Part shown: in pieces, positions 1 to 30,632 of the stretch
Layout of the letters: each line of letters opens with the position of its first letter
Numbering within the stretch: the first letter of the stretch is position 1
DNA from: a virus
DNA: 30,632 bases
Virus record (IMG/VR): IMGVR_UViG_3300034355_000842
Location: 1-30,632 of that record
Strand: one strand, 5' to 3'
Notes under the pieces: model-generated
Databases searched by the model: none
Seen by the model: the letters and a program-made list of their open reading frames with translations, nothing else
Told to the model about the DNA's origin: nothing
Made by a program: the position numbers and the translations under genes

Positions 1-2
1 TT

Positions 3-170
3 GATCCGCGTGATGCGCTTACTGCTGCCCTATCGTATATGTCAGAAGCAGAAGTCAAGGATATGTGCGCTGTCAATGAATTCTTTGCTTATGAGGAAGA
101 CGAGGAGGAAGAGGATGAAAGCGATCCCCTGGACGATTTCAACTATGTAGGATCCCGGCATCATTATTGA
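3..170 (+). CDS. Partial hypothetical early protein, 3' end only
   Basis: The window opens inside a reading frame that runs without a stop to TGA, giving 55 residues. The C-terminal half is very acidic (an EEDEEEEDE run, then DPLDDF) and ends GSRHHY. The first early promoter cassette follows within 20 bases, as for its neighbours. Acidic tails recur in the genes at 3225 and 4025. I do not recognise the family, and the true start is outside the window. Confidence 0.6.
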   Translation, partial: DPRDALTAALSYMSEAEVKDMCAVNEFFAYEEDEEEEDESDPLDDFNYVGSRHHY

Positions 171-185
171 TAGGAAGTCAGAGAC

Positions 186-213
186 TTTACTTCCTGTCTG
201 ATTGTAGTATCCT
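186..213 (+). promoter_or_regulatory. Early promoter cassette 1
   Basis: TTTACT and TATCCT separated by 16 bases, followed by the shared leader with TTGTAGTCA and CTGGAGAACG. It drives the gene at 244. The same arrangement occurs 17 times in the first 8.6 kb, which is the evidence that it is a promoter. Confidence 0.85.
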
Positions 214-243
214 ATCCTTGTAGTCAATAACTGGAGAACGAAA

Positions 244-444
244 ATGGACAAGGTTGAGCTTCGCAATCAATTGACGGCTGATATTGAACAGTTTCTTGCT
301 AATGGAGGAGTAGTTGTAACTCAAACAGCACAGAAAGTAAAGGTGCGTCATCCTGTTACTGGACATCAAAAACTATTCTTTGGTCCAAAAGCGCCGCATA
401 GATACCCTGCCTCTTCTTGGTCTTTTATTGATATGAAGAAATAA
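244..444 (+). CDS. Small early protein, paralogue of the 7214 gene
   Basis: 66 residues, unknown function. The N-terminus has the pattern M-D-K-x-E-x-R-x-x-L, then IEQFLANGG and a Lys-rich stretch. The product at 7214 shows the same pattern (LEQFLAAGG), so the two are diverged copies. The ATG lies 7 bases after GGAGAACGAAA, the standard early leader. It is followed one base later by the start of the 446 gene, so the two are probably co-transcribed. No catalytic motif, signal peptide or membrane segment is visible; a short regulatory or inhibitor protein is only a guess. Confidence 0.8.
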   Translation: MDKVELRNQLTADIEQFLANGGVVVTQTAQKVKVRHPVTGHQKLFFGPKAPHRYPASSWSFIDMKK

Positions 445-445
445 T

Positions 446-772
446 ATGAAAACCTTATTTGAACGCAAAGAAAATTGTCTGTTACTGATTGCTTATGCTT
501 CATTAAAGAATTGGGAGGAATCAACTGATAAGGAGAATTTGTCTGCAGAGAAAGCCAGGATTGAACGTGTTATTGCCGATATCTTTACAAAGAACAAACT
601 TGATGTAGATTATAATCAATTCGTTCTAGAGTTTGTAAAGGAACATGGTCGCGAGATTGTATATGGGAACGAATATACATATGACGTTTCTATCCCAGAC
701 GAATATACAGAATTGGATGTTAATGTGATGATTGACAAATATATTCGCAAGCAGAATGGCTCAAAGTATTGA
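446..772 (+). CDS. Hypothetical early protein (108 aa)
   Basis: Second gene of the first early unit, starting one base after the previous stop, so probably translationally coupled. The product is charged, probably helical in the first half (YASLKNWEESTDKENLSAEKARIERV) and Tyr/Asp-rich in the second. No family recognised. The upstream gene end supplies only a weak purine-rich ribosome site. Confidence 0.75.
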   Translation: MKTLFERKENCLLLIAYASLKNWEESTDKENLSAEKARIERVIADIFTKNKLDVDYNQFVLEFVKEHGREIVYGNEYTYDVSIPDEYTELDVNVMIDKYIRKQNGSKY

Positions 773-790
773 TAGGAAGATAAATAATGG

Positions 791-967
791 ATGCGATATA
801 TTCTATTCTTATTCTTATCTGGATGCTCCTTCCATGAATGTTCCCTGAATCCAGGATTGAATTCTTTATTGGCAAACCCAGCAAAGAAGGTAACAAGCGT
901 TGATGTTGGAGAGGTGGTATCTGATCCGTTGCATAATGTGTCAGCAGTTTTAAAGTGTCCACTGTAG
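791..967 (+). CDS. Small lipoprotein, 58 aa
   Basis: A short frame whose N-terminus, MRYILFLFLSGCS, is a compact lipoprotein signal with lipobox L-S-G-C, predicting export and lipidation at Cys12. The mature part has one further conserved-looking Cys pair region (HECSLNP, LKCPL) and no recognisable domain. It sits directly upstream of promoter cassette 2. Phage lipoproteins of this size can act in superinfection exclusion or as spanin parts; early location favours envelope modification, but this is inference. Confidence 0.6.
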   Translation: MRYILFLFLSGCSFHECSLNPGLNSLLANPAKKVTSVDVGEVVSDPLHNVSAVLKCPL

Positions 968-987
968 GAAGTCAATAACAAAACCAC

Positions 988-1015
988 TTTACTTCCTATC
1001 CGATTGCGGTATCCT
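988..1015 (+). promoter_or_regulatory. Early promoter cassette 2
   Basis: TTTACT-N16-TATCCT with the GCGGTATCC variant of the -10 region and the TTGTAGTCA leader. It drives the gene at 1049. Confidence 0.85.
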
Positions 1016-1048
1016 ATCCTTGTAGTCAGACAAAACTGGAGAAAAACG

Positions 1049-1363
1049 ATGACCGAATATAGCATTGGCGCTGCCACACGTGCGAACGATCCTTGCGCTT
1101 ATAACGTCCAGGGTGTTACCATCACCGCTGAGGAACGCGAAGCATTGCTGGATGCTTACGTTGCCCAACAACTCGAGATCCAACGCAAGTGGGGTAATCG
1201 GGAGACTGCTGAGGAAATCCGCGCTAACCTTGAGTTCCCACACGGCAACCCTGCCAAACCGAAGTGGGATGACGAAACTCTTCTCCGCGAAATGGTTCAG
1301 TACGGACTCGAAGTCCTGTTGAAGTTTATGGACGAAAGGGGAACTCCTTTACTTCCTGCTTGA
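1049..1363 (+). CDS. Hypothetical early protein (104 aa)
   Basis: Start chosen at the ATG following CTGGAGAAAAACG, as for the other cassettes. An in-frame upstream codon lies ahead of the predicted transcript start and is rejected. Mostly charged and helical (EEREALLDAYVAQQLEIQRKWG). Its last residues, TPLLPA, are encoded by the promoter of the next gene, so the stop codon lies between that promoter's -35 and -10. No family recognised. Confidence 0.8.
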   Translation: MTEYSIGAATRANDPCAYNVQGVTITAEEREALLDAYVAQQLEIQRKWGNRETAEEIRANLEFPHGNPAKPKWDDETLLREMVQYGLEVLLKFMDERGTPLLPA

Positions 1364-1375
1364 ATGTAGTATCCT
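1348..1375 (+). promoter_or_regulatory. Early promoter cassette 3
   Basis: TTTACT-N16-TATCCT, overlapping the end of the preceding gene. It drives the gene at 1409. Confidence 0.85.
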
Positions 1376-1408
1376 AGAGTTGTAGTCAGACAAAACTGGA
1401 GAACTGAA

Positions 1409-2137
1409 ATGACAAAGAAACCTTCTGGATACATCATCTATCGCGGTCCTTCTCTTCTGGATGGCAAACCGATCGTTGTTGTAGCAATCACCAAGGAATC
1501 CAAGAACTCCAAGACTGGCAACATGATCCAGACCTACATCCTGGTTGACAACGGTGAAATGCCGGTTGCCAACTACCAGTCCCTTGCAGACGAATCTATC
1601 TGCGGTGAATGTAAGCATCGTCGTGGTAAGGGTGGTGCTTGCTACGTGAATGTTGGTCAGGGTCCAACGATTGTCACCAAAGGCATTGCTCGCGGAATCT
1701 ATCCTTATGATCCTTCCGCTGCTGCCCGTGCTTGCGATAATCGCGCTGTTCGTCTTGGTACTTATGGCGATCCTGCTGCTGTTCCTGGGTATGTATGGGC
1801 AACTCTTCTATATGGTTCTAAATCCCACACGGGATATACCCATCAATGGAAGTCTGGCAAAGCCAACCACGTTCAGGAATGGTGTATGGCATCTGCTGAC
1901 TCTGAGCAGGAACGTGCTGAAGCCAAGGCATTAGGCTGGCGCACCTTCCGCGTCCGTACTACTGAGGAAGACATTCTGAAGGGTGAATTCGTCTGCCCTG
2001 CTTCTGATGAGGGCAAGAAACGTATGCTTTGCGTTGATTGTACTGCTTGCTCTGGTGGGTTTAATGCTCGCAAAGGAGACCCTTGCATAATCGTGCACGG
2101 CACCCTCAAACGTCGTTTTCGCCTCGCGATTGCTTGA
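1409..2137 (+). CDS. Conserved phage protein with Cys clusters (242 aa)
   Basis: The largest early gene in the window. Two cysteine groups, CGECKHRRGKGGACY (about residues 64-78) and CVDCTACSGGF (about 210-220), suggest bound metal or a structural disulphide-free zinc site. Between them is an Arg/Tyr/Pro-rich core. I recall similar proteins as a widespread phage family of unknown function (DUF7227-like); that assignment is from memory and should be tested. GC content looks higher than in the genes right of 2150. The ATG follows GGAGAACTGAA. Confidence 0.85.
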   Translation: MTKKPSGYIIYRGPSLLDGKPIVVVAITKESKNSKTGNMIQTYILVDNGEMPVANYQSLADESICGECKHRRGKGGACYVNVGQGPTIVTKGIARGIYPYDPSAAARACDNRAVRLGTYGDPAAVPGYVWATLLYGSKSHTGYTHQWKSGKANHVQEWCMASADSEQERAEAKALGWRTFRVRTTEEDILKGEFVCPASDEGKKRMLCVDCTACSGGFNARKGDPCIIVHGTLKRRFRLAIA

Positions 2138-2216
2138 TAAAATGTTGTAGGAGGTTAACTAAATCTAAATTGACTAAGTTTGTTTGATTCTTTTTTAATT
2201 AACATTTGAGGTGTAT

Positions 2217-2414
2217 ATGACTTATTCTGTAGTTCTTGATTCTTCTAATTCTTACCTTGTTCCTTCTGATAATGGTATGTCTTTCACCAATGCTTGTATG
2301 GAAGTCATTAATTATACAATTGAGGCTGGTTACGATATTCAGCAAGAATTGTTTGAGACTTTGCTAAGCGAAGGTGAAGATTCAAGAGACACGTTTGGTC
2401 TGATTAAAGCATAA
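2217..2414 (+). CDS. Hypothetical early protein (65 aa)
   Basis: No promoter cassette precedes it; the 79-base gap after 2137 is AT-rich. The ATG at 2217 sits 6-8 bases after TGAGGTG, a good ribosome site, so the GTG two codons earlier is not preferred. Ser-rich N-terminus (VVLDSSNSYLVPS) and an acidic C-terminal half. No family recognised. Confidence 0.7.
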   Translation: MTYSVVLDSSNSYLVPSDNGMSFTNACMEVINYTIEAGYDIQQELFETLLSEGEDSRDTFGLIKA

Positions 2415-2458
2415 TAATCTCCCGAATACATATTTCTATTTCTATCCAAGGAAATAAT

Positions 2459-2653
2459 ATGTATTCAATCAAAGTCAACAATATGTTTGTGTCAAGGTAT
2501 CTTTCTGCTTCTCAAAAGGTACAATTGACAACTGTAATGGATTACATCAAAATGTTCAAAACAGAGCAAGAGGCAATACAATTCAAGGATGAATTTTGTA
2601 TACCAAAATACGGCATTGAGGTGGGAAGTGCAGAAGTTGTTACTGCTCCATAG
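2459..2653 (+). CDS. Hypothetical early protein (64 aa)
   Basis: The ATG follows CCAAGGAAATAAT, a clear ribosome site. The sequence pattern (MYSIKVNNMFVSRYL ... FKTEQEAIQFKDEFC) resembles the small sheet-then-helix phage proteins encoded around 8803-9305, but no domain can be named. It probably shares a transcript with the 2217 gene and ends 5 bases before promoter cassette 4. Confidence 0.75.
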   Translation: MYSIKVNNMFVSRYLSASQKVQLTTVMDYIKMFKTEQEAIQFKDEFCIPKYGIEVGSAEVVTAP

Positions 2654-2657
2654 CAGC

Positions 2658-2685
2658 TTTACTTCCTACCCAATTGCGGTATCCT
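2658..2685 (+). promoter_or_regulatory. Early promoter cassette 4
   Basis: TTTACT-N16-TATCCT; the leader is slightly diverged (TTGTAGTCGC, then TTGAGAAC). It drives the gene at 2715. Confidence 0.83.
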
Positions 2686-2714
2686 ATTCTTGTAGTCGCT
2701 AATTGAGAACAAAG

Positions 2715-2852
2715 ATGACAAAACAAGATCTCATTGATGAACTGTACCTTCAGCGTGATTGCGCCGTTTCCATTGAGGAATGGCAACATCTTACCTTACA
2801 GATCATGCGACTGGAACAGGAAGTTGAACTGGAAAACAGCTTTACTTCCTAA
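2715..2852 (+). CDS. Tiny helical early protein (45 aa)
   Basis: It lies between two promoter cassettes and begins at the standard distance from the first. The product (MTKQDLIDELYLQRD ... EEWQHLTLQIMRLEQEVELE) looks like a single amphipathic helix or coiled coil. Its last four residues, S-F-T-S, and stop are encoded by the -35 region of the next promoter. Unknown function; a role binding a host protein is typical for such genes but not shown. Confidence 0.65.
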   Translation: MTKQDLIDELYLQRDCAVSIEEWQHLTLQIMRLEQEVELENSFTS

Positions 2853-2868
2853 CTGATTGTAGTATCCT
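2841..2868 (+). promoter_or_regulatory. Early promoter cassette 5
   Basis: TTTACT-N16-TATCCT with the fully conserved leader. It drives the genes at 2902 and 3225. Confidence 0.85.
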
Positions 2869-2901
2869 ATAGTTGTAGTCAATTTTAACTGGAGAATGAA
2901 A

Positions 2902-3216
2902 ATGGGTTATCGTTCTGAAATCGTTATCGCCATCGATCCTACTGTATATAACGAATGCCCTCCTGATGTAAAGGAAGCATTCGCGGAAATCTGGAGTGAA
3001 CCTAGTCTTAATGAAGCAGAAAGGATTGTTTTTCATCACGATTGCATCAAATGGTATGATGTTTACCCTGTCGTTGCCACTATTGATAATTGGTTAAACT
3101 CGCTGGATGAAACTGAATATGGTTTGGTTGAATTGGGTGAAGACCTTGGTGATGTGAGAATGGAAGGTGAATATTGGACTTATGGGCTTGATTTCGTACG
3201 CAAGATTGACTTTTGA
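2902..3216 (+). CDS. Conserved phage early protein, MGYRSE type (104 aa)
   Basis: The N-terminus MGYRSEIVIAID is typical of a family of small phage proteins of unknown function (recalled, no number claimed). The ATG at 2902 is chosen over the one two codons upstream because it matches the spacing GGAGAAnGAAAATG of the other cassettes. The body is acidic with several Trp (WSEP, WYD, WLN, WTYGLD). It is followed by the acidic gene at 3225. Confidence 0.8.
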   Translation: MGYRSEIVIAIDPTVYNECPPDVKEAFAEIWSEPSLNEAERIVFHHDCIKWYDVYPVVATIDNWLNSLDETEYGLVELGEDLGDVRMEGEYWTYGLDFVRKIDF

Positions 3217-3224
3217 GGTATAAC

Positions 3225-3380
3225 ATGGGCAATTATCCAGACGTTGACGAACCAAACGAAGATTATGAAGATGAACCATATGATTATGATGACTCCATGG
3301 ATGGGGAATTTGATTCAGCAATGACCTCAGTGGGGTGGGGTGAGGATGAATCATATAATCATTGGGCAGAGGAATTTTAA
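3225..3380 (+). CDS. Very acidic small protein (51 aa)
   Basis: Begins 9 bases after the previous stop, with TGAGGTATAAC as ribosome site. Composition is dominated by Asp, Glu and Tyr (NEDYEDEPYDYDD). Such proteins can mimic DNA or bind basic host proteins; that is inference from composition. It is directly followed by structured element X1, just as the acidic-tailed 4025 gene is followed by X2. Confidence 0.7.
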   Translation: MGNYPDVDEPNEDYEDEPYDYDDSMDGEFDSAMTSVGWGEDESYNHWAEEF

Positions 3381-3385
3381 GCACT

Positions 3386-3440
3386 GAGTTCTCCATGGGC
3401 AGGGTGTTCCACTCCAGGGAAACGACTACACCACCCTGCC
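3386..3440 (+). ncRNA. Structured RNA element X1 (paired with X2)
   Basis: A perfect inverted repeat, GGGCAGGGTG with CACCCTGCCC, encloses a 25-base loop holding CTCCAGG and CGACTACAC. CTGAGTTC lies just before the stem and an early promoter just after. Element X2 at 4480 has the same flanks and loop motifs but an unrelated stem sequence. It could be a terminator without a U-tract, a 3'-end protecting structure or a regulatory RNA. Confidence 0.6.
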
Positions 3441-3443
3441 CAC

Positions 3444-3471
3444 TTTACTTCCTGCTTGAATGTAGTATCCT
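3444..3471 (+). promoter_or_regulatory. Early promoter cassette 6
   Basis: TTTACT-N16-TATCCT immediately after element X1. It drives the gene at 3504. Confidence 0.85.
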
Positions 3472-3503
3472 ATAGTTGTAGTCAAAACCAACAGGAGATC
3501 ATC

Positions 3504-3716
3504 ATGAAACTGTTCAAAGTCAATGCCAACTCAGAGTATACCTTCGTCAAAGAAGTGTTTTCCTTTGTGGGAGCAACCAATGCGGTATATGCTGATGACT
3601 TCAAAGGCTTCTGGCTCCTGGAAGCTGGAGACAAGAAATTTGTCTTCACCGCAGCAGTAGAGGATGAGTGGTTGGAAGTTCATCGGGACACTTTACTTCC
3701 GCGTCCATTCAGGTAG
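3504..3716 (+). CDS. Hypothetical early protein (70 aa)
   Basis: The start is the ATG after AACAGGAGATCATC; longer in-frame extensions would begin inside the promoter. Alternating hydrophobic residues (KLFKVNANSEYTFVKEVF, FKGFWLLEAGDKKFVFTAAV) suggest a small beta-sheet protein. The C-terminal LLPRPFR and stop are encoded inside promoter 7. No family recognised. Confidence 0.78.
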   Translation: MKLFKVNANSEYTFVKEVFSFVGATNAVYADDFKGFWLLEAGDKKFVFTAAVEDEWLEVHRDTLLPRPFR

Positions 3717-3719
3717 AAT
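3692..3719 (+). promoter_or_regulatory. Early promoter 7 (TAGAAT variant)
   Basis: TTTACT-N16-TAGAAT. The -10 is closer to consensus than TATCCT, and the TTGTAGTCA leader is absent. This copy and promoter 8 fix the 16-base spacing for the whole set. Confidence 0.8.
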
Positions 3720-3752
3720 AAACCTATCAAAGCAACTAACAGGAGAACAAAA

Positions 3753-3965
3753 ATGACCTCGATGTCTTATTGCATGATGGAGAACTCTTCTCTCGAAATG
3801 GCGCAGGTTGTAAACTACATGATCGAAGCAGACTCCTGGGAGGATATGGATTTCAATCAGTACGAAGAATCAGCAAAGTCTCATCTGTATGATCTGTGTA
3901 AGAAGTTTATCAAGCACTATGATCGCTTGGAAGAAAACGTCGAAGAGTTTGAATTGGAGACTTGA
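3753..3965 (+). CDS. Small early protein, paralogue of the 6959 gene
   Basis: 70 residues. The central part, VVNYMIEADSWEDM ... LYDLCKKFIKHYDRLE, aligns with the 6959 product (YVNYMANADNMSDL ... VYALCEKFLDHMDRLD), so they are diverged copies under separate promoters. Acidic C-terminus (EENVEEFELET). The ATG follows AACAGGAGAACAAAA. Probably helical; function unknown. Confidence 0.78.
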   Translation: MTSMSYCMMENSSLEMAQVVNYMIEADSWEDMDFNQYEESAKSHLYDLCKKFIKHYDRLEENVEEFELET

Positions 3966-3989
3966 CTTCCGTCCTCGTCCAGGTATAAT
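3962..3989 (+). promoter_or_regulatory. Early promoter 8 (TTGACT / TATAAT)
   Basis: TTGACT-N16-TATAAT, the closest to a sigma-70 consensus of the set, overlapping the stop codon of the preceding gene. It drives the gene at 4025. Confidence 0.85.
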
Positions 3990-4024
3990 AACTCTGTAGT
4001 CAACAAACAACTGGAGAAACGAAC

Positions 4025-4477
4025 ATGATGCAAGCAGGAACTTATTACATCGGCGATCTAGCATACGTGATGCACCCTGAGTGGGAAGAATTCTGTTCAA
4101 TCACTATCGACGGACATGATTGCCTGGATGGAGAATTCAATCTCTCTGATGGTCGCCGATTCGCTACCTACGGAACTGCATACGGTGACGGATCTTATCA
4201 ATCCAGCACCAATGATACGCTATACGTTGACGCTGGACTAATCGGTTGCATTCGCATCGAGGATATCAGCGAAGATCTTACCGAAGACCAGATCCGTGAT
4301 CTTGGTATGATCCACAATTTTGAGAAGGCATTCCACACCTCTGGCGGTCGCGGAGAAGCAAACTGGGATGGCGTGATCAAGTTTGGCGAAGTATCTGTAG
4401 AGACCGATCCCTATGTGGAAGAAGAGGAAGACGAATATGATTACGAAGACGATTATGACTATGATGGTCCAGCATAA
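4025..4477 (+). CDS. Conserved phage protein with acidic tail (150 aa)
   Basis: Two parts: a compact N-terminal domain (about residues 4-120; GTYYIGDLAYVM, FATYGTAYGDGSYQSS, VDAGLIGCI) and a C-terminal tail of almost pure Glu, Asp and Tyr. The N-terminal pattern resembles a small domain found in many phage and some bacterial hypothetical proteins (from memory). No catalytic signature. It precedes structured element X2, mirroring the 3225/X1 pair. Confidence 0.82.
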   Translation: MMQAGTYYIGDLAYVMHPEWEEFCSITIDGHDCLDGEFNLSDGRRFATYGTAYGDGSYQSSTNDTLYVDAGLIGCIRIEDISEDLTEDQIRDLGMIHNFEKAFHTSGGRGEANWDGVIKFGEVSVETDPYVEEEEDEYDYEDDYDYDGPA

Positions 4478-4479
4478 CT

Positions 4480-4553
4480 GAGTTCACGGCAACGGCGAAT
4501 GCTCTCCAGGCAGAGGACTCGTTCCTCGTTCGACTACACCCTTCGCCGTTGCC
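4480..4553 (+). ncRNA. Structured RNA element X2 (paired with X1)
   Basis: A perfect 12-bp inverted repeat, GGCAACGGCGAA with TTCGCCGTTGCC, encloses a loop with CTCCAGG and CGACTACACC. Compared with X1 there is an extra inner hairpin, GAGGA-CTCGT-TCCTC. CTGAGTTC precedes the stem and a promoter follows, as in X1. Retained pairing without retained stem sequence supports an RNA rather than a DNA function. Confidence 0.62.
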
Positions 4554-4555
4554 AC

Positions 4556-4583
4556 TTTACTTCCTGCTTGAATGTAGTATCCT
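4556..4583 (+). promoter_or_regulatory. Early promoter cassette 9
   Basis: TTTACT-N16-TATCCT; the leader is shortened to TTGTCAATTGGAG. It drives the gene at 4608. Confidence 0.84.
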
Positions 4584-4607
4584 ATAGTTGTCAATTGGAG
4601 AACAACA

Positions 4608-4742
4608 ATGGGTTACATCTTCTGCCTTGCTCTTATCTTCACTCTGAATCATCTTATCGTTGGTTCTGGGAAACGCTCCCCTCGCATCCCGAGGATTGTC
4701 AAATCTGGTCGGAAGTCTCATCACGGACTTCCGATTCTTTAG
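4608..4742 (+). CDS. Small membrane-anchored basic protein (44 aa)
   Basis: One hydrophobic segment at residues 3-18 (YIFCLALIFTLNHLIV) is followed by an Arg/Lys-rich tail (GKRSPRIPRIVKSGRKSHH). This predicts an inner-membrane anchor with a positive cytoplasmic tail. It lies between promoters 9 and 10 and begins at the standard leader distance (TTGGAGAACAACAATG). Function unknown. Confidence 0.65.
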   Translation: MGYIFCLALIFTLNHLIVGSGKRSPRIPRIVKSGRKSHHGLPIL

Positions 4743-4745
4743 GAC

Positions 4746-4773
4746 TTTACTTCCTCCCCCGCTGTAGTATCCT
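4746..4773 (+). promoter_or_regulatory. Early promoter cassette 10
   Basis: TTTACT-N16-TATCCT, overlapping the end of the preceding gene's region. It drives 4807, 5009, 5253 and possibly 5541. Confidence 0.85.
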
Positions 4774-4806
4774 ATACCTGTAGTCAACAATAACTGGAGA
4801 ACAACA

Positions 4807-4989
4807 ATGTATCCAACCCACAGAACTATATTCGGTCCATTCGTTTCTGACCTGAAGAAATACAACATCCCATACGTCTTGGTTGGGAAGAATGCTCATG
4901 GTCAAGGAATGTACGAAGTTCCGATTGATGTCATAGATATACTGAAAGACAAATGCCCTCTCTATGTTGTAGGGAAAGGTTGGGTTTGA
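4807..4989 (+). CDS. Hypothetical early protein (60 aa)
   Basis: First gene after promoter 10, with ATG after CTGGAGAACAAC. Compact mixed composition (FVSDLKKYNIPYVLVGKNAHGQGMYEVP). No motif recognised. It ends 19 bases before the 5009 gene. Confidence 0.75.
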   Translation: MYPTHRTIFGPFVSDLKKYNIPYVLVGKNAHGQGMYEVPIDVIDILKDKCPLYVVGKGWV

Positions 4990-5008
4990 CTTAACAGGAT
5001 AAAAAACC

Positions 5009-5269
5009 ATGACCATAATTGATGACCTGATCAGTGTCACTACCTCCAACCAAGATGGTTGGGCTTTGGCCGATGCCTACGAATACGAGAGGTCAGGACA
5101 CGTAAACTCAGACCTGCAGCCATACCTTGATTGGTGGTATGGAGACAGGGACGACCTTCCCACACCGAGCTTGGGTTCTTTGAAATACTTTGAAGAACTA
5201 ACAAAGTCCGCGGAAGGCACTAAAACGAACGCTCTTTCAACAGGAGAACATCATGAAAAAAGTATATGA
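5009..5269 (+). CDS. Hypothetical early protein (86 aa)
   Basis: The ATG follows AACAGGATAAAAAACC. Trp- and Asp-rich middle (YLDWWYGDRDDLP). The 3' end overlaps the start of the next gene by 17 bases in another frame. No family recognised. Confidence 0.72.
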   Translation: MTIIDDLISVTTSNQDGWALADAYEYERSGHVNSDLQPYLDWWYGDRDDLPTPSLGSLKYFEELTKSAEGTKTNALSTGEHHEKSI

Positions 5270-5507
5270 TTTCTATGCTGATCCGGGACACGGTTGGCTC
5301 AAGGTTAAGTTAAGCGAATTAGTTAAACTCAATATCCTACATGAAATCAGCCAATATTCATATATCAGAAAAGATGATGTATATCTGGAAGAGGATTGTG
5401 ATTTAAGTGTTTTCATGAAAGCAAAAGGTATTGATATTAAATTTAGAGAACATCATTCTAATAAAAGTTCTAAAATAAGAAATTATAATCGTCTGATGTT
5501 TGTATAA
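5253..5507 (+). CDS. Conserved phage protein, YDFYADPGHGWLKV type (84 aa)
   Basis: The N-terminal signature (YDFYADPGHGWLKV, then ISQYSYIRKDDVYLEEDCD) matches, from memory, a family of small proteins of unknown function found in many unrelated phages and prophages. The basic C-terminus (HHSNKSSKIRNYNR) is lower in GC than its neighbours. Strong ribosome site AACAGGAGAACATC. It overlaps the preceding gene. Confidence 0.82.
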   Translation: MKKVYDFYADPGHGWLKVKLSELVKLNILHEISQYSYIRKDDVYLEEDCDLSVFMKAKGIDIKFREHHSNKSSKIRNYNRLMFV

Positions 5508-5540
5508 AAATTGTCTCGAAGTGCTTGACAAGGAGCAAAG

Positions 5541-5603
5541 ATGCCCCTATGTGGTGGTACAGGATATTTCGGTCATCAAGCGCAGATCAATATCATTCTT
5601 TGA
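5541..5603 (+). CDS. Possible 20-residue peptide
   Basis: A very short frame (MPLCGGTGYFGHQAQINIIL) after a strong ribosome site, CAAGGAGCAAAG, between the 5253 gene and promoter 11. The stop overlaps the promoter upstream edge as in the neighbouring genes. The Gly-rich start could also be the remnant of a longer gene. Kept only because of the ribosome site. Confidence 0.3.
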   Translation: MPLCGGTGYFGHQAQINIIL

Positions 5604-5604
5604 C

Positions 5605-5632
5605 TTTACTTCCTTCCAATATATAGTATCCT
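5605..5632 (+). promoter_or_regulatory. Early promoter cassette 11
   Basis: TTTACT-N16-TATCCT with an AT-rich spacer. It drives the gene at 5666. Confidence 0.84.
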
Positions 5633-5665
5633 ATACCTGTAGTCAACAATAACTGGAGAAACGAA

Positions 5666-5857
5666 ATGTCTTGGATCCTAGCCGTTGTATTCCTGAATGG
5701 TGAAGTTCTTGCAAATGACTTCAAAACCGAAGCAGAATGCACTCGCGAAATGCGACTGACCATCCGTGCAATGGAAGCAGAAGGTGAGAAGTTCACTGAA
5801 GTAACCTGCACTCCTGGTATCGTTATCAGCGCGATTGATGATGAAGAAGAAGAATGA
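5666..5857 (+). CDS. Small two-Cys protein, related to the 22139 product
   Basis: 63 residues: a hydrophobic N-terminus (SWILAVVFLNGEVL), a Cys at about 22 (AECTREM), a second Cys in EVTCTPG, and an acidic end. The late gene at 22139 has the same order (LSWFLVITV, EECIKVQ, DVTCEYG), so an early and a late copy of one family are present. The hydrophobic start is short for a signal peptide. Function unknown. Confidence 0.75.
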   Translation: MSWILAVVFLNGEVLANDFKTEAECTREMRLTIRAMEAEGEKFTEVTCTPGIVISAIDDEEEE

Positions 5858-5933
5858 TCTACCCTGCCGAAGCATAATGGATGTTCTGGAGATTGTCAAC
5901 AAGGAAGAAAGGAATGCGACTGCTGATAGAGGC

Positions 5934-5961
5934 TTTACTTCCTATCAGATTGTAGTATCCT
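5934..5961 (+). promoter_or_regulatory. Early promoter cassette 12
   Basis: TTTACT-N16-TATCCT with conserved leader. It drives the run of overlapping genes from 5992 to 6919. Confidence 0.85.
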
Positions 5962-5991
5962 ATAGTTGTAGTCACTAACTGGAGAAACGAA

Positions 5992-6207
5992 ATGAACGTA
6001 TACGAAATGCTTGATACTCTCTCTGGTCTCGCTTTGGAAAAGTCCAAACAAAGAATGGGTGAACACAATTATGCATATGCCTTTGGAATGGTTGTTGCTG
6101 AACTCCAGACAGACCTTGACGAAATGGGGCTGACCAAGAAACAAATGAAAGTCCTTCATGATCGTATCGCCAAACTCCAATTACATGTAAACCAGGGGAG
6201 CAAATGA
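5992..6207 (+). CDS. Hypothetical early helical protein (71 aa)
   Basis: Standard leader and ATG. The sequence is almost all helix-forming (ALEKSKQRMGEHNYAYAFGMVVAELQTDLDEMG ... KQMKVLHDRIAKLQLHVN). It is the first gene of a compact operon in which the following genes overlap or abut. No family recognised. Confidence 0.78.
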   Translation: MNVYEMLDTLSGLALEKSKQRMGEHNYAYAFGMVVAELQTDLDEMGLTKKQMKVLHDRIAKLQLHVNQGSK

Positions 6208-6416
6208 TGGCATATTACAGCAATGATTTCTATACTAAAACCAATCCAAACTTTCAGGAGTTCATTACACAATTAGAGAATTTGTCGCGCAAGTTTGGTG
6301 TGGTAGTATACGGACACTTTGATCTTACAGACAACCCTGATGAGTTCAAGAATGTCGTGTATGACAGAGACATTAGTTCTAGCGATATCTGCGCAAGAGG
6401 TTACTGGAGCGAATAA
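6207..6416 (+). CDS. Hypothetical early protein (69 aa)
   Basis: Two adjacent ATGs overlap the previous stop; the second lies 6 bases after AGGGGAG and is preferred, the first would be coupled by ATGA. Contains FITQLENLSRKFGVVVYGHFDLTDNPDEF and ends RGYWSE, mixed alpha/beta by eye. Unknown function. Confidence 0.75.
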   Translation: MAYYSNDFYTKTNPNFQEFITQLENLSRKFGVVVYGHFDLTDNPDEFKNVVYDRDISSSDICARGYWSE

Positions 6417-6494
6417 ATGCGATACACAAACGAAATTGTATACTTTTCATTTCTCTTAACAGTAACTGCATTTCTTTTCTTCGTATTACAATGA
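6417..6494 (+). CDS. Membrane micropeptide (25 aa)
   Basis: Starts one base after the previous stop region and ends overlapping the next ATG (ATGA). After MRYTNEIVY comes one hydrophobic segment (FSFLLTVTAFLFFVL). The tight coupling on both sides is the reason for calling it. A single-pass inner membrane peptide of unknown role. Confidence 0.45.
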   Translation: MRYTNEIVYFSFLLTVTAFLFFVLQ

Positions 6495-6616
6495 AATACT
6501 TTCTACTTCTAATCTCAATGGGAGCTTACTCTTATGTCTCAACGCAAGATTTCAACGACCAATCCCGTAGCAAAGAATATGAGCAAGTTCAATCAATCGA
6601 AAGTGTATCGCGATAA
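6491..6616 (+). CDS. Small exported or membrane protein (41 aa)
   Basis: Begins at the ATGA overlap with the previous micropeptide. MKYFLLLISMGAYSYVS looks like a signal peptide or anchor, followed by a polar tail rich in Gln, Ser and Glu. Its second half is overlapped in another frame by the 6534 gene. The double use of sequence lowers confidence in one of the two, but both have start signals. Confidence 0.45.
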   Translation: MKYFLLLISMGAYSYVSTQDFNDQSRSKEYEQVQSIESVSR

Positions 6617-6698
6617 GAAAAAGGATTATCAACGAAAGGAGAAGTATTCTTACTCCACCTCTATTGTTCAAGAATCTTACAAGTTTCCCGATATATGA
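6534..6698 (+). CDS. Small basic protein, NPVAK family (54 aa)
   Basis: The ATG follows GGGAGCTTACTCTT. The product contains TTNPVAKNMSKFNQSKVYRDKKKDYQRKE, a pattern I recognise from small phage proteins of unknown function (NPVAK...FN...RDKKK, DUF7230-like by memory). It starts inside the 6491 gene in a different frame and ends overlapping the ATG of the 6695 gene. Likely nucleic-acid binding from its charge, which is inference. Confidence 0.68.
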   Translation: MSQRKISTTNPVAKNMSKFNQSKVYRDKKKDYQRKEKYSYSTSIVQESYKFPDI

Positions 6699-6919
6699 AA
6701 ATCTTAGAATGGGTGGCAACTCTGGTGACAATCATAGGAGCATTCCTCACTGCATTTGATTATCACCCATTCAACCTCATATTCCTTAACCTTGGCAGTG
6801 TATTGTGGTTAACCTGGGCGATCCTGGATCATAAACTGTCTATTGCTCTAGTCAATGGGGTAATGCTCCTCATCTACATAGCAGGAATGCTTCACCCTTT
6901 ACTTCCTACTCTCCTGTAG
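6695..6919 (+). CDS. Integral membrane protein, 2-3 segments (74 aa)
   Basis: Starts at an ATGA overlap. Hydrophobic segments lie at about residues 6-22 (WVATLVTIIGAFLTAF), 27-43 (LIFLNLGSVLWLTWAIL) and 48-64 (SIALVNGVMLLIYIAGM). Its last residues (HPLLPTLL) and stop are encoded by promoter 13. The size and layout recall small phage membrane proteins with a nicotinamide-transporter-like pattern, but no function is supported. Confidence 0.78.
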   Translation: MKILEWVATLVTIIGAFLTAFDYHPFNLIFLNLGSVLWLTWAILDHKLSIALVNGVMLLIYIAGMLHPLLPTLL

Positions 6920-6925
6920 TATCCT
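6898..6925 (+). promoter_or_regulatory. Early promoter cassette 13
   Basis: TTTACT-N16-TATCCT, with the stop codon of the preceding gene inside the spacer. It drives the gene at 6959. Confidence 0.85.
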
Positions 6926-6958
6926 ATAGTTGTAGTCAAAACCAACTGGAGAAACGAA

Positions 6959-7156
6959 ATGACGAAAATGACGCTTGAGGATTATGTAAATTACATGGCA
7001 AATGCCGATAACATGTCAGATCTCGAAGCTCAACTTCCTGGCGACGATTTTCATTCGCTGAAAAATGTGTATGCTCTTTGCGAAAAATTTTTAGACCATA
7101 TGGATCGGTTGGATTATGCAGAAAAACACCCATGGGACTGGGACAAGGACGCTTGA
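6959..7156 (+). CDS. Small early protein, paralogue of the 3753 gene
   Basis: 65 residues sharing YVNYMANAD and LCEKFLDHMDRLD with the 3753 product. The C-terminus is WDWDKDA. Standard leader and ATG. The stop overlaps the -35 of promoter 14. Function unknown. Confidence 0.78.
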   Translation: MTKMTLEDYVNYMANADNMSDLEAQLPGDDFHSLKNVYALCEKFLDHMDRLDYAEKHPWDWDKDA

Positions 7157-7180
7157 CTTTTTCTGAGATTGTAGTATCCT
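7153..7180 (+). promoter_or_regulatory. Early promoter cassette 14 (TTGACT)
   Basis: TTGACT-N16-TATCCT, fused to the stop codon of the preceding gene. It drives 7214 and 7490. Confidence 0.85.
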
Positions 7181-7213
7181 ATAGTTGTAGTCAAAACCAA
7201 CTGGAGAACGAAA

Positions 7214-7474
7214 ATGAACAAACAAGAAGTTCGTGAGTCCTTGTCTCAATCGCTTGAACAATTCCTTGCTGCTGGTGGTACAATCACCACTCTTCCAACA
7301 AAGAAAGTCAGAACCAAGAACACTGTGTCTTGTCGTTATCGTCGAGGGGTTGGCTCCAAGTCTGAACAATTCAAGGGTGCTGAACCACAACCTCTTCATT
7401 CCTGGTGCGTTTGGTCTCCCGATAGATTGAACAACGTCAACTATCGTCCAATGTACTTCAGCAAGAAGCACTAA
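7214..7474 (+). CDS. Small basic early protein, paralogue of the 244 gene
   Basis: 86 residues; N-terminal M-N-K-x-E-V-R-E-S-L then LEQFLAAGG and a Lys/Arg-rich stretch (PTKKVRTKN, CRYRRG), followed by a Trp-rich end (HSWCVWSPDRL). Same start pattern as the 244 product. The basic middle suggests nucleic acid contact, which is inference. Confidence 0.8.
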   Translation: MNKQEVRESLSQSLEQFLAAGGTITTLPTKKVRTKNTVSCRYRRGVGSKSEQFKGAEPQPLHSWCVWSPDRLNNVNYRPMYFSKKH

Positions 7475-7489
7475 TAAAGGAGAACAATC

Positions 7490-7813
7490 ATGGCTATCAT
7501 CACTGTACACTTCGCTCCACTCTCAATGCGTCGCACTCTCTGCACCTCAGAGGCAGTAGAGAAGTTGGTCCAAGACACCTTTGGAGAATATACCTCACAT
7601 GAACCATTCTACTCTCCATTGATTGGAGAGGAAGCAGCAGAGGATGTATTCGACCTATCAAACAATCCGTCGCGAGAATTTGATCGCAAATTCGTCTTCA
7701 AAGACGCTCGCACAGTCAATGTTGGAGACGTCGTTGAGGTAGACTACATGGGTGTACCATCATTCTTCCTTTGTAAAGGAATTGGTTGGGCGAAGTTGGA
7801 CTTTACTTCCTGA
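7490..7813 (+). CDS. Conserved phage early protein (107 aa)
   Basis: Ribosome site AAAGGAGAACAATC. Contains SNNPSREFDRKFVFKDARTVNVGDVVEVDYMGVPSFFLCKGIGWAKL. The pattern of new-gene N-P-S-R, then R-T-V-x-V-G-D-V, then a short C-x-G-x-G-W ending resembles the YodL-like or phage small beta-barrel proteins of unknown function (from memory, weak). The C-terminal DFTS is encoded by the -35 of promoter 15. Confidence 0.8.
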   Translation: MAIITVHFAPLSMRRTLCTSEAVEKLVQDTFGEYTSHEPFYSPLIGEEAAEDVFDLSNNPSREFDRKFVFKDARTVNVGDVVEVDYMGVPSFFLCKGIGWAKLDFTS

Positions 7814-7829
7814 AGAGTTGCGGTATCCT
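7802..7829 (+). promoter_or_regulatory. Early promoter cassette 15
   Basis: TTTACT-N16-TATCCT, overlapping the end of the preceding gene; the leader has CCTGAGAAC instead of CTGGAGAAC. It drives the gene at 7863. Confidence 0.84.
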
Positions 7830-7862
7830 ATAGTTGTAGTCAAAACCAACCTGAGAACAACT

Positions 7863-8213
7863 ATGACCAAACAAGCCCTCAAAAGGCTCCTCAATAGCAA
7901 CCTCGAAGTTAAGTTGTACAATGGTTGCTTCAACGTAGTCACTGCTAAAGCGGAATTCTCCCGTTACTCTTGGGAACTCCGAGTCGAAGTGACCAATCAA
8001 GCACTTGCCTGGCAGTGTGGTGATAAGAGCGAAGTATCTCTTTGGTTGTGGCAAGGTAGCAGCGGCGTTCGAGTTGATCTTCCCGCAGAACTCAATGAAC
8101 TTGTTGAGCAAATGAAGAAGGCTGGTCAAATGACTGATGAAGCTGCTCTCGAGCTATCTCGAAGCAACGCCAGACTCTTTGAAGAAGCAATGACCGAACT
8201 TGGTATGCGCTAA
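7863..8213 (+). CDS. Hypothetical early protein (116 aa)
   Basis: Start at the ATG after CCTGAGAACAACT; an in-frame upstream extension would run through the promoter and is rejected. N-terminal half looks like beta strands (LEVKLYNGCFNVVTAKAEFSRYSWELRVEVT), C-terminal half helical (LNELVEQMKKAGQMTDEAALELSRS). No family recognised. Confidence 0.8.
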   Translation: MTKQALKRLLNSNLEVKLYNGCFNVVTAKAEFSRYSWELRVEVTNQALAWQCGDKSEVSLWLWQGSSGVRVDLPAELNELVEQMKKAGQMTDEAALELSRSNARLFEEAMTELGMR

Positions 8214-8241
8214 TTTACTTCCTGACGAATTGCGGTATCCT
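8214..8241 (+). promoter_or_regulatory. Early promoter cassette 16
   Basis: TTTACT-N16-TATCCT directly after the previous stop. The downstream leader is diverged (AAAACAAAAATGTAGAGGCGG). It drives the gene at 8277. Confidence 0.82.
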
Positions 8242-8276
8242 AGAGTTGTAGTCAAAACAAAAATGTAGAGGCGGAA

Positions 8277-8546
8277 ATGTTAGACGAAACTTATATAGAA
8301 GCAATCAAAACCGTTAGCAAACCAGATTTTTCTGTCAGCATAGATCATAAGTTCTCCTATGACCTTGACAAGGACATAGGAGAACTACTGTGGACAATTA
8401 TCGCAGATAACACTGATGAATTTAGCCTTGTCGCATTCCCAACCAAGGAGGAAGCTCTCGCATTCTGCGAAGAATGTGGTTGGAAGATTACCAGTGTGTC
8501 TCAGGATCGCACCCATTACTATCAGGAATGGTTTTTTGGAAAATGA
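8277..8546 (+). CDS. Hypothetical early protein (89 aa)
   Basis: The ATG follows AGAGGCGGAA. Contains FSLVAFPTKEEALAFCEECGWKI, a strand-then-helix arrangement like the small proteins at 8803-9305, and a Trp-rich end. No family recognised. Confidence 0.77.
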   Translation: MLDETYIEAIKTVSKPDFSVSIDHKFSYDLDKDIGELLWTIIADNTDEFSLVAFPTKEEALAFCEECGWKITSVSQDRTHYYQEWFFGK

Positions 8547-8559
8547 AAAAGCCGCTGAC

Positions 8560-8587
8560 TTTACTTCCTTCCAGATTGTAGTATCCT
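8560..8587 (+). promoter_or_regulatory. Early promoter cassette 17
   Basis: TTTACT-N16-TATCCT, the last full copy of the cassette. It probably drives the whole run from 8621 to at least 9508. Confidence 0.85.
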
Positions 8588-8620
8588 ATAGTTGTAGTCA
8601 AAACCAACTCGAGAATGAAA

Positions 8621-8797
8621 ATGACTTATGAAGTATATACTTGGAAGCTATCAGCGGATACTGATCCGGTATTAGTAGAACGGAAGAAGTTTACCAAATT
8701 TTTTGATGCTTGTGATTATCGGGAGTTGATGGAAGAAAAAGGGTATGAATGTCATTTGTTCGATAATGAATCATTGAAAAATCTATATAAGAAGTAA
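8621..8797 (+). CDS. Hypothetical early protein (58 aa)
   Basis: ATG chosen by the GAGAATGAAAATG spacing, as at 2902. Pattern MTYEVYTWKL ... FTKFFDACDYRELMEEKGYECHLFD: a strand, then a helix, then a strand, as in its downstream neighbours. Function unknown. Confidence 0.72.
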   Translation: MTYEVYTWKLSADTDPVLVERKKFTKFFDACDYRELMEEKGYECHLFDNESLKNLYKK

Positions 8798-8802
8798 ATA
8801 TT

Positions 8803-8958
8803 ATGAAAGTTTATGCTGTCTTCTACGTTGAATACATCGAACCCACAATGGATTGTTTCAATCACCTCGAGAAAATCTTTGATTCTGAAACAAAGGCAAA
8901 AGAGTATGTGGAACGCAAAGGTGGTGACTACATAATGAAAGAAATCACTGTAGAATAG
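8803..8958 (+). CDS. Small early protein of the MKVY group (51 aa)
   Basis: Starts 5 bases after the previous stop. MKVYAVFYVEYIEP ... FDSETKAKEYVERKGG has the same plan as the next genes (strand, then a turn with S/T-x-x-x-A-x-E-Y-V helix). Together 8803, 8969 and 9305 look like tandem duplicates. The family resembles DUF7336-like phage proteins, from memory. Confidence 0.65.
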   Translation: MKVYAVFYVEYIEPTMDCFNHLEKIFDSETKAKEYVERKGGDYIMKEITVE

Positions 8959-8968
8959 GAAAACAAAA

Positions 8969-9130
8969 ATGAAAGTCTTCATCGTAACAAAACAAGGATA
9001 TGAAGAAACATTACTCCTTGGAGTATTTGCAACAAAAGAATTAGCACAAGAACATATTGATTGGTGCTGCGAAGTATTTGATCACAAATCCCACTATGAT
9101 ATCGTTGAAGAAACTGTAATAGGAATATAA
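8969..9130 (+). CDS. Small early protein of the MKVY group (53 aa)
   Basis: MKVFIVTKQG ... LLGVFATKELAQEHIDWC aligns with the 9305 product (GVYASKELAETYIDFR), showing tandem duplication. The ATG follows AGGAAAACAAAA. The stop overlaps the next ATG. Function unknown. Confidence 0.7.
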   Translation: MKVFIVTKQGYEETLLLGVFATKELAQEHIDWCCEVFDHKSHYDIVEETVIGI

Positions 9131-9303
9131 TGAAACAGAAATTTGTTGTTAATTGTTTCTACCGCGAATGCTTTGGTCCGCATACTGTATTCGAATTTGA
9201 CACTATGGAAGAAGCCCTTGAATGCGAGATGCAGGAGGATCGCTCGACGAATAACTGGGATAGCGTCCAACTTGATGTTGTTGACGTAGAATGCGGAGAC
9301 TAA
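9130..9303 (+). CDS. Small acidic early protein (57 aa)
   Basis: The start overlaps the previous stop (TAATG). MKQKFVVNCFYRECFGPHTVFEFDTMEEALECEMQED again gives strand plus helix, with four Cys and an acidic end (VVDVECGD). A probable distant member of the same duplicated set. Confidence 0.68.
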   Translation: MKQKFVVNCFYRECFGPHTVFEFDTMEEALECEMQEDRSTNNWDSVQLDVVDVECGD

Positions 9304-9304
9304 A

Positions 9305-9508
9305 ATGAAAGTTTATCTGGTAAAGTATTTCGAAAGCGGTGAACCCGAAATTATGGGTGTATATGCTTCAAAAGAATTAGCAGAAACCTATATTGATTTT
9401 CGTATGAATGATATGTTATTCTGGAAATCATTTGAAGAAAGGGAAGCAGAGAAAAAGTTTTTACGTCCTGATTTTTCAATCACTGAAATGGAATTGATAT
9501 CAGAGTAA
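9305..9508 (+). CDS. Small early protein of the MKVY group (67 aa)
   Basis: MKVYLVKYFESGEPEIMGVYASKELAETYIDFR is the clearest member of the group; the helix start A-S-K-E-L-A-E is shared with the 8969 product (ATKELAQ). The longer C-terminus is charged. Starts one base after the previous stop. Confidence 0.75.
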   Translation: MKVYLVKYFESGEPEIMGVYASKELAETYIDFRMNDMLFWKSFEEREAEKKFLRPDFSITEMELISE

Positions 9509-9527
9509 CAGTTGAGGAGGAACTGAA

Positions 9528-9548
9528 ATGAAATTCACTAATCTATAG
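9528..9548 (+). other. Possible leader peptide or amber-interrupted start
   Basis: A strong ribosome site (GAGGAGGAACTGAA) precedes ATG and five codons (MKFTNL) ended by TAG. The frame is the same as that of the 9552 gene, whose own ATG has no good ribosome site. Either this is a coupling leader peptide, or a nonsense mutation in the original start region. Confidence 0.4.
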
Positions 9549-9551
9549 AGA

Positions 9552-9962
9552 ATGAAAATGGCAGAAGTAACAAGAAATCGGTTAGGCAACGTAACCAACC
9601 CATATCAAGGTGACTTCAAGAAAGTCCTTTGTGTATGCAGTGCTGGGCTACTCAGATCACCAACGGCAGCTTGGGTATTATCGCGTGACCCTTGGAACTT
9701 CAATACCAGAGCAGTGGGTTACAGCGAAGAATATGCGTTGGTGGTTCTTGATGCTGTACAACTTGCTTGGGCAGATGAGGTAGTTGTGTTTGACAAAAGT
9801 CACCATAAAGCAGTCAAAAGATTACTTGAAGAGCATGGGTGGGAAAAGCCAGTTCACAACTTAAACGTACCCGATGAGTTCAGTTACCGTGAACAACCAC
9901 TGGTAGATATGCTAACCGAGCGATTCAAGGAGCTTTATCCACCGAACAAACTATCACAATGA
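9552..9962 (+). CDS. Low-molecular-weight phosphatase-like protein (136 aa)
   Basis: After residue 20 comes VLCVCSAGLLRSPTAAWVL: a strand followed by C-x5-R-S, the P-loop of low-molecular-weight protein tyrosine phosphatases. Later WADEVVVFDKSHHKAV matches the DLxWADxIFVMxxxH region of a bacterial PTP-like family. A catalytic Asp in the usual DPY motif is not evident; NVPDEFSY may serve. Cytoplasmic; substrate unknown. It may modify host phospho-signalling early in infection (inference). The initiation signal is odd (see the entry at 9528). Length fits the family. Confidence 0.82.
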   Translation: MKMAEVTRNRLGNVTNPYQGDFKKVLCVCSAGLLRSPTAAWVLSRDPWNFNTRAVGYSEEYALVVLDAVQLAWADEVVVFDKSHHKAVKRLLEEHGWEKPVHNLNVPDEFSYREQPLVDMLTERFKELYPPNKLSQ

Positions 9963-10150
9963 TGTACCTTCTACTCCAAGAAACAACCAAATGGGACTTT
10001 CCAAGTAACATATACGTCGTAACCGAAAACAAACAACGCTGCGTTGGTTACTTCAAAAATGGATACGACATACCAGATATGTTCAAAAAACCAGTGTCGT
10101 TTGATACCAGATATAGAACGTTCAAAACTCTAGGGAAAATAGAAGGGTAA
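9959..10150 (+). CDS. Hypothetical early protein (63 aa)
   Basis: Starts at an ATGATG overlapping the phosphatase stop, so translationally coupled. MMYLLLQETTKWDFPSNIYVVTENKQRCVGYFKNG looks like a small sheet; the C-terminus is Lys/Arg/Thr-rich. It is the last early gene before the repeat-rich junction. Unknown function. Confidence 0.7.
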   Translation: MMYLLLQETTKWDFPSNIYVVTENKQRCVGYFKNGYDIPDMFKKPVSFDTRYRTFKTLGKIEG

Positions 10151-10266
10151 TGGCTGAATGATGTATGTTGTAAGGTGGTAATGCACCCCCCCACCCCCTT
10201 TCGTAGATTGCTTAGCAAATTTCTCCAAAGAGATCTTCTTGTGCGGGTTCCCATATGCCAACTAGC

Positions 10267-10353
10267 TGCGAGATAGATTAACGAAGATATTTGAGTTGCG
10301 AGATAGATTAACGAAGATATTTGAGTTGCGAGATAGATTAACGAAGATATTTG
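10267..10353 (+). repeat. 30-bp tandem repeat, about 2.9 copies
   Basis: Three head-to-tail copies of a 30-bp unit that begins TGCGAGATAGATTAACGA and ends TATTTGAGT; the last copy is cut short after TTTG. There are no spacers, so it is not a CRISPR. It lies between C-rich tracts in a gene-free junction of about 750 bases. Confidence 0.95.
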
Positions 10354-10494
10354 GACACCCCCCTTTTTACAGTGATTGAAAATTATTCATCAATCGCAAA
10401 AATTTTTTCGCGAGGAGAAATACACGAAAAACCTTTGATTTTTCTATCGGAAGTCAAAGACTTCCTATTGCGAAAAGGGTTGATACATTTTAGA

Positions 10495-10793
10495 GATTTC
10501 TTTGAGAATCTTTTGGAGAATCTTTTGGAGAATCTTTTGGAGAATCTTTTGGAGAATCTTTTGGAGAATCTTTTAGAGATTTCTTTGAGAATCTTTTGGA
10601 GAATCTTTTGGAGAATCTTTTGGAGAATCTTTTGGAGAATCTTTTGGAGAATCTTTTGGAGAATCTTTTGGAGATTTCTTTGAGAATCTTTTAGAGATTT
10701 CTTTGAGAATCTTTTAGAGAATCTTTTAGAGATTTCTTGGAGAATCTTTTGGAGAATCTTTTAGAGATTTCTTTGAGAATCTTTTGGAATAGG
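10495..10793 (+). repeat. Long 12-bp tandem array with interspersed variant
   Basis: About twenty copies of GGAGAATCTTTT, with some AGAGAATCTTTT, interleaved with about six copies of AGAGATTTCTTT. The mixture suggests growth by slippage and unequal exchange. Reading it as protein gives a repeated ENLL that breaks into IFWR after one frame change, so I do not call a gene. Possible roles: replication origin, recombination or packaging signal. Nothing else is visible from 10,151 to 10,880. Confidence 0.95.
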
Positions 10794-10883
10794 TTTATAT
10801 GCGAGAGCCGAGAACCGCGAGATCTTAAAGAGAAAAAGAATTAAAAATATTTTAAGAAAATCAGAAAATTGGTATAAATTTTA

Positions 10884-10891
10884 TATAAATA
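10884..10891 (+). promoter_or_regulatory. T4-type late promoter TATAAATA
   Basis: An exact match to the T4 late promoter core, followed by a terminator about 150 bases on. It would give a short transcript of about 170 bases, starting near 10,898. Confidence 0.55.
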
Positions 10892-10896
10892 GGGTT

Positions 10897-11013
10897 ATGA
10901 ATAAATTACTCACATCATTTATACCCCGTTTAGTGTCATTAGAATGGCATATGGATTATTGCGCGAAAAATATTGATCGCAATCAATCCAGGGAAAGAGG
11001 GTTTTTTGATTAG
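10897..11013 (+). CDS. Possible 38-aa late peptide
   Basis: MNKLLTSFIPRLVSLEW ... RERGFFD, between a late promoter core and the terminator at 11,036. The ATG falls almost at the predicted transcript start and there is no clear ribosome site, so the transcript may be noncoding instead. Unknown function. Confidence 0.25.
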   Translation: MNKLLTSFIPRLVSLEWHMDYCAKNIDRNQSRERGFFD

Positions 11014-11035
11014 TTTGTAGTTTAACAAAAGAATT

Positions 11036-11070
11036 CAAAAAACCCGGAATCGAAAGAAACCGGGTTTTTT
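11036..11070 (+). terminator. Rho-independent terminator, bidirectional
   Basis: AACCCGG and CCGGGTT enclose a 12-base loop, with a run of six T on the + side and A on the other. It separates the repeat junction from the tRNA transcription unit. Confidence 0.88.
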
Positions 11071-11103
11071 ATTGGGGGTGAAAAACTTCCTATTGGGAAA
11101 GGC

Positions 11104-11131
11104 TTTACTTTCCTAGACTATGAGGTAGAAT
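11104..11131 (+). promoter_or_regulatory. Promoter of first tRNA transcription unit
   Basis: TTTACT-N16-TAGAAT, the same spacing as the early cassettes. Followed within 15 bases by a boxA-like element and then tRNA-Gln. Confidence 0.82.
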
Positions 11132-11143
11132 ATCTTATAGTTC

Positions 11144-11154
11144 GCTCTTTAACA
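11144..11154 (+). promoter_or_regulatory. boxA-like antitermination element
   Basis: GCTCTTTAACA in the leader between promoter and first tRNA. It matches the boxA core of bacterial rRNA operons (known to bind NusB/S10 and suppress Rho). A second copy occurs in the leader at 13,541. Placement and match are seen; antitermination is inference. Confidence 0.7.
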
Positions 11155-11169
11155 AAAAGGATAAATTGA

Positions 11170-11244
11170 TTCGGGATCGTCTAATTGGTAGGACACCAGC
11201 CTTTGAAGTTGTGAATCGTGGTTCGAGTCCACGTCCCGAAACCA
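11170..11244 (+). tRNA. tRNA-Gln(TTG)
   Basis: Acceptor TTCGGGA with TCCCGAA, then A-CCA. Anticodon loop CTTTGAA gives TTG; T-arm GTGGTTCGAGTCCAC. First gene of the array. Encodes CCA. Confidence 0.95.
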
Positions 11245-11252
11245 AATTTTAT

Positions 11253-11327
11253 GGTGGTTATGATGTAATGGTAGCACCCCTCTCTGTGAAAGAGGAAGCA
11301 CGGGGTCAGAACCCGTTGCTCACCCCA
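11253..11327 (+). tRNA. tRNA-His(GTG)
   Basis: Anticodon arm CCTCT-CTGTGAA-AGAGG. An extra 5' G can face the C discriminator, the hallmark of tRNA-His. The acceptor has one mismatch. Encodes CCA. Confidence 0.92.
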
Positions 11328-11329
11328 AA

Positions 11330-11405
11330 GCATCTGTGACAGTGATGGTTCATGTACCGGACTGAAAATCCGAGGATGTTGGTTCGATTCCAACCGGATG
11401 CACCA
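11330..11405 (+). tRNA. tRNA-Phe(GAA)
   Basis: Acceptor GCATCTG with CGGATGC; anticodon loop CTGAAAA gives GAA; T-arm GTTGGTTCGATTCCAAC. Encodes CCA. Confidence 0.94.
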
Positions 11406-11409
11406 ATTT

Positions 11410-11510
11410 AGGTCTAACCGAAAGGCGACCTTTGATACATAACCTTGTTGGCATTATGCCTAAGCAATAACAAGTGTCCTAAAACGACCGGCGAGCGTTC
11501 ACTGTATCAA
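11410..11510 (+). ncRNA. Structured non-tRNA unit A
   Basis: A hairpin AGGTC/GACCT with a GAAA loop is followed by TTGATACA paired with TGTATCAA over 64 bases. Inside are CTTGTT/AACAAG and the palindrome GGCATTATGCC. It has neither a T-arm nor an anticodon arm of tRNA form and encodes no CCA. It occupies the gap between tRNA-Phe and tRNA-Val. Compare the unexplained stable RNAs in the T4 tRNA cluster. Confidence 0.5.
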
Positions 11511-11517
11511 GAATTTT

Positions 11518-11592
11518 AGTCGGGTAACTCAGAGGCAGAGTGACGCATTTACACTGCGTAAGTCGAGATATCGTAATTCTCCCCGACTACCA
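11518..11592 (+). tRNA. tRNA-Val(TAC)
   Basis: Acceptor AGTCGGG with CCCGACT; anticodon arm ACGCA-TTTACAC-TGCGT gives TAC. The T-arm is unusual but the rest is canonical. Encodes CCA. Confidence 0.93.
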
Positions 11593-11597
11593 TTTAT

Positions 11598-11669
11598 GCC
11601 CCTGTAGTGTAATGAATAGCACGCAATGCTACGGACATTGTAGAGAGGGTTTGAATCCTTCTGGGGGTG
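11598..11669 (+). tRNA. tRNA-Arg(ACG), no encoded CCA
   Basis: Anticodon arm CAATG-CTACGGA-CATTG gives ACG; T-arm GAGGGTTTGAATCCTTC. The acceptor has G-T pairs, and an alternative pairing extends outward (TATGC with GCATA). Ends GCA, not CCA. Confidence 0.88.
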
Positions 11670-11679
11670 CATATTTTAT

Positions 11680-11765
11680 GGAGGGTTATCTAGCCGGGGA
11701 TGCTAGCACTGCCTTGAAAGCAGTTGGAACCGAAAGGTCAGGGGATCAATACCACCAACCCTCCG
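11680..11765 (+). tRNA. tRNA-Ser(TGA), no encoded CCA
   Basis: Class II tRNA: acceptor GGAGGGT with ACCCTCC, anticodon arm ACTGC-CTTGAAA-GCAGT, long variable arm with ACCGAAAGGT. The T-arm is weak (loop ATCAATA). Followed by the first homing endonuclease. Confidence 0.9.
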
Positions 11766-11779
11766 CAGTTTTAATTCCT

Positions 11780-11787
11780 TATAAATA
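11780..11787 (+). promoter_or_regulatory. Late promoter of the homing endonuclease
   Basis: Exact TATAAATA, 23 bases before the endonuclease ATG, with a ribosome site (GAGGAG) between. T4 homing endonuclease genes are commonly late-transcribed, which fits. Confidence 0.7.
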
Positions 11788-11809
11788 TTTCCTTTATGAG
11801 GAGTCATAT

Positions 11810-12511
11810 ATGTTTAAACCAACTTATCTTTATGTTAAGACCCATAATAAAACAGGGTTGAAGTATTTTGGAAAAACCGTTTCGAAAGATCCGCAAAAAT
11901 ATCAAGGTTCTGGAAGTTATTGGAAAAAACATATTAAAAAACACGGTTACGATGTAACTACGGAAATAATTGGGCTCTTTAATGATGAAAAAGAATGTAA
12001 AAAAGTTTCTACGAAGTTTAGTTCAGAAAACGATATTGTTAAATCTAAAAAATGGGCAAATCTAAAAGAAGAAACATTAGATGGCGGTTGGGACCATATA
12101 GGTAAAGATCATTTTACGCATCAATATCCGCATTTAAAAGATATGAATTCAAAACTTTTAGAAAAAAGAAAAAGCGATGAAAATTTTGATGCGGAATATA
12201 AAAAAGCAATATCAAGAGGGATAAACAATAAATCTGAAGAAGAAAGACGAGATTGGAATAAAAAAATATACGAGAGTAAAGTAAAGAATAATTCTTTTAG
12301 TGCAGATCATCTACAATCGCAAGAAGTTATACAAAAACGAAATACAACATTTAAATTGATTGGACACCAAAAGGGCGAAAAAAATTCTCAATATGGAACT
12401 TGTTGGGTTTGGTGTGAAAAAGAAGGTAATAAAAAAATAAAGAAAGAATTATTACAAGAATACTTGAATAAAGGTTGGGAAAAGAAATATATTCCAGGAT
12501 ATAACAAATAG
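11810..12511 (+). CDS. GIY-YIG-type free-standing homing endonuclease (233 aa)
   Basis: The N-terminus (TYLYVKTHNKTGLKYFGKT, then YQGSGSYWKKHIKKHG) matches the GIY-YIG variant found in T4-like phages, in which YLY and KYFGKT form the two GIY-YIG strands and KGSGxYW is conserved. A Lys-rich middle follows, and a C-terminal HQKGEKNSQYGTCWVW segment typical of the DNA-binding end of these enzymes. It inserts between tRNA-Ser(TGA) and tRNA-Ser(GGA); its TAG stop shares two bases with the next tRNA. Own late promoter. Strongly AT-rich compared with the tRNAs. The long upstream frame through two tRNAs is not coding. Confidence 0.88.
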   Translation: MFKPTYLYVKTHNKTGLKYFGKTVSKDPQKYQGSGSYWKKHIKKHGYDVTTEIIGLFNDEKECKKVSTKFSSENDIVKSKKWANLKEETLDGGWDHIGKDHFTHQYPHLKDMNSKLLEKRKSDENFDAEYKKAISRGINNKSEEERRDWNKKIYESKVKNNSFSADHLQSQEVIQKRNTTFKLIGHQKGEKNSQYGTCWVWCEKEGNKKIKKELLQEYLNKGWEKKYIPGYNK

Positions 12512-12596
12512 AAGATAATATCAGATGGTTCTGATACCTGCTTGGAAAGCAGTGTGATCCGAAAGGGTTGCAGTTCAATTCTGCTGTCTTCTGCCA
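12510..12596 (+). tRNA. tRNA-Ser(GGA)
   Basis: Acceptor AGAAGAT with GTCTTCT; anticodon arm CCTGC-TTGGAAA-GCAGT gives GGA; long variable arm; T-arm GCAGTTCAATTCTGC. Encodes CCA. Its first two bases are also the endonuclease stop codon. Confidence 0.93.
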
Positions 12597-12642
12597 AATT
12601 TATATTTAAATAAATAAATATTTATTTTTACGGAACAAATAA

Positions 12643-12879
12643 ATGAAAACGTATAAAGAGTTTATAGAAAATATTTTTGAATCCAAAAATAGTATTCCAG
12701 TTGATAAAGGAGTTCTCCACACTAGAGATAGTTTATCTAATAAAGTACAAAAATTTGCCCCGGAAACCACCGACGATGAAAAATGGAACAAAGTTAAAGC
12801 AATAGAACATTTGAGAAAAGGGAATATGTTAACAGCAAAATATTATTTACATAAAATTGGAATCAAAGATAAAATTTGA
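12643..12879 (+). CDS. Internal head protein candidate with T4-like capsid-targeting peptide (78 aa)
   Basis: The N-terminus MKTYKEFIENIFES is close to the T4 capsid-targeting sequence (MKTYQEFIAEA of the IP proteins). T4 prohead protease gp21 cuts after (I/L)-x-E, and here I-F-E is followed by Ser. The remaining peptide of about 65 residues is basic and polar (TRDSLSNKVQKFAPE ... KAIEHLRKGNMLTAKYYLHKIG), suitable for packaging with DNA and injection. Seen: the peptide and site. Inferred: packaging and delivery into the host. It is oddly placed inside the tRNA array, after tRNA-Ser(GGA), in very AT-rich surroundings. Confidence 0.78.
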   Translation: MKTYKEFIENIFESKNSIPVDKGVLHTRDSLSNKVQKFAPETTDDEKWNKVKAIEHLRKGNMLTAKYYLHKIGIKDKI

Positions 12880-12880
12880 C

Positions 12881-12908
12881 TTTACTTTTTGTAAAAACGT
12901 AGTAAGAT
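12881..12908 (+). promoter_or_regulatory. Promoter within tRNA array
   Basis: TTTACT-N16-TAAGAT, directly after the 12643 gene and 16 bases before tRNA-Ser(GCT). No boxA visible. Confidence 0.72.
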
Positions 12909-12923
12909 ATAAAAATAGTCAAT

Positions 12924-13009
12924 GGAAAGTGAACCAGTCGGGGTGCTGGGACTACCTGCTAAGTAGATCGTACCTGCCAAGGTATTTGGATCGAGACCAA
13001 CGCTTTCCG
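12924..13009 (+). tRNA. tRNA-Ser(GCT), no encoded CCA
   Basis: Acceptor GGAAAGT with GCTTTCC; D-arm CCAG/CTGG; anticodon loop CTGCTAA gives GCT; variable arm TACC/GGTA; T-stem TTGG/CCAA with atypical loop ATCGAGA. Ends G-AAA. Confidence 0.88.
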
Positions 13010-13018
13010 AAATTTAAC

Positions 13019-13101
13019 AGCGATGTGGTGGAATGCATACACGTTAGTCTTAGAAACTAATGCCTTCGGGATTGAGAGTTCAAGTCTCTCCATCGCTACC
13101 A
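13019..13101 (+). tRNA. tRNA-Leu(TAG)
   Basis: Acceptor AGCGATG with CATCGCT; anticodon arm TTAGT-CTTAGAA-ACTAA; variable arm TGCCTTCGGGA; T-arm GAGAGTTCAAGTCTCTC. Encodes CCA. Confidence 0.95.
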
Positions 13102-13108
13102 ATTTATT

Positions 13109-13180
13109 GCTCCTATAGTAGAAATGGTAGAACACATTCTTGGTAAGAATGAGGCGCAGGATCGTAACCTGCTAGGAGCT
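13109..13180 (+). tRNA. tRNA-Thr(GGT), no encoded CCA
   Basis: Acceptor GCTCCTA with TAGGAGC; anticodon arm CATTC-TTGGTAA-GAATG gives GGT; T-arm GCAGGATCGTAACCTGC. Ends T-AAA. Confidence 0.92.
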
Positions 13181-13191
13181 AAAAATTTAAT

Positions 13192-13265
13192 GTGCGCGTG
13201 ACCGAATGATTAGGTAGTTGGCTGCAACCCTTCTTATGCAGGTTTGAGTCCTGTCGCGCACTCCA
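13192..13265 (+). tRNA. tRNA-Cys(GCA)
   Basis: Acceptor GTGCGCG with CGCGCAC, discriminator T as usual for Cys, CCA encoded. Loop CTGCAAC gives GCA. The anticodon stem is poor: only the two G-C pairs next to the loop form, plus an outer one. Confidence 0.85.
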
Positions 13266-13271
13266 AGTTAT

Positions 13272-13349
13272 CTGGATGTAGCTCAGTTTGGTCAGAGTTC
13301 TCGGTTTGGAACCGAGTTGTCGCAGGTTCGAATCCTGCCATCCAGACCA
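13272..13349 (+). tRNA. tRNA-Pro(TGG), first copy
   Basis: Acceptor CTGGATG with CATCCAG; anticodon arm CTCGG-TTTGGAA-CCGAG; canonical T-arm GCAGGTTCGAATCCTGC. Encodes CCA. A second, different Pro(TGG) is at 17,194. Confidence 0.95.
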
Positions 13350-13486
13350 ATTTTAAATCTGAAGAAGATAGCACAACCGATAGACCTTGAAGGTTAGTGT
13401 ATAAGCAGTGGGTGGGGTCAATAAATACCACCTTGATCGTGGTTCTCGTATGAGATAGGATAAAATCCTCTGGCGACGATCCTCAA
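13350..13486 (+). ncRNA. Structured non-tRNA unit H
   Basis: Contains GGTGG/CCACC around a 12-base loop, then GATCGT/ACGATC enclosing two hairpins (TCTC-GTAT-GAGA and AGGAT-AAA-ATCCT). The stretch GTGGTTCTC followed by GGATAAA also occurs in unit B at 14,070-14,100. No complete tRNA fold found; it could be a decayed tRNA pair or a separate RNA. Confidence 0.4.
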
Positions 13487-13494
13487 AAAAGTGC

Positions 13495-13522
13495 TTTACT
13501 TTTTAAATTAAGTAAGTATAAT
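13495..13522 (+). promoter_or_regulatory. Promoter of second boxA-tRNA unit
   Basis: TTTACT-N16-TATAAT, followed by boxA and tRNA-Leu(TAA). Confidence 0.85.
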
Positions 13523-13540
13523 AGTTCTATAGTTTGGAAC

Positions 13541-13551
13541 TGCTCTTTAAA
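13541..13551 (+). promoter_or_regulatory. Second boxA-like element
   Basis: TGCTCTTTAAA about 19 bases after the -10 and 16 bases before tRNA-Leu(TAA). Same position and core as the copy at 11,144. Confidence 0.66.
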
Positions 13552-13566
13552 AAGTTGAAAAATAAT

Positions 13567-13651
13567 GGTTGCGTGGTGGAACTGGTATACACAAGTGCCT
13601 TAAGAGCATTTGCCTTCGGGATTGAGAGTTCGAGTCTCTCCGCAACTACCA
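13567..13651 (+). tRNA. tRNA-Leu(TAA)
   Basis: Acceptor GGTTGCG with CGCAACT; anticodon arm AGTGC-CTTAAGA-GCATT; the variable and T-arm are nearly identical to tRNA-Leu(TAG), suggesting duplication. Encodes CCA. Confidence 0.94.
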
Positions 13652-13659
13652 ATTTTAAT

Positions 13660-13735
13660 GCACCGTTCGTCTAGTGGTTTAGGATTCCAGATTTTCACTC
13701 TGGGGAGAAGGTTTCGAATACCTTACGGTGTACCA
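13660..13735 (+). tRNA. tRNA-Glu(TTC)
   Basis: Acceptor GCACCGT with ACGGTGT; anticodon arm CCAGA-TTTTCAC-TCTGG gives TTC; encodes CCA. Confidence 0.94.
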
Positions 13736-13741
13736 ATTTAT

Positions 13742-13817
13742 AGCGGGATAGTTCAGAGGTAGAATGCGAGTCTCATAAGCTCGTGGTCGGTGCGTTCGAA
13801 TCCACCTCCCGCTACCA
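13742..13817 (+). tRNA. tRNA with CAT anticodon, copy 1 (Met-type)
   Basis: Acceptor AGCGGGA with TCCCGCT; anticodon arm CGAGT-CTCATAA-GCTCG; encodes CCA. Three CAT tRNAs are present; which are Met, initiator or lysidine-Ile cannot be settled by eye. Confidence 0.9.
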
Positions 13818-13819
13818 AA

Positions 13820-13935
13820 CATAATGATAGGAAATATCATTTGACTGATGGAAAGACATCTAGGTGTTACCCCGAAATTGGTAAACAATGTGTTGAACCG
13901 AGCATTGCTCCTACTTGTATAAGTATCGGTTCAAT
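13820..13935 (+). ncRNA. Hairpin-rich spacer, unit F
   Basis: Four hairpins in a row: ATGATA/TATCAT, GATG-GAAAGA-CATC, TTACC/GGTAA, and TTGAACCGA/TCGGTTCAA enclosing TACTT-GTAT-AAGTA. Fragments such as CCGAAATTGGTAAAC look like a D-arm and GGTTCAA like a T-loop, so this may be a decayed tRNA. It leads directly into unit E. Confidence 0.4.
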
Positions 13936-14035
13936 TATATAAAAACGCATTTTGCGACTGATCATCGAGTAGTTTGGATAACAGTCTGTATTACGGACGA
14001 GTTGGTTCGATTCCAATTAAATGCGTTTCTATATA
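13936..14035 (+). ncRNA. Unit E: tRNA-like RNA with 17-bp AU-rich closing helix
   Basis: The ends pair over 17 bases with one mismatch (TATATAAAAACGCATTT). The 3' part is tRNA-like: T-arm GTTGGTTCGATTCCAAT adjoins the closing stem, and an anticodon-like hairpin GTCT-GTATTAC-GGAC precedes it. Between acceptor and D-like region there is an extra GCGACTGATCAT. No CCA. Possibly a highly divergent tRNA (anticodon would read ATT), or a tRNA-derived RNA. Confidence 0.5.
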
Positions 14036-14126
14036 ATGAGATAAGACGACTAATAAGCATTTTAGCACGTGGTTCTCCATTGTGAAGTGGATAAAGGATA
14101 CAATCTAGGATTGTTATCTCATTATA
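14032..14126 (+). ncRNA. Unit B: RNA closed by a 13-bp helix
   Basis: TATAATGAGATAA pairs perfectly with TTATCTCATTATA; the 5' arm shares four bases with the end of unit E. Inside: a GACGACT start, CTAA/TTAG hairpin, CAC-TGG/CCA-GTG hairpin and ACAATC-TAG-GATTGT, with a competing upstream ATTGT partner. Partly similar to unit H. No T-arm and no CCA. Confidence 0.5.
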
Positions 14127-14130
14127 CGAT

Positions 14131-14230
14131 TTATAAGATAGGATATTCAACGGGACCGTAACTCCCGGTTATCTGACAATAGCGAGTATCTTGTGTCAGC
14201 AAGTTTAGGATTGAATGTTCTATCTTATAT
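14131..14230 (+). ncRNA. Unit C: RNA closed by an interrupted 16-bp helix
   Basis: TATAAGATAG plus ATTCAA pair with TTGAAT plus CTATCTTATA around a three-base internal loop. Inside are CGGGA-CCGTAAC-TCCCG, whose loop resembles the tRNA-Tyr loop CTGTAAC at 14,352, and CTGACA/TGTCAG. Together they give a three-way junction. No CCA or normal T-arm. Confidence 0.5.
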
Positions 14231-14343
14231 AAAAATATACTATAGAAGCGACTCATTGATAGTGCATCTATGTTACTGAGGAACCAGACCGTGCTAGGAG
14301 GCTTGAAAAAGTCGAGGATCTGTGATAGTATATTTTTATATAA
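14225..14343 (+). ncRNA. Unit D: RNA closed by a perfect 19-bp helix
   Basis: TTATATAAAAATATACTAT pairs without error with the 3' end. Inside, after GCGACTC, lie ATAG/CTAT within ACTCA/TGAG-like pairing, and CAGA/TCTG around GGCTT-GAAA-AAGTC, a GNRA-capped stem. The 5' arm shares bases with the end of unit C. Ends 8 bases before tRNA-Tyr. Confidence 0.52.
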
Positions 14344-14351
14344 AGAGTTTT

Positions 14352-14433
14352 GGATGAGATGCTCTAATGGTAGGGCAGCGGACTGTAACCCCGTGGCTTC
14401 GGCAAGTTGGTTCGATTCCAACCTCATCCACCA
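14352..14433 (+). tRNA. tRNA-Tyr(GTA)
   Basis: Acceptor GGATGAG with CTCATCC; loop CTGTAAC gives GTA; the variable arm GGCTTCGGC is class II-like as usual for bacterial Tyr. Encodes CCA. The anticodon stem has one mismatch. Confidence 0.92.
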
Positions 14434-14439
14434 AATTCT

Positions 14440-14516
14440 GCCCGTCAAGCATAAGTGGTATATGCGTCCGACTCATAATCGGGGGAAAGTTGGTTCGAAT
14501 CCAATGGCGGGCACCA
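14440..14516 (+). tRNA. tRNA with CAT anticodon, copy 2 (Ile2-like)
   Basis: Acceptor GCCCGTC with GGCGGGC; anticodon arm CCGA-CTCATAA-TCGG resembles the lysidine-type tRNA-Ile of E. coli and T4. Encodes CCA. Ile identity is inference. Confidence 0.9.
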
Positions 14517-14536
14517 GAAAGTTTAAGAATATATTG

Positions 14537-14619
14537 CGGGGATGTATCTCAACGGTCTTCTAAACCGTCGTTAACCGAGTAATTGGAGTATGCAGGTTCG
14601 AGTCCTGTCTTCCCCGCAA
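14537..14619 (+). tRNA. tRNA-Arg(TCT) lacking a D-arm, extended acceptor
   Basis: Acceptor GCGGGGA with TCCCCGC is extended outward by AATATATT pairing with AATATATT, 15 bp in all. Anticodon arm ACGGT-CTTCTAA-ACCGT and T-arm GCAGGTTCGAGTCCTGT are perfect. Only nine bases separate acceptor and anticodon stem, so there is no D-arm; instead 23 bases, including CGAGTAATTGGAGTA, lie between anticodon and T-arm. No CCA. Directly upstream of a homing endonuclease. Confidence 0.75.
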
Positions 14620-14641
14620 TATATTTTTGGTAGAGAAAAAA

Positions 14642-15421
14642 ATGTCTAGGAAATTAAAAAATGCTATTCCGTCATCAAAAAGTTTAGTTTGTTGTTTGAA
14701 ATGTAAATCAACAGTTACTTCTATAAATTTTTCAAAACATTATGATAGTAAATTATGTAATGGTGGTGGAAAATTTAAAATAGAAAATCTTATTAACTGT
14801 AAGTATTGTGATTTATCGTTTGTTGGATTTTCCGCCACCAAAAAAGCGAGTCATTCAAGATGGTGTGAATTTAACCCAAGATCAAAAATTGATAAAGAAA
14901 ATCTAGCAAAGAGAAAGAATCTTTATCCAATAAAAGATAAAGATTCTTGGAAAAATTCTATTTCTGATGCCCATAAGCGAGGTTGCTATTCTAATTCCAC
15001 AGAAAAAGGGTTACAAACTAAAATAAAGAACGGAACTTTATACCCAACAGAAGAAACAAAGAAAAAGATAAGCATTGCTGCACAAAATTCTGAACACCAA
15101 AGGGTTTGTAAAAAATCGCATAAATTTGTTGATAAAATAGGAAGAGAATTTATATTTGATTCTTCTTGGGAAGATGCCTTAGCAATAAGGTTGGACGAAT
15201 TAAGTATTGATTGGATAAGACCACCTCCAATCAAATATACGTTAAACGGAAAAAGTAAAAATTATTTTCCTGATTTTTATCTTCCTGGATTTAATCTTTA
15301 TCTTGATCCTAAGAATTCTTATTGTATAAAAGTTCAGAAAGAAAAAATAGAAATAGTATCTAAACAAATAAATTTATTGATATTGGAGTCTCTACAAGAT
15401 TGTAAAAATTTTACAATATAA
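14642..15421 (+). CDS. PD-(D/E)XK (Vsr/EDxHD-like) homing endonuclease (259 aa)
   Basis: N-terminal region with two C-x2-C groups (CCLKCKSTVT, CKYCDLSF, each followed by His/Cys), likely zinc-ribbon DNA-binding modules, then a helical linker with TKKKISIAAQ (NUMOD3-like). C-terminal domain: FDSSWEDALAIRLDEL, WIRPPPIKY, YFPDFYLPGFNLYLDPKNSYC, the E...PD...DxK order of phage Vsr-type homing nucleases. The start is the ATG at 14,642; the upstream in-frame TTG is not needed. It lies between tRNA-Arg(TCT) and tRNA-Lys, both abnormal. AT-rich. Confidence 0.85.
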   Translation: MSRKLKNAIPSSKSLVCCLKCKSTVTSINFSKHYDSKLCNGGGKFKIENLINCKYCDLSFVGFSATKKASHSRWCEFNPRSKIDKENLAKRKNLYPIKDKDSWKNSISDAHKRGCYSNSTEKGLQTKIKNGTLYPTEETKKKISIAAQNSEHQRVCKKSHKFVDKIGREFIFDSSWEDALAIRLDELSIDWIRPPPIKYTLNGKSKNYFPDFYLPGFNLYLDPKNSYCIKVQKEKIEIVSKQINLLILESLQDCKNFTI

Positions 15422-15433
15422 TAAAAGAATATT

Positions 15434-15462
15434 GGATATAATCGTAAAGTCTAGAAATATAA
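15434..15462 (+). promoter_or_regulatory. Anticodon-masking leader of tRNA-Lys
   Basis: GGATATAATCG is the exact complement of 15,507-15,517 in the tRNA variable loop, and AAAGTCTAG of 15,490-15,498 in the anticodon stem and loop. Both helices nest in one fold, leaving 8 bases bulged. In the unprocessed RNA this would occlude the anticodon. Confidence 0.6.
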
Positions 15463-15547
15463 GGGGCGGACGCCGAATTGGTTGCGGCACTAGACTTTTA
15501 ATCTAGCGATTATATCCGAGTGGGTTCGAATCCCACTCGCCCCACCA
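15463..15547 (+). tRNA. tRNA-Lys(TTT) with variable-loop insert
   Basis: Acceptor GGGGCGG with TCGCCCC; anticodon arm CTAGA-CTTTTAA-TCTAG; T-arm GTGGGTTCGAATCCCAC; CCA encoded. The variable loop is 13 bases (CGATTATATCCGA) where Lys normally has five, and 11 of them are complementary to the 5' leader. Confidence 0.92.
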
Positions 15548-15678
15548 ATTTGTGTTGCAACTAATGTCGGTAACGCCCTTCCTCCGACTTAAAATGACTG
15601 ATAAGTATGTTAAATAATTGCCTCGACGCAACGAGGTGGATGGTTGACCAATGCTTAAAGGTAATAGGGTAACAAATT
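15548..15678 (+). ncRNA. Structured non-tRNA unit G
   Basis: ATTTGT pairs with ACAAAT at the ends. Inside are GTCGG/CCGAC and CCTCG-ACGCAA-CGAGG hairpins and GACTGATAAG, echoing GACTGAT in units E and F. It fills the gap between tRNA-Lys and tRNA-Ile. Function unknown. Confidence 0.42.
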
Positions 15679-15679
15679 T

Positions 15680-15753
15680 GCTTCTATAATTCAAAGGTAG
15701 AATACCGAACTGATAATTCGGAAACGATGGATCGATACCATCTAGGAGCACCA
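15680..15753 (+). tRNA. tRNA-Ile(GAT)
   Basis: Acceptor GCTTCTA with TAGGAGC; anticodon arm CCGAA-CTGATAA-TTCGG gives GAT; T-arm GATGGATCGATACCATC. Encodes CCA. Confidence 0.94.
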
Positions 15754-15778
15754 AATAAAAATCGCCCCGAAGGGCGAT
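15754..15778 (-). terminator. Terminator of the tail-collar gene
   Basis: ATCGCCC-CGAA-GGGCGAT; on the minus strand the stem is followed by TTTTTATTT. It has no U-tract on the plus strand. Confidence 0.85.
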
Positions 15779-15783
15779 GGGTA

Positions 15784-16041
15784 TTAGAAGAAGTCTGGAT
15801 ATAAACCGTTGATACAAATCAAGTATCTTGGATTATTTCCCCAATCTGGAATTGTGTTGTTTTTTGGACGTAAATCTGGGAGCTTAAAGTTATGAATACC
15901 GTCTCCCCCATAAACAGATCCGATAATAGAATATAATGCTTGATGATCGTTTATTGATAATGTTTGACCTTCGCAAAACATAAAATTGTTTGGGCAACGA
16001 TAACCAGCGAACATTTTAATAACGCCAATAAATTCTTCCAT
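15784..16041 (-). CDS. Tail-collar domain protein (85 aa)
   Basis: FIGVIKMFAGYRCPNNFMFCEGQTLSINDHQALYSIIGSVYGGDGIHNFKLPDLR is a textbook phage tail-collar domain (MdpB/gp12 type: F-x-G-x-x-x-P-x-G-W/F-xx-C-x-G ... G-G-x-G-x-x-x-F-x-L-P-D-L-R). It is nearly the whole protein, far shorter than fibre proteins. It sits alone on the opposite strand inside the tRNA array, with its own ribosome site (TTGAGGTTACT) and terminator, so it looks like an inserted unit. It may decorate or cap a tail fibre, or be a remnant. Confidence 0.9.
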   Translation of the reverse strand: MEEFIGVIKMFAGYRCPNNFMFCEGQTLSINDHQALYSIIGSVYGGDGIHNFKLPDLRPKNNTIPDWGNNPRYLICINGLYPDFF

Positions 16042-16071
16042 AGTAACCTCAATGTTAAAAAAATGTATTTA

Positions 16072-16145
16072 GGCGATATAGTTTAGTGATAGAACAAGAG
16101 ATTCATATCCTCTGAGCAGAAGTTTGATTCTTCTTATCGCCACCA
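16072..16145 (+). tRNA. tRNA with CAT anticodon, copy 3
   Basis: Acceptor GGCGATA with TATCGCC; anticodon region AGAG-ATTCATATC-CTCT with loop TTCATAT; encodes CCA. Loop bases 37-38 differ from the other CAT copies. Identity (Met or initiator) unresolved. Confidence 0.88.
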
Positions 16146-16154
16146 AAGAGTTAT

Positions 16155-16229
16155 GGTTCCATAGTGTAGTGGTCTGCACGATGCCCTGTCAAGGCATAAG
16201 TCCGGGATCGTTCCCCGGTGGAACCGCCA
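16155..16229 (+). tRNA. tRNA-Asp(GTC)
   Basis: Acceptor GGTTCCA with TGGAACC, G discriminator, CCA; anticodon arm ATGCC-CTGTCAA-GGCAT gives GTC. Confidence 0.95.
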
Positions 16230-16242
16230 ATTTAAAAACTAC

Positions 16243-16271
16243 TTTACATTTATTAGGTTGTGTAGTAAAAT
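16243..16271 (+). promoter_or_regulatory. Promoter before tRNA-Thr(TGT)
   Basis: TTTACA-N17-TAAAAT, ten bases upstream of the tRNA 5' end. No boxA. Confidence 0.68.
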
Positions 16272-16280
16272 AAAAAAACT

Positions 16281-16355
16281 GCCTCTAAAACATTGTTAGT
16301 GATGTACCTGATTTGTACTCAGGATAACTCGGCGCAACTCCGGGTGGAGGCTCCA
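16281..16355 (+). tRNA. tRNA-Thr(TGT)
   Basis: Acceptor GCCTCTA with TGGAGGC; anticodon arm CCTGA-TTTGTAC-TCAGG gives TGT; CCA encoded. The T-loop CGCAACT lacks the usual TTC-R-A. Confidence 0.88.
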
Positions 16356-16372
16356 TTTTAAATAAAAATATT

Positions 16373-16942
16373 ATGAAAATTACACATCAAAATATAATGT
16401 TAATTGAAAATTGGTTGACCCGAAATAATAAACAAATAAATTTGGGTGATGATTTTGTTAGAGAAGTTTATCAAGAAGTTTTAGAAAAAATATTTAAAAT
16501 TAAAGATACCGAATCGTTAAAAACTAGAAAAAGAGCGTATAGGTTACAATATGATTATGTCAGAAGAGACTTACTAAAGATTAAGTATAAATGGAACAAT
16601 AATTCTTCAACTGGTATAAAAGAGGGATTTGTTTATGCAATTGGTAATCCTGCTTGGAAAGATTATGTAAAGATTGGATCTGCTATTGATGTAATGGATA
16701 GATTAAAATCTTACCAAACAAGTTCGCCTCATAGAGATTATTATTTAATAGATTATTATTTTTCTCATAATAGATTGTTAGAAGAATCTAATCTACATAA
16801 AACTTTTGATGAAAGAAATTCTGAGTGGTGTAAAGTTTCCGAAAAAGAAATAAAAGAAAAATTCAAAAATTTGAAAAATATTAATGGGATAGAAGTTCTA
16901 CAAGAAAAACTTACAGAACAAAAGAAAAGAAAAGAATATTGA
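16373..16942 (+). CDS. T5orf172/MUG113-type GIY-YIG nuclease (189 aa)
   Basis: C-terminal part GFVYAIGNPAWKDYVKIGSAIDVMDRLKSYQTSSP ... LEESNLHKTFDERNSEWCKVS is the T5orf172 form of the GIY-YIG fold (VYA/VKIG strands, R-L-K, E, and a final W-C/F). The N-terminal 80 residues are helical and basic and may bind DNA. It lies between tRNA-Thr(TGT) and tRNA-Asn. No late promoter core seen. A mobile endonuclease is the best reading; activity is unproven. Confidence 0.85.
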   Translation: MKITHQNIMLIENWLTRNNKQINLGDDFVREVYQEVLEKIFKIKDTESLKTRKRAYRLQYDYVRRDLLKIKYKWNNNSSTGIKEGFVYAIGNPAWKDYVKIGSAIDVMDRLKSYQTSSPHRDYYLIDYYFSHNRLLEESNLHKTFDERNSEWCKVSEKEIKEKFKNLKNINGIEVLQEKLTEQKKRKEY

Positions 16943-17023
16943 TAGAACACATACAAGAAGTAAAAATAAATAAACATAAAGTAGATTATAATAGATTTTC
17001 TTCTATATAAGTAAAAGTTTAAT

Positions 17024-17101
17024 TCCCAGTTAGCAATCATGGTGAATGCGCTCCGCTGTTAACGGAGAACGAGGCAGGATCGTTACCTGCACTGGGAGCC
17101 A
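17024..17101 (+). tRNA. tRNA-Asn(GTT)
   Basis: Acceptor TCCCAGT with ACTGGGA; anticodon arm CTCCG-CTGTTAA-CGGAG gives GTT; T-arm GCAGGATCGTTACCTGC; CCA encoded. Confidence 0.94.
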
Positions 17102-17107
17102 ATTTAA

Positions 17108-17186
17108 GGGGAATGGGACTGCTAGTGGTGGTCGCCTCGCTTGCACCGAGGATAACAGATCGGTTAGAATCCGATATTCTCCACCA
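17108..17186 (+). tRNA. tRNA-Ala(TGC)
   Basis: Acceptor GGGGAAT with ATTCTCC; anticodon arm CCTCG-CTTGCAC-CGAGG gives TGC; CCA encoded. Slightly long D-region. Confidence 0.92.
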
Positions 17187-17193
17187 ATTTATT

Positions 17194-17269
17194 CCGGGTT
17201 TAGCTGAGGTTGGTTTAGCACTGCGTTTGGGACGCAGGGACGGGAGTTCGAATCTCTCAATCCGGACCA
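17194..17269 (+). tRNA. tRNA-Pro(TGG), second copy
   Basis: Acceptor CCGGGTT with AATCCGG; anticodon arm CTGCG-TTTGGGA-CGCAG; CCA encoded. Differs from the copy at 13,272 in acceptor and anticodon stem, so not a recent duplicate. Confidence 0.93.
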
Positions 17270-17286
17270 ATTTATTAGAGTATATT

Positions 17287-17478
17287 ATGGATCAAAAAGA
17301 AGCTCAAGAAATATACAATTTATCAGAAAGAGCAATTAATAGGGTAAGAGATTGCGCCTATCAAGAACAATTTATCCTTAAAACAAAATCTATAGACGTT
17401 CTTTATAGTCAAGTATTAACTATATTAGAAAAGAAAAGATTAAGATCAGAAGCATTCTTGAATAGAAGTAAAGAATAA
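17287..17478 (+). CDS. Small helical protein within tRNA array (63 aa)
   Basis: Starts at an ATG 17 bases after tRNA-Pro and ends just before tRNA-Gly, filling the gap exactly. Highly charged and helical (KEAQEIYNLSERAINRVRDCAYQEQ ... LTILEKKRLRSEAFLNRSKE). No ribosome site of note (TTAGAGTATATT). Unknown family. Confidence 0.6.
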   Translation: MDQKEAQEIYNLSERAINRVRDCAYQEQFILKTKSIDVLYSQVLTILEKKRLRSEAFLNRSKE

Positions 17479-17479
17479 T

Positions 17480-17553
17480 ACGTCACTGGTGTAATGGTAA
17501 CATTTTCGGCTCCAACCCGAACGTTCAGGGTTCAAATCCTTGGTGGCGTGCCA
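17480..17553 (+). tRNA. tRNA-Gly(TCC), first copy
   Basis: Acceptor ACGTCAC with GTGGCGT; anticodon arm TTCGG-CTCCAAC-CCGAA gives TCC; T-arm CAGGGTTCAAATCCTTG; CCA encoded. Confidence 0.93.
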
Positions 17554-17558
17554 AATTT

Positions 17559-17633
17559 GCGGGTATAGTTTAATTGGGAAAATCAATGCTTGCCAAGCAT
17601 TAGTCGTCGGATCGTAACCGATTACCCGCTCCA
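17559..17633 (+). tRNA. tRNA-Gly(GCC)
   Basis: Acceptor GCGGGTA with TACCCGC, T discriminator, CCA; anticodon arm AATGC-TTGCCAA-GCATT gives GCC. Confidence 0.94.
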
Positions 17634-17665
17634 ATATAATAGAGGAAAAATAATGTAGGTGAATT

Positions 17666-18139
17666 ATGAAACATACCATAAACATAAAAGAAGTTCAAAC
17701 GTATATAGAATCGTTAAGTCCCCAAACTAAAATTTATATTGGTGGCGATTCTGAACGATTCAAAATTAATGGTGTATGGTATGCGGATTATGCGACTGTA
17801 ATTGTAGTCCATATTGATGGTAAACACGGTTGTAAAGTGTTTGGCGAAATCGCCAGAGAAAGAGATTTCGACCAAAAGAAAGCAAAACCAAGAATGCGAT
17901 TAATGACAGAAGTATACAAAATTGCAGAACTATATCTTAAATTGAAAGATGTACTTGAAGATAGAGATGTTGAAGTTCATATAGACATAAATCCAGATGA
18001 ACATTATGGTTCTTCTTGTGTTATATCTGAAGCAGTAGGTTATATTCGGGGTATGTGTAACGTTGTTCCCCTGGTTAAACCAAACGCCTGGGCAGCATCA
18101 ACTTGTGCTGACAGATTAAAGAGTTTAAAAGTAGCATGA
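17666..18139 (+). CDS. YkuK-like RNase H-fold protein (157 aa)
   Basis: Matches the DUF458/YkuK family of predicted RNase H-like proteins: IYIGGDSERF (strand ending in the first Asp), YATVIVVHIDGKHGCKVF, then VEVHIDINPDEHYGSSCVISEAVGYIRGM and a final PNAWAASTCAD. Candidate metal ligands are Asp28, Asp114 or so and the last Asp, in RNase H order. Length fits the family. It follows three Gly/Pro tRNA genes and overlaps the 18136 gene by ATGA. A role in RNA or tRNA processing is possible but not shown. Confidence 0.86.
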   Translation: MKHTINIKEVQTYIESLSPQTKIYIGGDSERFKINGVWYADYATVIVVHIDGKHGCKVFGEIARERDFDQKKAKPRMRLMTEVYKIAELYLKLKDVLEDRDVEVHIDINPDEHYGSSCVISEAVGYIRGMCNVVPLVKPNAWAASTCADRLKSLKVA

Positions 18140-18351
18140 TATATCTAGTAGAAGGATATAATAAATCAGATTATATTACTGATATTGTTAATTGGGAACC
18201 TTTACGTTATTTTGAAACTTTACAGCAATCTTTTCTGTATATGGATAATATGAAAGAAAGAAATTATGAAACTAGAGTCCGGTTGACTGATTCTCCTGTT
18301 GAAGAGATAACTCAACCGGACGAACACTGGGAAATTTTCTTTGGAGTGTGA
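18136..18351 (+). CDS. Hypothetical protein coupled to the YkuK-like gene (71 aa)
   Basis: The start overlaps the previous stop (ATGA). Acidic, with aromatic residues (VNWEPLRYFETLQQSFLYMDNMKERNYETRVRL ... HWEIFFGV). Strand-helix-strand by eye, recalling the small early proteins near 9 kb. Ends next to the promoter at 18,353. Confidence 0.72.
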   Translation: MIYLVEGYNKSDYITDIVNWEPLRYFETLQQSFLYMDNMKERNYETRVRLTDSPVEEITQPDEHWEIFFGV

Positions 18352-18352
18352 C

Positions 18353-18381
18353 TTTACTTTTTAGGTTGATTGGGTTACGAT
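18353..18381 (+). promoter_or_regulatory. Promoter before the HExxH gene
   Basis: TTTACT-N17-TACGAT overlapping the end of the 18136 gene. Confidence 0.62.
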
Positions 18382-18414
18382 ATCTTTCGTAAAGTAAACA
18401 ACATTGAGAATATT

Positions 18415-18768
18415 ATGAAATCTGTTTTTATCTTGGGCTTTATTTTGGTTTCTTTTTCTGTTAATGCGGAAAGATATATTGAATATCACGAAAACCCTAA
18501 TGCCCTCTTTGACGCTACAAAGAACTTTACTAATATGTCAAACATTACTTGGCGTACTGCAAAAAATGTAACCAAAGCGTGTAACGAAGAAAAGAAAAAA
18601 CGTGGTAAAAAGCCATACGGATACGTTGTAGAAGCATGCGCGTTTTGGGATAAAACTTTGGGGTTTGATACTTGTCTTGTAATAACAGAAAAGAAAACTT
18701 CAATGGCTACAATTGGGCATGAGGTTATGCACTGTTTTTCTGGGGCTTGGCATGAAGACTTTAAATAA
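18415..18768 (+). CDS. Secreted HExxH metalloprotease-like protein (117 aa)
   Basis: Start at the ATG giving MKSVFILGFILVSFSVNA, a clean signal peptide with cleavage after V-N-A; a 15-codon upstream extension overlaps the promoter and is rejected. Near the C-terminus IGHEVMHCFSGAWHED carries HEVMH, the zinc-binding HExxH, with a further His as possible third ligand. Four Cys could form periplasmic disulphides. Predicted periplasmic; substrate unknown. Small for a protease, so a single-domain zincin or inactive homologue is possible. Confidence 0.75.
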   Translation: MKSVFILGFILVSFSVNAERYIEYHENPNALFDATKNFTNMSNITWRTAKNVTKACNEEKKKRGKKPYGYVVEACAFWDKTLGFDTCLVITEKKTSMATIGHEVMHCFSGAWHEDFK

Positions 18769-18861
18769 AAGTTTCTAATAAGAATAGAAAAAGTTAAACA
18801 AATTATAGTTTGTATTTGTTTAGTGATGTTGGTTGTGTTTATTATCTAAGGAGAATATATT

Positions 18862-19023
18862 ATGTCTGGAACTGTTATTAAGCGATGTGGTTGTAAGGGT
18901 AATCCTTCTCATGCGTCTGATTTTCAAGATGCCAAGTATGGTCAAGGAAATCGCGTTATGTCTCTAGATCAAAAGAAATCTGAGGCAACATGTTCTGTAT
19001 GTGGAAAGACTGTGAAGTTGTAA
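18862..19023 (+). CDS. Small zinc-ribbon-like protein (53 aa)
   Basis: After CTAAGGAGAATATATT. Contains C-G-C-x-G near residue 9-11 and C-S-V-C-G near the end, a pattern of two Cys pairs. The middle (SDFQDAKYGQGNRV) resembles small phage zinc-finger proteins of unknown role. Likely cytoplasmic. Confidence 0.72.
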   Translation: MSGTVIKRCGCKGNPSHASDFQDAKYGQGNRVMSLDQKKSEATCSVCGKTVKL

Positions 19024-19025
19024 TC

Positions 19026-19097
19026 ATGCTAAAATATGAACCCTATATAGTAGCAACAGGATTTCTAATAATTGTTTTTATTATAATGTTCTTTTAA
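19026..19097 (+). CDS. Membrane micropeptide (23 aa)
   Basis: Starts three bases after the previous stop; MLKYEPYIVATGFLIIVFIIMFF is one membrane segment. Called because of tight spacing; similar micropeptides occur at 6417 and 22362. Confidence 0.4.
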   Translation: MLKYEPYIVATGFLIIVFIIMFF

Positions 19098-19104
19098 AGT
19101 TTAT

Positions 19105-19176
19105 GCGGGTGTGGTATAGATATATGTGCCTTGGATTTCCAATCCAAAGAGGCTGGAGAGTTACCAGTCGCCCGCT
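19105..19176 (+). tRNA. tRNA-Gly(TCC), second copy, no encoded CCA
   Basis: Acceptor GCGGGTG with CGCCCGC; anticodon arm TTGGA-TTTCCAA-TCCAA gives TCC; T discriminator; T-stem CTGG/CCAG with an unusual AGAGTTA loop. Ends CTCAA. Its last base is shared with the nuclease remnant on the other strand. Confidence 0.8.
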
Positions 19177-19364
19177 CAATTTATTTCCAATAATTCTTTT
19201 ATTTCGTCCATTATAGATTTTAACCTATATTCTTTATAGGTTATTCTTATTACATCAATCCCGTATTGAGTAGAGATAATTATATCTCTATATTCGTCTT
19301 GAATTTTCGTATCTTTATGTTGCGAACCATCTAATTCTATTATAAGGTTTTTATCTGGAAAATA
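19176..19364 (-). pseudogene. 3' remnant of a PD-(D/E)XK endonuclease
   Basis: On the minus strand an open stretch reads YFPDKNLIIELDGSQH, then QDEYRDIIISTQYGIDVIRITYKEYR and a stop. This is the catalytic core and C-terminus of a Vsr/DUF559-like nuclease (D...E-x-D/G...H), but everything upstream is replaced by a terminator and there is no start codon. It abuts a tRNA, like the intact endonucleases. Confidence 0.7.
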
Positions 19365-19396
19365 AAAAGGGGTCTAAACGGACCCCTTTACTTTTT
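19364..19396 (+). terminator. Bidirectional terminator
   Basis: GGGGTC-TAAACG-GACCCC with T-rich tails on both sides (TTTACTTTTT on the plus strand, TTTTTATTTT on the minus). It closes the tRNA region. Confidence 0.88.
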
Positions 19397-19448
19397 CTTG
19401 GCATAGGCTTAGAATTTACCTTCCTTAAAAATAAAAACGTTTTTCGTT

Positions 19449-20147
19449 ATGAAGATTGTAATTGATACTGAAAACTTTACAACACCGTTCAAAAAATTGA
19501 ACAATTCGATGAAAGAAACATCAAAACTCGTATGGAAGAATTCTGATGCGGGACATGTAGCTTTGTTTGGAGTTTCTTTAGTTTTGTGCGGGTATATTAT
19601 TTCTTGTGAAATTGATAATTACCTCAATAGAAATAGTAATAGAGGTACTGTGGACGTTACTCTGGAAAAGCCCGATACGGAGGAGTACAAATTAAACGTT
19701 AAACAGCCAAAAACCAAATACTCTCAATTATATAATACCGGGAAGAAAATTTCTTTATCAAATAAAGAATTTGATTGTCTCGCAAAAAATATTTATTGGG
19801 AAACTTCATTTGAACCGCTATTGGGACAAATGGCAGTCGCTAATGTAACTTATAATAGGGTTTTGTCTGGTAAATGGGGTGATACGTTTTGTGATGTAGT
19901 ATATGCCCCAAAACAATTTTCTTGGACGAACCACAAAAAACTTAGAAACGCAAACCCCAAAAATAAAGCTCAATGGGAAAGAGCAAAACATTCAGCAAAC
20001 CTTTTTACAAAGGGAGTTAGAGTAACAACTTTGGATAAATCGCAATTTTATTTTGCGCAATATATTAAAGCGCCAAAATGGAGTAAAAGTATGTCAAAAC
20101 AAGCGCACATTGGACAACACATCTTTTTTGCACAAAACGGAGACTAA
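19449..20147 (+). CDS. SleB/CwlJ-type cell wall hydrolase with N-terminal anchor (232 aa)
   Basis: One membrane segment at about residues 36-53 (HVALFGVSLVLCGYIISC), a polar linker, then the hydrolase_2 (SleB) domain: LAKNIYWETSFEPLLGQMAVANVTYNRVLSGKWGDTFCDVVYAPKQFSW, with the catalytic Glu in W-E-T, and C-terminal FYFAQYIKAPKWSKSMSKQAHIGQHIFF. It cleaves peptidoglycan, presumably in the periplasm as a signal-anchor endolysin. The family is usual for T4-like giant phages. It faces the minus-strand lysis-type genes at 21-22 kb. Confidence 0.9.
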   Translation: MKIVIDTENFTTPFKKLNNSMKETSKLVWKNSDAGHVALFGVSLVLCGYIISCEIDNYLNRNSNRGTVDVTLEKPDTEEYKLNVKQPKTKYSQLYNTGKKISLSNKEFDCLAKNIYWETSFEPLLGQMAVANVTYNRVLSGKWGDTFCDVVYAPKQFSWTNHKKLRNANPKNKAQWERAKHSANLFTKGVRVTTLDKSQFYFAQYIKAPKWSKSMSKQAHIGQHIFFAQNGD

Positions 20148-20148
20148 T

Positions 20149-20337
20149 ATGAAAGGCGGAAAGGTAGCAAACCTTGTTGATTGGGATAATGAGGAAAATT
20201 ACGATGAACTTCTCGAAAGAGAAAGAGAATACAGAGAACAAATCAAAGTTCGGAAAGCATTTAAGAGATTTGCTGAACCAACAAATCCTAAGAAAGGAAA
20301 GGTACAATATTCCAGAACAACTACAAGAGGAATTTAA
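20149..20337 (+). CDS. Small charged protein (62 aa)
   Basis: Starts two bases after the hydrolase stop, after GGAGACTAAT. MKGGKVANLVDWDNEENYDELLEREREYREQIKVRKAFKRF is highly charged helix. Its second half is overlapped in another frame by the 20204 gene. Unknown family. Confidence 0.6.
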   Translation: MKGGKVANLVDWDNEENYDELLEREREYREQIKVRKAFKRFAEPTNPKKGKVQYSRTTTRGI

Positions 20338-20446
20338 TTTTCTTCTTAAAAAAATAGAAAAAGCAAAAGATGCACCAAATTTCGAACTATATGATGGTTG
20401 TATTGTGGTTCTGAAAACCAACTACGGAAAATATTACAAAAAATGA
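20204..20446 (+). CDS. Overlapping small basic protein (80 aa)
   Basis: Begins inside the 20149 gene in the next frame, with GAGGAAAATTACG ahead of the ATG. C-terminal EEFNFLLKKIEKAKDAPNFELYDGCIVVLKTNYGKYYKK looks like real protein and lies mostly beyond the overlap. A later start within the frame, or a frameshift product of 20149, is also possible. Confidence 0.55.
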   Translation: MNFSKEKENTENKSKFGKHLRDLLNQQILRKERYNIPEQLQEEFNFLLKKIEKAKDAPNFELYDGCIVVLKTNYGKYYKK

Positions 20447-20451
20447 GACGC

Positions 20452-20480
20452 TTTACTTCCTGTTGCGATAAGGGTAAAAT
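20452..20480 (+). promoter_or_regulatory. Early-type promoter
   Basis: TTTACT-N17-TAAAAT, with TTCCTG after the -35 as in the early cassettes. It drives 20530, 20696 and 20937. Confidence 0.72.
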
Positions 20481-20529
20481 TATCTTGAAGTTGGGAATTT
20501 TAACCTTATTTTTTCACTCGGAGACTGCA

Positions 20530-20703
20530 ATGAGCGACAAATATTTTTCAAAGGTGTACCGTGGCTTTCTGATTCAACAAACCAGCAAAGGTTACGTTGT
20601 CCCTATGCTTCCTAATTGGAGCAAGGGACCAGTACCACAAGGTCCGTTTTCAACGTTCGGGATTGCAGAACACATTATTGATAGGGTATTAAACAATGGA
20701 TGA
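20530..20703 (+). CDS. Hypothetical protein (57 aa)
   Basis: The ATG follows CTCGGAGACTGCA; a longer upstream frame crosses the promoter and is rejected. MSDKYFSKVYRGFLIQQTSKGYVVPMLPNWSKGPVPQGPF suggests a small sheet protein resembling T4-like hypothetical proteins. It overlaps the next gene by 8 bases. Confidence 0.75.
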   Translation: MSDKYFSKVYRGFLIQQTSKGYVVPMLPNWSKGPVPQGPFSTFGIAEHIIDRVLNNG

Positions 20704-20935
20704 ACTATATACAGCATTAAAGAACGATTTGGTGGAAATAGTATTTACTAAATCTGATGGTAGCACTAGGGTAATGACTGCCACTTTACAAGAATCCCTA
20801 TTACCAGAAAGGTCAGAAACAACCGCCACCAGCAAAAAGGTAAATCAAAACGTTACTGCTGTATGGTCTATAGAAGATGAAGGTTGGCGGGCGTTTAAAA
20901 ACGATTCAATCATTTCTTGGAAAACAATTAGTTGA
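20696..20935 (+). CDS. SH3-like beta-barrel protein, DUF2693-like (79 aa)
   Basis: ALKNDLVEIVFTKSDGSTRVMTATLQESLLP, then VTAVWSIEDEGWRAFKNDSIISWKTI matches the small SH3-fold proteins (DUF2693) common in T4-like phages: V-x-F-T-K-x-D-G-S-x-R-x-M-x-A-T-L and W-D-x-E-x-x-A-W-R-S-F. Function in the family is unknown. Good length match. Confidence 0.85.
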   Translation: MDELYTALKNDLVEIVFTKSDGSTRVMTATLQESLLPERSETTATSKKVNQNVTAVWSIEDEGWRAFKNDSIISWKTIS

Positions 20936-20936
20936 T

Positions 20937-21113
20937 ATGAAGTTTGGGATCTTTTTCGGTTTAATTCTTGGAGTTTGGTTTGGTTGGTTTTTCGCGATCA
21001 ATTATACAATTTCTGTAATAGAAAGGAAACAAGGAGTTATGACCGTTGAAGATTGGTCAAGAATGAGAGAACTAACCCTACAACTAAGAAAAGATAAAAT
21101 GTTATTTTTCTGA
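20937..21113 (+). CDS. Single-pass membrane protein (58 aa)
   Basis: Starts one base after the previous stop. MKFGIFFGLILGVWFGWFFAINYTISVIE is a membrane anchor with several Gly and Trp; a charged helix follows. Its end overlaps the minus-strand lipoprotein gene by 12 bases (convergent). Confidence 0.7.
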   Translation: MKFGIFFGLILGVWFGWFFAINYTISVIERKQGVMTVEDWSRMRELTLQLRKDKMLFF

Positions 21114-21353
21114 CTTTGTAGAATTAATGATCGTTTCTAATTCAGAGATGTAGTTTTTTATGGCTACATCTCTTTTTAGTAAAGCCCATTTAGTTTCATC
21201 ATCAACACAAACCAAACTATCCGATCTAACTTTTTGTAATTCTGGTTTAGGGGGTAAAGTAAGAGGAGTAGTCACATAAACAATCCGTTCGGAAGGTTTT
21301 GGGGCGCACCCGGTTAATAACAATACAAGTATAATATATTTACCAATTCTCAT
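21102..21353 (-). CDS. Spanin-like lipoprotein (83 aa)
   Basis: MRIGKYIILVLLLTGCAPKP is a lipoprotein signal with lipobox L-T-G-C. A Pro-rich stretch follows (VYVTTPLTLPPKPEL), then a C-terminal helix (KWALLKRDVAIKNYISELETII). This is the plan of Rz1-like outer-membrane spanins. It is last in a minus-strand operon with two holin-like genes, supporting a lysis role; spanin identity is inference because no partner i-spanin is certain. Confidence 0.72.
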   Translation of the reverse strand: MRIGKYIILVLLLTGCAPKPSERIVYVTTPLTLPPKPELQKVRSDSLVCVDDETKWALLKRDVAIKNYISELETIINSTKSEK

Positions 21354-21537
21354 CATTGAAAAAATCTTCCTTTTTTGGTTTTTTAACGGTTTGTTTCTTA
21401 CGTTCTTTTAGGTTTTTTTCAACCTTTTCTTTTTGTTCTATTTGAACCTTTTCTACTTCTTGTTTTTCTACTTTACATGTTTTTCTTTGTTCTAGAAATT
21501 CGTAGATAATTTCAAGAAGCTTCCTTAGAATTTCCAT
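21340..21537 (-). CDS. Charged coiled-coil protein in lysis-type operon (65 aa)
   Basis: Start at MEILRKLLEIIYEF, after GGGGTGGTGAAA; a longer start is possible. Nearly all Lys, Glu and Gln after residue 20 (KVEKQEVEKVQIEQKEKVEKNLKERKK), a probable coiled coil. It could be the inner partner of the lipoprotein, but no real membrane segment is visible. It overlaps both neighbours. Confidence 0.65.
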   Translation of the reverse strand: MEILRKLLEIIYEFLEQRKTCKVEKQEVEKVQIEQKEKVEKNLKERKKQTVKKPKKEDFFNDENW

Positions 21538-21793
21538 TTTCACCACCCCAGGCAATAGGTTCTTTAGTGACAAATCTGAGACATATATTAATCAATGTTA
21601 ACGCTTGCACTTGTAAATCTTCAGATACAACGAAACCATACTCTTTCTGAACCCAAAACGCCAAAAACGCTAAAAGGTTCACCCATATAGTTTTTGATTT
21701 AAGAATTCTTTTTACAGCAACGTTTGGAGATTCTTCAACAATAACGGTTTCTTCTACTGTTATAGGTTTTTTATTTGAGGGTTTGTTTGCCAT
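21512..21793 (-). CDS. Holin-like membrane protein (93 aa)
   Basis: An N-terminal charged region of about 30 residues, then SKTIWVNLLAFLAFWVQKEYGFVVS and DLQVQALTLINICLRFVTKEPIAWG, the two-segment pattern of phage membrane proteins ann otated as holin-like from memory (K-T-I-W-x-N ... R-F-x-T-x-x-P-I). Position beside other lysis-type genes supports this. Start at ATG after GGGAAACTATA. Confidence 0.72.
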   Translation of the reverse strand: MANKPSNKKPITVEETVIVEESPNVAVKRILKSKTIWVNLLAFLAFWVQKEYGFVVSEDLQVQALTLINICLRFVTKEPIAWGGENGNSKEAS

Positions 21794-21804
21794 TATAGTT
21801 TCCC

Positions 21805-22047
21805 TTATTTTTGCTTTTCCGCCAGTGTCCTGAGATAAGCAACCGCCAATTCAATTCCAAGATTAATTAAATAACTCGCGGCACTAATTCCTATAATTCT
21901 TAACTCATTAACAACGGCATCACGTTTTTCCGAACCAGGAATATCGTCTCCATCAACCCTAAGTACAGTCGCTTTAATGCGGTCAAATAAAGAAGAACCT
22001 AAAACGATTTTTGCAAAACTTGATATAATAGTAGATTTTAACGACAT
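21805..22047 (-). CDS. Holin-like or membrane-associated late protein (80 aa)
   Basis: First gene of the minus late operon, behind TATAAATA. The ATG giving MSLKSTIISSF is 8 bases from AGAGG and is preferred over one three codons upstream. Hydrophobic parts at about 3-20 and 50-70 (IIGISAASYLINLGIELAVAYL). DGDDIPGSEKRDAVVNELR is polar. Candidate holin by size and place only. Confidence 0.68.
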   Translation of the reverse strand: MSLKSTIISSFAKIVLGSSLFDRIKATVLRVDGDDIPGSEKRDAVVNELRIIGISAASYLINLGIELAVAYLRTLAEKQK

Positions 22048-22071
22048 ATCATTCACCTCTCTAAATGAGAG

Positions 22072-22079
22072 TATTTATA
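22072..22079 (-). promoter_or_regulatory. Late promoter, minus strand
   Basis: TATAAATA on the minus strand, 25 bases before the 21805-22047 gene. Back to back with the plus-strand copy 18 bases away. Confidence 0.85.
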
Positions 22080-22097
22080 ATTAAATAGTTCTTAGCG

Positions 22098-22105
22098 TAT
22101 AAATA
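22098..22105 (+). promoter_or_regulatory. Late promoter, plus strand
   Basis: TATAAATA, about 34 bases before the 22139 gene. It forms a divergent pair with 22,072. Confidence 0.85.
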
Positions 22106-22138
22106 GTAAAAACTCTCCCCAACATTATAGGAATTTAT

Positions 22139-22354
22139 ATGGAAATATTGTCTTGGTTTTTGGTTATCACTGTTGCAAATTCTGACGAATTGTTGGTTAA
22201 AGAAATGAAATCAAAAGAAGAATGTATTAAGGTTCAAAAGCAATTCGCTAAAAAGGCACAAAAGAAAATAAGGCAAATACAAGACGTTACTTGTGAATAT
22301 GGTACTATAACAAACCCTATCCCAGCAAACGCTCCAAAAGAAGAATACCTTTAA
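22139..22354 (+). CDS. Small two-Cys late protein, relative of the 5666 gene
   Basis: Hydrophobic start (LSWFLVITVANSDELLV), Cys in EECIKVQ, Cys in DVTCEYG, Lys-rich middle. Same arrangement as the early 5666 product with a longer C-terminus. First gene of the plus late operon. Function unknown. Confidence 0.75.
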   Translation: MEILSWFLVITVANSDELLVKEMKSKEECIKVQKQFAKKAQKKIRQIQDVTCEYGTITNPIPANAPKEEYL

Positions 22355-22361
22355 TAAATAC

Positions 22362-22442
22362 ATGAAACGTTTGGTAATTGAAGCATTAATTTTTATTGCA
22401 ATATTACTCAGTTCTGCGATAATATTAAAAATTAAAGGATAA
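22362..22442 (+). CDS. Membrane micropeptide (26 aa)
   Basis: MKRLVIEALIFIAILLSSAIILKIKG: one membrane segment with basic ends. It lies 7 bases after the previous stop and one base before the next ATG, so well fitted into the operon. Confidence 0.5.
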   Translation: MKRLVIEALIFIAILLSSAIILKIKG

Positions 22443-22443
22443 T

Positions 22444-22605
22444 ATGGGAAAAACTGCAACCAATCCGATTACTGGAGATAAAATCCAGACAAAAACAAGT
22501 TCAAAAAAATATTATGATAACTATGACTCAATTTTTAGAAAAGACAAGGAATTAAAAAATAATGAAACTCCTACTAGCACTACTAATATTTCTTCCAATC
22601 AATAG
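22444..22605 (+). CDS. Small conserved phage protein, TATNPITGD type (53 aa)
   Basis: MGKTATNPITGDKIQTKTSSKKYYDNYDSIFRKDKE resembles a family of very small T4-like phage proteins (A-T-N-P-x-T-G-D ... Y-x-x-N-x-D-x-I-F), recalled, function unknown. Good ribosome site AAAGGATAAT. Its last 44 bases overlap the nuclease-like gene in another frame. Confidence 0.65.
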   Translation: MGKTATNPITGDKIQTKTSSKKYYDNYDSIFRKDKELKNNETPTSTTNISSNQ

Positions 22606-22975
22606 TTATTCAGAAGAACAAATTAAAATTTTGAGAATTATAGATGCAGATACGATTTTAGTATCCGCTCCATTCATGCCCGCACCATTAAAAAAACAAA
22701 TGCCAATGAGATTATCTAATGTAGATACTCCAAACATAAACCGTTGGGCAAATTGTGGTAACGAAGCAATACTTGGAGAAGAAGCAAAGAAATACGTTGA
22801 AAGTTTAATTAAGAAAAGTAAAAAGCAACAAGTAAAGATTGTTGGTTACGATAAGTATGGTAGATGGTTGGGGCAAATTTATCTTGATGGTAAAAGTATA
22901 TCAGATTCCTTAATAGAAAAGAAATTCGCTAGACCTTATTATGGCGGTAAAAAGCAATCTTGGTGCAATAAATGA
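22562..22975 (+). CDS. Secreted thermonuclease-fold protein (137 aa)
   Basis: MKLLLALLIFLPINSYS is a signal peptide. Then the SNase order: IKILRIIDADTILV (D-x-D-T), MRLSNVDTPNI (Arg35 and Asp40 equivalents), VGYDKYGRWLGQIYLDG (Arg87 equivalent) and a final Cys-rich end. The Glu of D-T-P-E, the catalytic Glu43 of staphylococcal nuclease, appears as Asn here, so activity may be altered or lost. Predicted periplasmic. Expressed from the late operon; it could attack incoming DNA of competing phages (inference). Confidence 0.85.
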   Translation: MKLLLALLIFLPINSYSEEQIKILRIIDADTILVSAPFMPAPLKKQMPMRLSNVDTPNINRWANCGNEAILGEEAKKYVESLIKKSKKQQVKIVGYDKYGRWLGQIYLDGKSISDSLIEKKFARPYYGGKKQSWCNK

Positions 22976-23514
22976 AACAATTTAAAGAACATTTATCAGA
23001 AAATATAATTTCAGAAGCGTTCCAATATCATTTAGAAAATAACATCCCTTTCGACGATTGCGTTTTTAGGTATGGATCAGAAATGTATTTTGAATTTATT
23101 CATACTCTGAGAGAATATTATAATAAGAATTTACTCGAAGGCTATAACTATTCTGAATACGAATTAGAGTTAATTAATTCCGATTTGGGCGAATTTGCGA
23201 TGTATGAAAATGAAATGGTTCCGTTAGATTTAATTATTGAAGAAGAAACTCCAGAATTAAATAAACCGAAAAGGGGCGGACCTAAGAAATTTTATGTTCA
23301 CGTAAGAGACCCAAAGTCAGGGAATATTAAGAAGGTTGCTTTTGGTGATACTACTGGATTGGCTGTCAAGTACGATAACCCAGAAAGGAAAAAGGCATTT
23401 GCTGCAAGACATAATTGCTCAGATAAAACAGATAAGACTTCTCCTGGGTATTGGGCGTGTAGGGTGAATAAGTATATGGCAAAAACGCCAGCAGGTAGAA
23501 GTGGATATTGGTGA
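22972..23514 (+). CDS. Capsid-targeted protein with phage C-terminal domain (180 aa)
   Basis: ATGA overlap with the previous gene. The N-terminus MKQFKEHLSENIISEA carries a T4-like targeting pattern and I-S-E before Ala (also L-S-E). The C-terminal domain KKFYVHVRDPKSGNIKKVAFGDTTGLAVKYDNPERKKAFAARHNC ... SPGYWACRVNKY is a conserved phage domain of unknown function seen in structural proteins of T4-like phages (DUF5872-like, from memory). Packaging into the head is inferred. Confidence 0.82.
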   Translation: MKQFKEHLSENIISEAFQYHLENNIPFDDCVFRYGSEMYFEFIHTLREYYNKNLLEGYNYSEYELELINSDLGEFAMYENEMVPLDLIIEEETPELNKPKRGGPKKFYVHVRDPKSGNIKKVAFGDTTGLAVKYDNPERKKAFAARHNCSDKTDKTSPGYWACRVNKYMAKTPAGRSGYW

Positions 23515-23515
23515 T

Positions 23516-23779
23516 ATGCTACCATATATTGATGAAGAACAACCAGATCACACTCTAAGAATATTTGATTCTACATTTGATTCCAACGATTTCTATTGGC
23601 ACAAAGATAAAAAAGATAGGTTAATAACAGCAGTTTCTGGAGAAGATTGGGAATTACAAATTGATAATCAACTCCCAATAAAATTAGAAATAGATAAAGT
23701 ATATCCTGTCCAAAAAGAAACTTGGCACAGAATAATTAAAGGCGAAGGAGATTTAATCTTAAAGATTAAAGAATACTAA
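23516..23779 (+). CDS. Cupin-like small protein (87 aa)
   Basis: FYWHKDKKDRLITAVSGEDWELQIDNQLPIKLEIDKVYPVQKETWHRIIKGEGDLILKIKE fits a short cupin: H-x-D first motif with strand spacing, G-x-W, then P-x-x-x-W-H-R second motif. Two His could bind metal. Related small cupins occur in T4-like phages. The ATG overlaps the previous gene's stop region; an in-frame GTG five codons earlier is an alternative. Convergent with the next gene. Confidence 0.72.
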   Translation: MLPYIDEEQPDHTLRIFDSTFDSNDFYWHKDKKDRLITAVSGEDWELQIDNQLPIKLEIDKVYPVQKETWHRIIKGEGDLILKIKEY

Positions 23780-24096
23780 AGGTTTTTATAAAATTCAGAT
23801 AGTTTTTGTAATTCTTCTTTTGAAGCGTTACTTTTAAATTTATTCGCCTTTAAAGAAATTACAATAATATTATCTATTTCATATCCCTTTGTAGAATCTA
23901 TTCTATCTATAGAAATAGAATTATCTTCTGCTTTATTTCTATTAAATTTAATAGGAATTCCTAAAATAGGACATGTAATAGGATAGGTTAGATTATTAAG
24001 GTCTGTTATGGATAGGTTAAAAGGTATTCCGCGAGATTTAGCAGAACCTTTTAACCTATTATAGATAGTTTTTATTTCGGGAGTATATCCAATCAC
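23776..24096 (-). CDS. HNH-type endonuclease (106 aa)
   Basis: YNRLKGSAKSRGIPFNLSITDL ... CPILGIPI ... SIDRIDSTKGYEIDNIIVISLKANKFKSNAS is the compact HNH/endonuclease VII-like form common in phages: D-R-I-D with G-Y, then D-N-I-x-x-x-S-x-x-A-N. Only one Cys, so no Cys4 zinc site. GTG start overlapping the stop of the 24093 gene. Probably a mobile endonuclease at the end of a late operon. Confidence 0.85.
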   Translation of the reverse strand: MIGYTPEIKTIYNRLKGSAKSRGIPFNLSITDLNNLTYPITCPILGIPIKFNRNKAEDNSISIDRIDSTKGYEIDNIIVISLKANKFKSNASKEELQKLSEFYKNL

Positions 24097-24239
24097 TTTT
24101 TATCAGGTTTCTGATAATCTTCCAGTTTTTGATTGCTTCCCTGTCTTTGCGGTTTCTTATTAAGAAAAGAAGCTGTTCTGGCTATTTCTTCAGCCATCTT
24201 CTTTTTGTCTTCTTCGTTTGGTATATAACGATTCACCAT
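24093..24239 (-). CDS. Small charged protein (48 aa)
   Basis: MVNRYIPNEEDKKKMAEEIARTASFLNKKPQRQG ... DYQKPDKK. It fits exactly between the 24243 gene and the HNH gene, overlapping the latter by GTGA. Lys/Glu-rich. Unknown family. Confidence 0.65.
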   Translation of the reverse strand: MVNRYIPNEEDKKKMAEEIARTASFLNKKPQRQGSNQKLEDYQKPDKK

Positions 24240-24242
24240 AAT

Positions 24243-25142
24243 TTATTTCACACCCATTTCTTTATTTCTTTGTTGTTGTATTTTTAAGAATTCAGCAGCA
24301 GCTTTAGGGTCTTTCGATAGTCTGGAATAAGTGTCAGCAACGCCGCTTTCTACTTCTTTAGAACCGCCAGAAAGTTTACCCAAAACGTCTCCAACTTTGT
24401 ATATAGGGGAAACAGACGCTTCCCTTTTCTTAATCAATTCTTTTGCCTTTTCTAAATCGTCTGGCTGTTTAGTTCCAGGAAGAAGTTTTTGTTGTGTGGT
24501 AGGAAGTTTTGCTGGTGTGGTAGGAAGTTTTGCAGGCTTTGCTGCGTCTGAAGGTTGTTGAGACTTTTCGGCAGCTCTTTCTTTACCCAGACGTTTTAAT
24601 TCTTCTGCCCTTCTCTTCAACCTTTCCCTTTCTTCTTCAGATTTCTTTAAATACTCTGCACCACCACCAGCCATAGCACCGCCAGTAACGCCTCCAACAA
24701 CTCTACCTAAAGAACCGCCAAGTTTTCCGCCAACCCTACTACCAACAGTAGCGCCAACAACAGAAGGAATTGCTCGACCTACTCTTTCGCCGCTCTTAAA
24801 TAATGTTGGGCTTCTCTGTTTTCTAATTTGTTGGGACTTTTCTATTTTCTTTTCTTCTTCCTCTGGAGATTTACCAGTAAAGAAACTTCTCGCTTTACCA
24901 CCCCAACGTTTAAATCTCTCTTTACCTAAAAGACCTTGAGCGTATCCAGAAGAAACGTCTCCAAGATCTCTACTAAATTCTTTGGTAGAATATTCGTTTA
25001 TACAAGTTTTAATTTCTAAAATTTCTTCTTCAGAAAAGATACCGTCTTCAATAAATTTTGCGTACTCTTCTTCGCTGAAGACGTCAAAAGTTTCTTGCAA
25101 ATTTGTTCTTTGTTGTTCTCTTAATTGTTTGAAAGTTTTCAT
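24243..25142 (-). CDS. Large capsid-targeted internal protein (299 aa)
   Basis: MKTFKQLREQQRTNLQE, then Thr: T4-like targeting peptide with L-Q-E cleavage site. The rest has a Lys/Arg-rich part, a Gly-rich stretch (VGATVGSRVGGKLGGSLGRVVGG, about 130-155), an Arg/Glu helix and Pro/Ala-rich repeats (KPAKLPTTPAKLPTTQ). No enzymatic motif. The Gly-rich segment might be membrane active, helping delivery. Internal head location is inferred from the peptide; T4 IP proteins are smaller. Confidence 0.8.
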   Translation of the reverse strand: MKTFKQLREQQRTNLQETFDVFSEEEYAKFIEDGIFSEEEILEIKTCINEYSTKEFSRDLGDVSSGYAQGLLGKERFKRWGGKARSFFTGKSPEEEEKKIEKSQQIRKQRSPTLFKSGERVGRAIPSVVGATVGSRVGGKLGGSLGRVVGGVTGGAMAGGGAEYLKKSEEERERLKRRAEELKRLGKERAAEKSQQPSDAAKPAKLPTTPAKLPTTQQKLLPGTKQPDDLEKAKELIKKREASVSPIYKVGDVLGKLSGGSKEVESGVADTYSRLSKDPKAAAEFLKIQQQRNKEMGVK

Positions 25143-25152
25143 CACTAAACCC

Positions 25153-25923
25153 TCAAACCCATTTTCCGCCGCCAGCAGAAGGATTCTTTTTCAATTCAGA
25201 AGAAGAAAGTCTTGGTGGGGTTGTTGGGGAAAGTTTTGGTTCTGGACCTACTGGTTTTGCTGGTTCTCCACCCAATTTAGAAATTGCAGAACGTACTTGA
25301 GAACTAGACTGTCCGCCCGGAGAAATAGGTTTCTCCATTCTAGTTTGAGGCGTCAATACAGATTTTAATGTTCCCGTTTTTGACGCCATATCAGAAGTCG
25401 CTGATTTCATTCTTGCAGCGCTTGCCCTCAAATCGTCCATAGCTGGAGAAGAAGTTGGTAAGGACTTCTTAGCGGGTATTGGCGCTGGTTTTGGAATTGG
25501 TTTAATATTCGGTTTCGCCGCAGACGTTTTAGGGACCGGAGTTGGTTTCGCCACAGACGTTTTAGGGGCTGGAGTTGGTTTCGGGGTGGTTGTTGAAGGA
25601 ACTGGCGCAGGTTTTGCTGCTGATCTTTCTTTACCCAATTGTTTTAATTCTTGCGCTCTTTGTTTTCTGGATTCTATAGAAGACTGCTGAGGTTTTGCTG
25701 CATCTGTTGTTGGTTCGCTTCTAACAGGAACGCTTGGTTTCTGAGATTTTAATGGTTTGTTCATTCCCGGAATCATTTGACCAACAGCAGCAACCTTTTG
25801 TTTTGCCTTTTGCCAGAATGGTTTAGTTCCCAACCAAGGGTCATTAACGTATTGATCATTTTTATCCGCTTCAGAAATAACTGATTCGTTGATTTCTTTT
25901 CTTAATTCTTTAAACGTTTTCAT
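25153..25923 (-). CDS. Pro/Ala-rich capsid-targeted internal protein (256 aa)
   Basis: MKTFKELRKEINESVISEA: targeting peptide with I-N-E-S and I-S-E-A sites. The mature part is low complexity: Lys, Pro, Ala, Ser, with repeats of K-P-T-P-V/A-P-K-T-S-x-A-K-P around residues 110-150. Shares RKQRAQELKQLGKERSAAKP with its downstream neighbour (RRAEELKRLGKERAAEK), so the two are related in part. Positive charge suits DNA condensation in the head (inference). First gene behind a late promoter. Confidence 0.8.
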   Translation of the reverse strand: MKTFKELRKEINESVISEADKNDQYVNDPWLGTKPFWQKAKQKVAAVGQMIPGMNKPLKSQKPSVPVRSEPTTDAAKPQQSSIESRKQRAQELKQLGKERSAAKPAPVPSTTTPKPTPAPKTSVAKPTPVPKTSAAKPNIKPIPKPAPIPAKKSLPTSSPAMDDLRASAARMKSATSDMASKTGTLKSVLTPQTRMEKPISPGGQSSSQVRSAISKLGGEPAKPVGPEPKLSPTTPPRLSSSELKKNPSAGGGKWV

Positions 25924-25953
25924 TCCAGAAATACCTTATTGTTTTGATTAAAG

Positions 25954-25961
25954 TATTTATA
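25954..25961 (-). promoter_or_regulatory. Late promoter, minus strand
   Basis: TATAAATA on the minus strand, 31 bases before the 25923 start. Divergent with the copy at 25,968. Confidence 0.85.
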
Positions 25962-25967
25962 AAAAAA

Positions 25968-25975
25968 TATAAATA
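25968..25975 (+). promoter_or_regulatory. Late promoter, plus strand
   Basis: TATAAATA, about 50 bases before the 26027 gene; it drives the tail-fibre-type operon. Confidence 0.85.
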
Positions 25976-26026
25976 AACCAAGAGGAACAAATTCCTTCTT
26001 GTTTATTATTTTTATTGGAGAAAACT

Positions 26027-26191
26027 ATGATTAATCTAAACCTTGAAATTGCTGAAGTGAATGGCGTATTAACTGCACTAGGACAAATGCCCTACGCACA
26101 AGTAACAGAACTTGTTGAGAAAATTAAACAACAAGCAATCCCACAAGTTCAAGCACAACAACAAGAAGTTTCAGAAAATAACGAAGAGTAA
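26027..26191 (+). CDS. Small conserved phage protein (54 aa)
   Basis: After ATTGGAGAAAACT. MINLNLEIAEVNGVLTALGQMPYAQVTELVEKIKQQAIPQV resembles a small phage protein family usually next to tail-fibre genes (E-V-N-x-x-L-x-A-L-G-x-x-P-Y). Gln-rich end. Function unknown. Confidence 0.75.
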   Translation: MINLNLEIAEVNGVLTALGQMPYAQVTELVEKIKQQAIPQVQAQQQEVSENNEE

Positions 26192-26194
26192 GAA

Positions 26195-27127
26195 ATGACT
26201 ACAAATTTAACAGCTATTTTAGGCGGTTCATCTGGTGGATCGTGGAAATCACAGACATTTACTACTTCGGGAACATGGGTAAAACCAGAAGGCGTTGAGG
26301 TGGTAAAAGTCGTCATGGCTGGTGGCGGTGGGGGCGGCGGTTATTGGGATTCTCCCGGTGGAAGTGGAGGAAACTCAATTTTCTATGCTCCAATACCTAT
26401 TTATGCTTCTGGCGGTTTTGGTGCTCTAAGAGCAGATTTCTCTGCATGGAACGAAAATATTATAAATGGTTGGGGCGGTAATGGTGGTGGCGTATCTGGG
26501 GGAGAAGTTCTTTTGCTTCACACATCCGGAATTATTCTCGGTAGCCCTCCACAAGTAATAACAAACACAAATTCTGGTAAATCCTATACAACCAATAACG
26601 GAACGAGAGTTAAAACTCATGGAGGCGCAGGTATGCCGTCCGGAAATTCTATCTCTGGTGCTGGTGGAGCCGCTGGTTCAAGACGTGGTGGAGCAATTCC
26701 CGGTTTCGGTAATTCCGGCACATCTGGTATATGGAATATCAATGATGATGATTCTGCGGAATACGGTCCCGGTGGTGGCGGTGGCGCTTCCTTTGGTGAT
26801 GGAGGAATGGGTGTCGGAAGACCAGCACGAAACACAACACCAACACAAGCAACTCCCGGCATTTTTGGTGGTGGTGGCGGCGGTGGCGCTTATATAAGAG
26901 CTAACAGAACCACATTTAATTTCATCGGCGGTCCAGGTGGCGGTGGCGGAGAAATCGTAATTCGTGATGTTCCCGTAAAAGACGTGGCTTCCGTTTTTGT
27001 GGCTATAGGTGCCGGTGGTGCTCCTGCCACTCAATCAGGAACGTCAAATAATACGTGGAGAGGTGGAATAACTACAGTTGCTCCTTCTGCTGGTGGTGCT
27101 GGTATTTGTCAAATTTTTTGGAGTTAA
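26195..27127 (+). CDS. Glycine-rich tail-fibre adhesin-type protein (310 aa)
   Basis: SGGSWKSQTFTTSGTWVKPEGVEVVKVVMAGGGGGGGYW opens a glycine-rich domain typical of phage tail-fibre ends: T-F-T-x-x-G-T-W-x-K-P then V-x-V-x-x-x-G-G-G-G. At least six poly-Gly blocks lie between residues 46 and 270, resembling the polyglycine sandwich of T-even gp38-type adhesins, which bind host receptors. Starts 3 bases after the previous gene. Probably determines host range (inference). Confidence 0.82.
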   Translation: MTTNLTAILGGSSGGSWKSQTFTTSGTWVKPEGVEVVKVVMAGGGGGGGYWDSPGGSGGNSIFYAPIPIYASGGFGALRADFSAWNENIINGWGGNGGGVSGGEVLLLHTSGIILGSPPQVITNTNSGKSYTTNNGTRVKTHGGAGMPSGNSISGAGGAAGSRRGGAIPGFGNSGTSGIWNINDDDSAEYGPGGGGGASFGDGGMGVGRPARNTTPTQATPGIFGGGGGGGAYIRANRTTFNFIGGPGGGGGEIVIRDVPVKDVASVFVAIGAGGAPATQSGTSNNTWRGGITTVAPSAGGAGICQIFWS

Positions 27128-27129
27128 TT

Positions 27130-27453
27130 ATGTATAAATTTGCAACAATTTCTAATGGAATCGTTACCAATATTATTGAATCTAATGATTATGAATCCAT
27201 TAATATGCTAAAACAATATAATGAAGAAGTTATTATGGCAAACAATAGAGATGTAGAAATTGGATTTATTTGGGATGGTGATACCTTTTATAAAGACCCC
27301 CTTTTAGTAGAAAAGGAAAATAAAATCGTTGAAAAAAATTCAAATAAAATGCTTGAGGAAAAACAAACTTTATACGATCAATTGTCAGTTAAAGAAAGTT
27401 TATCTGATGAAGAACAAGAAACTCTCGATCTATTAAAATTAGATTTGGAATAA
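27130..27453 (+). CDS. Tail-fibre-associated small protein, paralogue of the 28391 gene (107 aa)
   Basis: MYKFATISNGIVTNIIES ... IGFIWDGDTFYKDP is shared in outline with the minus-strand 28391 product (MFYYATISNENIVIAISE ... IGKLWTGKEFIDNP). This matches the N-terminal part of phage tail proteins that end in DUF4376 or fibre-assembly modules. The C-terminal helix (KQTLYDQLSVKESLSDEEQETLDLLKLDL) may be a coiled coil. An upstream in-frame start lies inside the adhesin gene and is rejected. Confidence 0.75.
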   Translation: MYKFATISNGIVTNIIESNDYESINMLKQYNEEVIMANNRDVEIGFIWDGDTFYKDPLLVEKENKIVEKNSNKMLEEKQTLYDQLSVKESLSDEEQETLDLLKLDLE

Positions 27454-27456
27454 GAA

Positions 27457-27485
27457 AAAGGGGAGTTAACTCCCCTTTCTTTTCC
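27457..27485 (+). terminator. Bidirectional terminator between convergent operons
   Basis: AAAGGGGAG-TTAA-CTCCCCTTT followed by CTTTT, with a T-rich run on the other strand too. It ends the tail-fibre operon and the 27577 operon. Confidence 0.88.
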
Positions 27486-27558
27486 CTACGAATTCTCTAC
27501 CGTCAATAGTTTTGGATTCCATTTCTGGAATAATTGACACATCACAGTGAATAAACAT
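27466..27558 (-). CDS. Possible 30-aa peptide or gene remnant
   Basis: MFIHCDVSIIPEMESKTIDGREFVGKRKGS; coding-like wording but no ribosome site, and the stop lies in the terminator. It could be the start of a gene truncated by the terminator. Confidence 0.25.
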   Translation of the reverse strand: MFIHCDVSIIPEMESKTIDGREFVGKRKGS

Positions 27559-27576
27559 AATTACTTTTTTTTGTTT

Positions 27577-28374
27577 CTACAAAAAATTCGTATTAAAGAC
27601 TTCAGAATTTATATCGATCCTGTCTAGGTTTGGAAGTTTTCCTGTTACAATTTTCCAACTTTTATTAGGGAAATCTTTCTTCACGATTAATTGATTATCC
27701 ATTTTATCGAAATTTTCATCTGACATTACAGTATTCATTTTAATCAAATTGTATCTTTCTTCAGGATCTTTTCCTCTAAATCTTATATATTGTAGAGGAT
27801 CGCCTTCATTTATTTCAATATTAAAGTCTAATATCTCAAACGTTGGTACAATAGGTCTTTGCCAATTATAGATATTAAATGATCCAGGAATCAATCGCAA
27901 GGATGGATTATTGTGAAAATATGCCGGAAACGTTTCTATCCAAACATCTTCTACAGAGGAGAAGAATATCACATTAAGATTTTTATATTCTAATATAGGA
28001 ATTCCATCATTACTCTTTGTTATTTTTTCAGCAACCTCTTCTGAATTTCGAAGTTCTTCAACGGAATTGATACGAATGGAATGTGGGGCATTAATACTCC
28101 ACATTTGGTTTACATAAGAAGTAAATGCTGGACACTTTTTTATATCAGAATTAGAATCTTGACAAACGCCTACATTTGACACATCAACATTAACAAAATC
28201 CCTTTTGCTTCTTCTATCTAAATCTTTAATATCGTCTATATTTACAACATCACCCAATTCTCTACCACTAAGAAAATTGGATATATTCTTTAATACATTA
28301 GCGGGGATATCCTTCCCAACAAAAACGTCTTGTTTATTTGAGGCACAATACCCAAAATAATATATATTAATCAC
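27577..28374 (-). CDS. Hypothetical late protein in tail-type operon (265 aa)
   Basis: Last gene of a minus-strand late operon. Starts MINIYYFGYCASNKQDVFVG; contains LDRRSKRDFVNVDVSN, CQDSNSDIKKCPAFTSYVNQMWSINAP and FRGKDPEERYNLIKMNTVM. Mixed alpha/beta, no signal peptide. No family recognised. AT-rich and AT-biased codon use like its neighbours. Location beside fibre genes suggests a tail or host-interaction role, which is only contextual. Confidence 0.8.
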   Translation of the reverse strand: MINIYYFGYCASNKQDVFVGKDIPANVLKNISNFLSGRELGDVVNIDDIKDLDRRSKRDFVNVDVSNVGVCQDSNSDIKKCPAFTSYVNQMWSINAPHSIRINSVEELRNSEEVAEKITKSNDGIPILEYKNLNVIFFSSVEDVWIETFPAYFHNNPSLRLIPGSFNIYNWQRPIVPTFEILDFNIEINEGDPLQYIRFRGKDPEERYNLIKMNTVMSDENFDKMDNQLIVKKDFPNKSWKIVTGKLPNLDRIDINSEVFNTNFL

Positions 28375-28390
28375 AATAAAAAACCAAATA

Positions 28391-28603
28391 TTAAATTACA
28401 GAAGCAGTTGCTGTATTACTCGTTAACTCTTCTATTACTGGTGGATTTGGATTATCTATAAATTCTTTTCCTGTCCAAAGTTTTCCAATAAATGACAAAT
28501 TGTATGATGGAATAGAAATCATATCATCATACTGAACGTTTGCTGTCAATTCTGAGATAGCGATAACAATGTTTTCGTTCGAAATTGTTGCGTAATAAAA
28601 CAT
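28391..28603 (-). CDS. Tail-fibre-associated small protein, paralogue of the 27130 gene (70 aa)
   Basis: Start at MFYYATISN, 8 bases after a GGAG; the ATG four codons upstream is itself part of that ribosome site. LSFIGKLWTGKEFIDNPNPP matches the 27130 product. Middle gene of the operon, starting about 12 bases after the preceding stop. Confidence 0.75.
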   Translation of the reverse strand: MFYYATISNENIVIAISELTANVQYDDMISIPSYNLSFIGKLWTGKEFIDNPNPPVIEELTSNTATASVI

Positions 28604-28614
28604 AATATTCTCCA

Positions 28615-28980
28615 TTAATAAAATTCAATAACTTGCCAAGAAAATGGAATAAACTGGGCGAAGCTATTTCCCGTATAATAAAAAATTAAATTTCCTACCG
28701 TGAATTGAGTAGAAGAGTTTACGGAGATTAAAACTGGCACACAAACAGTACCACCTGTAGAGGAAAAATAGCCGCCTGTATCGACGCGACCATACCCACC
28801 GTCAATCAAAATCATAATCTTACTTGTAGTCACAGAAGCCATAGTCACATTATATGTAGCTGCTGCGGGATTTGATACATACCCTCTTTGTATACTCTTT
28901 ACCACACTTGTTAACCCCGCTGTTGTTTGTACTGTTCCATCTGGATATTGAACTCCTGTGACAATTAGTGATGTTGCCAT
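28615..28980 (-). CDS. Tail-fibre-type protein (121 aa)
   Basis: MATSLIVTGVQYPDGTVQTTAGLTSVVKSIQRGY: the phrase V-Q-Y-P-D-G-T-V-Q-T-T-A is typical of phage fibre and baseplate-wedge proteins. The rest is Ser/Thr/Gly-rich strands (YNVTMASVTTSKIMILIDGGYGRVDTGGYFSSTGG), like short fibre-tip domains. First gene behind the late promoter at 29,027. A short tail fibre or decoration protein. Confidence 0.76.
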   Translation of the reverse strand: MATSLIVTGVQYPDGTVQTTAGLTSVVKSIQRGYVSNPAAATYNVTMASVTTSKIMILIDGGYGRVDTGGYFSSTGGTVCVPVLISVNSSTQFTVGNLIFYYTGNSFAQFIPFSWQVIEFY

Positions 28981-29026
28981 ATTTTATTTCTCTCCATATT
29001 CCAACAAATATATCTATATTATCTTA

Positions 29027-29034
29027 TATTTATA
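29027..29034 (-). promoter_or_regulatory. Late promoter, minus strand
   Basis: TATAAATA on the minus strand, 47 bases before the 28980 start, in a 130-base gap that otherwise holds only a TTTCCC-GAA-GGGAAA hairpin. Confidence 0.78.
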
Positions 29035-29110
29035 TATTCGCGGTGCTTTCGCAAAACAGTGGTGTTTCCCGAAGGGAAATATAGAAATGGCGAACAATAA
29101 CCGAAAAATT

Positions 29111-29305
29111 TTATTCAACAAGAAACTCTAGGAGGGATATACCATTATTCGATACGCGAATCACGGAATTATCTTCGAATATGAAGTCTTCTTCTGGTAA
29201 TGAAGAAACAGGTCTTCCTTTATTCTCAAGGATAATGGATACGCTCTCTCCGTATGAAAAGGGTCTCGCTGAAATTGCTTTATATAATTGCTCTGCTTTA
29301 CTCAT
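29111..29305 (-). CDS. Hypothetical protein (64 aa)
   Basis: MSKAEQLYKAISARPFSYGESVSIILENKGRPVSSLPEEDFIFEDNSVIRVSNNGISLLEFLVE. The ribosome site is AGGAAGAAGACAAAA on the minus strand. A helix followed by strands; no family recognised. The upstream gap repeats CGCGGGATG twice. Confidence 0.7.
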   Translation of the reverse strand: MSKAEQLYKAISARPFSYGESVSIILENKGRPVSSLPEEDFIFEDNSVIRVSNNGISLLEFLVE

Positions 29306-29372
29306 TTTTGTCTTCTTCCTAAGGATAAATATCGCGGTCCGCGGGATGTAACGCGGGATGCTTGGTTACTGG

Positions 29373-29498
29373 TTAAAAAGAATCAAAGATTCCAAGAATC
29401 TTCGCGGGATTCTCTAAAATGCTTGGATATTCTACGGCGATGTATGTAGAACCTACAAGAACGATCGCGGCTATCAATACGAATCTAAAATGTGTCAT
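29373..29498 (-). CDS. Small membrane-anchored protein (41 aa)
   Basis: MTHFRFVLIAAIVLVGSTYIAVEYPSILENPAKILGIF: one membrane segment then an amphipathic helix. Strong ribosome site (CGGAGAATCATTT), 13 bases after the co-chaperonin stop, so co-transcribed with it. Confidence 0.6.
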   Translation of the reverse strand: MTHFRFVLIAAIVLVGSTYIAVEYPSILENPAKILGIFDSF

Positions 29499-29511
29499 AA
29501 ATGATTCTCCG

Positions 29512-29748
29512 TTAATAAATGAAGATAACTTCGTCAATAGGTGTTATGTAGAGTTCTCCTTCAACCTTGGTTGCGGCATTCCAATTTAGGAATACTGTAT
29601 CTTCTACATTTACTTCTGTAACATCGGGACCAATCGCTAATACTTTGCCTTTGTCTTGGTCTAGAGTTGATTTTAGGATTATGCCTGATTCTGTTTCTTT
29701 TGAACCTGGGATTCTTTCAATTAGAATATTATTTAGAGTTGGTTTCAT
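29512..29748 (-). CDS. GroES-like co-chaperonin (78 aa)
   Basis: LNNILIERIPGSKETESGIILKSTLDQDKGKVLAIGPDVTEVNVEDTVFLNWNAATKV ... DEVIFIY follows GroES: L-x-x-x-V-x-V-x-R, mobile loop with E-x-x-S/T-x-x-G-I-I-L, G-K-V-x-A-x-G-P, V-G/E-D-x-V-x-F and E-D-E-V-I-x-I. T4 gp31 does this job for capsid folding with host GroEL; here the protein is even shorter than GroES. It has two tandem early-type promoters plus a late core, so expression through the cycle is likely. Confidence 0.88.
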   Translation of the reverse strand: MKPTLNNILIERIPGSKETESGIILKSTLDQDKGKVLAIGPDVTEVNVEDTVFLNWNAATKVEGELYITPIDEVIFIY

Positions 29749-29838
29749 ATTGTATTATTTGCTTTTTTACTTATGTTAAATCAAGGGTTTAGAACCTACA
29801 TTTTTCATTTTTTGGTATACCCTGTGGGGTACATTGGG

Positions 29839-29846
29839 TATTTATA
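29839..29846 (-). promoter_or_regulatory. Late promoter for the co-chaperonin
   Basis: TATAAATA on the minus strand, about 90 bases before the GroES-like start and just downstream of the two tandem early-type promoters. Confidence 0.72.
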
Positions 29847-29848
29847 TT

Positions 29849-29936
29849 AAACGTTATTAGAGTTTAATTCTACTCTGTAGTCAATAGAAAGTAAACGTTA
29901 TTAGAGTTTAATTCTACTCTGTAGTCAATAGAAAGT
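29849..29936 (-). repeat. Two perfect 44-bp tandem copies carrying promoters
   Basis: Head-to-tail identical 44-bp units. Each, with the bases following it, holds TTTACT-N17-TAGAAT on the minus strand (cores at 29,867-29,895 and 29,911-29,939), giving a duplicated promoter for the co-chaperonin operon. On the plus strand they contain CTCTGTAGTCAA, also found in the leader after promoter 8. Confidence 0.9.
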
Positions 29937-29941
29937 AAAGG

Positions 29942-30073
29942 TTATTTTTCCATATTTATGAAATATTTCTTATTTTTTCTAGAGGGATCATCTTTAGGAT
30001 TGAATTTTGGTTTTTTCTTCTTTTTAGATTCAATTGGATCGAAGTCTGAGAATTTAGATAGTTTCTTTTTCAT
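29942..30073 (-). CDS. Small basic T4-like protein (43 aa)
   Basis: MKKKLSKFSDFDPIESKKKKKPKFNPKDDPSRKNKKYF. The motif K-F-x-D-F-D-P-x-E-S-K-K-K is found in small basic late proteins of T4-like phages, from memory. The start overlaps the end of the 30070 gene. Function unknown. Confidence 0.68.
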   Translation of the reverse strand: MKKKLSKFSDFDPIESKKKKKPKFNPKDDPSRKNKKYFINMEK

Positions 30074-30495
30074 GGTAGAAGGTTTGGGAATGTTTCCTTT
30101 ATTAGAGAGTACGTTAGACCTTTAGTTTTAAGATCTTTGTTGAATAGATTAATAAGTGTTTGTGCTTCAGCAGGTTCCAAAGATTCTAGAAGTTGAAGAA
30201 GGAGATTGTTTCGTTTTTCAATTGTGAGAGAATCTGCTGTTTCGTTTCCAATTTGAAATAGATATAGACGTTTCAATTCGCAAGGAAGAGTAGAGAAAGA
30301 GATACCTGGAAGAGTATCTGGTTCTTTATATCCTTCTGGGAAAGAAGAAGGGTAGAATCTAATATCAGGGTGGAAAGCTAAAGAAAGGAATTGCTTCAGT
30401 AGAGGAGAAGCGTATTGTAGAAGAATAGATTGCTTCTCTTTCTTAGAAGGAGAATTAGAAATTTGGTTGAGGATTTCGTAAAAATTAATGTTCAT
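30070..30495 (-). CDS. DUF6433-like T4-type protein (141 aa)
   Basis: ILLQYASPLLKQFLSLAFHPDIRFY, then LKRLYLFQIGN ... LTIEKRNNLLLQLLESLEPAEAQTLINLFNKDLKTKGLTYSLIKETFPNLL matches the pattern I know for DUF6433, a family of T4-superfamily phages (cyanophages and others): Y-A-S-P-x-L-K-x-x-L-x-L-A-F, L-L-E-x-L-x-P-x-x-A, K-G-L-T-x-x-L-I-x-E-x-F-P-x-L-L. Function unknown; mostly helical. Confidence 0.86.
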   Translation of the reverse strand: MNINFYEILNQISNSPSKKEKQSILLQYASPLLKQFLSLAFHPDIRFYPSSFPEGYKEPDTLPGISFSTLPCELKRLYLFQIGNETADSLTIEKRNNLLLQLLESLEPAEAQTLINLFNKDLKTKGLTYSLIKETFPNLLP

Positions 30496-30510
30496 AATAT
30501 GTAGTAGGAA

Positions 30511-30537
30511 AAAGAGGAGAGTTTGTTCTCTCCTCTA
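30511..30537 (-). terminator. Terminator of the gene entering from the right
   Basis: AGAGGAGAG-AACAAA-CTCTCCTCT followed by TTTTTCC on the minus strand. Confidence 0.85.
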
Positions 30538-30554
30538 ATGTTAAATGGATTACT

Positions 30555-30632
30555 TTATTGCTTGTGTGATGATACCAAATGCTTCATCGCAGAATGTAAA
30601 TCTGTATGCTTACCCAATTGATCAAAACCTTT
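30555..30632 (-). CDS. Partial C-terminus of a minus-strand gene
   Basis: An open frame enters from the right edge and ends TAA, giving KGFDQLGKHTDLHSAMKHLVSSHKQ. A second frame gives a shorter protein-like ending (FCDEAFGIITQAIK) after a stop, so the assignment is uncertain. Confidence 0.4.
   Translation of the reverse strand, partial: KGFDQLGKHTDLHSAMKHLVSSHKQ

What the first reader, a model, noticed from the sequence alone, without database searches (positions are those of the whole stretch)
15434..15517. tRNA-Lys with a built-in leader that masks its anticodon
The 5' leader is complementary at 20 positions, in nested order, to the anticodon stem-loop (9 bp) and to an abnormal insert in the variable loop (11 bp). 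The unprocessed RNA should hide the UUU anticodon; removal of the leader would release a tRNA with a 13-base variable loop. tRNA-Lys is the known target of the PrrC anticodon nuclease and of the AriB effector of PARIS, so a masked or altered Lys tRNA could matter for evading defence.
Basis: partly seen in the sequence, partly recalled or inferred. Interest (0 to 1): 0.78.

Follow-up and report, generated by a model that had tools for sequence, protein, structure and literature searches.

The report
Phage lysine tRNA with self-blocking leader
In several groups of uncultured phages, the RNA just in front of one tRNA gene (lysine, anticodon UUU) is an antisense copy of that tRNA's own middle, and the match has been kept through evolution by paired changes, so the unprocessed RNA looks built to fold into an inactive form first: an apparently undescribed kind of tRNA switch, aimed at the tRNA that several bacterial anti-phage enzymes cut.

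Summary
Leader 15434-15454 forms 21 nested pairs with the tRNA-Lys(UUU) at 15463-15547: 12 with the enlarged variable loop (one G-U) and 9 with the anticodon arm. Predicted precursor -41.8 versus -31.7 kcal/mol for the cloverleaf; 0 of 20,000 shuffled leaders bind as well.

It is not an isolated curiosity. A diverged relative (L012/L045) keeps the helix with swapped A-U pairs. Nineteen leader-bearing loci of a second, more distant tRNA-Lys type show the same arrangement; most also pair the leader with the D-loop. In 16 of them, 87% of leader-tRNA cells pair at fixed columns and 6 of 17 pairs have two-sided changes (0-2/500 shuffles). At one position leader, 5' and 3' anticodon strands change together, so both folds are maintained.

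It is specific: 19 of 125 tRNA-Lys(UUU) leaders qualify against 3 of 1,354 other tRNAs in the same loci.

Most likely a self-inhibiting pre-tRNA that must be refolded or freed of its leader before use; function is inferred. The nuclease-evasion idea fits the Lys restriction but is untested. The leader dismantles the anticodon arm rather than simply covering the anticodon. I found no published precedent in an open-access search.

The parts
15434..15445 (+). Leader segment V: GGATATAATCGT, pairs with 15506-15517 (variable loop plus last base of the anticodon stem); 12 pairs
   Evidence: compensated A-U/U-A swaps in L012/L045
15446..15454 (+). Leader segment A: AAAGTCTAG, pairs with 15490-15498 (5' strand of the anticodon stem, C32, U33 and two anticodon bases); 9 pairs
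   Evidence: the corresponding helix covaries in the second tRNA type
15455..15462 (+). Unpaired spacer between leader and the predicted RNase P site
   Evidence: RNase P site inferred from the tRNA 5' end
15463..15547 (+). tRNA-Lys(UUU), 85 nt, encoded CCA, A73, 13-nt variable loop without an internal stem
   Evidence: ARAGORN, Rfam, fold
15490..15506 (+). Anticodon stem-loop CTAGA-CTTTTAA-TCTAG; anticodon 15497-15499; dismantled in the leader-paired fold
15507..15519 (+). Variable loop CGATTATATCCGA (13 nt); 15507-15517 is the exact reverse complement of leader 15434-15444
14627..15421 (+). Endonuclease-like ORF, probably a free-standing homing endonuclease inserted between the upstream tRNA and the leader; not part of the element (absent from L012/L045, which keep the leader)
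   Evidence: PHROG 15137 endonuclease E 5e-13; L045 layout
14538..14616 (+). Upstream tRNA-like gene (Rfam only; TCT in the anticodon position). In most relatives a tRNA ends 3-7 nt before the leader

Best explanation
The leader is a conserved, cis-acting antisense element of a phage tRNA-Lys(UUU) gene, making its precursor a two-state RNA. As RNA polymerase leaves the leader, the leader captures the 5' strand of the anticodon stem and then the enlarged variable loop (in the second tRNA type also the D-loop and 3' D strand) before the cloverleaf can close. In that state the acceptor and anticodon stems do not exist, so RNase P, lysyl-tRNA synthetase, the ribosome and anticodon nucleases should not see a tRNA. 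Refolding, or loss of the 5' part of the leader, gives the cloverleaf and a mature tRNA-Lys. The leader thus works as an autoinhibitory switch that delays or conditions production of this one tRNA. Shown: the sequence features, predicted folds, covariation and Lys specificity. Inferred: the block to processing, the capture order in vivo, and that release is regulated. The release signal is unknown.
For: Window fold -41.8 against -31.7 kcal/mol with the leader forced unpaired; leader pairing probability 0.91-1.0 per base; favoured from 15 to 55 C. 5'-truncation: starts up to 15438 give the masked fold, from 15440 on the cloverleaf; in 3'-growth folding the leader pairs form at tRNA nt 35-55, before the T arm and 3' acceptor strand. 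Second tRNA type: MFE is leader-paired in 17 of 19 loci, e.g. L137 -62.0 against -32.3 for the tRNA alone. Covariation: 87.1% of cells paired, 6 of 17 pairs changed on both sides, score 0.232 against 0.107 +/- 0.015, 0/500 shuffles; slid registers at most 45% paired. Cognate leader-tRNA duplex -35.9 against -29.3 non-cognate, none of 5,000 permutations as low. Three-way change at leader column 25, AC5' 84 and AC3' 96 (C-G-C, U-A-U, A-U-A), so both folds are kept. D-loop helix 10-11 of 12 pairs, shuffled leaders 5.4. Specific to Lys(UUU): 19/125 against 3/1,354; in loci not chosen for tRNA-Lys 5/17 against 1/556, p 7e-8. The leader starts 3-7 nt after another tRNA in 12 of 20 loci, behind six different tRNAs, so it travels with tRNA-Lys.
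Against: No expression, processing or probing data. Energies are secondary-structure only and ignore pseudoknots, proteins and modification. The second-type sequences share ancestry, so shuffle counts overstate significance; hairpins were cut from four sequences before alignment, and the distal variable-loop helix is ragged. Two of the 19 (L153, L176) do not fold leader-paired in the tested 75-nt context. Several long-loop tRNA-Lys groups lack cognate leader pairing (groups C, D, E), so the long loop is not sufficient evidence of the switch.
Confidence: 0.62

Rival explanations
1. Shield against Lys-specific tRNases: the leader (possibly still annealed after RNase P cleavage) hides the anticodon arm and D-loop from AriB- or PrrC-type nucleases and keeps a protected reserve of tRNA-Lys. 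Compatible with the switch, but it names the purpose.
For: Restriction to Lys(UUU). AriB cuts Lys(UUU), Thr(UGU), Asn(GUU) and contacts anticodon stem and D-loop (PMC12409363). Phage tRNA-Lys counters PrrC (PMC11555353) and PARIS. Long variable loops are enriched in the same three tRNAs: 10/84 against 3/529; Thr and Asn alone 5/59, p 4e-4.
Against: Mature tRNA would be exposed unless the leader stays bound. Long-loop Thr and Asn tRNAs show no antisense leader. The Thr/Asn enrichment was noticed before being tested and phages are not independent. The host and its defences are unknown.
Confidence: 0.22
2. Folding guide: the leader only holds the nascent 5' half of a misfolding-prone long-loop tRNA until the 3' half is made, then lets go; it promotes maturation rather than blocking it.
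For: Pairing forms early in simulated 3' growth; leader present on 5 of 5 long-loop and 0 of 12 normal-loop tRNA-Lys in unselected loci.
Against: The leader-paired state stays the minimum for the full precursor, by about 10 kcal/mol in the window and more in L137; many long-loop tRNA-Lys genes manage without a leader.
Confidence: 0.1
3. Mutational by-product: a template-switch or inverted-duplication event copied part of the tRNA into its leader, with no function; complementarity is maintained by DNA repair (quasipalindrome correction).
For: In the window alone the leader could be an inverted copy with a short deletion.
Against: A G-U pair is conserved in 15 of 16 sequences (col 27-82) and several changes are wobble-compatible (L145 and L176 have the same tRNA and different leaders, both pairing by G-U), which DNA correction would not preserve. 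Complementarity is interrupted in the same way in diverged phages.
Confidence: 0.05
4. Damage-responsive switch: host tRNA-Lys fragments made by an anticodon nuclease bind the leader and so free the phage tRNA-Lys.
For: In the second type the anticodon helix stops at U33, the last base of a PrrC 5' fragment, and AGUC of the leader can pair with the GACU common to tRNA-Lys; inference only.
Against: The leader covaries with its own tRNA even where the anticodon stem departs from the common one (L206, L105); the window helix runs past U33; host unknown.
Confidence: 0.04

Closest known systems
RNase P-inhibitory leader structures of bacterial pre-tRNAs (e.g. valV-valW; reviewed in PMC10731613)
   Same: Leader structure or leader base pairing slows 5' processing of a tRNA within a polycistronic precursor
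   Different: There, stem-loops near the site or pairing close to the cleavage site; here an antisense leader pairs with D-loop, anticodon arm and variable loop, abolishes the cloverleaf, covaries with the tRNA and is confined to one isoacceptor
Transcription attenuators and riboswitches (mutually exclusive RNA folds)
   Same: Two conserved, mutually exclusive structures sharing the same strand
   Different: The product switched is the tRNA itself; no ligand, terminator or ribosome-binding site is known
Defence-evading phage tRNA-Lys (T5 tRNA-Lys against PARIS; SP15 tRNA-Lys against PrrC170)
   Same: Phage-encoded tRNA-Lys(UUU), a target class of AriB and PrrC
   Different: T5 evades through anticodon-stem substitutions in the mature tRNA; here the novelty is the leader. 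The variable-loop change may or may not serve evasion
Class II tRNAs and long-variable-loop phage tRNA-Lys (e.g. Caulobacter phages CcrKarma, CcrRogue)
   Same: Variable loop of 10 nt or more
   Different: In those the loop usually forms its own hairpin and there is no antisense leader; in the window the loop has no internal stem and is complementary to the leader

Membership tests
tRNA (Rfam RF00005) | Cloverleaf covariance-model score above the gathering threshold | tested here: met
   52.5 bits against 29; ARAGORN
tRNA (Rfam RF00005) | Both strands of the anticodon stem covary as a functional cloverleaf in relatives | tested here: met
   RNAalifold on 16 homologues: 7 of 21 cloverleaf pairs with two-sided changes
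Class II tRNA | Variable region of 10 nt or more forming a stem-loop | tested here: not met
   13 nt long, but no internal stem in the fold
AriB-resistant phage tRNA-Lys (T5 type) | U39 to A and/or A41 to C in the anticodon stem | tested here: inconclusive
   The window keeps U39 and has U at 41; L105 keeps A41 (sequences; positions in PMC12409363); cleavage not testable here
AriB-resistant phage tRNA-Lys (T5 type) | Not cleaved by AriB; rescues phage from PARIS | not testable with these tools
   Needs biochemistry
RNase P-inhibitory leader | Leader structure at, or pairing close to, the cleavage site | tested here: not met
   Leader pairs with internal tRNA regions; 15455-15462 unpaired
Attenuator/riboswitch-like RNA switch | Two mutually exclusive structures both supported by covariation | tested here: met
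   Leader helices and cloverleaf covary on the same columns, three-way at 25/84/96
Attenuator/riboswitch-like RNA switch | Signal-dependent change of state | not testable with these tools
   No signal identified
Any described Rfam family covering the leader | Match of leader plus tRNA to a non-tRNA family | tested here: not met
   Only RF00005 in the window and in L168, L206, L176

The most novel reading that the evidence does not exclude
A previously undescribed class of cis-acting RNA: phage pre-tRNAs whose leader is a co-evolving antisense of the tRNA, forming a regulated tRNA switch that withholds tRNA-Lys(UUU) and releases it in response to infection stage or to tRNA-Lys damage by host defence.
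Probability: 0.4. Interest if true: 0.9.

Novelty: categorically new. Interest (0 to 1): 0.78.

Why it matters
tRNA genes are usually treated as constitutive: transcribe, trim, use. A conserved element that folds one specific tRNA into an inactive shape would mean phages control tRNA activity after transcription, and the one chosen is the tRNA most often attacked by known anti-phage tRNases. It makes a direct test possible (precursor against mature tRNA, with compensatory mutants) of whether hiding or delaying a tRNA is a counter-defence strategy. It also gives a search rule (leader antisense to its own tRNA) that can be run on any tRNA-rich phage.

Tried and rejected
Promoter overlap: leader 15437-15442 reads TATAAT, but no -35 at normal spacing, the promoter scan found nothing there and only chance-level hits nearby; L012/L045 lack TATAAT. 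Intrinsic terminator: none at the leader. Known RNA family over the leader: none. Homing-endonuclease scar: L012/L045 keep the leader without the ORF. Leaders on other tRNAs of the same phages: 3 of 1,354 with z < -4, scattered and not followed. Extending the family to all long-loop tRNA-Lys failed: groups C, D, E show no cognate preference. Cultured phages: no leader on the tRNA-Lys of Caulobacter phages, DLP_6, X1 or RHph_I1_18; direct searches of cultured phages found no leader-bearing homologue. Bacterial genomes: two second-type patterns, no match. Literature: no report of a pre-tRNA leader antisense to its anticodon arm or variable loop among open-access papers searched. A strict anchor first misplaced L094 and L239; corrected in alignment A1.

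Full report
What is there. The window is a 30,632-base IMG/VR virus fragment with 23 tRNAs called by ARAGORN and two more called only by Rfam. The tRNA-Lys(UUU) at 15463-15547 is a good tRNA (52.5 bits) with encoded CCA, A73 and a 13-nt variable loop. Directly upstream, GGATATAATCGTAAAGTCTAG (15434-15454) is complementary in nested order to the variable loop (15434-15445 with 15506-15517, 12 pairs, one G-U) and to the 5' strand of the anticodon stem plus C32, U33 and two anticodon bases (15446-15454 with 15490-15498, 9 pairs). Predicted precursor -41.8 kcal/mol; with the leader held unpaired, a cloverleaf at -31.7. No shuffled leader of 20,000 bound as strongly.

Close relatives. L003 and L004 are near-identical. 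L012 (same contig as L045) is diverged: leader GGAATTAATCG against variable loop CGATTAATTTCC, where the window has GGATATAATCG against CGATTATATCC. Two A-U pairs are swapped on both sides and one base is bulged, so pairing is kept while sequence changes. L045 lacks the endonuclease ORF that precedes the leader in the window; there a tRNA-Arg(UCU) ends 6 nt before the leader. The ORF is therefore a later or separate insertion.

A second tRNA type. Related phages fetched through an RNase H-like neighbour gene, and pattern scans, gave 19 loci with a different tRNA-Lys(UUU) (GGAC... acceptor, U73, variable loop such as TATACAACATC) and a leader of about 45-70 nt. The leader pairs with the variable loop and with the anticodon 5' strand up to U33 and, in most, with the D-loop and 3' D strand; in L137 it is a near-complete antisense of the D-loop-to-variable-loop stretch (joint fold -62.0, tRNA alone -32.3).

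Covariation. On an alignment of 16 of these (A1; internal leader hairpins removed from four), 17 leader-tRNA pairs at fixed columns were counted: 87.1% of cells paired, 6 pairs and 18 cells changed on both sides, score 0.232 against 0.107 +/- 0.015, reached by 0 of 500 shuffles (pairs with two-sided changes: 2 of 500); every slid register had at most 45% paired and 2 such pairs. Anticodon-stem variants GGACU, GGGCU, UGACU, AGACU, AAACU are met by leader AGUCC, AGCCC, AGUCA, AGUCU or AGUUU, and AGUUU. The same anticodon-stem columns covary with their own 3' strand as a cloverleaf, so both folds are maintained. The D-loop helix, examined in seven sequences, pairs at 10-11 of 12 positions against 5.4 for shuffled leaders. 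Cognate leader-tRNA duplexes are 6.6 kcal/mol stronger than non-cognate ones, none of 5,000 permutations as low. Conserved and substituted G-U pairs point to RNA rather than DNA. Sequences share ancestry, so these figures describe strength, not exact probability.

Specificity. For 1,479 tRNAs with at least 30 nt of non-tRNA upstream sequence, leader-tRNA duplex energy was compared with shuffled leaders. z < -4: 19 of 125 Lys(UUU), 3 of 1,354 others. In loci not selected for tRNA-Lys: 5 of 17 against 1 of 556 (p 7e-8); there all 5 long-loop tRNA-Lys have the leader and none of 12 normal ones does (p 1.6e-4). In 12 of 20 loci the leader begins 3-7 nt after another tRNA, behind six different kinds, so leader plus tRNA-Lys is a module inside tRNA operons.

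What does not have it. Other long-loop tRNA-Lys groups (C, D, E) show no cognate leader preference; L132, L240 and L129 follow another tRNA directly; tRNAs similar to the window's (L134, L160, L158) have variable arms that can pair with themselves and no leader. Cultured phages examined lack it, and two patterns for the second type found nothing in 84,980 bacterial and archaeal genomes. The long variable loop is thus wider than the leader and probably came first (inference).

Mechanism. The leader-paired fold removes the acceptor and anticodon stems. RNase P recognises folded pre-tRNA and is slowed by inhibitory leader structures (PMC10731613), so the precursor should be held back; it should also be invisible to LysRS, ribosome and anticodon nucleases. 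Folding of growing transcripts suggests the leader captures the tRNA as it emerges, and transcripts starting at or after 15440 fold as cloverleaf. So the best reading is an autoinhibitory switch whose release depends on removing or displacing the leader; the signal is unknown. Structure and conservation are shown by sequence; the processing block and regulation are inferred.

Defence link. The Lys(UUU) restriction, the overlap of leader targets with AriB determinants (PMC12409363), and the concentration of long variable loops in Lys(UUU), Thr(UGU) and Asn(GUU) (10/84 against 3/529 other tRNAs, excluding Leu, Ser, Tyr and Ile(UAU)) make a tRNase connection attractive. It is indirect: Thr and Asn have no such leader, the enrichment was seen before it was tested, and mature tRNA would be unprotected.

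Novelty. Leader structures that slow RNase P and phage tRNAs that resist nucleases are known. A leader that is a co-evolving antisense of its own tRNA, keeping two mutually exclusive folds, was not found in Rfam or in the open-access literature searched; subscription journals and preprints were not covered, so novelty is likely but not certain.

Noticed in passing
related loci L031-L110 (unselected) and L111-L241: Outside Leu, Ser, Tyr and Ile(UAU), phage tRNAs with long variable loops are mostly Lys(UUU), Thr(UGU) and Asn(GUU), the AriB (PARIS) target set: 10/84 against 3/529.
   Followed up: partly
L097, L098, L099, L040, L041, L044, L056, L057, L066, L075, L078, L101: tRNA-Ile(UAU) of these phages always has a long variable arm, typically containing CAGATAA/TAGATGA (12 of 12).
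   Followed up: no
L075, L167, L149: tRNA-Thr(UGU) genes carry the variable-loop sequence ATACAAACAYC also found in the tRNA-Lys(UUU) genes, but no antisense leader.
   Followed up: partly
window 14538-14616: tRNA-like gene found by Rfam only, TCT at the anticodon position, apparently no proper D arm; an endonuclease ORF sits right after it. May be decayed.
   Followed up: no
L224-L229, L234: Another long-loop tRNA-Lys group has a conserved leader with its own hairpin whose arms differ in parallel between members (e.g. L226 and L228); possibly a different leader structure.
   Followed up: no
L253 (Rhizobium phage RHph_I1_18), 995-6828: Long-loop tRNA-Lys(UUU) lies near RNA ligase, polynucleotide kinase, CCA-adding enzyme and tRNA-His guanylyltransferase genes, a tRNA-repair set.
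   Followed up: no
second tRNA type, e.g. L064, L094, L123: Discriminator base is U73 rather than the A73 usual for bacterial tRNA-Lys, so charging by LysRS may be weak or unusual.
   Followed up: no
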